Origin: a virus
IMG/VR virus record: IMGVR_UViG_3300039251_000013
Location: 1 to 48,303 of that record
Length of the DNA: 48,303 bases
Strand: one strand, 5' to 3'
Shown piece by piece: positions 1 through 48,303 of this stretch (position 1 is the stretch's first letter; every line of letters begins with the position of its first letter). The notes under the pieces were generated by a model. That model did no database searches, was not told the origin of the DNA, and was given only the letters and a program-made list of their open reading frames with translations. The position numbers and the translations under genes were made by a program.

Positions 1-145
1 TCTGCTGGTGCCCGTCGTCCAGGTCGTGACCCTCGATTGGGACGACGACACCTACAAGAGCAACGACGTGCCGGACGGGCACCGGGCCCCCGGAGCCCGT
101 GCGCTCAATAAGTTCGCGAGCGTCGCTGGCCTGAGCTTCTTCGAC
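1..145. repeat. terminal overlap, copy 1 (circular junction)
   Basis: Bases 1-145 match 48159-48303 with one difference: T at 100 versus A at 48258, a silent Arg codon change. The overlap lies inside one open frame that continues across the ends. This is what a circular or circularly permuted genome gives when assembled, so the copy is an assembly overlap and probably not a physical terminal repeat. Confidence 0.9.
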
Positions 146-964
146 GAGCGCCGCGTCGACGATGGCACCAACCCGGACCTCATCCGCGTCACCGTGAGCG
201 TGGCCATGATCATGCCGACCGGCCAGCGCATCACCGCGACCGGGACCAAGGAGGTCGACCTCAACCGCCGCGCCTGGGCCAGCGACAAGGAGCGCGCGAA
301 GTTCCGCGGCTTCTTCTACGAGCACGTGGCCACCCGGGCCCGCTGCCGTGCCATCCGGGCGATCCTCTCGCTCAAGTCGAGCTACACGAACGAGGAGATC
401 CGCCGGCCGTTCGCAGTCGTGACCTTCGTGCCCAACACGGCCCATCCCGACGTCCGCAAGGCGATGCTCCAGGCGATGGCCGGCGCGGTGCCAGCGCTCT
501 ACGGCCCCGAGCAGGCCAAAGCGGTCGGTCCGGGCCAGGAATACCAGTTGCCCGAGGCAGCCGACGACGACGAGGTCATCGAAGGCCAGGTCATCGAGGA
601 GCCCGACTGGATCAGCGGCACGTCCAGCGCGCCAGCCGGCCCGCCCCGGCACAGGCTGCTGGCGCTGCTCCAGGACGGGGCCGCTGCCTCGATCAAGACC
701 GGAGCCGCGACCGACGACCAGCAGACGGTGCTCAAGGCGATCCTGGGCCCGTTCGGCGGTGAGTCCATCCGCACGGTCATGGGCTTGGTATTCGCTCTGC
801 AGCCCGTCGTCGACGAGAAGCATCCGAAGGGCGGCCTCACCTTCACCGCCGCCCAGGCTGAGACACTCGAGGCCGTGTTCAAGAGCCTACCGCCTGAGGA
901 GTTCCGTTCGCTCTGGATCGAACTCGCCCAGATTGCGGCGATCAAGGCGGGGCAAGCGGCGTGA
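2..964 (+). CDS. putative ssDNA-annealing / recombination protein, C-terminal part (continues from 48019)
   Basis: The frame is open from the first base and joins the 95 codons at 48019-48303 across the circular junction, so the true start is ATG 48019 and the whole protein is about 385 aa. A basic segment about 80-125 residues into this part (ATRARCRAIRAILSLKSSYT) is followed by PFAVVTFVPN, a pattern I associate with phage proteins found beside recombination nucleases. The acidic stretch and the C-terminal third show no motif I recognise. The next genes are SbcD- and SbcC-like, which fits a Red-like recombination set with this protein as the annealing or ssDNA-binding partner. That role is inferred from context and weak resemblance; no catalytic motif is visible. 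Confidence 0.55.
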   Translation: MLVPVVQVVTLDWDDDTYKSNDVPDGHRAPGARALNKFASVAGLSFFDERRVDDGTNPDLIRVTVSVAMIMPTGQRITATGTKEVDLNRRAWASDKERAKFRGFFYEHVATRARCRAIRAILSLKSSYTNEEIRRPFAVVTFVPNTAHPDVRKAMLQAMAGAVPALYGPEQAKAVGPGQEYQLPEAADDDEVIEGQVIEEPDWISGTSSAPAGPPRHRLLALLQDGAAASIKTGAATDDQQTVLKAILGPFGGESIRTVMGLVFALQPVVDEKHPKGGLTFTAAQAETLEAVFKSLPPEEFRSLWIELAQIAAIKAGQAA

Positions 965-1380
965 GCGGTTCCACAGAGGTTCCCGGCTTCGCCTGGGCGG
1001 ACCTCGGGCGGCGAACGTTCGTGGCCCTCAACCACGCTGGCGATGGCTATCACTTCGTGCATCCGGTTGAGGCTGGTGATCGCCGCGTGCTCGACGGCTT
1101 GGTCACGCCCGGCCTTCTCGTCTGCGAATGCCCCGGCGGCCGCTACCGCGGGAACTGCTACCAGGTCGGAAAGGCCGAGGACCGGCTTCGCGGCGCTGGT
1201 CTCAGCGCCGTCGCCGATTGGATCGCGCCACGGGACCCGGTGCCGGGTCCCGCGCCCGTCTTCGCAATGGACGAGACCATCGAGGACGCGCCACGCCTAC
1301 GGGACGAGTACGAGGCGATGCTCCTCGACACGCCGCTAGGGCTCGAGGACGATCTGGCTGGCGCGGAGGCGGAGGGATGA
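961..1380 (+). CDS. small SWIM-like zinc protein, unknown function
   Basis: 139 aa, starting at GTG 961, which overlaps the previous stop (GTGA). The middle holds a compact Cys motif, C55-x-C57-x8-C66, like the first part of a SWIM zinc finger (CxCxnCxH), but Gln stands near where the last His is expected. The C-terminal third is acidic. It sits between the annealing-type protein and SbcD, so a nucleic-acid accessory role is plausible but unproven. Confidence 0.6.
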   Translation: MSGSTEVPGFAWADLGRRTFVALNHAGDGYHFVHPVEAGDRRVLDGLVTPGLLVCECPGGRYRGNCYQVGKAEDRLRGAGLSAVADWIAPRDPVPGPAPVFAMDETIEDAPRLRDEYEAMLLDTPLGLEDDLAGAEAEG

Positions 1381-2519
1381 GTCGCATCGCCTTCACCGCC
1401 GACCTTCACATCGACACCTACGGCCAGCGGATCGATCCGGCAACAGGCCTCAACGCCCGCCTAGTCGACTACCTCAACACGCTCAACTGGCTTGCAAATG
1501 CCGCCCAGGAAGAACGCTGCTCGGCTCTCGTCGTCGCCGGCGACTTCACCGAGCGCCGGCATCCGGCGCCCTGGCTCGTCGGCAAGGTCGCGGACGCGCT
1601 CAATGGGCCGCCCGATAAGATCCTGCTCCGCGGAAATCACGACGGAGAAATCGCCGGTCACTCGATCGTCACGGTCCTCGGCGGCGGCCACCCGGCCGAT
1701 CACTACTTCGCCCGGCCGGGCATCGCCCGCGTCGGGAACACCATCCTGTGCATGCTCCCCTATCTCGATCGACACTGGCTGCGCGCACAGCCGGGCATGG
1801 AGCACGTCCCCGACGACGAGGCCTTCGGGATCCTGTCCGAGCAGGTGGTAATGATCGCGGGCGGGCTCTACGCCCGCGCCAAGGGGAATCAGTGGGTCGG
1901 CACCGTCGACTCGGCCGTCCTGGTCCTGCACCAGACGCTCGCCGGCGCCCAGATGTCCGAGACGCAACAGGCGTTCCTGGGTGATCGCGGGACCGTGGTG
2001 GACGCCAGCCGATTGGCCGCCATCGGCTTCGAGGGCATCGTGGCCGGTCATCTCCACCGCCACCAGATGCTCGAGGGCCTCGCCTGCCCCGTCCTGTATC
2101 CAGGGAGCATCGAGCGCGTCGACTTCGGCGAGGAGCACGAGACCAAGGGCTTTGTCATCGCCGACGTCGGGCCGGGCCGCTTCGACTGGCGGTTCGTGGA
2201 GACGCCCGCGCGCCGGTTCGTAACGGTCGATGCCATGTCTGCTCGATCCATAGCGGCAGAGATTTCCGGGGCCATCGTTCGCGTCCTCAACGTGCCGCCC
2301 GCAGAAGATCCAGCCGAGTGGCGTCACTCACTGGAGGCCGAAGGAGCCTTCGAGGTGGCCGAGATCCGCCGCCGCCCCGTGGTCGTCCCGGAACTGGCTG
2401 GCGGGCTGTCCGAGGCCATGAGCCCCTCCGACGCGCTGGAGGCCTTCTTCCGCGGGGACGACGACGAGCCTGCGCTGGTCGAAGAGGGACGGCGGCTGCT
2501 GGCGGAGGCGACGGCATGA
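1377..2519 (+). CDS. SbcD/Mre11-like (gp47-type) nuclease subunit
   Basis: 380 aa, ATG 1377 in an ATGA overlap with the gene before. All calcineurin-like phosphoesterase motifs are visible in order: D9-L-H11, G-D56 (AGDFTE), G-N87-H88-D89, a His in VLHQT, and G-H225-L-H227. These residues bind two metal ions in Mre11/SbcD nucleases. The roughly 140 C-terminal residues would form the capping part that holds SbcC. The family makes an ATP-dependent end-processing nuclease with SbcC, which here follows two small genes later at 2980. It probably serves phage recombination or replication as T4 gp47 does. Motifs are complete, so an active enzyme is expected. Confidence 0.9.
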   Translation: MSRIAFTADLHIDTYGQRIDPATGLNARLVDYLNTLNWLANAAQEERCSALVVAGDFTERRHPAPWLVGKVADALNGPPDKILLRGNHDGEIAGHSIVTVLGGGHPADHYFARPGIARVGNTILCMLPYLDRHWLRAQPGMEHVPDDEAFGILSEQVVMIAGGLYARAKGNQWVGTVDSAVLVLHQTLAGAQMSETQQAFLGDRGTVVDASRLAAIGFEGIVAGHLHRHQMLEGLACPVLYPGSIERVDFGEEHETKGFVIADVGPGRFDWRFVETPARRFVTVDAMSARSIAAEISGAIVRVLNVPPAEDPAEWRHSLEAEGAFEVAEIRRRPVVVPELAGGLSEAMSPSDALEAFFRGDDDEPALVEEGRRLLAEATA

Positions 2520-2767
2520 GAATTCCCGAGCCGCAGCGAAGCGCCGTCGCCCGGGCGATGCGCGACGCCCTCTCCTCCCCCGCCACCTTCGGCAGCAGGA
2601 ATGGCTTGCTGACATACGACGCCATCGACCTTGCCTGCGACACCAGCAACTACTGGTGGACCGGGTTGGACAACCGCGAATGCATGGCGGGCCTCCGAGC
2701 CGTAAATCGAGGACTCCGATGGTCCGCCCGAATGGCCGCAAGACCCCGGACCGAGGTGGCGTCGTGA
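2516..2767 (+). CDS. hypothetical protein between sbcD and sbcC genes
   Basis: 83 aa, ATG 2516 in an ATGA overlap with the SbcD-like gene. Composition is mixed with a basic C-terminus (RWSARMAARPRTE). No domain recognised. The tight coupling on both sides and ordinary codon use support it as a real gene. Confidence 0.6.
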   Translation: MRIPEPQRSAVARAMRDALSSPATFGSRNGLLTYDAIDLACDTSNYWWTGLDNRECMAGLRAVNRGLRWSARMAARPRTEVAS

Positions 2768-2976
2768 GACTGCTCCACCTGTTCAGGCGCAAGCCACGGT
2801 TCTGCCAGATCTGTGGTCGTAAGTACCAGCGGCTGCCTCACGAAAGGGGCTTCTCGGCCAAGACGGGCGAATCCTGGACGACCTACGAGTGGCGCTGCCC
2901 TCGGGCCAAGCCGACTTCCTCGTCCCGCTACGGGGACAACGACTGCTGGCCAGATCCGCCGAGGGCGAGGGACTAA
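2764..2976 (+). CDS. small zinc-ribbon protein
   Basis: 70 aa, GTG 2764 overlapping the previous stop (GTGA). A CxxC pair (CQICG) is followed by a later Cys in EWRCP and another in NDCW, consistent with a small zinc ribbon. The N-terminus is basic (RLLHLFRRKPR). It lies directly before the SbcC-like gene. Function unknown; nucleic-acid binding is an inference from the Cys pattern and charge. Confidence 0.55.
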   Translation: MRLLHLFRRKPRFCQICGRKYQRLPHERGFSAKTGESWTTYEWRCPRAKPTSSSRYGDNDCWPDPPRARD

Positions 2977-2979
2977 CCG

Positions 2980-5220
2980 ATGAAGCTCAACAGCCTCGCT
3001 CTTCGCCACTTCATCAGCCACGCCGATACGGACCTAGCTCTCGGGGACGCCCGCCTGACGACCTTCGTGGGCGCCAATGGCTCCGGCAAGAGCGCTCTGG
3101 CCATCGACGCACTCCGCTATGCGCTCTTCGGTGACGCCCGCGGCCGGACCGACGACCTAGTCCAGCTCGGGCAGAACGAAATGAGCGTCCGCGCGGAGAT
3201 CACCTTCGCTGGCGCCGAGTACGCGATCACCCGCGGCCGCTCCACCAAGGCGCGCGGCTCGTCCTTCCTCGAACTGGCCATTTGGGACGATCCGGGCCTG
3301 CCGGTCCGACCCTTCTGGCGTCCCCTGACCGGCGACATGATCCGGGACACGCAGGCCAGTATCGCCGAACTGCTCCGCATGGACGCGGACACCTTCGATA
3401 CCGCCGTCCTGCTCGGCCAGGGCCAAGCTAACCGCTTCGCCGAGGCCACCGCTGGCGACCGCAAGCGGATCCTCGGGACCGTCTTGGGGCTTGACCTGTG
3501 GGAACGGGCAGAGGCCCGGGCCCGCGAGGAGGCGCGCGACGTCGAAGGCAAGACGGCAGCCGACCGCGCCACGGTGGGCCGGCTCGAGGAAGAGTTGGAG
3601 ACGCGCGAAGGCTTGGAGGCTGACCGGGCCCAGGCGGTCGCCCTGGCTGCGGTCCTCGAGTCGGCCGAACACCAGGACGAGGCGACGCGGACTGAACTGG
3701 CGGCCGCCTTGCAGGGGCTCGCGGCCGGGATCGCCGCTGGCGAGGCGGCTTCCCGCGAGGCCGCCCAACGCAAGACCGACCTCGAGGAGCAGGCGGTCCG
3801 CTACCGGCGCGTGTTCGCCCGCAAGGCAGATGCGGTGGGCAAGCTGGGCGAGGCGGAGCGGGCGATCACGGCAACCGATCCCGACCTCTCTGCGATCCCC
3901 GACGTCCATGCCCTCGAGATCGAGGTCGGCCGCCTCGAGCGGGCCGAGGCCGAAGACCGCGAATTCGAGCGGGCGATCGCCACCAACGCCGCAGCGGTCG
4001 AAGCCGACCGCCACCGCTTCGACGTCATTCACGAAGCCTGGCTCCACGAACGCTCCACCCGCCAGAGCCGCGTCGACGAGTTGATCGAGGACCTGCGGAA
4101 GCTGCCGCCGATCACCTGCCCGAAATGCAACCACTCCTGGCAGCACGACCAGGTGGGCCTCGGCGAGAAGCTGCGGCTGGCGCGGCTGGACCTTGCAGAC
4201 ATCGGAGCCGAGCCACAGGAGCCGCTGCACCTCGCGCTGGAGGCCGCCAGGGTCGAGCGCCTGAGGGTCAACCGGCGCGAGCTGGCATACGACCCGATCA
4301 CGCTCACGGACGCCCGCGCTGGGCATCGTGCCGCGCTGGCGGCGCGCGAGGCAGAGCGCTTCCTCGAGTCGATGCGCTCTGCAGCTTCGACGGCCCGCGC
4401 CATCATCGCCGAGGCTGAGACCGAGCTGGCCGAGATCGAGGCCGCCGGCAAGGCCGCCCGCGCCGCGCTCGGGGAGGCTGAGGCCCGCGCCAGCGAAGGC
4501 GATGCTCTGCGCTCTCGGGCCGAAGAGACCAAGTTCGCCCTGGGCCAGGTCGAGAGCAACCTTCGGATGCGGGCAGAGGACCGCCGCGGTTTCGCCATCC
4601 TCGAAGCCCGGGCTGCGGCTGGCGTTGAGCGCCTTGAGCGCCTCGCCGAGGAGCGGGAGGCCCTGCGGGACGCGCTCAGGGCTGCCGATTTGCGCCTCGC
4701 CCGCCTGCGCCGTCTCGTGGCCGCCTTCGGCGTCACCGGGATCCCGGCTCGGATCATCGAGTCGGTCCTGCCGGAGCTAACCGCCAGCGCGAACGGACTG
4801 CTCGAGCAACTGCGCCCCGGCATGACCCTCGACATCCGTGCCCAGCGGGCGAAGAAGGACGGCAAGGGCATCGTCGAGGCGCTCGATCTGATCGTCTCAG
4901 ACGACGCCGGTGAGCGCGCGTTAGCGCTCTACAGCGGCGGCGAGCGCATGAGCGTGTCATTGGCCATCGCGGTCGGACTCTCGCGCCTGGTGGCGCGACG
5001 TGCGGGCACGGCTATACGCACGCTGGTCATCGACGAGCCAGACGGGCTGGATGCCGACGCCCGCCGCTCCTTCGGCCAGGCGCTACGGATCCTCGCCCAT
5101 CAGGGCGAACTCGAACGCGTCGTGCTCGTCTCCCATCACCAGGATCTCGCAGACGTCGGTGATTCGGTCTACGAGGTCGTCAAGGGCCCGTCCGGGTCCG
5201 TAGTCACCCAGATCGCATAG
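2980..5220 (+). CDS. SbcC/Rad50-like (gp46-type) ATPase with zinc hook
   Basis: 746 aa. The Walker A box GANGSGKS is at residues 31-38, a long Ala/Glu/Arg-rich coiled coil fills most of the middle, and a zinc-hook CPKC sits at 380-383 near its tip. The ABC signature SGGE is at 652-655 and the Walker B box LVIDEPD has D685-E686. This is the full Rad50/SbcC layout in a short, phage-sized form. It should pair with the SbcD-like product at 1377 to process DNA ends or replication intermediates. ATG 2980 follows the previous stop closely. Confidence 0.93.
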   Translation: MKLNSLALRHFISHADTDLALGDARLTTFVGANGSGKSALAIDALRYALFGDARGRTDDLVQLGQNEMSVRAEITFAGAEYAITRGRSTKARGSSFLELAIWDDPGLPVRPFWRPLTGDMIRDTQASIAELLRMDADTFDTAVLLGQGQANRFAEATAGDRKRILGTVLGLDLWERAEARAREEARDVEGKTAADRATVGRLEEELETREGLEADRAQAVALAAVLESAEHQDEATRTELAAALQGLAAGIAAGEAASREAAQRKTDLEEQAVRYRRVFARKADAVGKLGEAERAITATDPDLSAIPDVHALEIEVGRLERAEAEDREFERAIATNAAAVEADRHRFDVIHEAWLHERSTRQSRVDELIEDLRKLPPITCPKCNHSWQHDQVGLGEKLRLARLDLADIGAEPQEPLHLALEAARVERLRVNRRELAYDPITLTDARAGHRAALAAREAERFLESMRSAASTARAIIAEAETELAEIEAAGKAARAALGEAEARASEGDALRSRAEETKFALGQVESNLRMRAEDRRGFAILEARAAAGVERLERLAEEREALRDALRAADLRLARLRRLVAAFGVTGIPARIIESVLPELTASANGLLEQLRPGMTLDIRAQRAKKDGKGIVEALDLIVSDDAGERALALYSGGERMSVSLAIAVGLSRLVARRAGTAIRTLVIDEPDGLDADARRSFGQALRILAHQGELERVVLVSHHQDLADVGDSVYEVVKGPSGSVVTQIA

Positions 5221-5229
5221 GAGGTAACC

Positions 5230-5277
5230 ATGCCCCGCCCGATACGGGCACGCGCCCACCGGGAGCCAGCCGCGTGA
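5230..5277 (+). CDS. possible 15-codon leader peptide
   Basis: ATG 5230 is preceded by a purine-rich GAGGTAAC and opens a 15-codon frame whose TGA (5275-5277) overlaps the GTG start of the HNH gene. Such a mini-frame could couple translation into the nuclease gene, which has no good ribosome site of its own. No homology can be argued at this length. Confidence 0.25.
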   Translation: MPRPIRARAHREPAA

Positions 5278-5819
5278 CCAAGCGCGGACCTAAGCCGCGA
5301 CCACTCGCCGAACGCCTCTGGGCGCGCGTTGCCAACGTAGGCGGTCCCGGCTGCTGGGAATGGACTGGCTATCGGATGCCGAGCGGCCATGGCCAGATCG
5401 GTGTGGCTGGCAAGGGACCCGCCCTGACCCATCGCGTCGCGTTCGAGGTCACCTACGGGCCGCTTCCGGCAGGCATGGATGCCTGCCACACCTGCGACAA
5501 CCCGCCCTGTTGCCGGCCCGATCATCTCTTCGCCGGCACGCCGACCGATAACAACCGCGACGCCAGCGCCAAGTTCCGACTCCACTTTGGCGAGGCCGAT
5601 GGCAACGCAAAGTTGACCGCGGTCCAGGTTGGCCAGATCCGGATGCGGGTCGGCCGGGGCGCCACTCCTCGCGAGTTGGCCGCTGAGTTTGGAGTCACCG
5701 AATCCAACGTCGCCGCGATCGTCGCCGGGCGCAGCTGGCGCCATCTGCTGCAAACCCGTGAGCCCGAGCGGCTGCCGCTCTTCGAGAGTATAGGAGGACC
5801 ACATGGCCTACATCGATGA
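5274..5819 (+). CDS. HNH homing-type endonuclease with C-terminal HTH
   Basis: 181 aa from GTG 5274. The N-terminal half has the HNH_3 pattern found in free-standing phage homing nucleases: CWEWTG, a His in LTHRVAFE, CHTCDNPPCC, then PDHLFAGTPTDNNRD. The C-terminal part (residues about 115-165) looks like a helix-turn-helix DNA-recognition tail (LAAEFGVTESNVAAIVAG). It separates SbcC from the next early gene and overlaps that gene by 17 bases, as expected of an inserted selfish nuclease. A second, related copy is at 45211. Confidence 0.88.
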   Translation: MTKRGPKPRPLAERLWARVANVGGPGCWEWTGYRMPSGHGQIGVAGKGPALTHRVAFEVTYGPLPAGMDACHTCDNPPCCRPDHLFAGTPTDNNRDASAKFRLHFGEADGNAKLTAVQVGQIRMRVGRGATPRELAAEFGVTESNVAAIVAGRSWRHLLQTREPERLPLFESIGGPHGLHR

Positions 5820-6465
5820 AGTCACCCCGCGCGAGGCGGTCCGAACGCTCCTTCGGGACCGCCTTCGCGAACTCACAGATGCGGCAGTCCAACGAGTGGA
5901 TCTCAGCGTTTCGACCGACATCGATACGCCGAACGATGAGCCGCTCTGGCAGAACGTCCCTGTCGTCACGGTCAAGGATCTTGAGGCCGCCATCCATGCG
6001 ACCTTCGGCGAGGCGCTACCCGCACCGTCCGAGCGGACCGCCGAGGTAGCGACGCCGGCCACGATCTTCGTCGCGGCCGAGTGCCCCCGCTGCCATCTGC
6101 CCGGACGCATCCCGCTCACGGTCTCGGTTGAACTCCATCAGGACGACAGCAGCGAGACACTGCACCTTAAGGGCAAGTCCAAGGCAGCCATCCACTTCTG
6201 CGGCCAAATGGCCCTGCCTGAGCGCCAGGACGACGCCGACGGGCAGGAGGAACTTCCGTTCGACGAGCCCGAAGAGGAGGCAAGCGGCACCGCGCCGATG
6301 GAGGGCGACCAGAAGGTCGTCCCGTTCGAGAAGCCGGCCAAGGCGGTCAAGCCAACAGGCCGCGTCGACGAGGAGGCTGGAGTCGTCGAGGTTGAGTCGG
6401 CCTGCCCGATGGCTGGCTGTAACTTGCCTGCCGAGCACCCCGGCCAGCACGTCTTCCTGGCCTGA
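5803..6465 (+). CDS. hypothetical early protein with Cys clusters
   Basis: 220 aa, ATG 5803 with AGGAGG at 5791-5796 upstream. Two candidate metal-binding patches are visible: CPRCHLPG with a later HFCG, and a C-terminal CPMAGCNLPAEHPGQH. Between them lies a long acidic, Pro-rich linker. Not recognised; the layout suggests two small zinc-binding ends joined by a flexible middle. Confidence 0.65.
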   Translation: MAYIDEVTPREAVRTLLRDRLRELTDAAVQRVDLSVSTDIDTPNDEPLWQNVPVVTVKDLEAAIHATFGEALPAPSERTAEVATPATIFVAAECPRCHLPGRIPLTVSVELHQDDSSETLHLKGKSKAAIHFCGQMALPERQDDADGQEELPFDEPEEEASGTAPMEGDQKVVPFEKPAKAVKPTGRVDEEAGVVEVESACPMAGCNLPAEHPGQHVFLA

Positions 6466-6468
6466 CCG

Positions 6469-6969
6469 ATGAAGCCAGGACTGGCAGCCGTGAGATGGCT
6501 GCGTGATCCGGACCATGATCGCCTTCGGTGGGCGATCGCCCTTTCGCGCGCCCACTATGGCGGCTCAGACGCCGACGATGAGCGGCTGGCTGCAGCGATC
6601 CTGAGCCGCCTCGAGCAGTTTGCCGCTACCGAGTCTGAACCGGATCCAGAGGGCGTCCTCGACGATGCCCTGATAGCCGCTTGGCACGACTCCGAGATCC
6701 ACAGTGGCATCGCCTACCCGGTGCTCTTCTACGACGTTCGTAATCGCGGCCGGTCTGCGGTCACGGAGCCGTGTATCTACTGTGGCCGCCGCCACAGTCA
6801 CGGCAACCTCGAAGGCGACCGCGTCCCTCACTGCGGGGAGCACACCCACGATCTCACTCCCTCGGGCCGACACCGCAATCCCTACGCTGCGGGCTTCAGC
6901 CGCTGCAATGTCTGGCATCGGAACTACATCCTTCGTCCCCGGCCGCTCGTGGCGGCCTCCGACAGATGA
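6469..6969 (+). CDS. hypothetical protein with zinc-finger-like core
   Basis: 166 aa. The N-terminal half is helical and acidic. The C-terminal half has CIYCGRRHSHG, then HCGEHTH and a final Cys, a plausible Cys/His zinc site. No enzyme motif recognised. It starts three bases after the previous stop, in the early operon. Confidence 0.6.
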   Translation: MKPGLAAVRWLRDPDHDRLRWAIALSRAHYGGSDADDERLAAAILSRLEQFAATESEPDPEGVLDDALIAAWHDSEIHSGIAYPVLFYDVRNRGRSAVTEPCIYCGRRHSHGNLEGDRVPHCGEHTHDLTPSGRHRNPYAAGFSRCNVWHRNYILRPRPLVAASDR

Positions 6970-7319
6970 GGATGATCACCGTCTCGGTCACAGCCGAAGA
7001 CATCGCCGCAGCCGATACGTCCCAGCCTCAGACCGCCGCCGACTGGTGGGAGTGGCCCGTCAAGCGAGCACTCGAGGCCCTCATCGGCGTTGATGTGGAT
7101 CTCGATAGCAACAAGCCCGCGATCGCCACGGTCGGGCATCCCGGAGGCTCATGCATCCTCGTGCTCGATCTGCCGGAGTACGCAAGCGCCTGGCTTGATG
7201 CTCGCTGGGAATCCGAACCGACGCGCGAGATCCAGAGCGAGCCGTTCACCTTCGAGATCGAACTGCCGAAGTGGCTGACAGACTTGGCCATGCGTGCCGT
7301 CATGGGCATCAAACGATGA
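6966..7319 (+). CDS. hypothetical early protein
   Basis: 117 aa, ATG 6966 in a four-base overlap with the gene before. It has alternating strand-like segments (AIATVGHPGG, CILVLDLPE) and an amphipathic C-terminus. No recognised domain. Kept because of its coupled start, length and codon use. Confidence 0.6.
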   Translation: MRMITVSVTAEDIAAADTSQPQTAADWWEWPVKRALEALIGVDVDLDSNKPAIATVGHPGGSCILVLDLPEYASAWLDARWESEPTREIQSEPFTFEIELPKWLTDLAMRAVMGIKR

Positions 7320-7912
7320 GCACAGGCACCCGCCTCCCGCTTGCCGACGCTACCCGCGTCGCCCAGGAGATCTACGGCCAGCTCGATCCGTCCTGCGTCC
7401 GCCTTGCCGTGGCTGGGAGCATCCGCCGCGAGAGGGCGGACGTGGGCGATATTGACTTCGTGGCCATCCCCCGGTACATCGCCCAGCCCTCGAGCCTGTG
7501 GGGCGATGAGACCACGCGCAGCGTTCTAGACGAAACGCCCGCGATGCTCGAGGGCGAGCGGCCGGAACGCACACACAGCGCCATGCTCGAGCGGCTGTCG
7601 GGCGGCGAACGCTACGTCAAGCTGCGCCACTTGGCCAGCGGGATGCAGGTCGACCTGTTCATCACCAGTCGCAACCAGTGGGGTCTGATCCTTCTGATCC
7701 GCACTGGCCCGGCCGATTACAGCCAGTGGCTTGTCACCTACGCCCGCCGGCGCGGCTACCACGTCTGCGGCGGCTGGCTCCGGGTCGGCCTGGCGACCGA
7801 CTGCGGGCCCGCTGGGTGCAAGCGCCAGGTGGTGCCGACGCCTGAGGAGGGCGATGTCTATGGCGCGCTCGGGTTGGTATGGATCGAGCCGAGCGAGAGG
7901 CGGGTGCCGTAG
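7316..7912 (+). CDS. PolX-like nucleotidyltransferase
   Basis: 198 aa, ATG 7316 overlapping the previous stop. The nucleotidyltransferase signature of the pol-beta superfamily is clear: AGSIRR with G34-S35, then D45-I-D47 as the first two metal-binding acids, and a third acid in QVDLFI on the next strand. LVTYARRRGYHV resembles the fingers/thumb part of PolX polymerases, but the protein lacks the 8-kDa lyase and PHP domains of full bacterial PolX. It could be a minimal repair polymerase or a tRNA- or small-molecule-modifying nucleotidyltransferase. The fold is well supported; the substrate is unknown. Confidence 0.75.
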   Translation: MSTGTRLPLADATRVAQEIYGQLDPSCVRLAVAGSIRRERADVGDIDFVAIPRYIAQPSSLWGDETTRSVLDETPAMLEGERPERTHSAMLERLSGGERYVKLRHLASGMQVDLFITSRNQWGLILLIRTGPADYSQWLVTYARRRGYHVCGGWLRVGLATDCGPAGCKRQVVPTPEEGDVYGALGLVWIEPSERRVP

Positions 7913-7914
7913 CC

Positions 7915-8310
7915 ATGCACATGGGCAACATCCCACCGAAGCACCTCCGGCCCTGGTTCGGCGCGGGCGAGGTCGCCGAGAGGCTGCCTGCCGTAGTCGC
8001 CGCCTACATCGTCCGCATCCCGCCGATCGATCCGGCCGAAGAGCCGGCCGTTCAGTGCCTTGGCGCCGTGGGGCAGCCGACGGAAGAAGCCCGGAACAGC
8101 GCCTTCGAGACGTACCGCCAGCCCGAGACCCCGATGAGCGAGGCGACGCTGATCCGGGCGCACCGCCAGTGCACCTGTTATCCACAGTCGGAGCGCATGC
8201 CGTGGGAGGACTGGACGCCGGAGCAGCGGCAGCGGCACGAGCGTCGGCAGCGGGTGATGGCGCAGCGGACCTTACAGCGCGAAGAACGGGCGAAGCAGGG
8301 AGGTGCCTAG
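7915..8310 (+). CDS. hypothetical protein before the replication initiator
   Basis: 131 aa with ATG 7915 just after the preceding stop; ATG 7921 is an alternative. The second half is highly charged and Gln/Arg-rich (EQRQRHERRQRVMAQR), likely a helix that may bind nucleic acid or a partner. It ends directly at the initiator start codon. Not recognised. Confidence 0.55.
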   Translation: MHMGNIPPKHLRPWFGAGEVAERLPAVVAAYIVRIPPIDPAEEPAVQCLGAVGQPTEEARNSAFETYRQPETPMSEATLIRAHRQCTCYPQSERMPWEDWTPEQRQRHERRQRVMAQRTLQREERAKQGGA

Positions 8311-9273
8311 ATGCCCTGGGGCCGCGTCGACGACGACTTCTACGACCACCCGAAGGTGCTGGCCCTCGGCCGCCAGCGGCTGGCCTGTATTGGCCTCTAC
8401 TTCCTCGCCATATCGTGGTCAAACCGCTATCTGACCGACGGCAGACTCGACTTACGCCGCCTTCAGACACTCGGCGGCGACCAGCACAGTGCTAGCAGAT
8501 TGGCCGATAGGTTAGTCGAGGCTGGACTGTTCGATCGGGATGGTGAGGACTACCTCATCCACGACTTCTTGACCCGCAACAAGAGCCGCCAGCAGGTCCA
8601 GATTGAGCGTGAACAGAAGGTTGAGGCGGGCCGGCGAGGCGGACTCGCTCGCGCCGGGCGGCTGGCGGGCGACCCGGCAGACGGCAAGCGGGATGCTAAG
8701 CAGACGGCTAGCACGGTGCTAAGCACCGTGCCTAGCACCGTGCTTAGCACAATCCAAGCACCCGGAGCTAGCCCCCGTCCCGTCCCGTCCGAATCCGATT
8801 TAAGTACTCCTACACCCTTAGGAGCTGTAGCCGCCCAACCGCGAGGGGAGTCGTTTGAATGGACGGGACCACGACTGACGCGGGCAGCGCTCGACGGCTG
8901 GGCCGCGTTCGAGGCGAAGGAGTGGGAGCCCTTCAAGACGGCATGGCTGGCCAGAGGCCTGCTGCTACCACCCTTCGGGGATGCGACCGACGACGCAGAC
9001 AGCTCGCAGCGAGCGCGGCTCTGGAAGATTGCGGAAGACCAGCCGAAGGCCCTCGGACGATGGGTCAAGGAGGCACCGGGCAAGACCGCGCACGACGTCC
9101 TGGCCTACGTCTTCGAGCAGCGGGCGAAACTCGCGGCAGAGGTCGGAGTAGAGGCGGCGGCGACCGAGGCGAAGGCCGAGGCCGAGGCCGAGGCCGGAGA
9201 ACGGGAGCGCCGGGCACCACGGTCAGTGGCAGACATCCTCCACGACGACTGGATCAGCGGGGGCAGACCATGA
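8311..9273 (+). CDS. replication initiator / replisome-organiser-like protein
   Basis: 320 aa. The N-terminus (WGRVDDDFYDHPKVLAL, a YLTDGRLD segment, LVEAGLFDRDGEDYLIHDFL) has the winged-helix pattern of phage replisome organisers. A Thr/Ser/Pro-rich linker (residues about 125-180) holds an STV(L/P) four-residue repeat made by DNA iterons. The C-terminal half is helical and ends in an Ala/Glu run. Like lambda O, it probably binds an origin inside its own gene and loads host or phage helicase. No helicase or primase gene was recognised in this window, so the host machinery is probably recruited. Confidence 0.75.
   Translation: MPWGRVDDDFYDHPKVLALGRQRLACIGLYFLAISWSNRYLTDGRLDLRRLQTLGGDQHSASRLADRLVEAGLFDRDGEDYLIHDFLTRNKSRQQVQIEREQKVEAGRRGGLARAGRLAGDPADGKRDAKQTASTVLSTVPSTVLSTIQAPGASPRPVPSESDLSTPTPLGAVAAQPRGESFEWTGPRLTRAALDGWAAFEAKEWEPFKTAWLARGLLLPPFGDATDDADSSQRARLWKIAEDQPKALGRWVKEAPGKTAHDVLAYVFEQRAKLAAEVGVEAAATEAKAEAEAEAGERERRAPRSVADILHDDWISGGRP
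8695..8766 (+). repeat. iteron-like 12-bp repeats, candidate replication origin
   Basis: Six consecutive 12-bp units fit a loose consensus CTWAGCACCGTG: 8695, 8707, 8719, 8731, 8743 and 8755, the first and last two being degenerate. Units two and three also form a 10-bp inverted repeat around one base (8711-8731). The repeats lie in the linker-coding part of the initiator gene. Within 25 bases downstream comes an AT-richer stretch (about 8790-8820, including GATTTAAGTACT). This is the lambda arrangement of iterons inside gene O beside an AT-rich segment. Confidence 0.6.
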
Positions 9274-9831
9274 CCGGGGCGGGACTCCAGGCTTCGAGGT
9301 GGCGGGGACCCAAGATAAAGGGGGTCCCGGCCCTCGAGGTGAAAGCGGCGCCGGAGACTGCGGGTCGTGGTTGTGCCCGGGGGCGCCGGGGCAGACTTGC
9401 GGGTTCGACGGCCCCGGTCTCGCGAGTCCAGCGGGGGACAGTCCTGCGGAGGACTGCGGTGGCGGGCAGGGCCGGCGGGTCCAACCCCCCGGCCGTCTAT
9501 CTTCTGACATCAGTACGAGTGGATATATCGAAGGCGACCCTGCATAGGGGTAGGGGTACCGGTCGCGACGGGGCGCGAGGCCGCTTCTCTACGTCCCGCG
9601 CGGGCCATTCGCGCCGCAGCCAAGTTTCATGGTTTGCGTCAAGGCCCCCACGTGGCCCACGTCGGGCGGTTTTGCCCGGGGTGGCGCGGTGTCCCACCCG
9701 CCCGTCTCCACGAGGGAATCCGCTAGTTCGCCACCCCACAGCGGGCGACACGGCGCGTCGGCCTTCGGGCTGGCAGACACCCCGCGACTGGATATTCCAG
9801 CCCGAATCTATGCATCTGCGAGGCCACTGAG
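9274..9831. other. stem-loop-rich intergenic region, no convincing gene
   Basis: About 560 bases without a believable gene; the open frames on both strands here are Arg/Pro/Gly-rich and lack ribosome sites. Perfect hairpins include CAGTCCT-GCGG-AGGACTG (9439-9456), GGCCGG/CCGGCC (9470-9494), CGGGC/GCCCG with a GGTTTT loop (9663-9678) and GGGTGG/CCACCC (9679-9699). A palindromic GATATATC is at 9522-9529. It may hold a structured RNA, terminators or a control region after the initiator gene. No tRNA cloverleaf was found. Confidence 0.45.
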
Positions 9832-10542
9832 GTGCCCCTCCGGACCGTCTGTCGAACCTGTGCCCGTTGCGGGCTGCCTCTTGCGCCCCATAAGCGAAGG
9901 CACGCCCAGTACTGCTCGCGGCAATGCAAGGATCACGGTAGGCCACGGTCGGGCCTTCACAGGGTCTCCGAGCGCGGCAGGCCACGACCCCGACGTCACC
10001 TCTGTCCGCTCTGCGGCAAGGAATGGACGAACCTCTGTTCCCATGCAGGTCTTTGCCCCACGTGCCGGCTCCTGGCCCGCGATCGGTTGCGCGCCCTCGC
10101 TATGGCCGCCGCCTCAGCACCTCGTTCATGTCGCGACTGCGGCTGCCTGATCCAGCCCTCTGCCCCACCCCATGTTGGCCAGCCCCGGAGGTTCTGCGCG
10201 AACTGCCGCAGCCGCCATCTTGTCGAAAGGCGCCCGGTCTACAACGCGGCTCGCCGTTCTAACCGCCCCGTCGTGGTCCGGTTGTGCCTGGCGTGCTCAG
10301 AGCCGTTCTCGACTTGCCGCGCCACGCAGTTGTTCTGCAAGCACATCTGCTCTGACCGTTTCACCAAGACCCGCCGAACCATCATCGGCGGGACCGGCCT
10401 TCACCTCAGCGATCTTCCCGACGACCTGCTTAGGGCCGCCGTGGCATATCGGCAACTCAACAAGGAGATTCAACGTGGCTACGGCAACACAGCAGTCCGA
10501 ACCGGCTCTGACCATGGCAGAGATCATCGAGATGCTCTCTGA
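9832..10542 (+). CDS. four-module zinc-ribbon / treble-clef protein
   Basis: 236 aa from GTG 9832 with GAGGT just before it. Four successive Cys modules are visible: CARCG with YCSRQC, LCPLCGKEW with LCPTCR, CRDCG with FCANCR, and CLACSEPF with FCKHIC. Each pairs two CxxC or CxxxC knuckles with a basic, aromatic spacing typical of treble-clef or ribbon DNA binders. The C-terminus is helical. It follows the non-coding region and may act as a regulator or a replication accessory. Function is inferred only from the metal-binding layout. Confidence 0.7.
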   Translation: MPLRTVCRTCARCGLPLAPHKRRHAQYCSRQCKDHGRPRSGLHRVSERGRPRPRRHLCPLCGKEWTNLCSHAGLCPTCRLLARDRLRALAMAAASAPRSCRDCGCLIQPSAPPHVGQPRRFCANCRSRHLVERRPVYNAARRSNRPVVVRLCLACSEPFSTCRATQLFCKHICSDRFTKTRRTIIGGTGLHLSDLPDDLLRAAVAYRQLNKEIQRGYGNTAVRTGSDHGRDHRDAL

Positions 10543-10732
10543 CAACATGCGGAGAGTGGCCGCTGGCGATGTCCAGCCAGCGCAGGGCAACGCGGTCGCC
10601 ACAACGGCGGGTGTGATCTTCCGCGGCATCAAGCTCCAGATGGAGTACGCCCGAATGCTCGGACGGAAGCCCGAGATCGCCATGCTCGCCGCTGGCATCG
10701 TCGCCAGCGAGAACGCAACTGCGGCCTCGTGA
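10475..10732 (+). CDS. small helical hypothetical protein
   Basis: 85 aa. GTG 10475 is preceded by AAGGAG at good spacing, and the gene overlaps the end of the zinc protein in another frame. The sequence is helical (MAEIIEMLSDNMRRV), with a second amphipathic helix (IFRGIKLQMEYARMLG). No family recognised. The ribosome site makes it credible. Confidence 0.6.
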   Translation: MATATQQSEPALTMAEIIEMLSDNMRRVAAGDVQPAQGNAVATTAGVIFRGIKLQMEYARMLGRKPEIAMLAAGIVASENATAAS

Positions 10733-11160
10733 GCCAGCCCCAGCCGTACTTCGACACCGAGCGCGACCTCCCGGTCGACGTCGAAGGTCGAGTGCCCCAG
10801 CCCCCCTCCTGCCTGCTGTGCGGGTTCGAGGCGACGACGGCGGAGGTCTGGCTCAAACCCGCCTGGTGGCGCGAGCCCGGAGCGGACGGCAAGCGGATCA
10901 CCACGATCCCGCGCTGCCTCGACGTCGAAGCGTGCCGGGCCCGCGTCCTGGCCGCCGGCGAGGCATGGCCGCTCCTCGAGCGCGGCGAGGACCCGGACGC
11001 GAAGCGGGAACTATTCCAGAGGCGACCGGCCCAGCCGCCGATCCCGGTTCCGCCGCCGCTGAATCCGGCACTGATCGGTGACCTGCACAAGGGCGCGGCG
11101 CCGGCCGTCCCCCTCCCGCCCGATGCCGAATTGCCGAAGGAGGACGACGAATGGATTTGA
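10729..11160 (+). CDS. hypothetical protein with CxxC pair
   Basis: 143 aa from GTG 10729 (GTGA overlap). CLLCGF and a later CLDVEAC could bind one zinc. The C-terminal third is Pro-rich and acidic, probably disordered. Unknown function. Confidence 0.55.
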   Translation: MSQPQPYFDTERDLPVDVEGRVPQPPSCLLCGFEATTAEVWLKPAWWREPGADGKRITTIPRCLDVEACRARVLAAGEAWPLLERGEDPDAKRELFQRRPAQPPIPVPPPLNPALIGDLHKGAAPAVPLPPDAELPKEDDEWI

Positions 11161-11618
11161 AGCGTCTGGCCGAACTGCGGAAGCGCATCGCCAAGACTCC
11201 GACCGCTGGCATCTTCGGCGACGAGGCTCTCGAACTCATCGCCGCGCTCGACGTCGCCGAGCAGCGCCTCCGACTCGCACGATGGGCGCTTGTTCGGACT
11301 GGCTACTTTCGCGAGTCGGAAGTCGGAGACGACGTGGCTCCGAGGATCACCGAGCTGGACAGCGCGAGGACCGCTCGTGCCGACGCCGCCGAGCCGCAAG
11401 TGGCAGCACTGACACACGCCCTGAGGCTCTACCACGAGATGCATGAGGACGAATGCTCCTGCGACGGCTGCTGGGCCTACGAAGCACTCCAAGATGAAGT
11501 TGAGCCAGCCGCAGCGCAGCACGACGCCCGCGTGGCCCGCGAGGCGGTCGCGGCGTTTATCGCCAGCGAACGGGCAAGTCAGAAGCTCTCAGAGGACCCC
11601 GACCATGACCGACGCTGA
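11151..11618 (+). CDS. hypothetical protein
   Basis: 155 aa, ATG 11151 inside the end of the previous gene (10-base overlap) with AAGGAGGA upstream. It is mostly helical, with a CSCDGCWAYEAL patch in the middle. The pattern of short, helix-rich protein with repeated Ala/Glu is common among phage accessory genes. Not recognised. Confidence 0.55.
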   Translation: MDLKRLAELRKRIAKTPTAGIFGDEALELIAALDVAEQRLRLARWALVRTGYFRESEVGDDVAPRITELDSARTARADAAEPQVAALTHALRLYHEMHEDECSCDGCWAYEALQDEVEPAAAQHDARVAREAVAAFIASERASQKLSEDPDHDRR

Positions 11619-12018
11619 ACTCCGGGCGAAGCACGTCGAGCGGTTCGATTGTTCGCTCTGTCGCACTGAGGCTTTGACTCCACATAACCCGGTATGGGAT
11701 TTGCCGACTGGCTCATGCGGGGTGTGTTACGAAGAAATGCCTTGCGCCATTCTCGCCCTGCTTACCCGCTGCGAGAAAGCGGAGGCGGCGCTCAAATCCT
11801 GTACCACCATCTGCGATAAGTGCGGCGGCTATGTGCCTGCTGCTGAGGTTTGCGATTGCCAGTTCAGCGTCAAGCGGATCAAGAGGGCGCTGAAGCAAAC
11901 GTTCTCTCGCCCGCCAGGATGGCAAGTGTTAGCGGAGACAGCCCCTGGTCGGGCTGAACTTGCTTACTCCGTTCTCGCCGCCGCTCTCCGTACCGCCCTG
12001 CTCGAAGGAGAGATATGA
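11605..12018 (+). CDS. Cys-rich hypothetical protein
   Basis: 137 aa, ATG 11605 overlapping the previous gene. CSLC, CGVC and a CDKCGGYVP...CDC cluster suggest two zinc sites. Its DNA seems less GC-rich than its neighbours, hinting at a different origin. Its TGA overlaps the ATG of the second frame in the methyltransferase gene (ATGA at 12015-12018). Confidence 0.6.
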   Translation: MTDAELRAKHVERFDCSLCRTEALTPHNPVWDLPTGSCGVCYEEMPCAILALLTRCEKAEAALKSCTTICDKCGGYVPAAEVCDCQFSVKRIKRALKQTFSRPPGWQVLAETAPGRAELAYSVLAAALRTALLEGEI

Positions 12019-13025
12019 CGTGCCTACCTTCGGCAGCCTCTTCGCGGGCATTGGCGGGATCGATCTCGGACTCGAACGCGCGGGCTGGGCGTGTCGCTGG
12101 CAGGTCGAGATCGACCCATTCTGTAACCGCGTCCTCGCGAAGCATTGGCCCGATGTTCCCCGCTACGGAGACATCCGCGCTATCGACTGGAGCGGAGTCG
12201 AGCGGGTCGATCTCCTCGCCGGAGGCTTTCCCTGCCAGCCCGTCAGTGTCGCCGGGAAGCAACTCGCCCAGGCCGACGAACGGTGGCTCTGGCCCGAGTT
12301 TGCACGCGCCATTCGCGAGCTACGACCCCGCCTCGTGCTCGTGGAGAACGTCCCAGGGCTCCTTGGGGCTCACGGAGGGTTCGGAGACGTACTCGGGGAC
12401 CTGGCCGCGCTCGGGTATGACGCGGAGTGGGACTGCATACCTGCTGCCGCCGTCGGTGCCCCTCACCTCCGTTACCGGGTCTACGTCGTGGCCTACGCCC
12501 GACGCGGGAGTGGCGAACGATGGGGAGACATTGGAGTCCTGGGAAGCGCGCCGGGAACGGGAGAAGGACAAGCACCGGAACGGCGACGGCGTTTGCGAGG
12601 ACGTAGCGGAACTCAAGACAGCCCAGGCTCAGGACGCGAAGCAACAGGGGCCGAGCGAATATTCCCGTCAGCGGATGCTGATACAGGCCGTGCGCTGGCC
12701 AACACCGACAACGGCCGACAGCCACGGTCACGCCCGGAGCAGCCCGGAGATTCAAGGGCAACGCAGTTTAGCGGATGCGGTCCGTTGGCCGACGCTGAAC
12801 AAGCATTACCCGACTCCTACGCGCAGGGACGGCCGGACTCTCAGGGGAGCGCAGGACCGCCCGAACCGGTCAGGTGGACCTTCGCTTTCACAGACGATGC
12901 TCGATGCCGGAGCAACTTCTGGGAGGTTGAACCCGGAATGGGTCGGCTGGTTGATGGGCTTCCCGGAACGATGGACCGACTTAGGTCCCTCGGAAACGCC
13001 GTCGTCCCGCAAGTCATCGAAGTGA
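12015..13025 (+). CDS. overlapping full-length +1 frame in the methyltransferase gene
   Basis: 336 codons without a stop, almost coextensive with the cytosine methyltransferase but in another frame. ATG 12015 forms the same ATGA overlap with the upstream stop that most genes here use, and GGAG lies four bases before it; the methyltransferase GTG is five bases further on. The frame reads as non-random protein: a SYDPASCSW/RTSQGSL segment, TWPRSGMTRSGTAY, repeated WPTP motifs, and NPEWVGWLMGFPERWTDL near its end. I have seen similar sequence annotated beside phage C5 methylases. It may be a second product of a double-coded gene or a conserved artefact of the recognition-domain repeats. Confidence 0.45.
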   Translation: MTCLPSAASSRALAGSISDSNARAGRVAGRSRSTHSVTASSRSIGPMFPATETSALSTGAESSGSISSPEAFPASPSVSPGSNSPRPTNGGSGPSLHAPFASYDPASCSWRTSQGSLGLTEGSETYSGTWPRSGMTRSGTAYLLPPSVPLTSVTGSTSWPTPDAGVANDGETLESWEARREREKDKHRNGDGVCEDVAELKTAQAQDAKQQGPSEYSRQRMLIQAVRWPTPTTADSHGHARSSPEIQGQRSLADAVRWPTLNKHYPTPTRRDGRTLRGAQDRPNRSGGPSLSQTMLDAGATSGRLNPEWVGWLMGFPERWTDLGPSETPSSRKSSK

Positions 13026-13045
13026 TCGGAAGGAGACTGCTATGA
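12020..13045 (+). CDS. C5 cytosine DNA methyltransferase
   Basis: 341 aa from GTG 12020. The family motifs appear in order: FAGIGG (8-13, SAM binding), GGFPCQ with catalytic C72, E109-N110-V111, an LRYRVYVV stretch after it (motif VIII), and the C-terminal GNAVVP at 325-330 (motif X). The variable target-recognition region (about 165-290) is Arg/Gly/Ser-rich and holds LANTDNG and PLADAEQ segments seen in phage members. It methylates cytosine in a short target site and may protect phage DNA from host restriction. A second open frame overlaps almost the entire gene, and bases 12587-12628 are identical to part of a gene at 16273. Confidence 0.9.
   Translation: MPTFGSLFAGIGGIDLGLERAGWACRWQVEIDPFCNRVLAKHWPDVPRYGDIRAIDWSGVERVDLLAGGFPCQPVSVAGKQLAQADERWLWPEFARAIRELRPRLVLVENVPGLLGAHGGFGDVLGDLAALGYDAEWDCIPAAAVGAPHLRYRVYVVAYARRGSGERWGDIGVLGSAPGTGEGQAPERRRRLRGRSGTQDSPGSGREATGAERIFPSADADTGRALANTDNGRQPRSRPEQPGDSRATQFSGCGPLADAEQALPDSYAQGRPDSQGSAGPPEPVRWTFAFTDDARCRSNFWEVEPGMGRLVDGLPGTMDRLRSLGNAVVPQVIEVIGRRLL
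12587..12628 (+). repeat. 42-bp direct repeat, copy 1
   Basis: Exact 42-base copy of 16273-16314, 3.7 kb away. It lies in the target-recognition part of the methyltransferase gene and, in the +1 frame, encodes the same residues (VCEDVAELKTAQA) as in the coiled-coil protein at 16121. The flanks do not match, so it is a patch-like transfer. Confidence 0.9.
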
Positions 13046-13398
13046 CCGTCTCCGCAAAGCTCGCCTCCCTCGATGCGGCCATGACACCGGGACCGTGGGA
13101 GTACTACCTCGTCGCCTCTACCGATGGCGGCCCCGGTGAGGTACTTATCGGTCCCGATCCTGACGGTCCGCCATGGAGCCGAGAGGCGAGTTACCAAGCC
13201 GAGGATGATGCCCGCCATATCGCCGCCCTTCGCAACGCTCTTCCCGAACTGACGGCGCTCGCGGCAGCGGTGGAGGCCGGAACCAGCGCAATTCCTCTTG
13301 AGCGGCTTACTTGCCCCTGCGAGTTTTGCGTCAAGACCAGATCGTGGTTTTTCACAGTTCCCGCCACCCTTGCCGCTCTGGACGCGAAGCTGACATGA
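13042..13398 (+). CDS. conserved-type phage protein of unknown function
   Basis: 118 aa, ATG 13042 overlapping the methyltransferase stop. It contains TPGPWEYY and DDARHIAALRNALPEL, a combination I recall from small phage proteins that occur widely among actinophages, plus a CPCEFC patch. No function is known to me. Confidence 0.65.
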   Translation: MTVSAKLASLDAAMTPGPWEYYLVASTDGGPGEVLIGPDPDGPPWSREASYQAEDDARHIAALRNALPELTALAAAVEAGTSAIPLERLTCPCEFCVKTRSWFFTVPATLAALDAKLT

Positions 13399-13952
13399 CC
13401 GTCCGCTACACCGTCGCCCAGGCGCAGGATCTCGGTCTGCTGCCTGTTCCGCCCATCCGCCGCAGCCGCAAGACGCACACCGCCGATGGCCACGAGATCG
13501 ACCCAGCCTGGCTATGGATGAACGAGGAGGGCAAGGACCAGTTCCGGGCCAAGGTCATGGAACTCGTGCATCGCGGCGGTTGGTCCAGCGGCTACAAAGA
13601 CGAGGGCGAACTGCCCGGACTGACCTACCACGCGGCGAGCGCCATGCACCAGGCAGAGAAGGGCTGGCCCGACTTGACACTTATCCGCCGGCGTGATCGC
13701 CGGTTGATATTCGCCGAACTCAAAGGCGAGGCCCGCGACCTGTCCGCGCGTCAGGCGGCCGTCCTGGATCTGCTGCGGTGCCTCGTGGTCGACGTGGCTG
13801 AATTGCCCGACGATCTGCCGCCGATGAAGGTCCGCTCCTACCTGGACGGCGTGTGCGATGGAATGGACAAGGCAGCCGCCCGATCCCCGCGAATCGAGGT
13901 CTTCGTCTGGCGGCCGAGCCAGCTGGCAGAGATCACGGAGGTGCTGCGATGA
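13395..13952 (+). CDS. VRR-NUC domain nuclease
   Basis: 185 aa, ATG 13395 in an ATGA overlap. The nuclease core is KGWPD93LTLIRR, then IFAE108LK110 on the next strand, followed by an LSARQAAVLDLL helix. This D...ExK arrangement is the PD-(D/E)XK fold of VRR-NUC proteins, which cut branched DNA such as Holliday or flap structures. In phages they often stand in the replication/recombination block, as here. It probably resolves replication intermediates before packaging. Confidence 0.85.
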   Translation: MTVRYTVAQAQDLGLLPVPPIRRSRKTHTADGHEIDPAWLWMNEEGKDQFRAKVMELVHRGGWSSGYKDEGELPGLTYHAASAMHQAEKGWPDLTLIRRRDRRLIFAELKGEARDLSARQAAVLDLLRCLVVDVAELPDDLPPMKVRSYLDGVCDGMDKAAARSPRIEVFVWRPSQLAEITEVLR

Positions 13953-14131
13953 AACTCCCCGGCTACCTGCGGCAGGTCGGAAAGCCTGAACTCTCACCCG
14001 ACGGCCAGTCGGCCATCTTCACAATCGAGGTCAACCGTCGGCATCCCGGCTTCTGGCTGCTGATGATCCGAGTCGCCCCCGGAGTCTTCTGGCGCTGGGT
14101 TTGGTCCCGGCGCAAGGTGTTGCCGGGTTGA
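13949..14131 (+). CDS. small hypothetical protein
   Basis: 60 aa, ATG 13949 overlapping the nuclease stop. The sequence has a hydrophobic, Trp-rich stretch (FWLLMIRVAPGVFWRWVW) followed by basic residues, so it might associate with membranes. Unknown. Confidence 0.55.
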   Translation: MKLPGYLRQVGKPELSPDGQSAIFTIEVNRRHPGFWLLMIRVAPGVFWRWVWSRRKVLPG

Positions 14132-14210
14132 AGCGTAATCGATGCCCGCCCCTGCCCTGCCATGGGGACGTCATCGTCGAGTGGTTAGACTCACATCCGG
14201 GAGGTGCGTC

Positions 14211-14501
14211 GTGAGATCACGGTTTGCTCAGCCTGTACCGTCTGATGACCGGGAGCGCGGCGGGGACTGGCCCGACTCTCTCGACGCCGCGTGGGCCGAG
14301 GCTATGGCGGCACGCAAGGGTCGTCCGATGAGGATTGCGCTCATGGCGTGGTCGCCCGACGTAAACGTACCCGGGCCGCGCTGTGAGGCCCTGGCCTATG
14401 TCGGCACTGGCAACGGCGGAGAGGAACGGTATCGGGGTGCCGGTCCCACTCTCGCTGCTGCGGTCCGTACCCTGGCCGCAAAGCTGCGAGGCGAACGGTG
14501 A
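14211..14501 (+). CDS. hypothetical protein
   Basis: 96 aa. I place the start at GTG 14211 because GGGAGG lies six bases upstream; an upstream in-frame ATG at 14142 lacks such a site. The second half has strand-like segments ending in a helical AAAVRTLAAKLRGE, reminiscent of small phage proteins such as those titled DUF-type. Function unknown. Confidence 0.55.
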   Translation: MRSRFAQPVPSDDRERGGDWPDSLDAAWAEAMAARKGRPMRIALMAWSPDVNVPGPRCEALAYVGTGNGGEERYRGAGPTLAAAVRTLAAKLRGER

Positions 14502-14824
14502 GCGAGCGAATCCGCCGTTGCCCTTTCTGCGACCGGCCCATCTTCAACAACGCACTCGTCGACCACGTCCCCGGCTGCGGCTGGCCGGACACGTTTGCCG
14601 CCCATGTGCAGGTCCTGAACGACGCCTTCAGCGACCAGACCGCCGAGATGGCTCGCCCCCTCGTCTGGCTCGCGGGCCATTATCCACGCCTGTTCACCGT
14701 CATCTGGCTGGCCTGCCTAGCCACCCTCGCGGCCATCCTCGCGGGCGTCATCTTCGGCTTGATCCCGACCCACTGCCCGGATGGTAGTCACGCGGTCGGG
14801 CTTCTCTGTCTCGGTCGGAACTGA
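14498..14824 (+). CDS. zinc-finger membrane protein
   Basis: 108 aa from GTG 14498 (GTGA overlap). The N-terminus carries CPFCDRPI and HVPGCGW, a likely zinc site (CxxC...HxxxC). Residues about 63-88 form one transmembrane helix (VIWLACLATLAAILAGVIFG). A membrane-anchored cytoplasmic zinc finger is predicted; the role is unknown. Confidence 0.6.
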   Translation: MSERIRRCPFCDRPIFNNALVDHVPGCGWPDTFAAHVQVLNDAFSDQTAEMARPLVWLAGHYPRLFTVIWLACLATLAAILAGVIFGLIPTHCPDGSHAVGLLCLGRN

Positions 14825-14829
14825 CCCGT

Positions 14830-15036
14830 ATGAGCGCCGAGCCCACCGCCCGCGAGCTCGAAGTCTTCGCCGCTTTCCGCCACTGGCGTTCCCGCAAGCT
14901 GGCTGCCGCCGAGTTGGGGATCAGCGACGGAACGGCGGCCGTGCATCTGAAGCACCTTTACCGTAAGCGTCCGGACCTACGGGCATACCCCAAAATAAAC
15001 GCGGGTATACCCCAAGAACGGCCCCCTAGTGGGTAG
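14830..15036 (+). CDS. LuxR/GerE-like small HTH protein
   Basis: 68 aa. TARELEVFAAF, then KLAAAELGISDGTAAVHLKH and LYRK match the DNA-binding domain of LuxR/GerE regulators almost end to end, with no sensor domain attached. Being the last gene before the late block, it could control the early-to-late switch. Two GGGYATACCCC repeats lie inside its own 3' end and may be its operators. Confidence 0.7.
   Translation: MSAEPTARELEVFAAFRHWRSRKLAAAELGISDGTAAVHLKHLYRKRPDLRAYPKINAGIPQERPPSG
14981..15013. promoter_or_regulatory. operator-like paired repeats
   Basis: GGGCATACCCC (14981-14991) and GGGTATACCCC (15003-15013) start 22 bases apart, two helical turns, and each contains a near-perfect palindrome (GGGTATACCC is perfect). 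They sit at the end of the HTH gene, before the late region. Confidence 0.45.
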
Positions 15037-15039
15037 TTT
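15019..15039. promoter_or_regulatory. shared GGGTAGTTT motif, copy 1
   Basis: A CGGCCCC block followed by CTAGTGGGTAGTTT. The same block with CTAACGGGTAGTTT occurs at 45218-45239, at the start of the second HNH gene. Both sites follow an HTH-protein gene, so a shared regulator-binding site is possible. Confidence 0.35.
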
Positions 15040-15251
15040 CGCGATCTAATCGCAGCTACGCTCAGATGCTGTGAGAGCCGTTCGCTTCCTGCACGCATTG
15101 CAACCGGCGCACCAAGCCGTCGCGTCAGCGCTTGCGGACGTCTGTTCACACTCCTCCTCCCTCCGGCGGCTGGCCATGCCCGTGAGTGACCATGCGCTCA
15201 TGGCCAGTGCGCTTCCCTGTGACGGAGGTGCCCCATGCACCGAACCGAGCC
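15040..15251. other. gap between early and late blocks
   Basis: About 210 bases with no convincing gene. A TCTAAT (15045-15050) resembles a -10 box but has no matching -35. GGAGGTG near 15226 precedes a seven-codon frame at 15236 that overlaps the start of the next gene. A late promoter is expected here but cannot be pinned down. Confidence 0.35.
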
Positions 15252-15818
15252 ATGTTGAGGCGGCTTGCCACCGTCGTGGTCCTCGCTCTCTCGCTGGTCT
15301 CCGCACGGTCGCCGGGGTTGGCGCCAGATCCAACCCCGGCACCCGTTCCCTCTCCGACCGCGACGCCGATGGCTACTTCACTCTCGATCCCGACTACTTC
15401 TGCAATGGTTGCCAGTGCTACCACGCTGGCCCCCGTTGCTCTGATTACGTCGCCTATCCCAACTTCGCCCAGCCCCATCCCCCGCCCGCCGACTCGCAGC
15501 CTGATCGCTCCCGACCCGCCGCCGCCGACCGTGGCACAGGCGAAGGCGTGGGCCCGCGAGACGCTCGGGTCGGCCGAGTACGAGGCACTCGACCGGATCA
15601 TCTGGAACGAATCGCGCTGGGACCCGGCGGCAGTCAATCCGCGTGGCGGAGCGTGCGGTCTCGGGCAGTCCTGGCCCTGCAGCAAGCTCTCGAGTGTCGT
15701 TCCGGACTGGCCGACGCAGCCGGTCGAGCAACTCCAATGGTTCATCGCCTACGGCGAGCACCGCTACGGGAACTTGCGCAACGCCTGGACCTACTGGTGC
15801 GCCCACGGCCGCTGGTGA
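15252..15818 (+). CDS. secreted transglycosylase/lysozyme-like protein
   Basis: 188 aa from ATG 15252. A signal peptide (MLRRLATVVVLALSLVSA) is followed by a Pro/Ser/Thr-rich linker and a C-terminal catalytic-looking domain. IIWNESRWDP holds the candidate catalytic Glu, then PRGGACGLGQ, and RYGNLRNAWTYWCAHGRW, as in SLT-type transglycosylases and Rpf-like lysozymes. It should cleave peptidoglycan from outside the membrane. It heads the late block next to membrane proteins, which suggests lysis, though a virion-associated role is not excluded. Upstream starts exist in frame, but only this one gives a clean signal peptide. Confidence 0.75.
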   Translation: MLRRLATVVVLALSLVSARSPGLAPDPTPAPVPSPTATPMATSLSIPTTSAMVASATTLAPVALITSPIPTSPSPIPRPPTRSLIAPDPPPPTVAQAKAWARETLGSAEYEALDRIIWNESRWDPAAVNPRGGACGLGQSWPCSKLSSVVPDWPTQPVEQLQWFIAYGEHRYGNLRNAWTYWCAHGRW

Positions 15819-15822
15819 CGAC

Positions 15823-15915
15823 GTGATCGAACTGATCTTCATTCTGGTCGGACTTGCTGGCCTGGCTCTCATATACCTTGCCGTCTGGCGCGAGGGGAAC
15901 CGTGACGACGAATGA
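15823..15915 (+). CDS. 30-aa single-pass membrane peptide
   Basis: GTG 15823, four bases after the transglycosylase stop. MIELIFILVGLAGLALIYLA is one transmembrane helix, followed by a short charged tail. It is coupled to the next gene by an ATGA overlap. It may be a holin-type or spanin-type accessory; the size is too small to tell. Confidence 0.5.
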   Translation: MIELIFILVGLAGLALIYLAVWREGNRDDE

Positions 15916-16124
15916 GCAGCGACCAATGGGACCCCGATGAGCAGGTCCGTGTCCGCGTCCGCTTCCTCGACGGCTCCAAGCCATCGTGGAGTCCGGTCAT
16001 GACACGGCGCGACGCTGAACTTTGGCTCTCGTCCACGACTTGGCGGTTCTCCAAATTTCCGCCGATTGTGCCTGGTATCCGGCATCCCTGCTCGGCGGCA
16101 ATCGTGCCGTGGAGCGACTCATGA
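15912..16124 (+). CDS. small hypothetical protein in lysis region
   Basis: 70 aa, ATG 15912 overlapping the previous stop and itself overlapped by the next ATG. Soluble, Trp-containing and moderately charged. No recognised domain. Confidence 0.5.
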   Translation: MSSDQWDPDEQVRVRVRFLDGSKPSWSPVMTRRDAELWLSSTTWRFSKFPPIVPGIRHPCSAAIVPWSDS

Positions 16125-16483
16125 CGGCCCGGGCCACTCCGGGGGTCAGCGCCGATCGGCGCATCCCGGCGGCTTCTTCATTCGTCGAGGGCATCGCCGC
16201 CGTTCAGGGCGTGGTGACGCAACTGCGCGTCGACCTCAACGAACGCTTCGACAAGATCGACGGCAAGCTCGGCGGCGTTTGCGAGGACGTAGCGGAACTC
16301 AAGACAGCCCAGGCAGTCGACTCCGCCCGCGCAAACTGGGCCGCCAATGATCAGGCGGTCCGTGCAGACCAGGCCAACCGCCACGTTCTGTCATTTCGCT
16401 GGCGGGTCGGGATCGTGGTCGCCGCCGCTGGCGGTGCTGGCGGTGCCCTGCTCGCTCTCGTCAATCTCGTAGTGGGGCACTGA
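16121..16483 (+). CDS. coiled-coil tail-anchored membrane protein, holin-like candidate
   Basis: 120 aa, ATG 16121. A coiled-coil segment (LRVDLNERFDKIDGKLGGV and on) is followed by a C-terminal transmembrane helix (VGIVVAAAGGAGGALLALVN). This design is common next to phage endolysins and is often annotated as holin-like. The bases 16273-16314 within the coiled coil recur exactly in the methyltransferase gene. Confidence 0.6.
   Translation: MTARATPGVSADRRIPAASSFVEGIAAVQGVVTQLRVDLNERFDKIDGKLGGVCEDVAELKTAQAVDSARANWAANDQAVRADQANRHVLSFRWRVGIVVAAAGGAGGALLALVNLVVGH
16273..16314 (+). repeat. 42-bp direct repeat, copy 2
   Basis: Exact copy of 12587-12628. Here it encodes the natural heptad pattern of a coiled coil, so this is the more likely source copy. 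Confidence 0.9.
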
Positions 16484-16484
16484 C

Positions 16485-16715
16485 ATGGCCGACTGGCAGT
16501 TCATCCTCGTGGTTCTGGCCGCAGTCTCCGGTCTCTGGTGCGTTGCCGTCTACCTCGACGAACGCGAGAACCGGAAGGCACGGGAACGGATGGCCAAGGC
16601 ACTGAGGCCGCCCGCCGGCGGCTTCGGCGACCAGGAATATCGCCTCCGGGGCGATTACGGTGCCAACCTCGAAGTCAACACCTGCGAGCCCGATGAGAAG
16701 GAGCCTCTTCCATGA
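16485..16715 (+). CDS. small membrane protein with charged tail
   Basis: 76 aa. One N-terminal transmembrane helix (FILVVLAAVSGLWCVAVYL), then a charged cytoplasmic or periplasmic tail. The form is like an i-spanin or a holin partner. It is coupled by ATGA to the papain-like gene. Confidence 0.55.
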   Translation: MADWQFILVVLAAVSGLWCVAVYLDERENRKARERMAKALRPPAGGFGDQEYRLRGDYGANLEVNTCEPDEKEPLP

Positions 16716-17767
16716 CTGACATCCGACGCTCGCTCGGCGCTCTTCAGACTCCGCCCGAGATACTCGCTCGGGCTTGGCCTATCGAACTCGCCCTTGCGGC
16801 CGAGCCGGTCGCCGTGCCGACCTTCTTCCACAGCCCGCTTTGCGCGCACGGTACGCTCGACCAGGACGGTTTCGGCGCCTGCGTCGCATTCAGCGGCGAC
16901 TACGTTCAGAGCGATCAGGAGGCGGGCGACCTCGCGGTCATCGACCCGCTGCACGCCTACGCCATCATCAAGGGCCTACCCTGGCCGCTCACAAGCCCGT
17001 CGCAGGACGCGAACCCGGGGCTCTATCCTCAGCAACTCTGGAGCTTCGTCAAAGCGAACGGCTGGCCGACGAAAGACGGCAGCGCTCCGCGCAAGAATGC
17101 CTCCTATCTCCTGATCGGCAAGCCGGGCAGCAACGCGACGTTCCTCGGCGCCTACCAGCAGACGCTGCTGCAGCCCGGCCCGTGCCAGTTCACGGCCGCC
17201 TGGCCGAACAACTGGTGGAACACCGACGCGCTGGGCTACATGCCGAGCCCCGGGCCGACCGATGGCGGCCATGCCTTCGAGGGCTGCGGCTGGGTCCCGT
17301 GCTCGACGTGCCGCTGCGGCTTGAACACCATCCATCACCAGACATGGGGCGCGTTCGGCCACGACCCCGCCTACCAGGACCACTTCCGGGTCCACGGAGA
17401 CTGGTGGGACAGCCTCGGATGGGAAGCGTGGAAGGCGGTCGACCTGATCAACCCGACCCCCGTCGCGGTCCTCACCAGGACGGCCTTCGCCTCGCCGCGC
17501 CAGTTTGTCGTCCCGAAGGGCACGACTCTGGTCGGCTTCGACCCGAACTATCCCAACGGCCGGTTCGGCCGCCTGACGTCCTGGCCGTTCACGTCGAGCG
17601 CCCATGCCGATGCCGTCGTCTACGTCAACTGGCCCGGTTTCCCTGGCACCTCGGCCCCGTTCCCCCGCGGCGGCCCGTACCTCGAAGTGGTCGACGGCGT
17701 CTACGGCAAGACGGTCGCCCATCCGAATGGCCTGCTCGTCAATCAGGGGCAGGTCCGACTGATCTAG
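16712..17767 (+). CDS. papain-like cysteine hydrolase, possible endolysin
   Basis: 351 aa. DQDGFGACVAF supplies a Gln51 and Cys57 as in papain (Q...GxC), GGHAFEGCGW supplies His187, and NTIHHQTWGAFG stands where papains have NSWG. The order and spacing fit the C1 fold, but the third residue is altered. The C-terminal 120 residues look like a beta-rich binding domain. It lies among small membrane proteins in the lysis region, so peptidoglycan peptide cleavage is the best guess. A structural protease role is possible. Confidence 0.65.
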   Translation: MTDIRRSLGALQTPPEILARAWPIELALAAEPVAVPTFFHSPLCAHGTLDQDGFGACVAFSGDYVQSDQEAGDLAVIDPLHAYAIIKGLPWPLTSPSQDANPGLYPQQLWSFVKANGWPTKDGSAPRKNASYLLIGKPGSNATFLGAYQQTLLQPGPCQFTAAWPNNWWNTDALGYMPSPGPTDGGHAFEGCGWVPCSTCRCGLNTIHHQTWGAFGHDPAYQDHFRVHGDWWDSLGWEAWKAVDLINPTPVAVLTRTAFASPRQFVVPKGTTLVGFDPNYPNGRFGRLTSWPFTSSAHADAVVYVNWPGFPGTSAPFPRGGPYLEVVDGVYGKTVAHPNGLLVNQGQVRLI

Positions 17768-17782
17768 AAAGGAAGGTTGCCC

Positions 17783-17980
17783 GTGCTCTTCGGCAGACCA
17801 ATCGCTCTCTGGGACCACCTGGTCCTAGTCGTCGCCGCAGCTATCGTCGCGGGCGCGGCATGGATGGGAGACAGCATCCCCGCCGCCGTCGTGTCGGCGG
17901 TTGTCGCCGTCGTCCTCGCCGCGCTCGGCATGCTCGCCAACCAGGCAGTGACGGGCACGATGCTCGGCCGCCGGCCGTAG
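17783..17980 (+). CDS. two-helix membrane protein, holin candidate
   Basis: 65 aa. GTG 17783 follows GGAAGG by six bases. Two transmembrane helices (LVLVVAAAIVAGAAWMG and AAVVSAVVAVVLAALGMLA) joined by a short turn, with a basic C-terminus, is the class II holin layout. It directly follows the papain-like hydrolase. The best holin candidate of the region. Confidence 0.6.
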   Translation: MLFGRPIALWDHLVLVVAAAIVAGAAWMGDSIPAAVVSAVVAVVLAALGMLANQAVTGTMLGRRP

Positions 17981-18048
17981 CCATGCCGCGCTGGTTCCAT
18001 CGTCTACGTGATCCCCTCAGAGAAGTCCTGAAAGGACGGGAAAGAGTC

Positions 18049-18252
18049 ATGGCCGATCTCACCAAACTACAGGCGGACCTCGCCCAACTCGGCACCGACG
18101 TCGGCACGCTCAACACGGCCGTAGGCGTTCTTGTGGCCGGGGCGACCACGCAGGCTCAGGTCGATGCCCTGGACACCACCGTGACCACCATCGACGCAGC
18201 CGTGAACGCGATCACCGCGGCAGCGACACCAGTCGCACCGCCTGCCGTCTAA
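18049..18252 (+). CDS. small coiled-coil protein
   Basis: 67 aa from ATG 18049; an in-frame ATG at 17983 would add 22 basic residues. ADLTKLQADLAQLGTDVGTL continues as heptads to an Ala/Pro-rich end. Similar short trimeric coiled coils occur near phage lysis genes. No function known. Confidence 0.55.
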   Translation: MADLTKLQADLAQLGTDVGTLNTAVGVLVAGATTQAQVDALDTTVTTIDAAVNAITAAATPVAPPAV

Positions 18253-18273
18253 CCCTTGAGCGACCTGGGCGGC

Positions 18274-18354
18274 CAGCGGCCGAGCCCCGATGGGGCCGCT
18301 GGACCGGAGCCGAATCGGGCGGCTAAGCGGAGGCAGCCGGGAGACGTCCCGGCT
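18274..18354 (+). terminator. two hairpins between lysis and packaging genes
   Basis: CAGCGGCC pairs with GGCCGCTG (18274-18301), and AGCCGGGA-GACG-TCCCGGCT (18335-18354) is a perfect 8-bp hairpin with a tetraloop. They fill the 130-base gap before the HNH gene. There is no T tract, so they may be terminators of the GC-rich type, processing sites or part of a packaging (cos/pac) locus. Confidence 0.4.
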
Positions 18355-18383
18355 CTCCGCGTGTCTGACGTGGGGCGACTCTG

Positions 18384-18716
18384 ATGCCCTACGCCCCGAT
18401 GCCTGCATGTCTCGAGCCCCGCTGCCCCAACCGTGCCGTGCCGGGCGGCCGCGGCCGCTGCGCTGACCATCGCCAGAGCACGACCGAGCGCGGCTACGGG
18501 ACGGCACACCAGCGCGAGCGCCGCGCCGCTCTTCCGGGCGCACGGTGCGAGGCATGCGGCTGCACCGACCCCTCCTGTCTCCAGCGTGATCACCGAGTTC
18601 CGGTCGGGCTCGGCGGTCCAGAGATCGCCTCGAACAAGCGCTGGCTCTGTCGGTCCGCCAGGCACCGCTGCCACGATCAGGTCGGCCTGCGGCGCGACTC
18701 CAAGGCCGTGGCATGA
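18384..18716 (+). CDS. HNH endonuclease next to terminase
   Basis: 110 aa. An N-terminal Cys/His site (CLEPRCPN...CADH) precedes the HNH core: CEACGC, QRDHRVPVGLGG with the catalytic His, a following Asn and CRSARHRCHD. In HK97-like phages an HNH protein beside the terminase is needed for DNA cleavage during packaging. The gene stands two genes before TerS, fitting that role. Confidence 0.85.
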   Translation: MPYAPMPACLEPRCPNRAVPGGRGRCADHRQSTTERGYGTAHQRERRAALPGARCEACGCTDPSCLQRDHRVPVGLGGPEIASNKRWLCRSARHRCHDQVGLRRDSKAVA

Positions 18717-19309
18717 CCGCCAGGTCCGCTCCCGCCCCCTGGCAGAACCGAATCGTGGGCACGGGCGAGGAAGCACCCGGCGACCTGATCGCCAACCCCG
18801 CCAACTGGCGCACGCATCCGACCGGGCAGCGCGCCGCCCTCCGAGGATCACTCACCGAGGTCGGCTGGGTCCAGCAGGTGATGGTCAACCGCCGGAGCGG
18901 GCACGTGGTCGATGGCCATGCCCGCGTCGAGGAGGCGCTGGCCCGCGGCGAGGCGACGGTCCCGGTGCTCTATGTCGACCTCGATCCAGAGGAGGAGGCG
19001 CTCGTCCTGGCGACTCTCGACCCGATCGGGGCGATGGCCACTCGGGACGATGCGAAACTCGCCGAACTTCTGGCCGGGATCTCGATCGACAACGAGGGCC
19101 TAGCGGCGCTGCTCGGTGACCTGCTTCCGCGGGGCCCGAAAGCCGGCCTCACGGACGCCGACGAGGTCCCCGAAGTCAAAGCGACGTCCATCAAACGCGG
19201 CGACTTGTTCGCGCTCGGAGACCACCGGTTGCTCTGCGGCGATGCGGTGAACCCCGGGGACGTCGCGCGGCTGCTGGGGGGGGGGCACTCCAATGTTGCT
19301 CGCGACTGA
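18713..19309 (+). CDS. ParB-like half of a split ParB-DNA methyltransferase
   Basis: 198 aa, ATG 18713 overlapping the HNH stop. A ParB/Srx nuclease-like domain is seen (LIANPANWRTHP, VVDGHARVEEA, VDLDPEEEALVLATLD), then the linker typical of phage ParB-methylase fusions (RGDLFALGDHRLLCGDA). The frame leaves this path at ten G's (19276-19285) and stops after HSNVARD. Nine G's would read on into the methylase motif DPPYGV. The gene is therefore interrupted by one extra base, by a sequencing error, or controlled by slippage. Confidence 0.8.
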   Translation: MTARSAPAPWQNRIVGTGEEAPGDLIANPANWRTHPTGQRAALRGSLTEVGWVQQVMVNRRSGHVVDGHARVEEALARGEATVPVLYVDLDPEEEALVLATLDPIGAMATRDDAKLAELLAGISIDNEGLAALLGDLLPRGPKAGLTDADEVPEVKATSIKRGDLFALGDHRLLCGDAVNPGDVARLLGGGHSNVARD

Positions 19310-20030
19310 CCCGCCATACGGCGTGGCGCTCGACCCGACTTGGCGCGACGGCGTATACAACGGCATGGGTCCCGCCGAGCGGCCGTACATGCGGATCGAT
19401 GGCCCGACCGACGCCGATGACGTCATTCAAGGGCCCACGCGGCGCCACGGGCGAACGGAGGGCCATCGCAACACCACACTCAGCGGCGACACACGCGTGG
19501 ACTGGTCGGAGGCTTTCGCTCTGGTCCCGAGCCTCCAGGTCGGCTACGTCTGGCACGCCGGCGTCCATGCCGCGGAGGTAGCCGTCGGCCTGGAGCGGAT
19601 CGGCTTCGAGATCGTCGCCCAGATCATCTGGGACAAGGGATTGTTCGCCATGGGGCGGTCTTGGTATCACTGGGGCCACGAGCCCTGCTGGGCCGTGCGG
19701 CGTCCTGGCATCCCCAACCTCTTCGTCGGGTCCGACCACACCCAGAGCACGATCTGGCGGGCGCCGAGCCCGAAGATGATCATGAGCGGCTCCAAAGAGG
19801 AGAAGTATGACCACCCGGCCCAAAAGCCCGTCGTGCTCTTCGAGACCCCCATCGCCAACCACGCCGGCGACGTCTACGATCCCTTCATCGGCTCGGGCAC
19901 GACGATCATCGCCGCCGAGCGGCTGGGCCGCCGTTGCTTCGCTCTGGAACTGGAGCCTCGCTACGCCCAGGTAACTATCGACCGCTGGCAGAACTTCACA
20001 GGGCGGAAGGCCGAGCACCTCGATGGGTAG
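19293..20030 (+). CDS. DNA modification methylase half of the split ParB-methyltransferase
   Basis: 245 aa when read from ATG 19293. The catalytic motif DPPY is at residues 6-9, so the protein begins immediately at its active site. PFIGSGTTIIAAERLGRRCFAL near residue 205 is the SAM-binding FxGxG motif. The order, catalytic motif first and SAM motif last, is that of beta-class N4-cytosine/N6-adenine methylases. Without the upstream ParB part it could start on its own at 19293 but has no ribosome site. It lies before TerS, as such methylases often do. Confidence 0.82.
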   Translation: MLLATDPPYGVALDPTWRDGVYNGMGPAERPYMRIDGPTDADDVIQGPTRRHGRTEGHRNTTLSGDTRVDWSEAFALVPSLQVGYVWHAGVHAAEVAVGLERIGFEIVAQIIWDKGLFAMGRSWYHWGHEPCWAVRRPGIPNLFVGSDHTQSTIWRAPSPKMIMSGSKEEKYDHPAQKPVVLFETPIANHAGDVYDPFIGSGTTIIAAERLGRRCFALELEPRYAQVTIDRWQNFTGRKAEHLDG

Positions 20031-20493
20031 CCGCGGGCCGACCAAGATGCCGACGGGCCTCAAGCTCCTCCACGGCGAGAAGCGCGAGTGGCGTCTGAAC
20101 CGCGCGGCACCGAAGCCACGGTCCAACCGCCCCGTCATGCCGGCAGACATGAGCGAGGACGGGAAGCGCGTCTGGCGCCGGGTCATGCGGGACTTCGGCC
20201 AGACCGGGATACTCACGCGCGTCGACCTCGGCCTGTTCCGGGCTTACTGCGAGACCGAGGCGCGGCACGTCGGGGAATCGATCGCGCTCGCAAAGAGCGG
20301 CCCGCTCATCCACGGTGCCCGTAAGGGCGACCTGGTCAAGAACCCTCTCCATCAACTCGTCCGTGAGGACGCCCGCTTGATGCGCGACTTGGCCCGCGAA
20401 CTCGGCCTCTCGCCATCGGCGCGCGAAGGCCTGACGACGCCAGCGACGGGCTCCGGCGATGCGACCCAGGACTGGCTGGACGATCACGGATGA
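20023..20493 (+). CDS. terS: terminase small subunit (P27 family)
   Basis: 156 aa. RGPTKMPTGLKLLHGEK at the N-terminus is the family signature, followed by MSEDGKRVWRRVM, a hallmark helix, and a central FRAYCETEARH. The product binds the packaging start site and recruits the large subunit, encoded next with a four-base overlap. Confidence 0.92.
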   Translation: MGSRGPTKMPTGLKLLHGEKREWRLNRAAPKPRSNRPVMPADMSEDGKRVWRRVMRDFGQTGILTRVDLGLFRAYCETEARHVGESIALAKSGPLIHGARKGDLVKNPLHQLVREDARLMRDLARELGLSPSAREGLTTPATGSGDATQDWLDDHG

Positions 20494-22238
20494 CGATCTC
20501 GACCCTCGCCCCGCGCGCCCGCCACAAGATGGTCCCGCCGCCCCCGGCAGATCCGGTCACTCAGTACGCCCTCGATGTGGTTGCTGGCCGGATCGTCGCC
20601 TGCCGTTACGTTCGCAAGGCCTGCGAGCGCCATCTGTCCGACCTAGCGACTGGCACCGAGCGTGGTCTGTGGTTCGACGTGAGACAGGCCCAGCACTCGA
20701 TCGACTTCTACCATCTGCTCCACCACTACAAGGGCCGGGACGACCTGATCGTGCTGGAGGGTTGGGAGAAGTTCGTCATCGGCTCGGCCTTCGGCTGGAT
20801 GCGGGCCGACGGTTCCCGGCGCTTCCGCAGCGTCTACCTCGAGGTCGGGTCGGGGAACGGGAAGTCGACGATCGCTGGCGGCGCTGGCCTGCGCCTAGCT
20901 TTCTTCGACGGCGAACCTGGTGGCGAGGTGTACTCGGCTGCCACCAAGCATCAGCAGGCAAAGATCCCCTGGACCGCCGCGATGCAGATGGTCGCCAAGA
21001 GCGCGAGCCTCCGAAAGCGGATCCAGATCAATGCCGACAGCCTCTCGCAGATCAGTTCGGCGAGCTTCTTCCAGCCGCTGGGGCGGGACTCCGACTCCGA
21101 CCAGGGCATCCGCCCGAACGGCGCGATCATCGACGAGCTTCACGTCCACGACAGCCGCGACCTCCTCGACAACATCGAGAAGGCGGGCTCGACCCGGCGC
21201 CAGCCGATGGTCTGGAAGATCACGACCGCTGGCGTCAAGCGCGAGGGCGTCTGGTGGGAGGAGCGGTCCGACGCGATCGCCGTCCTCGAGGGCCGCGCCA
21301 CCGACGACTCGATGTTCGCCATCGTCTACACGCTCGATGAGGGCGACGACCCGTTCGACGAGTCGGTCTGGCTCAAGGCCAACCCGAACCTCGGCGTTTC
21401 GGTGGGGCTCGACTTCCTGCGCGAGCGCGCTGCCAAGGCGAAGCGATCACCCGGCGCGATGGCCGCCTACCTGCGCTTCCACATGAATGTCCCGACGCAG
21501 CAGTCGACGAGGGCGATCGATCTCACGGCATGGGACGCTTGCGACGGCCGGATCGTGGACGAGGCCACGGGCGAACTCGAGACCTACGAGGAGTGGGCGG
21601 CGCGGCGGATCCCGAAGGGCGCGGTCGGCTTCGGCGGGCTCGACCTGGCCTCGGTCCGCGACCTGACTGCGGACGTCGACGTCTTCCGCCTCGAGGATGG
21701 CAAGGTCGCGGCCATCTGCGCCTTCTGGTGCCCAGAGGACGGTGCCCACGAGCGCAGCCGCAACGATGGCGTGCCATACGAGGACTGGATTCGCGACGGC
21801 TTCCTGGTCGCGACGCCCGGCAACGTGACCGACTATGACTTCGTCATCGAGTACCAGAAGGCGATGGCCGGGGAGCGCGAGATCCGAGAGACCGGCTTCG
21901 ACCGATGGAACGCCACGCAACTGGTGACCGACCTGACGAAGGACGGCGCGACGTGCGTCCCGATCGCGCAGACCCACGCAGGCCTCGCCCCCGGCTGGCG
22001 GGAACTCGAACGGCTGGTCCTCGAGGGCAAGTTCGAGCACGGCGGCAACCCGATCCTGCGCTGGATGGCGGGTAACGTCGAGGTCGAGACCGACGCGGCC
22101 GGCAATCAGAAGCCGTCGAAGGCCCGATCCTCCGAGCGCATCGACGGCATCGTCGCCCTGAACATGGCCGTTTCCCGCCTGATCGTCTATGCCGCTGAAG
22201 AGGTGGTCGAGCCGTTCGTGATCGGGAGCTGGCGATGA
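20490..22238 (+). CDS. terL: terminase large subunit
   Basis: 582 aa. The ATPase part has GSGNGKS at 120-126 as Walker A and IIDEL with D215-E216 as Walker B. The nuclease part begins at GGLD385LASVRD, whose Asp is the first metal ligand. The length and motifs match TerL of HK97-like siphoviruses. It moves DNA into the prohead and cuts it. Confidence 0.95.
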   Translation: MTISTLAPRARHKMVPPPPADPVTQYALDVVAGRIVACRYVRKACERHLSDLATGTERGLWFDVRQAQHSIDFYHLLHHYKGRDDLIVLEGWEKFVIGSAFGWMRADGSRRFRSVYLEVGSGNGKSTIAGGAGLRLAFFDGEPGGEVYSAATKHQQAKIPWTAAMQMVAKSASLRKRIQINADSLSQISSASFFQPLGRDSDSDQGIRPNGAIIDELHVHDSRDLLDNIEKAGSTRRQPMVWKITTAGVKREGVWWEERSDAIAVLEGRATDDSMFAIVYTLDEGDDPFDESVWLKANPNLGVSVGLDFLRERAAKAKRSPGAMAAYLRFHMNVPTQQSTRAIDLTAWDACDGRIVDEATGELETYEEWAARRIPKGAVGFGGLDLASVRDLTADVDVFRLEDGKVAAICAFWCPEDGAHERSRNDGVPYEDWIRDGFLVATPGNVTDYDFVIEYQKAMAGEREIRETGFDRWNATQLVTDLTKDGATCVPIAQTHAGLAPGWRELERLVLEGKFEHGGNPILRWMAGNVEVETDAAGNQKPSKARSSERIDGIVALNMAVSRLIVYAAEEVVEPFVIGSWR

Positions 22239-22441
22239 TCCAGCGTCGACGCACTCTGCTAGCGCTCGCGCTGACCATCGCCAGCGGCCTGCTCGTGGTC
22301 GTCGGCGTTGCCCTGGTGTACCTGCCCTGGGGCCTGATCTGCGCCGGCCTCCTGCTGTTCGGGGCCCTGCTCCTGGACTTCGACGCGCTGCTCGCGTCAG
22401 GGCCAGGACACCTCGCTCCGAACCCAAGTCGGAAGAAGTAG
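22235..22441 (+). CDS. small two-helix membrane protein
   Basis: 68 aa. Two hydrophobic helices (LALALTIASGLLVVVGVALVY and LICAGLLLFGALLL) between basic ends. It sits between TerL and portal, an unusual place for a membrane protein. Small ones are seen there in some actinophages. Function unknown. Confidence 0.6.
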   Translation: MIQRRRTLLALALTIASGLLVVVGVALVYLPWGLICAGLLLFGALLLDFDALLASGPGHLAPNPSRKK

Positions 22442-22444
22442 CCC

Positions 22445-24331
22445 ATGCCTGCTCTGATCCGTTCCCTTCTTCCGGGCCGCCGGCAGGCCTCGCTCTCCTT
22501 CGAGGAGTGGGTGTCCTGGTTCAGCCCGGACAACATGCAATTCCTGCTCAACACCACGATGACGGGCGACCGCGAACAGGTGCAGCCGACCTTCATCGGC
22601 TACGTCGCTGGCACCTACATGCGGAACTCGGTCGTGTTCTCCTGCCTGGCGATCCGCGCCCGACTCTTCTCCGAGGCCCGCTTCCAGTTCCAACAGCTCC
22701 GAGGCGGGCGGCCGGGCAACCTCTTCGGGACGCAGGACCTCTCCGTGCTCGAGCATCCCGAGAACGGCAAGGTGACAGGCGACCTCCTGACCACGGCCAT
22801 CATCGATGCCGACCTAGCTGGTAACTCGTTCAACCTGGGGCGGTCCACCGCGATCCGCCGCTTGCGCCCGGACTGGGTCACCATCGTCTACGGCACGAAG
22901 GGCAGGGCCACCGAACTCGGTGGCTGGGATCCCGATGCCGAGGTCCTCGGCTACGGCTACCACCCGGGCGGCCTTTCTTCGGGCGAGACGGTCCAGACCT
23001 TCATGCCGAACGAGATCTGCCACTTCGCCCCTCACCGGGATCCGCTCGCGCGCAACCGGGGCATCAGCCTGATCACCTCCGCGCTGCGCGAGATCATGGC
23101 GGACACCGCAGCCACGAGCCATAAGTTGGCCTTCTTCGAGAATGCAGCGACCCCGAACCTCGCCCTGAAGTTGCCGCCGAACCTCAACCGCGAGAAGGCG
23201 GCCGAGTGGGTCGAGCTATTCGAGCAGGACCATCGCGGCGCGATGAACGCATACCGGACGCTGTTCTTCGGCGGCGGTGCCGAGCCGGTTCCCGTAGGGA
23301 GCAACTTCCAGCAGATGACCTTCGGCGAACTCCAGGGCAAGGTCGAGACGCGCATTGCGGCGCTCACCGGCATGCACCCTGTCGTGGCTGCGCTGTCGGA
23401 GGGGCTGAGCGGCTCGTCCCTCAACGCTGGCAACTTCCAGTCCGCTGCCCGCCTAGTCGGCGACGCCACGCTTCGCCCGCTCTGGCGCAATTTCTCCGGC
23501 TCGATGGAGACGCTGATCCCGATCCGCCCGGGCACGCGCCTCTGGTATGACGACCGCGACATCGCCTTCCTGCGTGGCGACGCGAAGGATCGCGCCGACA
23601 TCCGAACGCAGGAGGCCAACCAGATCGCGACCCTTGTCAACAATGGCTGGGCGAAGGCCAGCGTCATCGACGCCGTCACGGCGGACGGGGATTGGGGCCA
23701 ACTCGTAGACACTGGTCTGACCTCCATCCAGTTGCAGCCTTCGCTCACCGCGCCGGCGGGCAGCGCGGACGCTATGCCCACCGGCCTGGGCGCGCCTCGG
23801 CAGCCGGCGGCCGAGATCGGCTCGCTCCTACGCTCTGGCTACACGGCCGCGAGCGCCGTCGACGCCGCCGCCATCGAGGCCCTGCTTGCGGGCGACGGGG
23901 GTCGGCTTCACTCGTTGGGCGTCAGCGCCATCAACCTCCGGAGCCCCCTGGCCGCAGGCCCGTACCTGGTCAGCAGCTATCGCGCCGCCACCGTGCGCGC
24001 CATGACCACATTCACGGCCGGCGGCGGACCGCTGACCGACGCAAGGGCTGCCCTCGTCCTGGGTATGTGGGATGGCGAGGAAATCCAAGTGGGCGACACG
24101 TTCAGCGCGAACCACCCGGTCGCACGTGCTTTCCCCTCGTTGTTCGAGCCAGCCGACCAGGAGACGCCTCCACGTCGTCCGCAGGTCCAAGTGGTGTCGC
24201 GCGACGAGGTCGTCGCGGCGCGCACACGGCTGCTGGCCGCAGGTCGCCCAGCAGGCTATGAGTCGCTGGCGCGCGAGTTGAGCGTGTCGCGCGAGACGGT
24301 CCGACGAAGGCTGGCATCTGGCGCAGTCTGA
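22445..24331 (+). CDS. portal protein (HK97 type) with C-terminal HTH
   Basis: 628 aa, against about 400-450 for usual members. Residues about 50-400 show the portal pattern (FSCLAIRARLFSEARF, DLAGNSFN, ISLITSALREIM, LTGMHPVVAA). Downstream is an unfamiliar domain (SLLRSGYTAASAVDA to MWDGEEIQVGDT). The last 37 residues read RPAGYESLARELSVSRETVR plus RRLA, a clean helix-turn-helix. The portal ring sits at the head vertex and contacts TerL and the connector; a DNA-binding tail on each subunit is unusual. An antisense gene overlaps its 3' end. Confidence 0.9.
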   Translation: MPALIRSLLPGRRQASLSFEEWVSWFSPDNMQFLLNTTMTGDREQVQPTFIGYVAGTYMRNSVVFSCLAIRARLFSEARFQFQQLRGGRPGNLFGTQDLSVLEHPENGKVTGDLLTTAIIDADLAGNSFNLGRSTAIRRLRPDWVTIVYGTKGRATELGGWDPDAEVLGYGYHPGGLSSGETVQTFMPNEICHFAPHRDPLARNRGISLITSALREIMADTAATSHKLAFFENAATPNLALKLPPNLNREKAAEWVELFEQDHRGAMNAYRTLFFGGGAEPVPVGSNFQQMTFGELQGKVETRIAALTGMHPVVAALSEGLSGSSLNAGNFQSAARLVGDATLRPLWRNFSGSMETLIPIRPGTRLWYDDRDIAFLRGDAKDRADIRTQEANQIATLVNNGWAKASVIDAVTADGDWGQLVDTGLTSIQLQPSLTAPAGSADAMPTGLGAPRQPAAEIGSLLRSGYTAASAVDAAAIEALLAGDGGRLHSLGVSAINLRSPLAAGPYLVSSYRAATVRAMTTFTAGGGPLTDARAALVLGMWDGEEIQVGDTFSANHPVARAFPSLFEPADQETPPRRPQVQVVSRDEVVAARTRLLAAGRPAGYESLARELSVSRETVRRRLASGAV

Positions 24332-24606
24332 GGCGGCCGCCACCTGCGGGGAGGCACTTGGGCCAGCCGGACCCGCTCTAGGAGTCTCAGTCGGGCGGGG
24401 CCATAGAACCAAGTGAATTCCAGGAGCGCCGGCCCGGGGACGCAGACCACGACGGATGGTCCAGACACCTCGATGGCCAACTCCCGCAGAGCATCCTCGC
24501 GCAGTTTGCGAAGATCCCGGCGCCAAAAGGACCTCGGTCCCTCCCACCAGAGCTGGCGCGAAACAGCGACCGTGACATAGGCGCTGCGCGTCATCTTCTC
24601 GCTCAT
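24256..24606 (-). CDS. leftward hypothetical protein
   Basis: 116 aa on the minus strand, start at 24606 with GAGG six bases before it. AYVTVAVSRQLWWEG, RKLREDALRELAIEV and VVVCVPGPALLEF look like a compact alpha/beta protein; the C-terminal 25 residues are antisense to the portal HTH. It is the second gene of a two-gene leftward unit. Not recognised. Confidence 0.55.
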   Translation of the reverse strand: MSEKMTRSAYVTVAVSRQLWWEGPRSFWRRDLRKLREDALRELAIEVSGPSVVVCVPGPALLEFTWFYGPARLRLLERVRLAQVPPRRWRPPQTAPDASLRRTVSRDTLNSRASDS

Positions 24607-24632
24607 CCTTTGCCTCGCAGTTTCGCCGCCAA

Positions 24633-24869
24633 CTAGGCCAGAGACCAGCGAGGATTCTCCCGGACCACTCGGCGGGAAGACGATCCGGGCCGGGATGGAC
24701 GCCTGGCGACATAGTCCTCAGCCTCGCGTCGTGTAGTAAAGCTGGCCTCGATGTGGTCGGCGGCTGGTTGCCATTCGGGACCGGGAATGAAAACCACCCA
24801 CCATCGCCGACGGGCTCGTTCGCGGTCCTTGGCCGGGTCGCCCGCGGGCGTCTGGAATTGATCACTCAT
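24633..24869 (-). CDS. leftward small basic protein
   Basis: 78 aa. ATG 24869 on the minus strand has GGAGG five bases upstream, so I prefer it to the upstream start at 24923. It is basic and Arg-rich, with RRWWVVFIPGPEW, FTTRREAEDYVARR and a Ser/Arg tail. Together with the gene at 24606 it looks like an inserted accessory unit (moron). Confidence 0.6.
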   Translation of the reverse strand: MSDQFQTPAGDPAKDRERARRRWWVVFIPGPEWQPAADHIEASFTTRREAEDYVARRPSRPGSSSRRVVRENPRWSLA

Positions 24870-24955
24870 CCCGTCCTCCAGACGAAACGCCCGGCCTCCG
24901 GGTACTGGCCGACGACCGGGCATGAGAAAGCGGCTCCAGTACAGCCGGTCACCCC

Positions 24956-24984
24956 ATTATAGGCCAGCGCCGCGCAGTTGAGCA
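24956..24984 (-). promoter_or_regulatory. leftward promoter for accessory unit
   Basis: The minus strand has a perfect TATAAT (24961-24956), rare in this GC-rich genome, and a weak TGCTCA 17 bases upstream. It points to the two leftward genes starting at 24869. Confidence 0.5.
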
Positions 24985-25055
24985 GGCCGACACCCCGCAA
25001 ATGAACAGCCTGCACATCTTGACCTGCGCACCCCGACACACCCCAGGCTCGCTCC

Positions 25056-26684
25056 ATGCCAAAGATCACCGCGCCCACTCCTTGGCCGGGTGCATGCGCT
25101 GACTGCGGCCATCCCTATGTCTGCAACTGCGACGCGTGCGCCTGTCCCTCCCACGCCATCCAAAGCAATCCCACTACGGCCAGCGCCACGCGCATCGGCC
25201 GCGCCGTGGTCTCGCTGGTCCAGAAAGAGAACGCCCGTCTAGCTGCGGACCAGCCAGAGGACCTGCCAGCACGCGCGATCCCGCCCCACCACACGGCCAC
25301 CTCGGACGATCCGTGGGAAGACCAGTCGAGCCGGATCCCGGACGACGCATGGTCCCAGGCCAAGTGCGAGGCGCTGTTCGCCTACTTCGCTGGCGGCAAC
25401 CCCGAGGTCAAGAGCAACTACGCCTACGAGCACCACTTCGTGAACCAGGACGGCTCGATCGGTGCGGCCAGCACACAGCACTGCTCCGACCACATCGGCG
25501 TCCTCAACGGCGGCCGCGCCGGCCCTGGCTCGATCAGTGAGACCAACCGCCATGGCGTGTGGGACCACCTTGCCACACACCTGCGCGACGCGCACAAGGG
25601 CGAGGAGGACTACGAGCCGCCACCCCTGAAGGGCACGAGCATGCCGGTCTTCAGAAGCCTGGCTGACTACCAGACGCGTCGCCGATACAGCCACGTGCTG
25701 CAGCGCGTCTTCGATGTTCCCTGGGCGCTCGAGCCGAGCAAACTGCGCGAGGTCGCGGCCGTCGTCTCGTTCCGGGCCAATGGCGGCCATCTTGGCTCGG
25801 AAGAGATCGAGCGCCGCCTCGCCGCAGCCGCTCAGTTCAACGGTGATCGCACCGGCGGCGGCACGGTTGGCCCGGTGGCGATCATCCCGATCTACGGCAC
25901 GATCAGTCAGCGCATGTCCTTGATGACCGACATGTCCGGCGGCACCAGCGTCGAGGCGCTGCGCGCCGACCTCGACGATGCCCTGGCCGACAAGTCCATC
26001 GCCGCGATCGTCTTCGACATCGACTCGCCGGGCGGATCGACCGACGGCATGCCCGAGTTCGCCGCGTATCTGCGATCAGTCCGAGGCAAGGGCAAGCCCA
26101 TCGTGGCCTGTGTCAACACGCTGTGCGCCTCGGCCGCCTATTGGATCGCCTCGCAGTGCGACCGGATCATCTGCACGGCTTCGGGCGAGGTCGGCTCCAT
26201 CGGCGTCTTCGCGGCGCATGAGGATGACAGCGAGGCCCTCGAGATGCAGGGCGTGACGATCACGCTCGTCTCGGCTGGCCCATACAAGACCGAACTCTCG
26301 AGCTACGCCCCCCTCTCCGACGACGCGCGGGCCAACCTCCAGGACCAGATCGACACCTTCTACGGCATGTTCCTTGGCGACGTCGCCAGGGGCCGCGGGA
26401 CCACTCCCGAGGCGGTCGCGGCCGGGTACGGCGGCGGCCGAACGCTGCTCGCGGCCAAGGCCAAGGCCGCCGGAATGGTCGACGGCATAGACACGCTCGA
26501 GGGCACGGTTCGCGCTCTCCTGCCCAAGGCCACGGACGCTCGCACGGCTTCACGCTTCGCGCCGGGCGCCCTGGCCTACATCCACCAGGGCGAGGCCGTC
26601 CTGGCACCAGCGGCGATTGCCGCACCCACCCGACGCTCCGACAGGGAGTGGAACCAGCGAATGCAGAGGAGACACCGGCGATGA
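25056..26684 (+). CDS. prohead protease (S49/ClpP-like) with extra N-terminal domains
   Basis: 542 aa. The Cys-rich N-terminus (C14, C17, C23, C25, C28, C30, H33) is a likely zinc knot. Residues about 95-190 resemble a small domain often attached to phage prohead proteases (AYEHHFVNQDG... VLNGGRAG...HLATHLRDA). From about 230 the S49 serine-protease fold appears: VAIIPIYGTI, FDIDSPGGS, CASAAYWIAS with the catalytic Ser, GEVGSIGVF, and a Lys in GPYKTELS. M196 could be an internal start for the protease alone. It should mature the capsid, encoded next. Confidence 0.88.
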   Translation: MPKITAPTPWPGACADCGHPYVCNCDACACPSHAIQSNPTTASATRIGRAVVSLVQKENARLAADQPEDLPARAIPPHHTATSDDPWEDQSSRIPDDAWSQAKCEALFAYFAGGNPEVKSNYAYEHHFVNQDGSIGAASTQHCSDHIGVLNGGRAGPGSISETNRHGVWDHLATHLRDAHKGEEDYEPPPLKGTSMPVFRSLADYQTRRRYSHVLQRVFDVPWALEPSKLREVAAVVSFRANGGHLGSEEIERRLAAAAQFNGDRTGGGTVGPVAIIPIYGTISQRMSLMTDMSGGTSVEALRADLDDALADKSIAAIVFDIDSPGGSTDGMPEFAAYLRSVRGKGKPIVACVNTLCASAAYWIASQCDRIICTASGEVGSIGVFAAHEDDSEALEMQGVTITLVSAGPYKTELSSYAPLSDDARANLQDQIDTFYGMFLGDVARGRGTTPEAVAAGYGGGRTLLAAKAKAAGMVDGIDTLEGTVRALLPKATDARTASRFAPGALAYIHQGEAVLAPAAIAAPTRRSDREWNQRMQRRHRR

Positions 26685-28177
26685 ACGACATCGGATCGCT
26701 TCGTGGCCTCGACGCCTTCAAGGCGGCCGATGCCGAGCTGCGCGACAGAGTCAAGGAGCTCGACGCCCTCGCGGACGGCAAGCCCTTCACCGAGGCGCAG
26801 CGCCAAGAGTACGAGCAGATCATGGGCAAGGGCGGCCTGCTCGAGCAGTTGGGCGCCAGCATCGACGAGCTGGAGATTCGTTCGGCCGACATCAAGCGCT
26901 TGGCCGGCGACCAGGGAATCAGCGCCGAAGGCCCCGCGTTCCCGCTCTTCAACGTTAAGCCTCGCGTCCCGGAGAACGTCCACGACCTGGCGGCATACCG
27001 CAAGCAGGTCAGTTCCGTCGATGAGCTTCCGAAGGCCTACCTCGACGGTGCCAAGCGCGTCATCGAGAAGATCAGCTTCCCCTCGGCCCAGACGAGCGCC
27101 GAGGCAGACCGCTTCCGGACGGCCGTCGAGCGGCTGCTCATCAAGCATGCCGACCAGGAGCACGGCTGGGTCAGCCGTCACGTCCTCGGCACCAGCGATC
27201 CGCTGTACCAGGAAGCGTGGGCTCGCTACGCAACCGGCGGCCTCGGCGCTCTGAACGGCCGGATGCAGGCTGCCCTGCAGACCTACACCGGCGCGGACGG
27301 TGGCTACGCTATCCCGTTCACGATCGACCCGACCTTCATCCTGACCAACGTGGGCGCGGCCTGCCCGATGCGGCAGACCAACCCCAAAACCGGCCAGCCC
27401 CTCGCCCGGATCGAAACGATCGTCACCAAGGCCTGGGAGCCGGTCGCGACCGCGGGCGTGACGGCCTCCTATGCGGCATCTGAGGTCACGGCGGCCTCCG
27501 ACGTCGCGCCGGCCGACTTCACGGACCTGACCGTGACTCCGGTCCGGGGCCAGGTGCTCGTCCAGTTCACCGCCGAGTACCAGGAGGATTACGGCGCCGC
27601 CGCGATCTCCAGCGAGCTCGGCCGGATCATCGCGGATGCCAAGGACGTCCTCGAGGCCAACAAGTTCATCACGGGCTCGGGCACCAATGAGCCCTGGGGC
27701 CTCGTCGCTGCGCTGATCGCGAACGGCACCAGGGCGGTAACCACCGGGACGTTCGATCTGGATGCCCTCGACACCCAGGAGTTGACCTTGGGACCGCGCT
27801 TCCGCAATGGCGGGCGCGCCGCTCACATGGCCAACCTCGGCATGCTCCAGAAGTACCGCCAGTTGGGCGTCGCGGGCCAGCCGGCGAACAGCATCTACGA
27901 CCCGCTCTCCGCGACCCTGCACGGCTACCCGGTGTTCGAGGCCTCCTACATGGACGCCACCTTCGCCGGAACGCCCAGCAAGACGAACTACGACGTCTTC
28001 GGAGACTTCGCCACTGGCTACGTGGTCGTCGACCGCCTCGGTCTGGCCACGGAGTTCATTCCTCAGATGTTCGATGGCTCGGGCAACGTGCTCGGGCAGC
28101 GCGGCATCTATTGCCGCTGGCGCACCGGTGCCAGGCTCCTCGTCCCCAACGCCTTCGTGCTCGCGGCTCACAGCTAA
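26681..28177 (+). CDS. major capsid protein, HK97 fold
   Basis: 498 aa, ATG 26681 overlapping the protease stop. Residues about 1-110 are charged coiled coil, the delta/scaffold domain that the protease would remove. The mature part shows DGGYAIPFTIDPTFI, a strand-rich P/E-loop region, and an ANKFITGSGTNEPWGL segment, all typical of HK97-type capsids. The C-terminus (TEFIPQMFDGSGNV to VLAAHS) is also standard. Confidence 0.93.
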   Translation: MNDIGSLRGLDAFKAADAELRDRVKELDALADGKPFTEAQRQEYEQIMGKGGLLEQLGASIDELEIRSADIKRLAGDQGISAEGPAFPLFNVKPRVPENVHDLAAYRKQVSSVDELPKAYLDGAKRVIEKISFPSAQTSAEADRFRTAVERLLIKHADQEHGWVSRHVLGTSDPLYQEAWARYATGGLGALNGRMQAALQTYTGADGGYAIPFTIDPTFILTNVGAACPMRQTNPKTGQPLARIETIVTKAWEPVATAGVTASYAASEVTAASDVAPADFTDLTVTPVRGQVLVQFTAEYQEDYGAAAISSELGRIIADAKDVLEANKFITGSGTNEPWGLVAALIANGTRAVTTGTFDLDALDTQELTLGPRFRNGGRAAHMANLGMLQKYRQLGVAGQPANSIYDPLSATLHGYPVFEASYMDATFAGTPSKTNYDVFGDFATGYVVVDRLGLATEFIPQMFDGSGNVLGQRGIYCRWRTGARLLVPNAFVLAAHS

Positions 28178-28249
28178 CCGAGCAGCTAACTGAACGCGGG
28201 CGGCGGCCCCCCGGCTGCCGCCCCACCGTTCGGAAAGGGAACAGGGCCG

Positions 28250-28528
28250 ATGGCCGAGAAGCTGATCCGGACAGAGTTCGGGCTGTATCGAGCCCGAAAG
28301 ACCTTCCTCGTGGGCGGCAACATCTGGGTCCGCGAGGGCGACACCATCGTCGAAGGGCACCCGATCCTGCGCAGGCATCCGGATGCCTTCGATCCGTTCG
28401 AACCCACCTTCGGACCCAAGCCACAGCCGGCCGCCTCACCCGCGCCCGCGCCTGAGGCAAGGGCCGTGACGCAAGAGACCGTGGCCGCATCAGCGGATCC
28501 CGAGGGCGCGATCCGGTCGGCGGTCTAA
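28250..28528 (+). CDS. small post-capsid protein
   Basis: 92 aa. A folded N-terminal half (GLYRARKTFLVGGNIWVREG, then HPILRRHPDAFDPFEP) and an Ala/Pro-rich tail. Such proteins often follow the capsid gene in siphoviruses and may be head-completion or decoration factors. Not proven. Confidence 0.65.
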   Translation: MAEKLIRTEFGLYRARKTFLVGGNIWVREGDTIVEGHPILRRHPDAFDPFEPTFGPKPQPAASPAPAPEARAVTQETVAASADPEGAIRSAV

Positions 28529-28532
28529 GTCG

Positions 28533-28619
28533 ATGAACGATGCATGGCGCCTCGTCCGTATCGGGCGGGGCGTCGGCGTCTTTGGAGAGCAGACGTGGGC
28601 CAGCAAGTCAGCTTCGTAA
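28533..28619 (+). CDS. possible 28-aa head-joining peptide
   Basis: ATG 28533 starts four bases after the previous stop; the frame reads MNDAWRLVRIGRGVGVFG and on to a TAA inside the connector gene. Short peptides of this kind are found at the head-tail joint of some phages, but nothing else confirms it. Confidence 0.35.
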   Translation: MNDAWRLVRIGRGVGVFGEQTWASKSAS

Positions 28620-29458
28620 TCTCGGATCCGGACACGCTGCTGACTGCCTATGGCGCAGGCGCGCTGCTCCGGGTGGAGTCGGCTGAAGCGAACACGGGGC
28701 CATGGGCCGAAGTCGCGACCGCCGCCCTCGTGTCTGGGACCTACCTCTACGCCATAGACGACGAGACTGCCACCGGGCACCCTGGTGCCTGGTATCGCTC
28801 GCGCGTCTCCGACGCCGCTGGCTCCTCGTTCTCCGATTACTCGGCAGCGTTCGAGGCTGGCGTAGTGCCAGCCCTGCTCAGCGTCGCCAGTCTTCGGCAG
28901 GTCATCCGCTCCGAGTTGCCCGATGAGGCGCTGCAGTTCTACCTCGACTCCGAGCAGGAGGCGATCGAGAAGGCCGTCGGTCCGCTGGGGAGCGTCACCG
29001 AGCTGTACATGCACTCGGCCCAGCGTCGCGGTGGCGATCTCCTGATGCTCCACAACCGGGCCTCCAGCGTCCAGCAGGTCATCGACTGCGACATAACGCT
29101 GGAGCCCGCCGACTACGTCCTGTCGCGGACCGGGCTCGTGATCCGGCGACTCAACACGGGTCCGAACCCGGCGTGGGGCTGGGGCGGCTGGGGCTTCGGC
29201 AACCCCTTCGGCTTCGGCTATTGGTATCCGAACCAACTGATCACCGTGACGTACACACGGTACGACGACACGCTCAGCCGGAAGCGGGTCCAACTGCACC
29301 TCGTGAAGCTCGACCTCAACTCCGTCCCCGGCCTCCAGGGCCAGACCGTGGGCGAGTGGAGCGAGAAGTACCCGGTCCGTGCGGGCTTCGGTCTCGAGGA
29401 CGAGCGGCAGGACATCCTGGCGGCCCTGCGGACAGACGAGGAGGTCGTCGTCTACTGA
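28595..29458 (+). CDS. head-tail connector protein
   Basis: 287 aa. GTG 28595 has GGAGAG five bases upstream; ATG 28544 in frame is possible but lacks a site. The N-terminal 85 residues look Ig- or Fn3-like. The centre (SLRQVIRSELPDEALQFYLD) matches gp6-like connectors. A Gly/Trp/Phe-rich loop (WGWGGWGFGNPFGFGYWYP) interrupts the later half. It should sit under the portal. Confidence 0.7.
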   Translation: MGQQVSFVISDPDTLLTAYGAGALLRVESAEANTGPWAEVATAALVSGTYLYAIDDETATGHPGAWYRSRVSDAAGSSFSDYSAAFEAGVVPALLSVASLRQVIRSELPDEALQFYLDSEQEAIEKAVGPLGSVTELYMHSAQRRGGDLLMLHNRASSVQQVIDCDITLEPADYVLSRTGLVIRRLNTGPNPAWGWGGWGFGNPFGFGYWYPNQLITVTYTRYDDTLSRKRVQLHLVKLDLNSVPGLQGQTVGEWSEKYPVRAGFGLEDERQDILAALRTDEEVVVY

Positions 29459-29898
29459 TGCGCATCGACATCGGCGGCGGCCTAGTGACGCACGAAGGCT
29501 TCACGAACCTGGACCCCATCCACGGCCAGGGCGTCATGCAACGCCGCATTCAGGACGGCATCCCGTACGAGCACGACTCGGTTGAGGCGGCGCGCTGCTC
29601 GCACCTCATGGAACACGTGCCAGCTGGCCCCGAGCGGATCGCCGCGTTCAATGAGGTCTGGCGCGTCCTGGAGCCTGGCGGCACGTTCGAGGTCATCGTG
29701 CCGCTCTTCCCGTGCTGGGGCGCGATCGCCGACCCGACCCACGTCAGCTTCTGGGTCCGCGAGTCCTTCGACTACTTCACCGGGGTCATGGTTCCGAATG
29801 CCGAGTACGGCATTCGCCTCTGGGAGATGGTCGAGTGGACTACCTGCGAGGCGCCGTGGGGGACTGAGGGGCATGCCGTGCTGAGGAAGCCGCGATGA
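29458..29898 (+). CDS. SAM-dependent methyltransferase
   Basis: 146 aa. DIGGGLVTHEGFTNLD is the class I SAM-binding loop, VEAARCSHLMEHVPAG the following strand, and FNEVWRVLEPGGTFEVIVP the helix-strand pair of Methyltransf_11 enzymes. Shorter than a full enzyme but complete in core. It opens a cassette with three glycosyltransferase-like genes; a sugar or amino acid on the virion may be its target. Confidence 0.8.
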   Translation: MRIDIGGGLVTHEGFTNLDPIHGQGVMQRRIQDGIPYEHDSVEAARCSHLMEHVPAGPERIAAFNEVWRVLEPGGTFEVIVPLFPCWGAIADPTHVSFWVRESFDYFTGVMVPNAEYGIRLWEMVEWTTCEAPWGTEGHAVLRKPR

Positions 29899-30482
29899 GG
29901 ATCCTCTATCCCTACGTCACGTCCTTCCCTGAGGCGGTCGCCGCGCTCCCAGCCGGAGCGGAACGCATTCACCTCGCTGCCTGGGACGTCGAGGCGTACT
30001 GGCGTCTCTTGCGTGAGGCATGGCAGTCGGGCGAGGACTTCTTGATCATCGAGCAGGACATGGTTCTGCCGGTGGGTACGGTCGCGGGCTTCGAGGCTTG
30101 CCCGCGCGAGTGGTGCGGCCTGCCCTACTTCATGCACGGGGGCTGGGGCTGCTGGCATGGCGTCGTCCGTTACCGGGCCAGCTTCACCCAGCGCCTACCG
30201 AACCTGCCGGACGAAATCAAGGCCCGCCATTGGGAGTCGCTCGACTCAGCGTGGATCAATCACCTCCGCCTCGCCGGCTGGAATGAAGCCCACTGGCACT
30301 GGCCGCCGGCCCGGCACATGAGTACGCGCTCGCCGGAGCGGGCCAGCCACATGAAGTGCCCGGCGTGCGGAACCGACATTCGGCCCGCGATCGGCCAGGA
30401 GATCGCCGCGCTGACGGACGGTGGCCCGTTCGCACAGTACCGCGCCACCCTGCGCCTGACCATGACGGCGGACGTCCTATGA
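29895..30482 (+). CDS. glycosyltransferase-like protein
   Basis: 195 aa, ATG 29895 overlapping the methyltransferase. FLIIEQDMVLPVGTV holds an acidic EQD at the place where GT-A enzymes keep their DxD metal site. CGLPYFMHGGWGCWHGVVRY and the later LDSAWINHLR fit a short GT-A fold. A C-terminal CPACG is atypical. Sugar and acceptor unknown. Confidence 0.65.
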   Translation: MRILYPYVTSFPEAVAALPAGAERIHLAAWDVEAYWRLLREAWQSGEDFLIIEQDMVLPVGTVAGFEACPREWCGLPYFMHGGWGCWHGVVRYRASFTQRLPNLPDEIKARHWESLDSAWINHLRLAGWNEAHWHWPPARHMSTRSPERASHMKCPACGTDIRPAIGQEIAALTDGGPFAQYRATLRLTMTADVL

Positions 30483-31234
30483 GCGTCGCGGCCGTGGCGA
30501 TGATGCGCAACGAGGAAGACGTGGCCGAGTATGTCGTCCGCCACATGCTCGATGAATGCGACCTGGTCATCGTGGCCGACAACAACTCGACCGATCGGAC
30601 GCTGGACATCCTCTATCGCCTGATGCCCGGCCACGCGCTTCTGGTAGAAACCGAGCCTCACGTCGCTTATCTGCAGCAAGAGACGACCATGCGGCTAGTA
30701 GCTCAGGCGAGCGCGATGGGAGCCGATTGGATCGTCCCCTTCGATGCCGATGAGTGGTGGTTCTGCCCGTCCGGCCAGCGGATCGCCGACGTCCTGCCCT
30801 CGTATACTGGCCACGCCGTGCCCGCCGGCTCGTGGGAGATGGTGCCCCAGCCGAGCGACGATCCGAACGAGATCAATCCCTTCCGGCGCATCGTCTGGCG
30901 GCGTCGCTACTCGAACCAGCGGAAGGTCGTCTGGCGCCCCAGACCGTGGAACGTCCCCACGGTGGGCAACCATGCGCTCGAAGGCGAGCCCCCGTCTAGC
31001 GAGGTGGTCGGCGCGGCCAACTTCAAGGGCCAGCCGATCGTCCTCCGCCACTACCCGTACCGGACCTTCGAGCAGACGCGTGCCAAGGTCCGCCACGGCC
31101 GGGCCGCCCTGGAGGCCACGCCGTATCCCGCTGGCACCGGCTTTCACTGGCGGGAGCTCGGGGCGATGGACGACGAGGCCCTGCATCGCTGGTGGGTCGA
31201 GTGGACCGCGCCGATGGATCTGGTGAAGGCATGA
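30479..31234 (+). CDS. family 2 glycosyltransferase
   Basis: 251 aa. AVAMMRNEEDVAEYVVRH, DNNSTDRT and WIVPFDADEWW with the DAD metal motif are classic GT2 features. The C-terminal half (PFRRIVWRRRYSNQRKVVW, then PIVLRHYPYRTFEQTRAKV) is the acceptor part. It overlaps both neighbours by four bases. Confidence 0.85.
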   Translation: MSVAAVAMMRNEEDVAEYVVRHMLDECDLVIVADNNSTDRTLDILYRLMPGHALLVETEPHVAYLQQETTMRLVAQASAMGADWIVPFDADEWWFCPSGQRIADVLPSYTGHAVPAGSWEMVPQPSDDPNEINPFRRIVWRRRYSNQRKVVWRPRPWNVPTVGNHALEGEPPSSEVVGAANFKGQPIVLRHYPYRTFEQTRAKVRHGRAALEATPYPAGTGFHWRELGAMDDEALHRWWVEWTAPMDLVKA

Positions 31235-31920
31235 GCAGCCTTGTCGTCTGCACGCCGTCCCGTGGGCTTATCCATTCGCGCACCGTCGAGGCTGTCCTGG
31301 CAAACGTGGCCGATGTACAGGCGCGTGGCCACGACTTCCGCGGCTGGGTATTCAGCCACGATTTGCCGATACCGGACTGTGACGAAGCCATCGTCGAGAA
31401 GGGGCTCGCAACGGGAGCTGAGGTGCTTCTCCTGGTCGAGGAAGATGTGATCCCCCCCGCAGACGCCCTGAAGCGCAGTCTGGCGCTCCTGGACGAGGGC
31501 TGGGATGTTGTGGCGGTCGATTACCCCGTTGGTCGAAGCGGCTGGGGCTGCCTGGTACGCGATCCCAAGGGCGACATCGAATGGTGCGGTCTCGGATGCA
31601 CCCTGATCCGCCGGGAGGTGTTCGAGAAACTGCCTCGACCCTGGTTCAGCTCCGACTACCAATACGTCGATTTCCACAAGGGCAAAGGCTGGGAGAGGTT
31701 CGCGAGTCCGCCGGACAACCGCCGCCGGTGGGGGGGGCAGGATATCTACTTCTGTATGAACCTCCGCGCCGCTGGCTTCCGCATCGGCCAGGTGCCAGAC
31801 ATGATCGCCGGGCAGGCCTTCGTGGAGCGGCTCGGCCTTCCGGGGACGAATGTTGGCATGCACAAGATCAGCATCCTGGATCGCATTCTTCAGCAGTACC
31901 CGGGCCCGGTGGAGCCATGA
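31231..31920 (+). CDS. glycosyltransferase-like protein with G8 tract
   Basis: 229 aa. VVCTPSRGLIHSRTVEAVLA and LLLVEEDVIPPADAL (acidic EED at the metal position) with a later GLGCTLIRREVFEKL and WGGQDIYFCMNLRAAGFRI match GT-A enzymes of phages. A run of eight G's (31730-31737) lies at the WGGQD codons, near the end of the gene, where slippage would cut off the C-terminus. Third transferase of the cassette. Confidence 0.75.
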   Translation: MSSLVVCTPSRGLIHSRTVEAVLANVADVQARGHDFRGWVFSHDLPIPDCDEAIVEKGLATGAEVLLLVEEDVIPPADALKRSLALLDEGWDVVAVDYPVGRSGWGCLVRDPKGDIEWCGLGCTLIRREVFEKLPRPWFSSDYQYVDFHKGKGWERFASPPDNRRRWGGQDIYFCMNLRAAGFRIGQVPDMIAGQAFVERLGLPGTNVGMHKISILDRILQQYPGPVEP

Positions 31921-32315
31921 GCATCGCACAGGGCCTCCGACAGTTGCTTGTCATCGAGCGCGCCTATGACCGCATGATCGCGGGCACGCCGCCTGTTGAG
32001 CAACTGACCGACTACGGCCATCCGATCCGGGACTGGGTAGCGCTGGAGGATCCAGAGCCCATCGACCCCGCTAACCCGACATGGCAGATGGGCTCCATCC
32101 AGGCGCTCAAGGCAACTGAGGTACCGCTGTTCAGCCAGGGCGGCGCCCAGGACATCTGGGCGCGGATCTTTCTGCTGCCCGACGTCGACGTGATCACGGC
32201 GGATCGCATCCACCTCAACACCGACACGGCCGGCCCGTATTGGGAGGTCAGCGGCGTCGTGGATCCCGCCGGCCGCAGCCACCATCTACAGCTCGACTGT
32301 AAGCTAGTGAAGTAA
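31917..32315 (+). CDS. neck / head-closure-like protein
   Basis: 132 aa, ATG 31917 overlapping the transferase. Strand-rich, with IWARIFLLPDVDVITADRI and a final beta-hairpin. Its place between the connector and gp10-like genes suggests head closure. Not confirmed by a motif. Confidence 0.55.
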   Translation: MSIAQGLRQLLVIERAYDRMIAGTPPVEQLTDYGHPIRDWVALEDPEPIDPANPTWQMGSIQALKATEVPLFSQGGAQDIWARIFLLPDVDVITADRIHLNTDTAGPYWEVSGVVDPAGRSHHLQLDCKLVK

Positions 32316-32319
32316 GCCG

Positions 32320-32895
32320 ATGCCGTACAAGACGCGTGAGGAAAAGAATGCTCAAGCCGCTCGGTACCGCGAGGCCAACCGAGAGTTGCTCCGCGAGCGG
32401 TCGCGCCTATATCGTTCGGCCCATCCCGAGGCCGTGGCGGCGGGAAATGCCCGATGGTATGCCGAACACGCCGAGGAGCAGCGCGCAAAGGGGCGCGCGC
32501 AGAGTCGGGAATATCGGCTATCTCACAGGACTGAGGTTCGCGAGACTGGCCGCCGTTGGTACGAAGAGAACAAAGAGCGACGTCTAGCGGTCGCTCGGCG
32601 ATGGCATGAAGAGCACGCTCCCCGGGCTGCCGCACTGGGAGCCGCCCGCAATGCCAACGTCAAGGCTGCTCGACTGGGCCAGCCGGATCGTCTGGCAGCG
32701 GACGAGGTTGAGGCTCTCTGGAGTGCCCAACCGACGTGCCAGAGTTGCGGTCGCCCTGTTCACGGGCTTGACCATATCGTCGGGTTCGAGCGGGGCGGCT
32801 CCAATACGCGTGCCAACATTCAGAACCTATGCCCTCCTTGCAATACGGCGAAGTCCAACCGTGAGCGTCGCGGTGAAACCCGGAAGGTCGCCTGA
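32320..32895 (+). CDS. HNH endonuclease with repetitive charged N-terminus
   Basis: 191 aa. Three similar segments built around a Tyr-Arg core (AARYREANRELLRERSR, ARWYAEHAEEQRAKG, RRWYEENKERRLAVARRW) form a long charged helix. The C-terminal HNH is CQSCGRPV, LDHIVGFERGGSN, then NLCPPCNTAKSNR. It interrupts the head-neck genes, in the manner of an inserted homing nuclease. Confidence 0.85.
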   Translation: MPYKTREEKNAQAARYREANRELLRERSRLYRSAHPEAVAAGNARWYAEHAEEQRAKGRAQSREYRLSHRTEVRETGRRWYEENKERRLAVARRWHEEHAPRAAALGAARNANVKAARLGQPDRLAADEVEALWSAQPTCQSCGRPVHGLDHIVGFERGGSNTRANIQNLCPPCNTAKSNRERRGETRKVA

Positions 32896-32897
32896 CG

Positions 32898-33473
32898 ATG
32901 GCGATTTCGAAGGCTCCCTCCGCCAAGGTCCTCGCCAACCGGGCCGCCGCGATCGTCATGAACCAGGCCGCACTGGACGCGGCCGGCCTCGGCATCGCCG
33001 ACGGCCTCTTCGCGCTCGGCAATCAGATCATCGCCGACGCCGCCAGCCGTGCGCCCAAGGACGCTGCCGAGGCCGCCAAACGCGGCGTCCCGATGATGGC
33101 GGACACCGGCCACTGCGCCGTGTGGGCGATGGGCAAGCTGGTCGCGGGCGACTCGTCGCTGGCCGCCTCATCGCAGAAGCCCCGCGGCCTCAAGGTGCCA
33201 GCCGATCAGATCGTGCTCGTGATGTGGTTCAGTTCGCCGCTCGCCCACTTCGCTGAGCACGGCACCGTCAAAGAAGCTCCCCGGCCGTTCTTCCTCCCGG
33301 CTGTCAATGCGGGGATCCCAGGCACCGGTAAGTTCGTCCTCCCAGCGATGGCGGCTCGTATCGCCGGCGGCGCAGCCCGGGCGACGGTCACAGCCTCTGG
33401 CGGGACGAGAAAGCAAGGCAACATCGCCGCCGCCAAGGCTCGCAAGACCGCCTGGAACAAGGCGCTCCGATGA
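32898..33473 (+). CDS. HK97 gp10-like tail/neck protein
   Basis: 191 aa. LGIADGLFALGNQIIADA at residues about 33-50, SSPLAHFAEHGTVKEAPRPF and then ...FLPAV are the family pattern (EHGTxxxxARPF). The C-terminus is basic. It helps complete the neck or the tail end. Confidence 0.8.
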   Translation: MAISKAPSAKVLANRAAAIVMNQAALDAAGLGIADGLFALGNQIIADAASRAPKDAAEAAKRGVPMMADTGHCAVWAMGKLVAGDSSLAASSQKPRGLKVPADQIVLVMWFSSPLAHFAEHGTVKEAPRPFFLPAVNAGIPGTGKFVLPAMAARIAGGAARATVTASGGTRKQGNIAAAKARKTAWNKALR

Positions 33474-33889
33474 TCTCCTCGCCCCTGACGAGTGCGGTCG
33501 CCGAACTCAATGCCGACGCGGGCATCCGCTCGCTCAAGGCTCCGGTTCGGGCCAACGAGCCCGCTCCGGGCGATGCCAGAGGGCCGAGCGAATACCAGCG
33601 TTTCATCGTCGTCAACTGGCTCGATGGCATGCCACGGCGCCGCCTTCCGATTCGGATGGTGGTGCTCGGCGTGCGCTCCTATGGCACGACCCCGGCAGAC
33701 GCCGAGGCGATGGGCATGGCGGTCGAAGCCGTCTTCCACGACAAGGGTGCGCGGATGGCGGCGAGCGGGCTGGGAACGTGGCACAGCTATGTGTCGGCGT
33801 CCGGCCCGGAGACCGACCCGGACACCCGACAGCCCCTCTGGCACAGCACCATCGAGTACCCGGTCACGCGGACCGAAATCGCAACCTAG
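33470..33889 (+). CDS. tail terminator-like protein
   Basis: 139 aa, ATG 33470 overlapping the gp10-like stop. RRRLPIRMVVLGVRSYGTT followed by AEAMGMAVEAVFHDKGARM resembles Siphovirus tail-terminator (gpU-like) proteins. Role inferred from order and pattern. Confidence 0.65.
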   Translation: MISSPLTSAVAELNADAGIRSLKAPVRANEPAPGDARGPSEYQRFIVVNWLDGMPRRRLPIRMVVLGVRSYGTTPADAEAMGMAVEAVFHDKGARMAASGLGTWHSYVSASGPETDPDTRQPLWHSTIEYPVTRTEIAT

Positions 33890-33964
33890 CGCCGCTGGCG
33901 CAACCGATCCGCCCTGAATGCGAGTGGGGGCGGTGAGGCAAACCCCTCTCGCGGGGAGTCGCAA

Positions 33965-34492
33965 ATGCCAATGACGATCACGGCCGAAGATGTCTTCTTC
34001 GGACCGCCCGACAGCCTCCAGTACAACAGCATCGAGCTGGGCGCGTCCGAGGACCCGGCCAAGCTCGTCATCACGGTGACCCGGTACGAGCCCGAGTTCC
34101 AGGGCGCCGTGGGCCCGCTCAAGGGTCTGACCCGCATCACCAAGATCAAGGCCGAACTCAGCACGAAGCTGAACGAGTTGGCGCTCTCCAAGCTCCAGGC
34201 GGCCTTGCAGAACACCAGCACGGCCAGCGTGGCGGGCACGCCGTCCATGACGAAGCTCACCCAGAGCATCGGCGTCGTGCTGACCGCCGACCATCACGAC
34301 GTCGTGATGAAGGCCACTGGCCCGGACGGCCAGCCCTGCACGGTCACTCTGACCGACGCACTCCAGACCGGCAACCTCACCTGCGAGTTCGGCGTCACCA
34401 TGACCGCCGGCACGCCTGTGACCTTCACGGCCTACGGCGACCCCGCCAATCCCACCCTGGCCCCTTACAGCATTGAGCGCTTGACGGTATGA
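33965..34492 (+). CDS. major tail tube protein
   Basis: 175 aa with GGGGAG seven bases upstream of ATG 33965. FGPPDSLQYNSIELGASED, then GLTRITKIKAELSTKLNEL and AGTPVTFTAYGDPANP are typical of short tail-tube proteins. Stands right before the tail chaperones, as expected. Confidence 0.85.
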   Translation: MPMTITAEDVFFGPPDSLQYNSIELGASEDPAKLVITVTRYEPEFQGAVGPLKGLTRITKIKAELSTKLNELALSKLQAALQNTSTASVAGTPSMTKLTQSIGVVLTADHHDVVMKATGPDGQPCTVTLTDALQTGNLTCEFGVTMTAGTPVTFTAYGDPANPTLAPYSIERLTV

Positions 34493-34968
34493 GCGCGAAC
34501 GAGGAGGAGGTCATCCGCGGCCTCCTCCCCTTCACCGTTAACGGCGAAGAGCGCCTCGTGCCGGAGCTTAAGTGGCGTGCTAACCGCGAGTGGCAGGAGC
34601 GGCTCGAGGCCGGGATCATCGCCCTGGCCAATACCCGCACTGACACGCCAGAGGGCGTCCGCGCTATGTCCGACACCGAGCGCGAACTCGTGCTGGCCTA
34701 CGACCAGACGCATGCCCTGGGCGACCTCGAGGACGCGACCGAGCGGGACATCGACGTCATCTATGACCGCCTCCTAGAAGTGGCCTACCCAAAAACCTCC
34801 AGCCAGACGGCCCTCGTTCTGACGATCATCCGCCGCGCCGTGGAGTCAGCCTCGCAGAACTCCTCGAGTGGGCCCTTGCCGTCTGGCACATCTGTCCCGA
34901 CGACCTCGAGCAAGCCTTCACCTACCGCCAGATCCTCCTCTACCACCAGGCGGCGCAAACGCGCATAG
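34489..34968 (+). CDS. tail assembly chaperone (gpG-like)
   Basis: 159 aa. The zero-frame product, encoded before the tape measure, with N-terminal strands, helices in the middle (IIALANTRTDT, RELVLAYDQTH) and a Ser/Thr/Arg-rich tail past residue 120. That tail is probably translation past the slippage point without a fold. It overlaps the tail tube stop by four bases. Confidence 0.85.
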   Translation: MSANEEEVIRGLLPFTVNGEERLVPELKWRANREWQERLEAGIIALANTRTDTPEGVRAMSDTERELVLAYDQTHALGDLEDATERDIDVIYDRLLEVAYPKTSSQTALVLTIIRRAVESASQNSSSGPLPSGTSVPTTSSKPSPTARSSSTTRRRKRA

Positions 34969-35189
34969 CCAAGGAACAGCGTGACCGAATGACCGAGACC
35001 TACGCGGCGACATTGGACGCGAACATGCGGGCACCCGTGCCGGTGTACGGAGTGACCGTGTCTCAGCATGATCTCGAGCCGCCGTGGTATCTGCCGCCCG
35101 CACCTCCGCCCAACAAGGCCAGGGGCCGAGCCCAGATGCAACGCCTCGCTCGGCTCGTTCCGGGTTCAGTGAAGGGCTACGACGCATGA
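34489..35189 (+). CDS. tail assembly chaperone, -1 frameshift product (gpGT-like)
   Basis: The -1 frame is open from the CCCAAAA site at 34788-34794 to 35189 and reads sensible protein: SLAELLEWALAVWHICPDDL, then FTYRQILLYHQAAQT, ending at KGYDA. With the first 102 residues of gpG this gives a fusion of about 233 aa. That is the G/GT pattern needed to assemble the tape measure in most siphoviruses. An ATG inside it (34989) is not needed as a start. Confidence 0.85.
34788..34794 (+). promoter_or_regulatory. -1 ribosomal frameshift heptamer CCCAAAA
   Basis: In the zero frame it is read C CCA AAA, the X-XXY-YYZ pattern. It lies 102 codons into gpG, where the open -1 frame begins to make sense. 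Confidence 0.85.
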
Positions 35190-37846
35190 GCGCTATCGCA
35201 GACATCTTCGCGAGTGTCCGTCTCCAACTCGACACCGGGCAGTTCCAGACCGACGCCGTAAGTGCCGCGAACTCGGCTGGCAAGTCCGCCGGCCAGACGA
35301 TGGGCGAGCAGCTCGGCTCGAAACTGCGGAGCGCCATGGGCTCCGCAATCGGCGCGGGTGCCGGCGCTCTGTTTGGAATCGCCATCCAGCAGGGCGCAGC
35401 ACTCGACGCCGCCACGCAGAAGCTCGCGGCGGACACTGGCCTAACGGGTCAGGCGCTCGCCCAGCAGAGTTCCGCCATCGACTCGATGTATCGGGGCAAC
35501 CTCCAGTCGATGGACTCGGTCGAGGCCTCGCTGGCAGAGGTCATCAGCGGGTTCAACCTGTCCGGGCAGGCGGCCGACGACCTCACTCAGAAGATGCTGA
35601 CCTACGAGACGGCGACTGGCCAGGATGCCCAGGCCGTGACTGCGCTCAAGATGGTCACCGATGCGTGGAACCTGACCGCTGCCGACGAAGGCACGATCAT
35701 GGATCAACTGGTGGCGAGCCACCAGAAGTACGGGACCAGCGTCTCTGATGACCAGACGTCCCTCCAGAAGATGGCACCCGCGCTAACCGCAATGGGCATG
35801 CAGTTCTCCGACGGCGTTGACCTGCTCAACATGTTCGCCGCCGCCGGCATCGACGCGAGCAAGGCCCCCACGGCATTGAACACGGCCATCAAGCAACTCA
35901 AGCCGGGCCAGACGCTCAACGACCTCATCAGCCAGATCAGCTCGATCCAAGACCCGCTGCAGCGTGCGCAGGTGGCCGCAAAGGACTTCGGCACCCGTGC
36001 TGGTGCGCAGCTAGCCGATGCCCTCAAGCCCGGGATTACCAGCCTCGACCAGTTCCAAACATCGACCACCGACACGCAGGGCGCCACCGACAGGGCGGCC
36101 GATGCGATCAGGAGCGATTGGGGCAATCAGTTCACGCTCCTCATGCACAACATCGGCGGCGCTCTGGCTTCCGTCAGCCAGAGCTTCGGTCCGCTCCTGA
36201 TAATCGGCGCTCAGATGACGCCGAAGATCGCGGCCGGGTTCGGCAGTCTCGCCGGGGCGCTCATCCCGAAGATCGCCGAGCAACTTGGCCTGACGCTTCC
36301 GACCTGGCTAGGCGGCGGAGCGGCGGCCGGCGGCGCGGAAGTTACCGGGACTGCTGGCGCCGTCGCGGCGGGCGGGCCCGCAGTCGCTGCGGCAGTCATG
36401 ACCCAGACGCCGGAGGTAGCAGCGGCCGGCACAGAAGTAGGCGCGGCGGCAGGGGAAGCGGCGGTAACGGCGGAGGCAGGAGCCGTAGCGGCTGGTGGCG
36501 CGGAGGTGGCGGCCGGGGCCGAACTGGCCGGGCCCGAGATCGCCGGAGCGGGCGCTGGCATCGGTGCCCTGCTCGGCGGCGCGATCGCCACAGCTGCGAC
36601 GGTGGCAATCGGAGCCGGGATCCTCGCGGCGGGCGCCTACGGGATCGGCTGGCTGCAGGGCCAGATACAGAACATCTTTGGCAGCGGAACGACGCAGAGC
36701 AACCTCCTCTCCTGGAACGGCCTGGGGCCGCAGGAGTATCAGCAGAAGCTCCTCGCACTACAGCAGGGTTCGCCGGGTGTTCTCACGCCCACGGTCACGC
36801 CCGCCGTGCCGAACTACGGGGCCACCTTCAGCGGAAGCGCCGTCGCCTTGGCGGGTCAGAAGCCAGCCATCACCGCCGCCGCGACGGACGCCTTCAGCGG
36901 TGTCGTTCCAGCGGTTCAGGCCACGATGGACGGCACGAATACGACCATCAGCCAAGGTACCGACGCGGACGTGGCCCTGATCAAGAGCAGCCGGTCAGCT
37001 CTTTCCGGTGCCTGGTCAGAGGCGCTCACTGCGGTCACGGACGAGGCGACGATCAGCTATCGCGAACGGGACGCGCTTGACGCGCTCAACGCGACGAAGA
37101 AACAGGTCAACGATAAGAAGACCTATGCGAAGCTGACGCAGGCCCAGAAGGACGCGCTCCAAGAGCAGTACTACACCCAGCAGTCGGCCTACATGACGCT
37201 GCTCGAGGAGGACTCGCAGTACGGCACGAGCGCTCAGCAGGCGACCAAGCTCAACGGGCTGCTTCAGAGCCAGGCCATGAAGGACGGGCTGGCCAGCCTC
37301 GATCCGAACGTCGTCACGATGTGGCAAGCGGTCCAGAGCGACACTCAGACGGCGCTGGACCACCTCACCGGCACTGTGAGCACGGGTGGCAACGCGGCCG
37401 GTAGCGCCTACGGCACCGGCTTCACCGACGGCATCGCCGCTGGCATCGCCAACGGGACCTGGGCAACCTCACTCCTCAACAGCGCCTCGCTCACGATGCA
37501 AGGTGCTCTCGCAACCTGGCACCTGCCCGGCGGCAGCAGCGAGAATTCGAGCGCGTCCGTGGCACCGGCGCCTGTGGCACCAAGGATCAAGCAATTCGCC
37601 ACCGGCACGCCGTTCGTGGCCAGCGACCAGCTCGCCTACATCCACAAGGGCGAGGCAGTGATCCCAGCCGGCCAGAATACGGGCGGCTTCGGCGGGCTCA
37701 CGATCGGCACGATCCAGCTCACCCTCACGGGCAACCCGGACCGGGCGGCGGCTAAGAGGTTCGCCGTCATGGTTCACGACGAGATCGCCGAGGAGATGCA
37801 GAAGCAGAACTCCAGGTTCAGTTCATACAGCGGGATACGGCCATGA
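35186..37846 (+). CDS. tail tape measure protein
   Basis: 886 aa, ATG 35186 overlapping the chaperone stop. Helix-rich, with AGAGALFGIAIQQGAALDAA at its start, an Ala/Gly-rich membrane-like span (residues about 375-490) and IHKGEAVIPAG near its end. Length sets tail length; at about 1.5 angstrom per residue this would be near 130 nm. It is long and hydrophobic as expected for a siphovirus. Confidence 0.92.
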   Translation: MSAIADIFASVRLQLDTGQFQTDAVSAANSAGKSAGQTMGEQLGSKLRSAMGSAIGAGAGALFGIAIQQGAALDAATQKLAADTGLTGQALAQQSSAIDSMYRGNLQSMDSVEASLAEVISGFNLSGQAADDLTQKMLTYETATGQDAQAVTALKMVTDAWNLTAADEGTIMDQLVASHQKYGTSVSDDQTSLQKMAPALTAMGMQFSDGVDLLNMFAAAGIDASKAPTALNTAIKQLKPGQTLNDLISQISSIQDPLQRAQVAAKDFGTRAGAQLADALKPGITSLDQFQTSTTDTQGATDRAADAIRSDWGNQFTLLMHNIGGALASVSQSFGPLLIIGAQMTPKIAAGFGSLAGALIPKIAEQLGLTLPTWLGGGAAAGGAEVTGTAGAVAAGGPAVAAAVMTQTPEVAAAGTEVGAAAGEAAVTAEAGAVAAGGAEVAAGAELAGPEIAGAGAGIGALLGGAIATAATVAIGAGILAAGAYGIGWLQGQIQNIFGSGTTQSNLLSWNGLGPQEYQQKLLALQQGSPGVLTPTVTPAVPNYGATFSGSAVALAGQKPAITAAATDAFSGVVPAVQATMDGTNTTISQGTDADVALIKSSRSALSGAWSEALTAVTDEATISYRERDALDALNATKKQVNDKKTYAKLTQAQKDALQEQYYTQQSAYMTLLEEDSQYGTSAQQATKLNGLLQSQAMKDGLASLDPNVVTMWQAVQSDTQTALDHLTGTVSTGGNAAGSAYGTGFTDGIAAGIANGTWATSLLNSASLTMQGALATWHLPGGSSENSSASVAPAPVAPRIKQFATGTPFVASDQLAYIHKGEAVIPAGQNTGGFGGLTIGTIQLTLTGNPDRAAAKRFAVMVHDEIAEEMQKQNSRFSSYSGIRP

Positions 37847-38196
37847 GCAGCTCCGGCTTCGCCCTCGGCCCGATCGACCCGATCTGGGTCGAGGATGGCA
37901 AGTACTCGGGTTTCGAGCATCCGCCGTTCATCACCCTCGTCGGCATCATCAGCGACGGGACCTCAACCGAGAACGAGGTCATTCAGTCCGGGTCCTTACC
38001 GCGCCGGCAGGCGACGGTGACGTTCCCCTGGGTCACCGATGCCGATTGGGCCACGATGAGCGGCTACCACGAGACCGTCACGCCGGTCACCTGGGTCGCG
38101 CCAGAGGAGACGCTCACCGTGATCGTGATGGAACTCAAGCCGACCCAGATCGCGCCTGGCCTCTGGACCGTGGACGCCACGCTGGTCGAGGACTGA
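37843..38196 (+). CDS. minor tail protein
   Basis: 117 aa. Strand-rich, with FITLVGIISDGTSTENEVIQ and a central TFPWVTDADWATMSGYHE. Stands between the tape measure and hub, where distal tail proteins are coded. Not otherwise recognised. Confidence 0.6.
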   Translation: MSSSGFALGPIDPIWVEDGKYSGFEHPPFITLVGIISDGTSTENEVIQSGSLPRRQATVTFPWVTDADWATMSGYHETVTPVTWVAPEETLTVIVMELKPTQIAPGLWTVDATLVED

Positions 38197-38197
38197 C

Positions 38198-39949
38198 GTG
38201 CAAGGGCTGTCCAGCGGTCTAGAGGAGATCCTCGTCTCCAAGTTCATGGCCGGTGCCAGCGGCTTTCACGCGCTCGTGGAGATCGAGGGCAGCCCGGACA
38301 CGGTCATCAGCGACTACGTGCCTACGCATGGCGCGTTCCCGTCCTCTCAGGATCTGCTCGGGGGCTGCTGGGCCCAGCCCGAACTGTACTACCCGTCTAC
38401 TAAACAGCCCTCTCCGTACACCTCCGGCCCGCTCCATCCCTACACCTACGCCTCATCCTTCAGCGGTGGCTGGGTTTACCCGCTCTACGGCGACTTGATG
38501 ACAAACGCCAACTCGGACGCTTGCTGGCCAGGCAACTGCCGCTTCGGGCTGGACGACTCGGTTACCCTGACTCCCGCGTCCTGGGAGGGGCGCTTCACCT
38601 GGGACCTGGGGACCGCCAAGGACGTGACTTACTGGCGGCTCATGGGAATAACGGTGGGTTCTAACGCTGGCTGCTGGAGCACCTGGACCATCGAATACTC
38701 GGACAATGGGACCACCTGGACGGTAGCGGACGCGCAGCCCGTGAGAGGCGGGGTGCTGCAGGGGAGCGTGGCCGCCGGGCCGCATCGCTGGTGGTCGGTC
38801 CATATCGCGGCAGGCACCAGCTACGGCGCCATGTTCGCCAACGCCACCTCCATGGAGATCTGGGGTGGCCACATCGCGCCGGTGCCGATCCAGGTCAAGC
38901 GCATCTCCATCGACAAGAGCCTCCAGACTGACGCGGACGGCCTTGAGATCGAGTGCGAACTCGCGCCGGAGGACGAGCCGCTCTGGAGCCAGTGGCTTCC
39001 GCTAGTCGTGCCCGACAAGAAGATCTGGGTCCATCAGTGGTACGGCGACCCTGCCAACTCGGTTCAGACGTTCTACGGCTTCATCGACAAGGGCGACGAG
39101 ACGCGGGACCGGAGCCAGCGGAGCATCGTCATAACGTGCCGGGACTTCATGAAGAAGGCGATCGTCCAGAGCGCGATCGTGAACTACCCGCAAGGGGCCA
39201 CCACGGCCGGGGCCGTGCGCACCCCAGCGAACTTCGTGTTCCTGAACATGCAGGTCTCCGACATCGTGAACGACCTGTTGAGCCACATGGACTTCCCCGC
39301 CACGGCGGTGACGACGACCGACTATATCGCCGGGGACTTCGAGGTGACGGACGGGACGAGCTTCGCTGCGGCGCTCGCGCAACTAGGGGCGCTCGTGGGC
39401 TATCACAGTTTCGCCACCGAGGACGGCACCTACCACTTCGAGCCTGTCGCCATTGGCAGTTCGTCATGGCCGTACACGAGTGGCGTGGACCTGATCAGCC
39501 TCGAGCGGGCCGTCGACGAGTACGAGTTGGCCACCCGGGTCAAGGTCGTCGGCAAGGACGCCAGCGGGAACGACGTGGTCCAGATCGCCATAGCCGGCGC
39601 TGGCGTAGTCGGGCTCCCCGAGCCGACCAGCCCCACCGGGGCGATGGAGGCGAGCCTGAACAATCCCATCCGCCGGGTGATCGTGAATGAGTCGGCGATC
39701 ACGACCACGACCCAGGCGGCTGCCACGGCCTCTGCGCAACTCGCCAAGCAGGACGGCTTCCGAAAGGTCTACGACTTCGGCATCGTGGGTAACCCCGGGC
39801 TCCAGAAGGGGGACACGATCGAGGCCATCGATTCGGTCATGAGCGAGAGCAGCTTCTGGATCGTGGACACCTACCGGACCGAGATGACCGTCGTTCCGGG
39901 CGGCGCTGGCACCTACGTCGGCGCTGTCGGTGGGACGCTGGTGGACTGA
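38198..39949 (+). CDS. tail hub / baseplate protein with discoidin-like insert
   Basis: 583 aa from GTG 38198. The N- and C-terminal thirds (VSKFMAGASGFHALVEIEG; then ITCRDFMKKAIVQ, FAAALAQLGALVGYHSF, LISLERAVDEYELATRVKV) are hub-like. Residues about 85-225 read like an F5/8 type C (discoidin) domain: WDLGTAKDVTYWRLMG and TIEYSDNGTTWT. The insert probably binds sugars on the host surface. Confidence 0.75.
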   Translation: MQGLSSGLEEILVSKFMAGASGFHALVEIEGSPDTVISDYVPTHGAFPSSQDLLGGCWAQPELYYPSTKQPSPYTSGPLHPYTYASSFSGGWVYPLYGDLMTNANSDACWPGNCRFGLDDSVTLTPASWEGRFTWDLGTAKDVTYWRLMGITVGSNAGCWSTWTIEYSDNGTTWTVADAQPVRGGVLQGSVAAGPHRWWSVHIAAGTSYGAMFANATSMEIWGGHIAPVPIQVKRISIDKSLQTDADGLEIECELAPEDEPLWSQWLPLVVPDKKIWVHQWYGDPANSVQTFYGFIDKGDETRDRSQRSIVITCRDFMKKAIVQSAIVNYPQGATTAGAVRTPANFVFLNMQVSDIVNDLLSHMDFPATAVTTTDYIAGDFEVTDGTSFAAALAQLGALVGYHSFATEDGTYHFEPVAIGSSSWPYTSGVDLISLERAVDEYELATRVKVVGKDASGNDVVQIAIAGAGVVGLPEPTSPTGAMEASLNNPIRRVIVNESAITTTTQAAATASAQLAKQDGFRKVYDFGIVGNPGLQKGDTIEAIDSVMSESSFWIVDTYRTEMTVVPGGAGTYVGAVGGTLVD

Positions 39950-39950
39950 C

Positions 39951-42900
39951 ATGACCGTTCGACTGCACGCCGCCAAGGAAGTCCGCAAAGCATCGCTGGC
40001 CGGCATCCCCGGTACAGCCGCTGGTGGTGGTGGCGGCGGGGGCGGTGGTGGTGGCGGCGGGGGCGGTGGTGGTGGTGGTGGTGGTGGGACGACCCCGCAC
40101 GCGCTCGATGGCCCGCTTCACACTCCGCCGATCTACGGCGGCGACCTTGAGGGGCACCTTGGCAACCTGAAGGTCCGGGCGCTCCAGGGCGTCAGCATCG
40201 ACGCGGCAGGCGTGCCGATTGCGGGCGACGTGCTCACGGCGACGGACGCGACGCACGCGGCTTGGGACCCTATCACCGGCACGATGACGAACCCGATGGA
40301 GGCACAGGACGACCTGATCGTAGGCGGAGCCGTCATCGCGGGGACGCCGCCGATAGCGACGCCGACCCGGCTGCCAGTGGGCGCGGAAGGCGACGTGCTA
40401 ACGGTAGATGCGATAACCGGCCACGTCACCTGGGACCCGCCCACAGGCTTCGACAACCCCATGACGACGGCCGGCGACATGATCGTCCAGCCGGCCCTGG
40501 GCGCGGACCTGGCGCCAGCTGGCACTGCATCAGCCAACGCGACGTACCTGACATATGTCCCCTCGAACGTCAATGACGGCAACGATGCGACGTTCCATGT
40601 TGGCGGCTTCATCAGTTCGGCCAATCAGTGGGTGGAGATCGACCTCGGAACCGCTCATACGATCGGCGCCTGGCGTGCTCTTGAGGGCGGGAGCCCTGCC
40701 GGTGCTGCCGTCTGGGCGCTGCAATCGAGCACCGATGACTCGACCTGGACGACCAGAGACAGCGGGGCCGTAACCTTCATCGACACAGGGGTTCGGAACC
40801 TCTCAGGCCCGATCACGGCGCGGTACTGGCGGCTCCTGGCTACGACGGGCAACGGCGCGGCCGGATGGGCACTCAACACGCTCTCGCTCTATCCGCCCCC
40901 GGGCGCTCCTGGGCGTCTCCCGGTCGGCACGGACGGCCAGGTTCTGACGGTCGATCCGACCACGCACCTCCCGGCCTGGGACGCTGGCGGGATCGCTAAC
41001 CCCATGAGCGCGGCCGCCGATCTCATCGTCGGCGACACCGGCGGCGCACCCGCCCGGCTCGCCAAAGGCGCTGACGGCCAGGTGCTCACGGTAGATCCAA
41101 CCACCCACCTGCTTGTCTGGGCCACCCCCACGACTGGCGGCCTGAACGATGAAGGCGTGTTCACCTACCTTGACGGCACGGATGGCTCCGCGCCGGGCAA
41201 CCCCGCGGCGAGCCACCATCGGCTCTACTCCAAGACGGGCGGGCTGTACTACCGGGACAGCGCCGGCACCGAAGTCGGGCCGCTCGGGACGGGCGACGGC
41301 GGCGGTGGGGCCTTCCCTTACGACTACATCCTCGCGGCCTCGGACACCGCCGCCGGCCTAGCAGCCCTGGCGACCGCCGTCTGCGATGGGACCGCCGACC
41401 AGACGGAGATCAACGCTGCGATCACGGCCGCCGCTGCGGTCACCAGGCCCTATTCGATCCTGCTCCTGCCGGGCACCTACGTCATCTCGGGGGCCATCGC
41501 CTTCGACCCGCTCTATACGCACACAGGGAACGGCTGGGTGACCTTCGACGCGACGGCGGCGCACGTCAAGGCGTCGGGCGCGATGACCTCGATGCTGACC
41601 ATCACCCCCGGCACGGGCAACCAGATCCTGAACTGCCTCGACCTTCGCCTCGCCGAACTTGACGGCAACAGCCAGACGATCACTCAGGCCGTCCTGATGA
41701 ACCGGGCAAGCGACAACCGCATCTGGATCGGCGACATAAACAGCCTGACCGGCATGGGGCTCAATGCCGACTCGACCGGCATCTCCGACTTCGGCTGCTT
41801 CAACAACGACATCACCGTTGGCCGGATCACGAGCACAGGCAACACCGCATTCCATGCCGCCGGGGCATCGGACACCTACAACTTCCAGGGCAACGTGGTC
41901 CGGACCGGCCAGATCATCGCCTGCCAAAACGGCATCATCCTCGGCGATTCCACGAACGACGGCTGCCGTTACAACACGTTCATATGCTCGCCGATCGAGC
42001 ACCAGTCCTCCGGTTACGGCATATACGACCGGAGCGGTGGCAACCTGTGGTTCGTCAACAACCTGAACAACAATCTGCACGGTATCGGTTGCCCGGCGGG
42101 GATGACCGTGGCCTCCACGTTCATCGTCAACACCGTCGACAGCATCGATGCCGCCGTGAAGTCTCAGCACTTCGTTCTGAACAACGGCCTCATGATCGGC
42201 ATCGGCGGGGTGCCGTCCGTAGGCGGAACGGGCGACATGACCGCTGAGGCTATCGGCTCGACCGTCTCTGCCGGCGCCAGCGGCAAGTACGCCGACGCCG
42301 GGCACCGCCACGCCATGCCAGCGGCAGGCGCAGCTGGCGACATCGGAGCCGAGACGTCGGGCACGGCTGCCGCGGCGGGAACCAGCGGCAAGATAGCCGA
42401 CGCGGGGCATGTTCATCCCATGCCGACCCTGCTCGCCAACCCCATGAGCGCGGCCGCGGACCTGATCGTTGGTGATACGGGCGGAGCCGCAATACGTCTC
42501 GGCAAGGGCAGCGACGGGCAAGTCCTGACGGTAGACCCGACTACGCACCTGCTCGTCTGGGCGACGCCCTCGTCGGGTTTCGCCGATCCGACCACAACCA
42601 AGGGCGACATCATCGTTCACGGTGCGTCCGCGACCACGAAACTCGGCGTTGGCACGGACGGCAAGGTTCTGACCGCCAACTCGGGCGCGACCAACGGCGT
42701 CGATTGGGAGACGCCGACGACCGGCGGGCTCTCCGACGAAGGCATCATCACCTACCTCGACGGCACGGTAGCCGCCGCTCCGGGGACGCCCGGCTCTGGC
42801 AAGCTGCGGATCTACGCCAAGACCGGCAAGGTGCTCGCCGTCAAGGACGATACGGGCGCAGAGACAACCTTCGGCTCGGGCGTGAGCCTGGGTTCCGATA

Positions 42901-43049
42901 CGCCGCTTGTAGAGTCCGGTTCCGGCTCGGCTGGATCGGCGGCGACTGCGAGCCATGAAGACCATGTTCACCCAGCGGGTGGCGGCGGTAGCGTCCCGGC
43001 TGTCCAGAGTGCCGAAGGGCTCATCACCGCCTATAACCTTTTCCGTTAG
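39951..43049 (+). CDS. tail fibre / tailspike-like protein
   Basis: 1032 aa. A basic N-terminus leads to 22 Gly residues (25-46), then a repeat module (LPVGADGQVLTVDPTTHLL-type) occurring about five times in two groups. A discoidin-like domain lies near 195-320. A right-handed beta-helix region is predicted at about 480-750 (LPGTYVISGAIAF, GLNADSTGISDFGCFNN, IYDRSGG). HRHAMP, GHVHPMP and DHVHPAG occur in the C-terminal third. This is a modular receptor-binding protein with a possible polysaccharide-degrading or -binding centre. Confidence 0.85.
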   Translation: MTVRLHAAKEVRKASLAGIPGTAAGGGGGGGGGGGGGGGGGGGGGGTTPHALDGPLHTPPIYGGDLEGHLGNLKVRALQGVSIDAAGVPIAGDVLTATDATHAAWDPITGTMTNPMEAQDDLIVGGAVIAGTPPIATPTRLPVGAEGDVLTVDAITGHVTWDPPTGFDNPMTTAGDMIVQPALGADLAPAGTASANATYLTYVPSNVNDGNDATFHVGGFISSANQWVEIDLGTAHTIGAWRALEGGSPAGAAVWALQSSTDDSTWTTRDSGAVTFIDTGVRNLSGPITARYWRLLATTGNGAAGWALNTLSLYPPPGAPGRLPVGTDGQVLTVDPTTHLPAWDAGGIANPMSAAADLIVGDTGGAPARLAKGADGQVLTVDPTTHLLVWATPTTGGLNDEGVFTYLDGTDGSAPGNPAASHHRLYSKTGGLYYRDSAGTEVGPLGTGDGGGGAFPYDYILAASDTAAGLAALATAVCDGTADQTEINAAITAAAAVTRPYSILLLPGTYVISGAIAFDPLYTHTGNGWVTFDATAAHVKASGAMTSMLTITPGTGNQILNCLDLRLAELDGNSQTITQAVLMNRASDNRIWIGDINSLTGMGLNADSTGISDFGCFNNDITVGRITSTGNTAFHAAGASDTYNFQGNVVRTGQIIACQNGIILGDSTNDGCRYNTFICSPIEHQSSGYGIYDRSGGNLWFVNNLNNNLHGIGCPAGMTVASTFIVNTVDSIDAAVKSQHFVLNNGLMIGIGGVPSVGGTGDMTAEAIGSTVSAGASGKYADAGHRHAMPAAGAAGDIGAETSGTAAAAGTSGKIADAGHVHPMPTLLANPMSAAADLIVGDTGGAAIRLGKGSDGQVLTVDPTTHLLVWATPSSGFADPTTTKGDIIVHGASATTKLGVGTDGKVLTANSGATNGVDWETPTTGGLSDEGIITYLDGTVAAAPGTPGSGKLRIYAKTGKVLAVKDDTGAETTFGSGVSLGSDTPLVESGSGSAGSAATASHEDHVHPAGGGGSVPAVQSAEGLITAYNLFR
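40023..40088 (+). repeat. poly-Gly (GGN)22 tract
   Basis: 22 consecutive Gly codons, in which a 21-base unit is repeated exactly twice (40023-40043, 40044-40064) before seven GGT codons. A flexible joint after the fibre's anchoring end; length could vary by slippage. Confidence 0.9.
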
Positions 43050-43069
43050 GAGACGACTAGGAGACGACC

Positions 43070-43462
43070 ATGTCAGCAGGAACCTCCCCGATCTTCGAGG
43101 CGGCGATCCGCGTCGATGCGGTCCAGTTCACGATCAGCGACGCGACAACCCCGAAGTCGCTCGGCTCCATCGGCAGCAACGGCACGCGCTTCGATTCGAT
43201 CATGTGCTCCACCAACGATACGGCGGCCGTGAACCTCGCCTTCTACCTCAACAATGGCTCGACTAACTATTACATCGGCGTGGTGAACTTGCCGATCGGC
43301 ACCGGCTATACGACGGTCGCACGCGTTGAGGCGATGGCGGTTCTCGCGCCGCTCCTCGGCTACCTCGTCGTTCCGACGGGATGGACGCTACAGGCCGGGT
43401 GCGTGGCGACAATGACCACCGGCAAGACGACCGACGTGGTGGCGATGGGCGGGGACTATTAG
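43070..43462 (+). CDS. tail-tip associated protein
   Basis: 130 aa, strand-rich. FTISDATTPKSLGSIGSNGT and AVLAPLLGYLVVPTGWTLQAG suggest a beta-sandwich fibre-tip or chaperone fold. It stands directly after the fibre and before another adhesin-like gene. No family named. Confidence 0.6.
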   Translation: MSAGTSPIFEAAIRVDAVQFTISDATTPKSLGSIGSNGTRFDSIMCSTNDTAAVNLAFYLNNGSTNYYIGVVNLPIGTGYTTVARVEAMAVLAPLLGYLVVPTGWTLQAGCVATMTTGKTTDVVAMGGDY

Positions 43463-44125
43463 ATGCCCGCGCAATGGGTTACCGCGCAGCCGGTCTACGG
43501 CCTTCCTGCAAAGCCGAAATTCCCGCGCATGGGGGCCTACGTTCAGAACGTGGTCTCGTCAGGGTCGGCGCATTACGGACAAACCCTGACGCTAGGCTCG
43601 ACCCCCCGGCAAGGCGATACCTTGATCGCCTGCATCAGCACCATCGGCTCGACCACCGGCTGCACCATCAGCGGGGGTGGAGCGCTATGGACGCAGGCAT
43701 CCGCCGGCGTGTATGGCTCCGGGAACCCGGCGGCAATAGTCGTCTGGGTAGGGGTGGTTGGGCAGTTTCCCTCGACCGGCATCGTGTTCACGTGGAACGA
43801 CTATTCGGTCGCGGGAGTAATCGAATGGACCGGACTGTCTGGCATTGCCTTCAATGCCAGGACCTTCGGGGCTATCAGCGGCTCGTACACGGCGGGGCCG
43901 ATGGTTGTGTCTCCCCTGATTGGTGCCGAGTTCTATCTGTGGGCGGCGCGAGCCACTACCATGACCGCTCCTTCGGGCTGGTACGAGGTAGCGGGGTACA
44001 CGACTTCCAGCCCGCTCAACATGGGCGTCCAGTTCGGCTACACGACGACGCCTGCCGCTAGCAAGACCGTCGCTCTCAGCGGACCCGCCGACAATGAGAT
44101 TTGCTGTCTGCTCAACGTGATCTGA
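43463..44125 (+). CDS. putative adhesin / fibre-tip protein
   Basis: 220 aa, starting next to the previous stop. Gly/Ser/Thr-rich beta structure (GDTLIACISTIGSTTGCTIS, FTWNDYSVAGVIEWTGLSG, YTTTPAASKTVALSG), typical of phage receptor-binding or structural proteins of the jelly-roll type. Last rightward late gene. Its 3' half is antisense to the leftward membrane-protein frame. Confidence 0.65.
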   Translation: MPAQWVTAQPVYGLPAKPKFPRMGAYVQNVVSSGSAHYGQTLTLGSTPRQGDTLIACISTIGSTTGCTISGGGALWTQASAGVYGSGNPAAIVVWVGVVGQFPSTGIVFTWNDYSVAGVIEWTGLSGIAFNARTFGAISGSYTAGPMVVSPLIGAEFYLWAARATTMTAPSGWYEVAGYTTSSPLNMGVQFGYTTTPAASKTVALSGPADNEICCLLNVI

Positions 44126-44887
44126 TCTGCGCCGTACGGATCCCGCCCACGCCACCAGCGGCGCACCGACGAGAGGCAGATCGTCCAGCGAGTAGGTCAA
44201 CCCCGAGCGCACGCCATAGCCGTGCTGGATCACGCGAAGCCAGTCGAGCGTCTGCGGGAGAAGCGCCAGGCTGACGAGCGCGAAGATGCTAGCGGCCATC
44301 CACCACCCGCGGCTCCGAAAGCCGAACAAGGCGAGCGGGAACAGTGATGGCTTGAGGAGCACGAGCGCGGCGGCCGGCCGCCAGTAGAAGGCGACCGCGA
44401 GGGCGGCGGCAAGCCAGATGTCGGGGTTGCCCACCACGACCAGATTCACCGGGATCGGCTGGACGAGGCAGTAAGCCATCGCGGCCAGCGCCCAGACATT
44501 CGGGCGCATGCGGTAGACAGCCGCGCCGAAGATCGCTCCAGGGATCAGCCACCAGAGCACGGCGGGCAGGAGCAGGGACGGCGCGAACAGCAGGATCGTG
44601 ACCGGCGGGTAGAGGACCAGGCCGGGGATGGCGACGTTGTAAGGTCCCTGGACCTCGAAGGCCGGGTACATCGGCCTCCCGCCGAGCCAGGCCTGGACTG
44701 CATGCTGGCAGACGGCGAAGTCAGCGGCGAGGCTCACGTCAACCGCGTGCGGGACTAGGAAGGCGCGGGCATAGACCCCCCCCACGAGCAGGATGGCGGC
44801 GAGTCCTATCCCATCGCGGACCGCCGACCGCCCGGCGAGACGATCGCCGATCGCCGTCCGAAAGTGGTGCGTCCGCGCTCCGTTCAT
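43685..44887 (-). CDS. GT87-like multi-spanning membrane protein with read-through C-terminus
   Basis: 400 aa when read from ATG 44887 (44899 is an alternative). Residues 1 to about 245 are convincing: ADFAVCQHAVQAWLGGRPMY, then YPPVTILLFAPSLLLPAVL, GNPDIWLAAALAVAFYW, LKPSLFPLAL and a terminal GLTYSLDDLPLVGAPLVAW. This resembles bacterial polyprenol-phosphate sugar transferases (GT87/DUF2029). The last 150 residues are antisense to the adhesin gene and Arg-rich, so the true protein lost its stop. It may alter host surface sugars. Likely host-derived. Confidence 0.65.
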   Translation of the reverse strand: MNGARTHHFRTAIGDRLAGRSAVRDGIGLAAILLVGGVYARAFLVPHAVDVSLAADFAVCQHAVQAWLGGRPMYPAFEVQGPYNVAIPGLVLYPPVTILLFAPSLLLPAVLWWLIPGAIFGAAVYRMRPNVWALAAMAYCLVQPIPVNLVVVGNPDIWLAAALAVAFYWRPAAALVLLKPSLFPLALFGFRSRGWWMAASIFALVSLALLPQTLDWLRVIQHGYGVRSGLTYSLDDLPLVGAPLVAWAGSVRRRSDHVEQTANLIVGGSAESDGLASGRRRRVAELDAHVERAGSRVPRYLVPARRSGHGSGSRRPQIELGTNQGRHNHRPRRVRAADSPEGPGIEGNARQSGPFDYSRDRIVVPREHDAGRGKLPNHPYPDDYCRRVPGAIHAGGCLRP

Positions 44888-44897
44888 GTCGACCGGC

Positions 44898-44926
44898 ATC
44901 CTAACACAGCCTATTGACAAAGGAAA
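44898..44926 (-). promoter_or_regulatory. leftward promoter for the membrane protein
   Basis: On the minus strand TTTCCT (44926-44921) and TAGGAT (44903-44898) stand 17 bases apart, ending ten bases before ATG 44887. The transcript would be almost leaderless. Back to back with the early rightward promoter. Confidence 0.4.
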
Positions 44927-44943
44927 CGCCCCTCCCCTATTCT
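44914..44943 (+). promoter_or_regulatory. early rightward promoter (sigma-70 type, leaderless)
   Basis: TTGACA (44914-44919), an 18-base spacer and TATTCT (44938-44943). The GTG start of the next gene begins eight bases after the -10 box, so the RNA probably starts at or beside it, without a leader. It would transcribe the whole early block across the circular junction. Confidence 0.75.
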
Positions 44944-44950
44944 CCGGTGC

Positions 44951-45214
44951 GTGAACGACACGCAATCCCCCGGGCGCCTCGATCGGGTGCTCGCCGTGGC
45001 AGTCAAGCTGGCCCAGCCGCCCAAGGTCTCCGGCAAGGTGCTGCGCCTTGAGCGCCAGGCTGCCTTCGTCACCGTCACCGCCCTAGCTCGCGATGCCAAC
45101 CTGCCCTCGCGCCAGCGGCTCCAGGCCTGGGAACGCCGCGAAGTCACGCCCGAACAAGCCGCCCGCTACCTCGCGGCGCTCGCGGTGTTGACGGCGAAGG
45201 GGCGGGACGCATGA
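44951..45214 (+). CDS. XRE-like small regulator
   Basis: 87 aa from GTG 44951. KVLRLERQAAFVTVTALARD and SRQRLQAWERREVTPEQAAR make a helix-turn-helix of the Cro/CI type without any other domain. As first gene after the early promoter it is the natural candidate for controlling the divergent region. No ribosome site precedes it, in line with a leaderless mRNA. Confidence 0.65.
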   Translation: MNDTQSPGRLDRVLAVAVKLAQPPKVSGKVLRLERQAAFVTVTALARDANLPSRQRLQAWERREVTPEQAARYLAALAVLTAKGRDA

Positions 45215-45855
45215 ACGCGGCCCCACTAACGGGTAGTTTACAAGTGTCTTCCGGTAAGAGAGGTTATGTCCTCTTCCCCCAGGAGCTCGATGCCGAGCGT
45301 GCCAAGGGCGCCCGCAGGCACCCGGTTTGCGTCCGTGCCGCCGGACCCGCGCGCTACGACCGCTTCTGGGATCAAGTCGACCAGTCGGGCGGCCTCTGGG
45401 CCCGCTGGCCATGGCTCGGCCCGCGCCGCAATGGATACGGGATGCTCTGGCATGGAAATAAGAGGCGTGGTGCCCACCGGATCGCCTTCGAAATGGCCAA
45501 TGGCCCAGTCCCGGCCGCGCTCGACGTGCTCCACACCTGCGACAACCCCCCGTGCTGCAATCCTGCCCACCTCTGGACTGGCACCGCCCGCGACAACCTC
45601 CGCGACGCCTCGGCTAAGGGCCGCCTGCGGGGCGGCGCCGGGGCAGTGGGCGAGGCATCCCCCCGCCACAAGCTGACGTGGGCAGCCGTCCGCGACATCC
45701 GCGCCCGCCAAGCGGCGGGTGAGTCCCAGCGCAGTCTCGGGCGCGAGTACGGCGTCTCCCACGTTTGCATTTACCTCGTCGTCACTGGCCGGACATGGCA
45801 TGACCCGGATAGTTCCGGGATTCGGGATTTACGTCCGGTCCAGGTGACGCCGTGA
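45211..45855 (+). CDS. HNH homing-type endonuclease with C-terminal HTH (copy 2)
   Basis: 214 aa, ATG 45211 in an ATGA overlap. HRIAFEMANGPVPAALDVLH, CDNPPCCNPAHLWTGT and ARDNLRDASAKGR parallel the enzyme at 5274, as does the HTH tail (RSLGREYGVSHVCIYLVVTG). The N-terminal 45 residues are different. The two nucleases stand in the same transcription unit. Confidence 0.87.
   Translation: MNAAPLTGSLQVSSGKRGYVLFPQELDAERAKGARRHPVCVRAAGPARYDRFWDQVDQSGGLWARWPWLGPRRNGYGMLWHGNKRRGAHRIAFEMANGPVPAALDVLHTCDNPPCCNPAHLWTGTARDNLRDASAKGRLRGGAGAVGEASPRHKLTWAAVRDIRARQAAGESQRSLGREYGVSHVCIYLVVTGRTWHDPDSSGIRDLRPVQVTP
45218..45239. promoter_or_regulatory. shared GGGTAGTTT motif, copy 2
   Basis: CGGCCCC with CTAACGGGTAGTTT, like 15019-15039. 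CTAAC and GGTAG form an imperfect inverted repeat. It lies just behind the XRE gene, at the start of the HNH coding region. Confidence 0.35.
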
Positions 45856-46118
45856 CCCCCGATTATCAGGAGCCGAAGATGAGCGGCTCCGTCGGCGGAC
45901 GGGCAGAGATGCCTCCTCCATCGGACCTCACATCTCTGCCCGTCCCCTCCCCCATCGACCAGCATGAGTCGCGTTCCGCCTGCTCGGGAGTGATGACCCA
46001 CGCGCACGACGGCACGGACGTCCAGGTCGTCCGGATCGGCCGCCGCGACGTCCCCATGTGCGCGCCCTGCCGTGGCGCGGCCGCTAGGCTCGGGATGCTC
46101 GAGCGGCGCGCGTCGTGA
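45852..46118 (+). CDS. small Cys-containing hypothetical protein
   Basis: 88 aa from GTG 45852; alternatives are ATG 45880 and ATG 45993. The C-terminal 40 residues (VQVVRIGRRDVPMCAPCRG) look the most protein-like. The upstream part is mainly a 15-base inverted repeat, so translation may begin at 45993. Function unknown. Confidence 0.45.
   Translation: MTPDYQEPKMSGSVGGRAEMPPPSDLTSLPVPSPIDQHESRSACSGVMTHAHDGTDVQVVRIGRRDVPMCAPCRGAAARLGMLERRAS
45897..45945. repeat. 15-bp perfect inverted repeat
   Basis: GGACGGGCAGAGATG (45897-45911) is the exact reverse complement of 45931-45945, with a 19-base spacer. Strong stem in RNA; no T tract after it. It sits behind the HNH gene in the early operon. Confidence 0.85.
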
Positions 46119-46231
46119 GCGAGAACGACGCAGCCCTCGCCACCGTGATCATGGCCATGCTGGTCCTGGCCTTCGCGGTCGGTTTCGCAGCCGTGTACGC
46201 GCTGGCGCCCGCCCTGGGCTGGCTGCGATGA
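46115..46231 (+). CDS. 38-aa single-pass membrane protein
   Basis: GTG 46115 overlaps the previous stop and the TGA overlaps the next ATG. ATVIMAMLVLAFAVGFAAVY is a clean transmembrane helix. Its coupling on both sides supports it in spite of the size. Confidence 0.55.
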   Translation: MSENDAALATVIMAMLVLAFAVGFAAVYALAPALGWLR

Positions 46232-46431
46232 ACGACGTCGACGCCCTGTCCGAAGCCGCCCGCAAGGCCGTGCTCCTGCAGATCACCAGGCAGATCGTCC
46301 ACTTCCGCGCCTGCGAAGACGCTTGCCTACGGGCTGGCATGCAGGAGCGGGCGGCTGGCTTCCGCTACCTGACCGAGGCGCTGCGCCGGGCCCACATGGC
46401 CGAGATGTTCGACCCGGAGCCGAGGCCATGA
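46228..46431 (+). CDS. small helical hypothetical protein
   Basis: 67 aa, ATG 46228. Two amphipathic helices (LSEAARKAVLLQITRQI; GFRYLTEALRRAHMAEM) with a CEDAC motif between. Unknown. Confidence 0.55.
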   Translation: MNDVDALSEAARKAVLLQITRQIVHFRACEDACLRAGMQERAAGFRYLTEALRRAHMAEMFDPEPRP

Positions 46432-46583
46432 TCCGCCGCGCGTGGGCGTACTGGTGGGCGGACCTGGCGCTCTACGAAGAGGCGCCGCACCCGGCTCGCT
46501 GTCTTCTCTGGCTCGGCGTCGCGGCGCTGCTGAGCCTCACCGTCTGGACCGGCGCGGTGCTGTTCCTGGCGGCGCTCGCATGA
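46428..46583 (+). CDS. 51-aa membrane protein
   Basis: ATG 46428, four-base overlap. An aromatic N-terminus and one transmembrane helix (LLWLGVAALLSLTVWTGAVL). One of two small membrane proteins in the leftmost early cluster. Function unknown. Confidence 0.5.
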   Translation: MIRRAWAYWWADLALYEEAPHPARCLLWLGVAALLSLTVWTGAVLFLAALA

Positions 46584-46789
46584 CCGCACGGCCCGTTTCA
46601 GGCGCTAGGACGGCCGCGCTTCTCGCCAGTGGGAAGATGCGCCACTCCGAGGTCGTTCGTGGCGCTGGCTCAGCCAAATCACCCCTGCCGGGGCCTGTGG
46701 CGTCAGATCCCGTCCGCCTCTCCGATATGAATCCCATCCAACGCGAAATCGTGCTCGCCCTGATAGCCGCCACGAAAGGGAGAAACTGA
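46580..46789 (+). CDS. small hypothetical protein
   Basis: 69 aa, ATG 46580. Basic Ser/Ala-rich first half, helical C-terminus (NPIQREIVLALIAATKG). Overlaps the neighbours in the usual manner. Not recognised. Confidence 0.5.
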   Translation: MTARPVSGARTAALLASGKMRHSEVVRGAGSAKSPLPGPVASDPVRLSDMNPIQREIVLALIAATKGRN

Positions 46790-47277
46790 TGCCGCTAGCA
46801 ATCGCTAGGGATGATCCTTCCTACATCCCGCCGATGTGGGGACGCTTGCTGGCGAAGATCGAGGGACGCATTGCCTCCTCGGAGGGCGACGGGCTCCGGG
46901 CGCGTTGGGACTTCGGGCAGGAACTTCTCAAGCAGCGCTCTGGCAAGCAGCTTCCCAAAGGCCTGCTGGACAGCGTGGCCAACCAAGTCCACGCGAGCCG
47001 AGCGGAACTTGGGGCGCGTATGAAGTTCGCCGAGAAGTTCCCGAGCAAGGCTGAAGTTTCTAGCGCCGTTAGAAACTTCCCCACCTGGCATCAGATGCTT
47101 CGCGAGGGGCTCACCACCAAGCGCGAAGCCCCCAAGAAGCCCACGAGCGCCGCCCGCTTGGCGCTGCGCCACGCCGCCGCGCTGGCGTCCGATCTCCATT
47201 TCGCCGAGTTCGAGGAGGCCGATCTCCGAGCAATGATGGATCTCCGAGCAATGATGGATGAACTCATCGGAGGATGA
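46789..47277 (+). CDS. helical hypothetical protein with repeated C-terminus
   Basis: 162 aa. RWDFGQELLKQRSGKQLPKG, ASRAELGARMKFAEKFPSKA and SSAVRNFPTWHQMLREGL suggest a DNA-related helical fold like those of DUF1016-type or plasmid-partition helper proteins, but I cannot name one. The last residues contain an exact six-residue duplication (DLRAMM twice) made by an 18-base tandem repeat. A 10-base inverted repeat (47053-47079) lies inside. Confidence 0.6.
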   Translation: MPLAIARDDPSYIPPMWGRLLAKIEGRIASSEGDGLRARWDFGQELLKQRSGKQLPKGLLDSVANQVHASRAELGARMKFAEKFPSKAEVSSAVRNFPTWHQMLREGLTTKREAPKKPTSAARLALRHAAALASDLHFAEFEEADLRAMMDLRAMMDELIGG

Positions 47278-47298
47278 ACTCATCGGATGAACTCATCG
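47221..47298 (+). repeat. short tandem repeats at a gene junction
   Basis: An 18-base unit is repeated exactly (47221-47238, 47239-47256), followed by three copies of GATGAACTCATCG (47257, 47273, 47286). The second of these holds the start codon of the next gene. Confidence 0.9.
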
Positions 47299-47753
47299 CC
47301 GAACTTACCCGCCTCGGCGACGAGCGGGCACAAGGCGGCCTGGCGGAAGAAGAAGGCCGCCCGGTGAAAAGCCGTCACCAGATCCGCCGCGGACGAGCGT
47401 TCGCCATCCGACAGCGCGTCAACCGCGAGGCCGATCGCCGCGAGCAGAAGTGGCTCGACGTAATCGCCGCCGAGGCGCTGGCGACCCATCCGAACCGCTA
47501 CATGCGGACGCTAGGAGAACTTGGCGAAGGAGCAAGCATGACCGACGCCGACTTCCTGAACCTCATGAGCCTGTTGCGCCGGATCGAGGGTTCGCTGGCG
47601 ATGATCGCGGCGAACACGAGGCCCCGGATGACAGTGCGTGTCGGAGAAGTCGAGTATCAGTGCAACTGCCCCGAAGTCGGCACCTCCGGCAGTTGCCCCT
47701 TCCATGATGCCTGGGGGAGCGGTGGTGCGCATCCCGAGAGGATGGTCCCCTGA
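47274..47753 (+). CDS. hypothetical early protein with C-terminal Cys site
   Basis: 159 aa. ATG 47274 lies inside a repeat and directly behind GGAGG, so initiation may be inefficient or frame choice variable. Charged helical N-terminal two thirds (IRRGRAFAIRQRVNREADRR), then a strand-rich end with CNCPEVGTSGSCPFH, a likely metal site. Unknown. Confidence 0.55.
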   Translation: MNSSDELIAELTRLGDERAQGGLAEEEGRPVKSRHQIRRGRAFAIRQRVNREADRREQKWLDVIAAEALATHPNRYMRTLGELGEGASMTDADFLNLMSLLRRIEGSLAMIAANTRPRMTVRVGEVEYQCNCPEVGTSGSCPFHDAWGSGGAHPERMVP

Positions 47754-48022
47754 TGGGTGTCGCCCGCCTGCGCCGTCTCGCCGGCGACGACCGCCGCGGG
47801 CTCCCCCGCCTGCCCGTCGACCGGCCCGAGCCAGAGCCGCTGAGGTGCTCGATCTGCGAGACCCCGATGGCTGGCCGCGGGGCCTCGGCAACCTGTGCCC
47901 GATGCACCGAGAAGGTGCTTCGCGCTGCCAGGACCGGCTCGCCGAACCGCCGCCTCATCAACCAGCCGTCACGGCACGCGCGCCGAGCGAAGGTGCGCGA
48001 CCAGAAAGGACCGCGCACATGA
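47753..48022 (+). CDS. small zinc-ribbon protein
   Basis: 89 aa, ATG 47753 sharing one base with the previous stop. CSICETPM and CARCTEKV make a four-Cys ribbon; the C-terminus is strongly basic (RHARRAKVRDQKG). Likely nucleic-acid binding. It overlaps the start of the recombination protein gene by four bases. Confidence 0.6.
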   Translation: MGVARLRRLAGDDRRGLPRLPVDRPEPEPLRCSICETPMAGRGASATCARCTEKVLRAARTGSPNRRLINQPSRHARRAKVRDQKGPRT

Positions 48023-48303
48023 CCGAAGAGAAGGGCCTCGCCACGGCCGCGCCAGCTGGCGCATTGGTCGCCAAGCCCGCCAGCAAGTTCAGTCTCGATG
48101 GCTTCCCCGAGGACAAGTTCAACCGCCTGGTCCCCACGCAGACGATCATGACGACCGATCTGCTGGTGCCCGTCGTCCAGGTCGTGACCCTCGATTGGGA
48201 CGACGACACCTACAAGAGCAACGACGTGCCGGACGGGCACCGGGCCCCCGGAGCCCGAGCGCTCAATAAGTTCGCGAGCGTCGCTGGCCTGAGCTTCTTC
48301 GAC
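48019..48303 (+). CDS. putative ssDNA-annealing / recombination protein, N-terminal part (continues at 2)
   Basis: The first 95 codons of the gene that crosses the circular junction. ATG 48019 overlaps the previous TGA. The N-terminal residues (ATAAPAGALVAKPASKFSL) are flexible, then GFPEDKFNRLVPTQTI begins the folded part. See 2-964 for the rest and its role. Confidence 0.6.
   Translation, partial: MTEEKGLATAAPAGALVAKPASKFSLDGFPEDKFNRLVPTQTIMTTDLLVPVVQVVTLDWDDDTYKSNDVPDGHRAPGARALNKFASVAGLSFFD
48159..48303. repeat. terminal overlap, copy 2
   Basis: Copy of bases 1-145; A at 48258 stands for T at 100. See the entry at the start of the window. Confidence 0.9.

Follow-up and report, generated by a model that had tools for sequence, protein, structure and literature searches.

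The window analysed here is an entire virus record of 48.3 kb (48,303 nucleotides), in which genes for terminase, portal, protease, capsid and tape-measure proteins are present; the GC content of the phage is 65-69%. A gene of 341 amino acids that starts with GTG at 12020 and ends at 13045 (plus strand, as for all features of the locus given below) encodes the large subunit of a C5-cytosine methyltransferase, hereafter alpha, with matches to PF00145, PHROG_363 and the M.HhaI fold. A second frame, hereafter beta, is shifted by +1 relative to alpha and is open for 336 codons, from an ATG at 12015 to 13025. The upstream ORF, 11443-12018, stops with a TGA that forms an ATGA with the beta start at 12015, and the GTG of the methyltransferase follows five bases later. 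These features, together with the WPTP repeats and the LNPEWVGWLMGFPERWTDL ending of the second frame, were found as a preliminary description of this DNA had reported them. The Shine-Dalgarno site that it had credited to the second frame also exists, as an AAGGAG read from the sequence at 12005-12010, but it lies 4 nt before the ATG at 12015 and 9 nt before the GTG at 12020, may serve one or both, and cannot separate the two starts.

Alpha most likely represents the catalytic part of a cytosine methyltransferase, consisting of motifs I-VIII and X. Motifs I-VIII (FAGIGG, PCQ, ENV and motif VIII) occupy 12020-12499 and include the catalytic Pro-Cys and the ENV, FPCQ and ENV being conserved. The match to PHROG_363 reaches 8e-81, and that to PF00145 reaches 7e-44 and covers residues 4-160 only, the C-terminus of alpha having no Pfam match. 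In the AlphaFold model, residues 1-160 and about 326-341 are confident, with a pLDDT of about 90 or more up to residue 160 and above 90 in a helix at 330-340, and residues 161-324 are disordered (pLDDT of about 40). When this model was searched with Foldseek, M.HhaI was matched over 162 columns only. The C-terminal helix belongs to the motif X region (LRSLGNAVVPQ...) at 12980-13042. Motif IX is absent from alpha and the model has no ordered small domain; thus, the target-recognition domain (TRD) and motif IX that would be expected between motifs VIII and X of the same chain are not found there, as this part is disordered and has an omega of 1.10.

The second frame can be divided into a 5' part that is open but unconstrained in homologues (12015-12284) and a constrained part that reaches the stop (12285-13025). 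The latter includes an N-domain (FASYDPASCSWRTSQ...TWPRSGMTRSGTAY...) at 12285-12509, which overlaps motifs VI-VIII of alpha, a variable region, and a putative motif IX (LNPEWVGWLMGFPERWTDL) at 12927-12983, which overlaps the first part of the motif X region that alpha encodes in its own frame. The profile of PHROG_1008 ('DNA methyltransferase') matches the second frame with 2.8e-35 over residues 40-324. Searches of Pfam, NCBIfam and PDB sequences with beta gave zero matches; AlphaFold modelled beta alone with low confidence (mean pLDDT of 60), and Foldseek found no PDB match for this model. In bacterial genomes, no beta N-domain was found apart from an overlapping alpha gene, and nearly all of the best 80 matches overlap alpha.

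The openness of the second frame in one genome says little. With synonymous codons redrawn from the codon usage of the phage, the +1 frame was open over all 334 codons in 5.7% of trials, and under a within-gene permutation null it was open in 0.24%. Equally long spurious frames occur in other genes of the same phage. Among the long frames of the window that are spurious or unexplained are a +2 frame at 16712-17767, with 349 of 352 codons open, and an antisense frame at 26648-28177, open for 510 codons across the major head protein gene. Judging the second frame by ORF length in a single genome was dropped, being too weak as evidence. Among 69 unique homologous loci gathered from IMG/VR via the alpha frame only, 65 have a +1 frame that stays open across the core, GC-poor ones among them, against 7.2 expected by synonymous permutation, and none has an open +2 frame, against 0.7 expected. 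Further loci with the same layout were gathered later via beta, so that 65 of 69 represents the unbiased openness count. These later loci come from phages and from contigs of Bacillota, Proteobacteria, Actinomycetota, Planctomycetota, Gemmatimonadota, Spirochaetes, Synergistaceae and Bacteroidetes, as well as from one archaeal MAG. A layout in which a single +1 ORF carries both the beta N-domain and motif IX, with motif X read in the alpha frame, is present in 217 non-redundant loci of viruses and bacteria. It is this comparative evidence, and not the openness of a single sequence, that decides that the second frame is real.

Selection was measured on the family, the window being without a close relative (the nearest alpha is 61-68% identical). 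Every substitution in 32 independent pairs was classed by its effect in both frames, and omegas with bootstrap limits were computed on locally alignable stretches only. Over the first 90 codons (block I) only alpha is constrained, with an omega of 0.23 against 1.10 (0.93-1.28) for beta. Across motifs VI-VIII (block II) both frames are constrained (alpha 0.28, beta 0.59 with limits of 0.52-0.67). In the variable region (block III; 12500-12913), constraint is found in beta only, with an omega of 0.34 (0.24-0.47) against 1.10 (0.88-1.41) for alpha. Both frames are again constrained where motifs IX and X overlap (block IV; alpha 0.65, beta 0.38), and beyond this overlap (block V) it is alpha only (0.18, against 0.75 with limits of 0.51-1.06 for beta). 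Codon-position counts, which for distant pairs are saturated in the variable region, differ between blocks I and III (p = 3e-56). A second measure was obtained from a wobble-constraint profile of 72 loci, as the wobble bases of alpha are the second positions of beta, with an expected agreement of 0.27. Agreement is 0.31-0.40, near this baseline, over alpha residues 1-90, rises to 0.51-0.90 over residues 91-140, is 0.46-0.47 over 141-160, climbs once more at the WPTP block (0.67) and at motif IX (0.78-0.84), and returns to 0.34-0.40 beyond residue 321. The block-wise omegas and the wobble profile agree, and selection along the locus therefore acts first on alpha, then on both frames, next on beta, again on both and finally on alpha once more.

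The codon-substitution test that the preliminary description had proposed was thus carried out in each frame, and neither stops nor free substitution were found in the second-frame core of the homologues. The same test does not bear out the claim that the gene is double-coded over its full length, which is wrong at both ends because the frame of 12015 is unconstrained over its first ~90 codons, which do not represent a conserved protein, and alpha residues ~161-300, in the middle of the annotated methyltransferase, are filler rather than conserved protein. Dual purifying selection is limited to ~70 codons at motifs VI-VIII and ~25 codons at the IX/X overlap.

Motif placement points to what beta may contribute. 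Beta most likely supplies the small domain that is missing in alpha, with its N-domain, its variable region and LNPEWVGWLMGFPERWTDL as motif IX, the last being so assigned because of its place, its sequence and the arrangement of one locus, L069. Here, this type of motif IX is followed by motif X without a change of frame, and the alignment of the stretch with PF00145 covers positions 281-319 of 324 with an E of 0.0016, below the curated cut-off; when short C-terminal pieces were searched against Pfam, L069 alone gave a match. Five loci (L069, L090, L099, L162, L210) encode motifs IX and X together in the alpha frame and keep the modules in the +1 frame, and in two others, mycobacteriophage Arturo (L095) and L147, both motifs are in beta. 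These natural variants support the division of labour between alpha and beta.

Other arrangements were also observed. In L092, L177, L248 and L233 the frames are swapped within the gene, with motif IX and modules continuing in the alpha frame or motif I in the beta frame, a pattern that natural frameshifts, sequencing errors or decay may explain. The motif IX and X regions of L104, L102, L186 and L239 lie ~130-510 nt apart with no overlap, and L104 seems to have a further, incomplete copy of IX/X. Salmonella phage S9-5 and Pseudomonas phages Marin and PS-1 (L269-L271) have in common a C-terminal tail of beta, L.M..F..WL.QH, past motif X of alpha. In two unrelated loci, from Corynebacterium and Desulfobacterales (L162:2434-2442 and L147:2323-2331), a stop and a 7-8-nt insert interrupt alpha at the precise junction of the catalytic Pro and Cys codons; further upstream, each of these genes also contains an HNH-endonuclease-like insert, and no Rfam intron match was obtained. 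Five locus matches (L156-L160) lie at separate places on one Roseovarius chromosome (OX638333.1) and are probably repeated prophages.

Units with a WPTP-like anchor at their start and an end near L..AV make up the variable region of beta. Among 216 betas, each has 1-6 units, with a median length of 36 residues, and a given unit recurs in other combinations, positions and orders across unrelated viruses and bacteria. For 133 independent pairs of homologous modules, identity is 0.73 in the beta frame, 0.41 in the alpha frame and 0.43 in the third frame, and substitutions fall as 0.26/0.19/0.55 on beta codon positions 1/2/3; these pairs were picked by beta similarity, and a search by alpha-frame similarity yields only 253 pairs versus 5,594. 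Single-linkage clustering put 250 of 524 modules into one loose cluster, so that only the smaller clusters are taken as true module families. All four units of the window have beta-frame relatives with low alpha-frame identity. In particular, module 1 (WPTPDAGVANDGETLESWEARREREKDKHRNG..., 12489-12590) is 72% identical to its relative in L006 in the beta frame and 41% in the alpha frame; module 1b, whose anchor is degenerate (AQAQDAKQQGPSEYSRQRMLIQAV, 12591-12692), gives 48% and 16% with L257/L259; module 2 (RWPTPTTADSHGH...SLADAV, 12693-12782) gives 85% and 31% with L004, over 13 residues; and module 3 (RWPTLNKHYPTPTRRDGRTLRGAQD..., 12783-12914) gives 72% and 31% with L002, over 32 residues. 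From their position between motifs VIII and IX, the WPTP modules are most likely target-recognition modules, and the presence of several per protein suggests several targets, by analogy with the multispecific enzymes of Bacillus phages.

The preliminary description had left the choice between two proteins made from one stretch and an annotation trap, in which a conserved, GC-rich methyltransferase gene would give rise to the second frame incidentally, with no protein made from it. The trap would fit the long spurious frames that are common in this genome and an openness that alone has a p of 0.002-0.06, and the first 90 codons of the second frame do evolve as a by-product would; it is nevertheless contradicted by the openness of the +1 frame across the homologues, by beta omegas of 0.34-0.59 in the core, by the protein-level constraint of the variable region, which falls on beta and not on alpha, and by module homology that shows in beta and not in the alpha frame. 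We regard it as hardly credible. Two proteins are strongly supported, and the second frame is real, most of it being a real gene. That this gene encodes a nested protein that is no methyltransferase subunit, such as an unrelated DNA-binding or anti-restriction protein overprinted on alpha, is very unlikely: beta alone has no recognisable fold and no Pfam match, as such a protein might, yet it carries the motif IX that is missing from an alpha devoid of an ordered small domain, the betas of Arturo and L147 carry both IX and X, and motif IX is back in alpha in L069, L090 and L210.

How beta is translated bears on a further alternative. For 181 of 219 loci, the beta frame does not become open until past the start of alpha, within the alpha gene, and an internal start or frameshifting is therefore needed there; the beta start is not conserved across loci. 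In the window, the only start with a Shine-Dalgarno-like site is the ATG at 12015, which has this site in common with alpha and lies ~90 codons upstream of the constrained region, so that its use would add ~90 unconstrained residues to beta. A TTG at 12300-12302, without a Shine-Dalgarno-like site, is a candidate internal start near the upstream limit of the constrained part. The non-conserved start would also suit a single polypeptide made by programmed frameshifting, in which motifs I-VIII are read in alpha and a slip to +1 adds the TRD modules and motif IX, placing them behind motif VIII as in a classical enzyme. Such a slip would not need beta to be constrained throughout motifs VI-VIII, where omega is 0.59 and wobble agreement reaches 0.90, and motif X is kept in alpha in nearly all loci; a frameshifted fusion is thus improbable, although less so than the two readings weighed above.

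Very probably, then, the locus encodes a two-subunit C5-cytosine methyltransferase from nested genes, with alpha as the catalytic subunit and beta as the small domain with its recognition modules. Alpha would give the SAM-binding and catalytic large domain, with motifs I-VIII and the C-terminal motif X helix. Beta, presumably translated as a separate protein in the +1 frame of the mRNA that also encodes alpha, and under constraint from ~12285 to motif IX, would give the small domain, formed by the N-domain, the tandem ~36-residue WPTP modules that may set the DNA sequence or sequences recognised, and motif IX. Between motifs VIII and X, alpha would be an open, unselected filler, and the phage could therefore exchange the recognition modules of beta while alpha stays open. 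The two subunits would assemble into one methyltransferase and may thereby shield phage DNA from host restriction.

M.EcoHK31I (YGGCCR) is the closest known enzyme, compared here by its published description; its small subunit is reportedly also encoded in an alternative frame inside the large gene. Alpha of the window resembles the large subunit of that enzyme in having motifs I-VIII and X, and motif IX again lies outside it, here in a selected +1 frame that would yield a separate polypeptide. According to the part of PMC3404938 that deals with M.EcoHK31I, two polypeptides are needed, the large one with motifs I-VIII and X and the small one with motif IX, and the predicted TRD is placed in the large subunit. 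In contrast, the variable region studied here is constrained in beta and neutral in alpha, and beta is a shuffled multi-module array. The same part of that paper describes M.AquI (CYCGRG) as split after motif VIII into two polypeptides. Arturo and L147 are similar to M.AquI, as alpha carries motifs I-VIII and beta the TRD, IX and X, whereas the window keeps motif X in alpha and its two frames overlap almost completely. C5-methyltransferases of the type of Bacillus phages SPR and phi3T are said, from the work of Trautner and colleagues that PMC12707154 and PMC4081073 cite, to carry several contiguous tandem recognition domains between motifs VIII and IX. The 1-6 tandem modules of each beta may be comparable to these, each with a target of its own, but the Bacillus phage enzymes are single-chain and single-frame.

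This arrangement occurs widely among phages and bacteria, and annotations often include just one gene of the pair. Well-known annotated phages have the frame layout of the window: the N15 (gp58), epsilon15 and S9-5 records annotate alpha only, while those of K1G and K1ind2 annotate an overlapping 'Mte8-like' ORF, and some records a second 'DNA methyltransferase' ORF. The 'Mte8-like protein' of K1 phages corresponds to PHROG_1008, the family whose profile the window beta matches; these annotations carry no role, motif content or selection evidence. A plasmid search for a restriction-modification relative gave one weak match. An earlier report of a widespread nested beta was not found in the open-access papers searched, an incomplete set that leaves out most subscription papers; what appears new here is the breadth of the arrangement and the modular recognition half in the other frame.

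Whether this amounts to a general strategy is evenly balanced in our judgement: tailed phages and their hosts may widely use a split methyltransferase whose specificity half is a combinatorial array of ~36-residue modules in the +1 frame, with the alpha filler allowing free shuffling and thus a multispecific, fast-changing protection against restriction. The overlap at this locus is also a long one that allows selection to be told apart for each block, with constraint moving between the frames and back. A shuffled module array in a hidden frame would let module swapping test target specificity directly. If the two-subunit reading is true, many 'DNA cytosine methyltransferase' genes of phages and prophages are annotated as half an enzyme with the specificity subunit hidden, and predictions of specificity would therefore fail, as would tests in which alpha is expressed alone.
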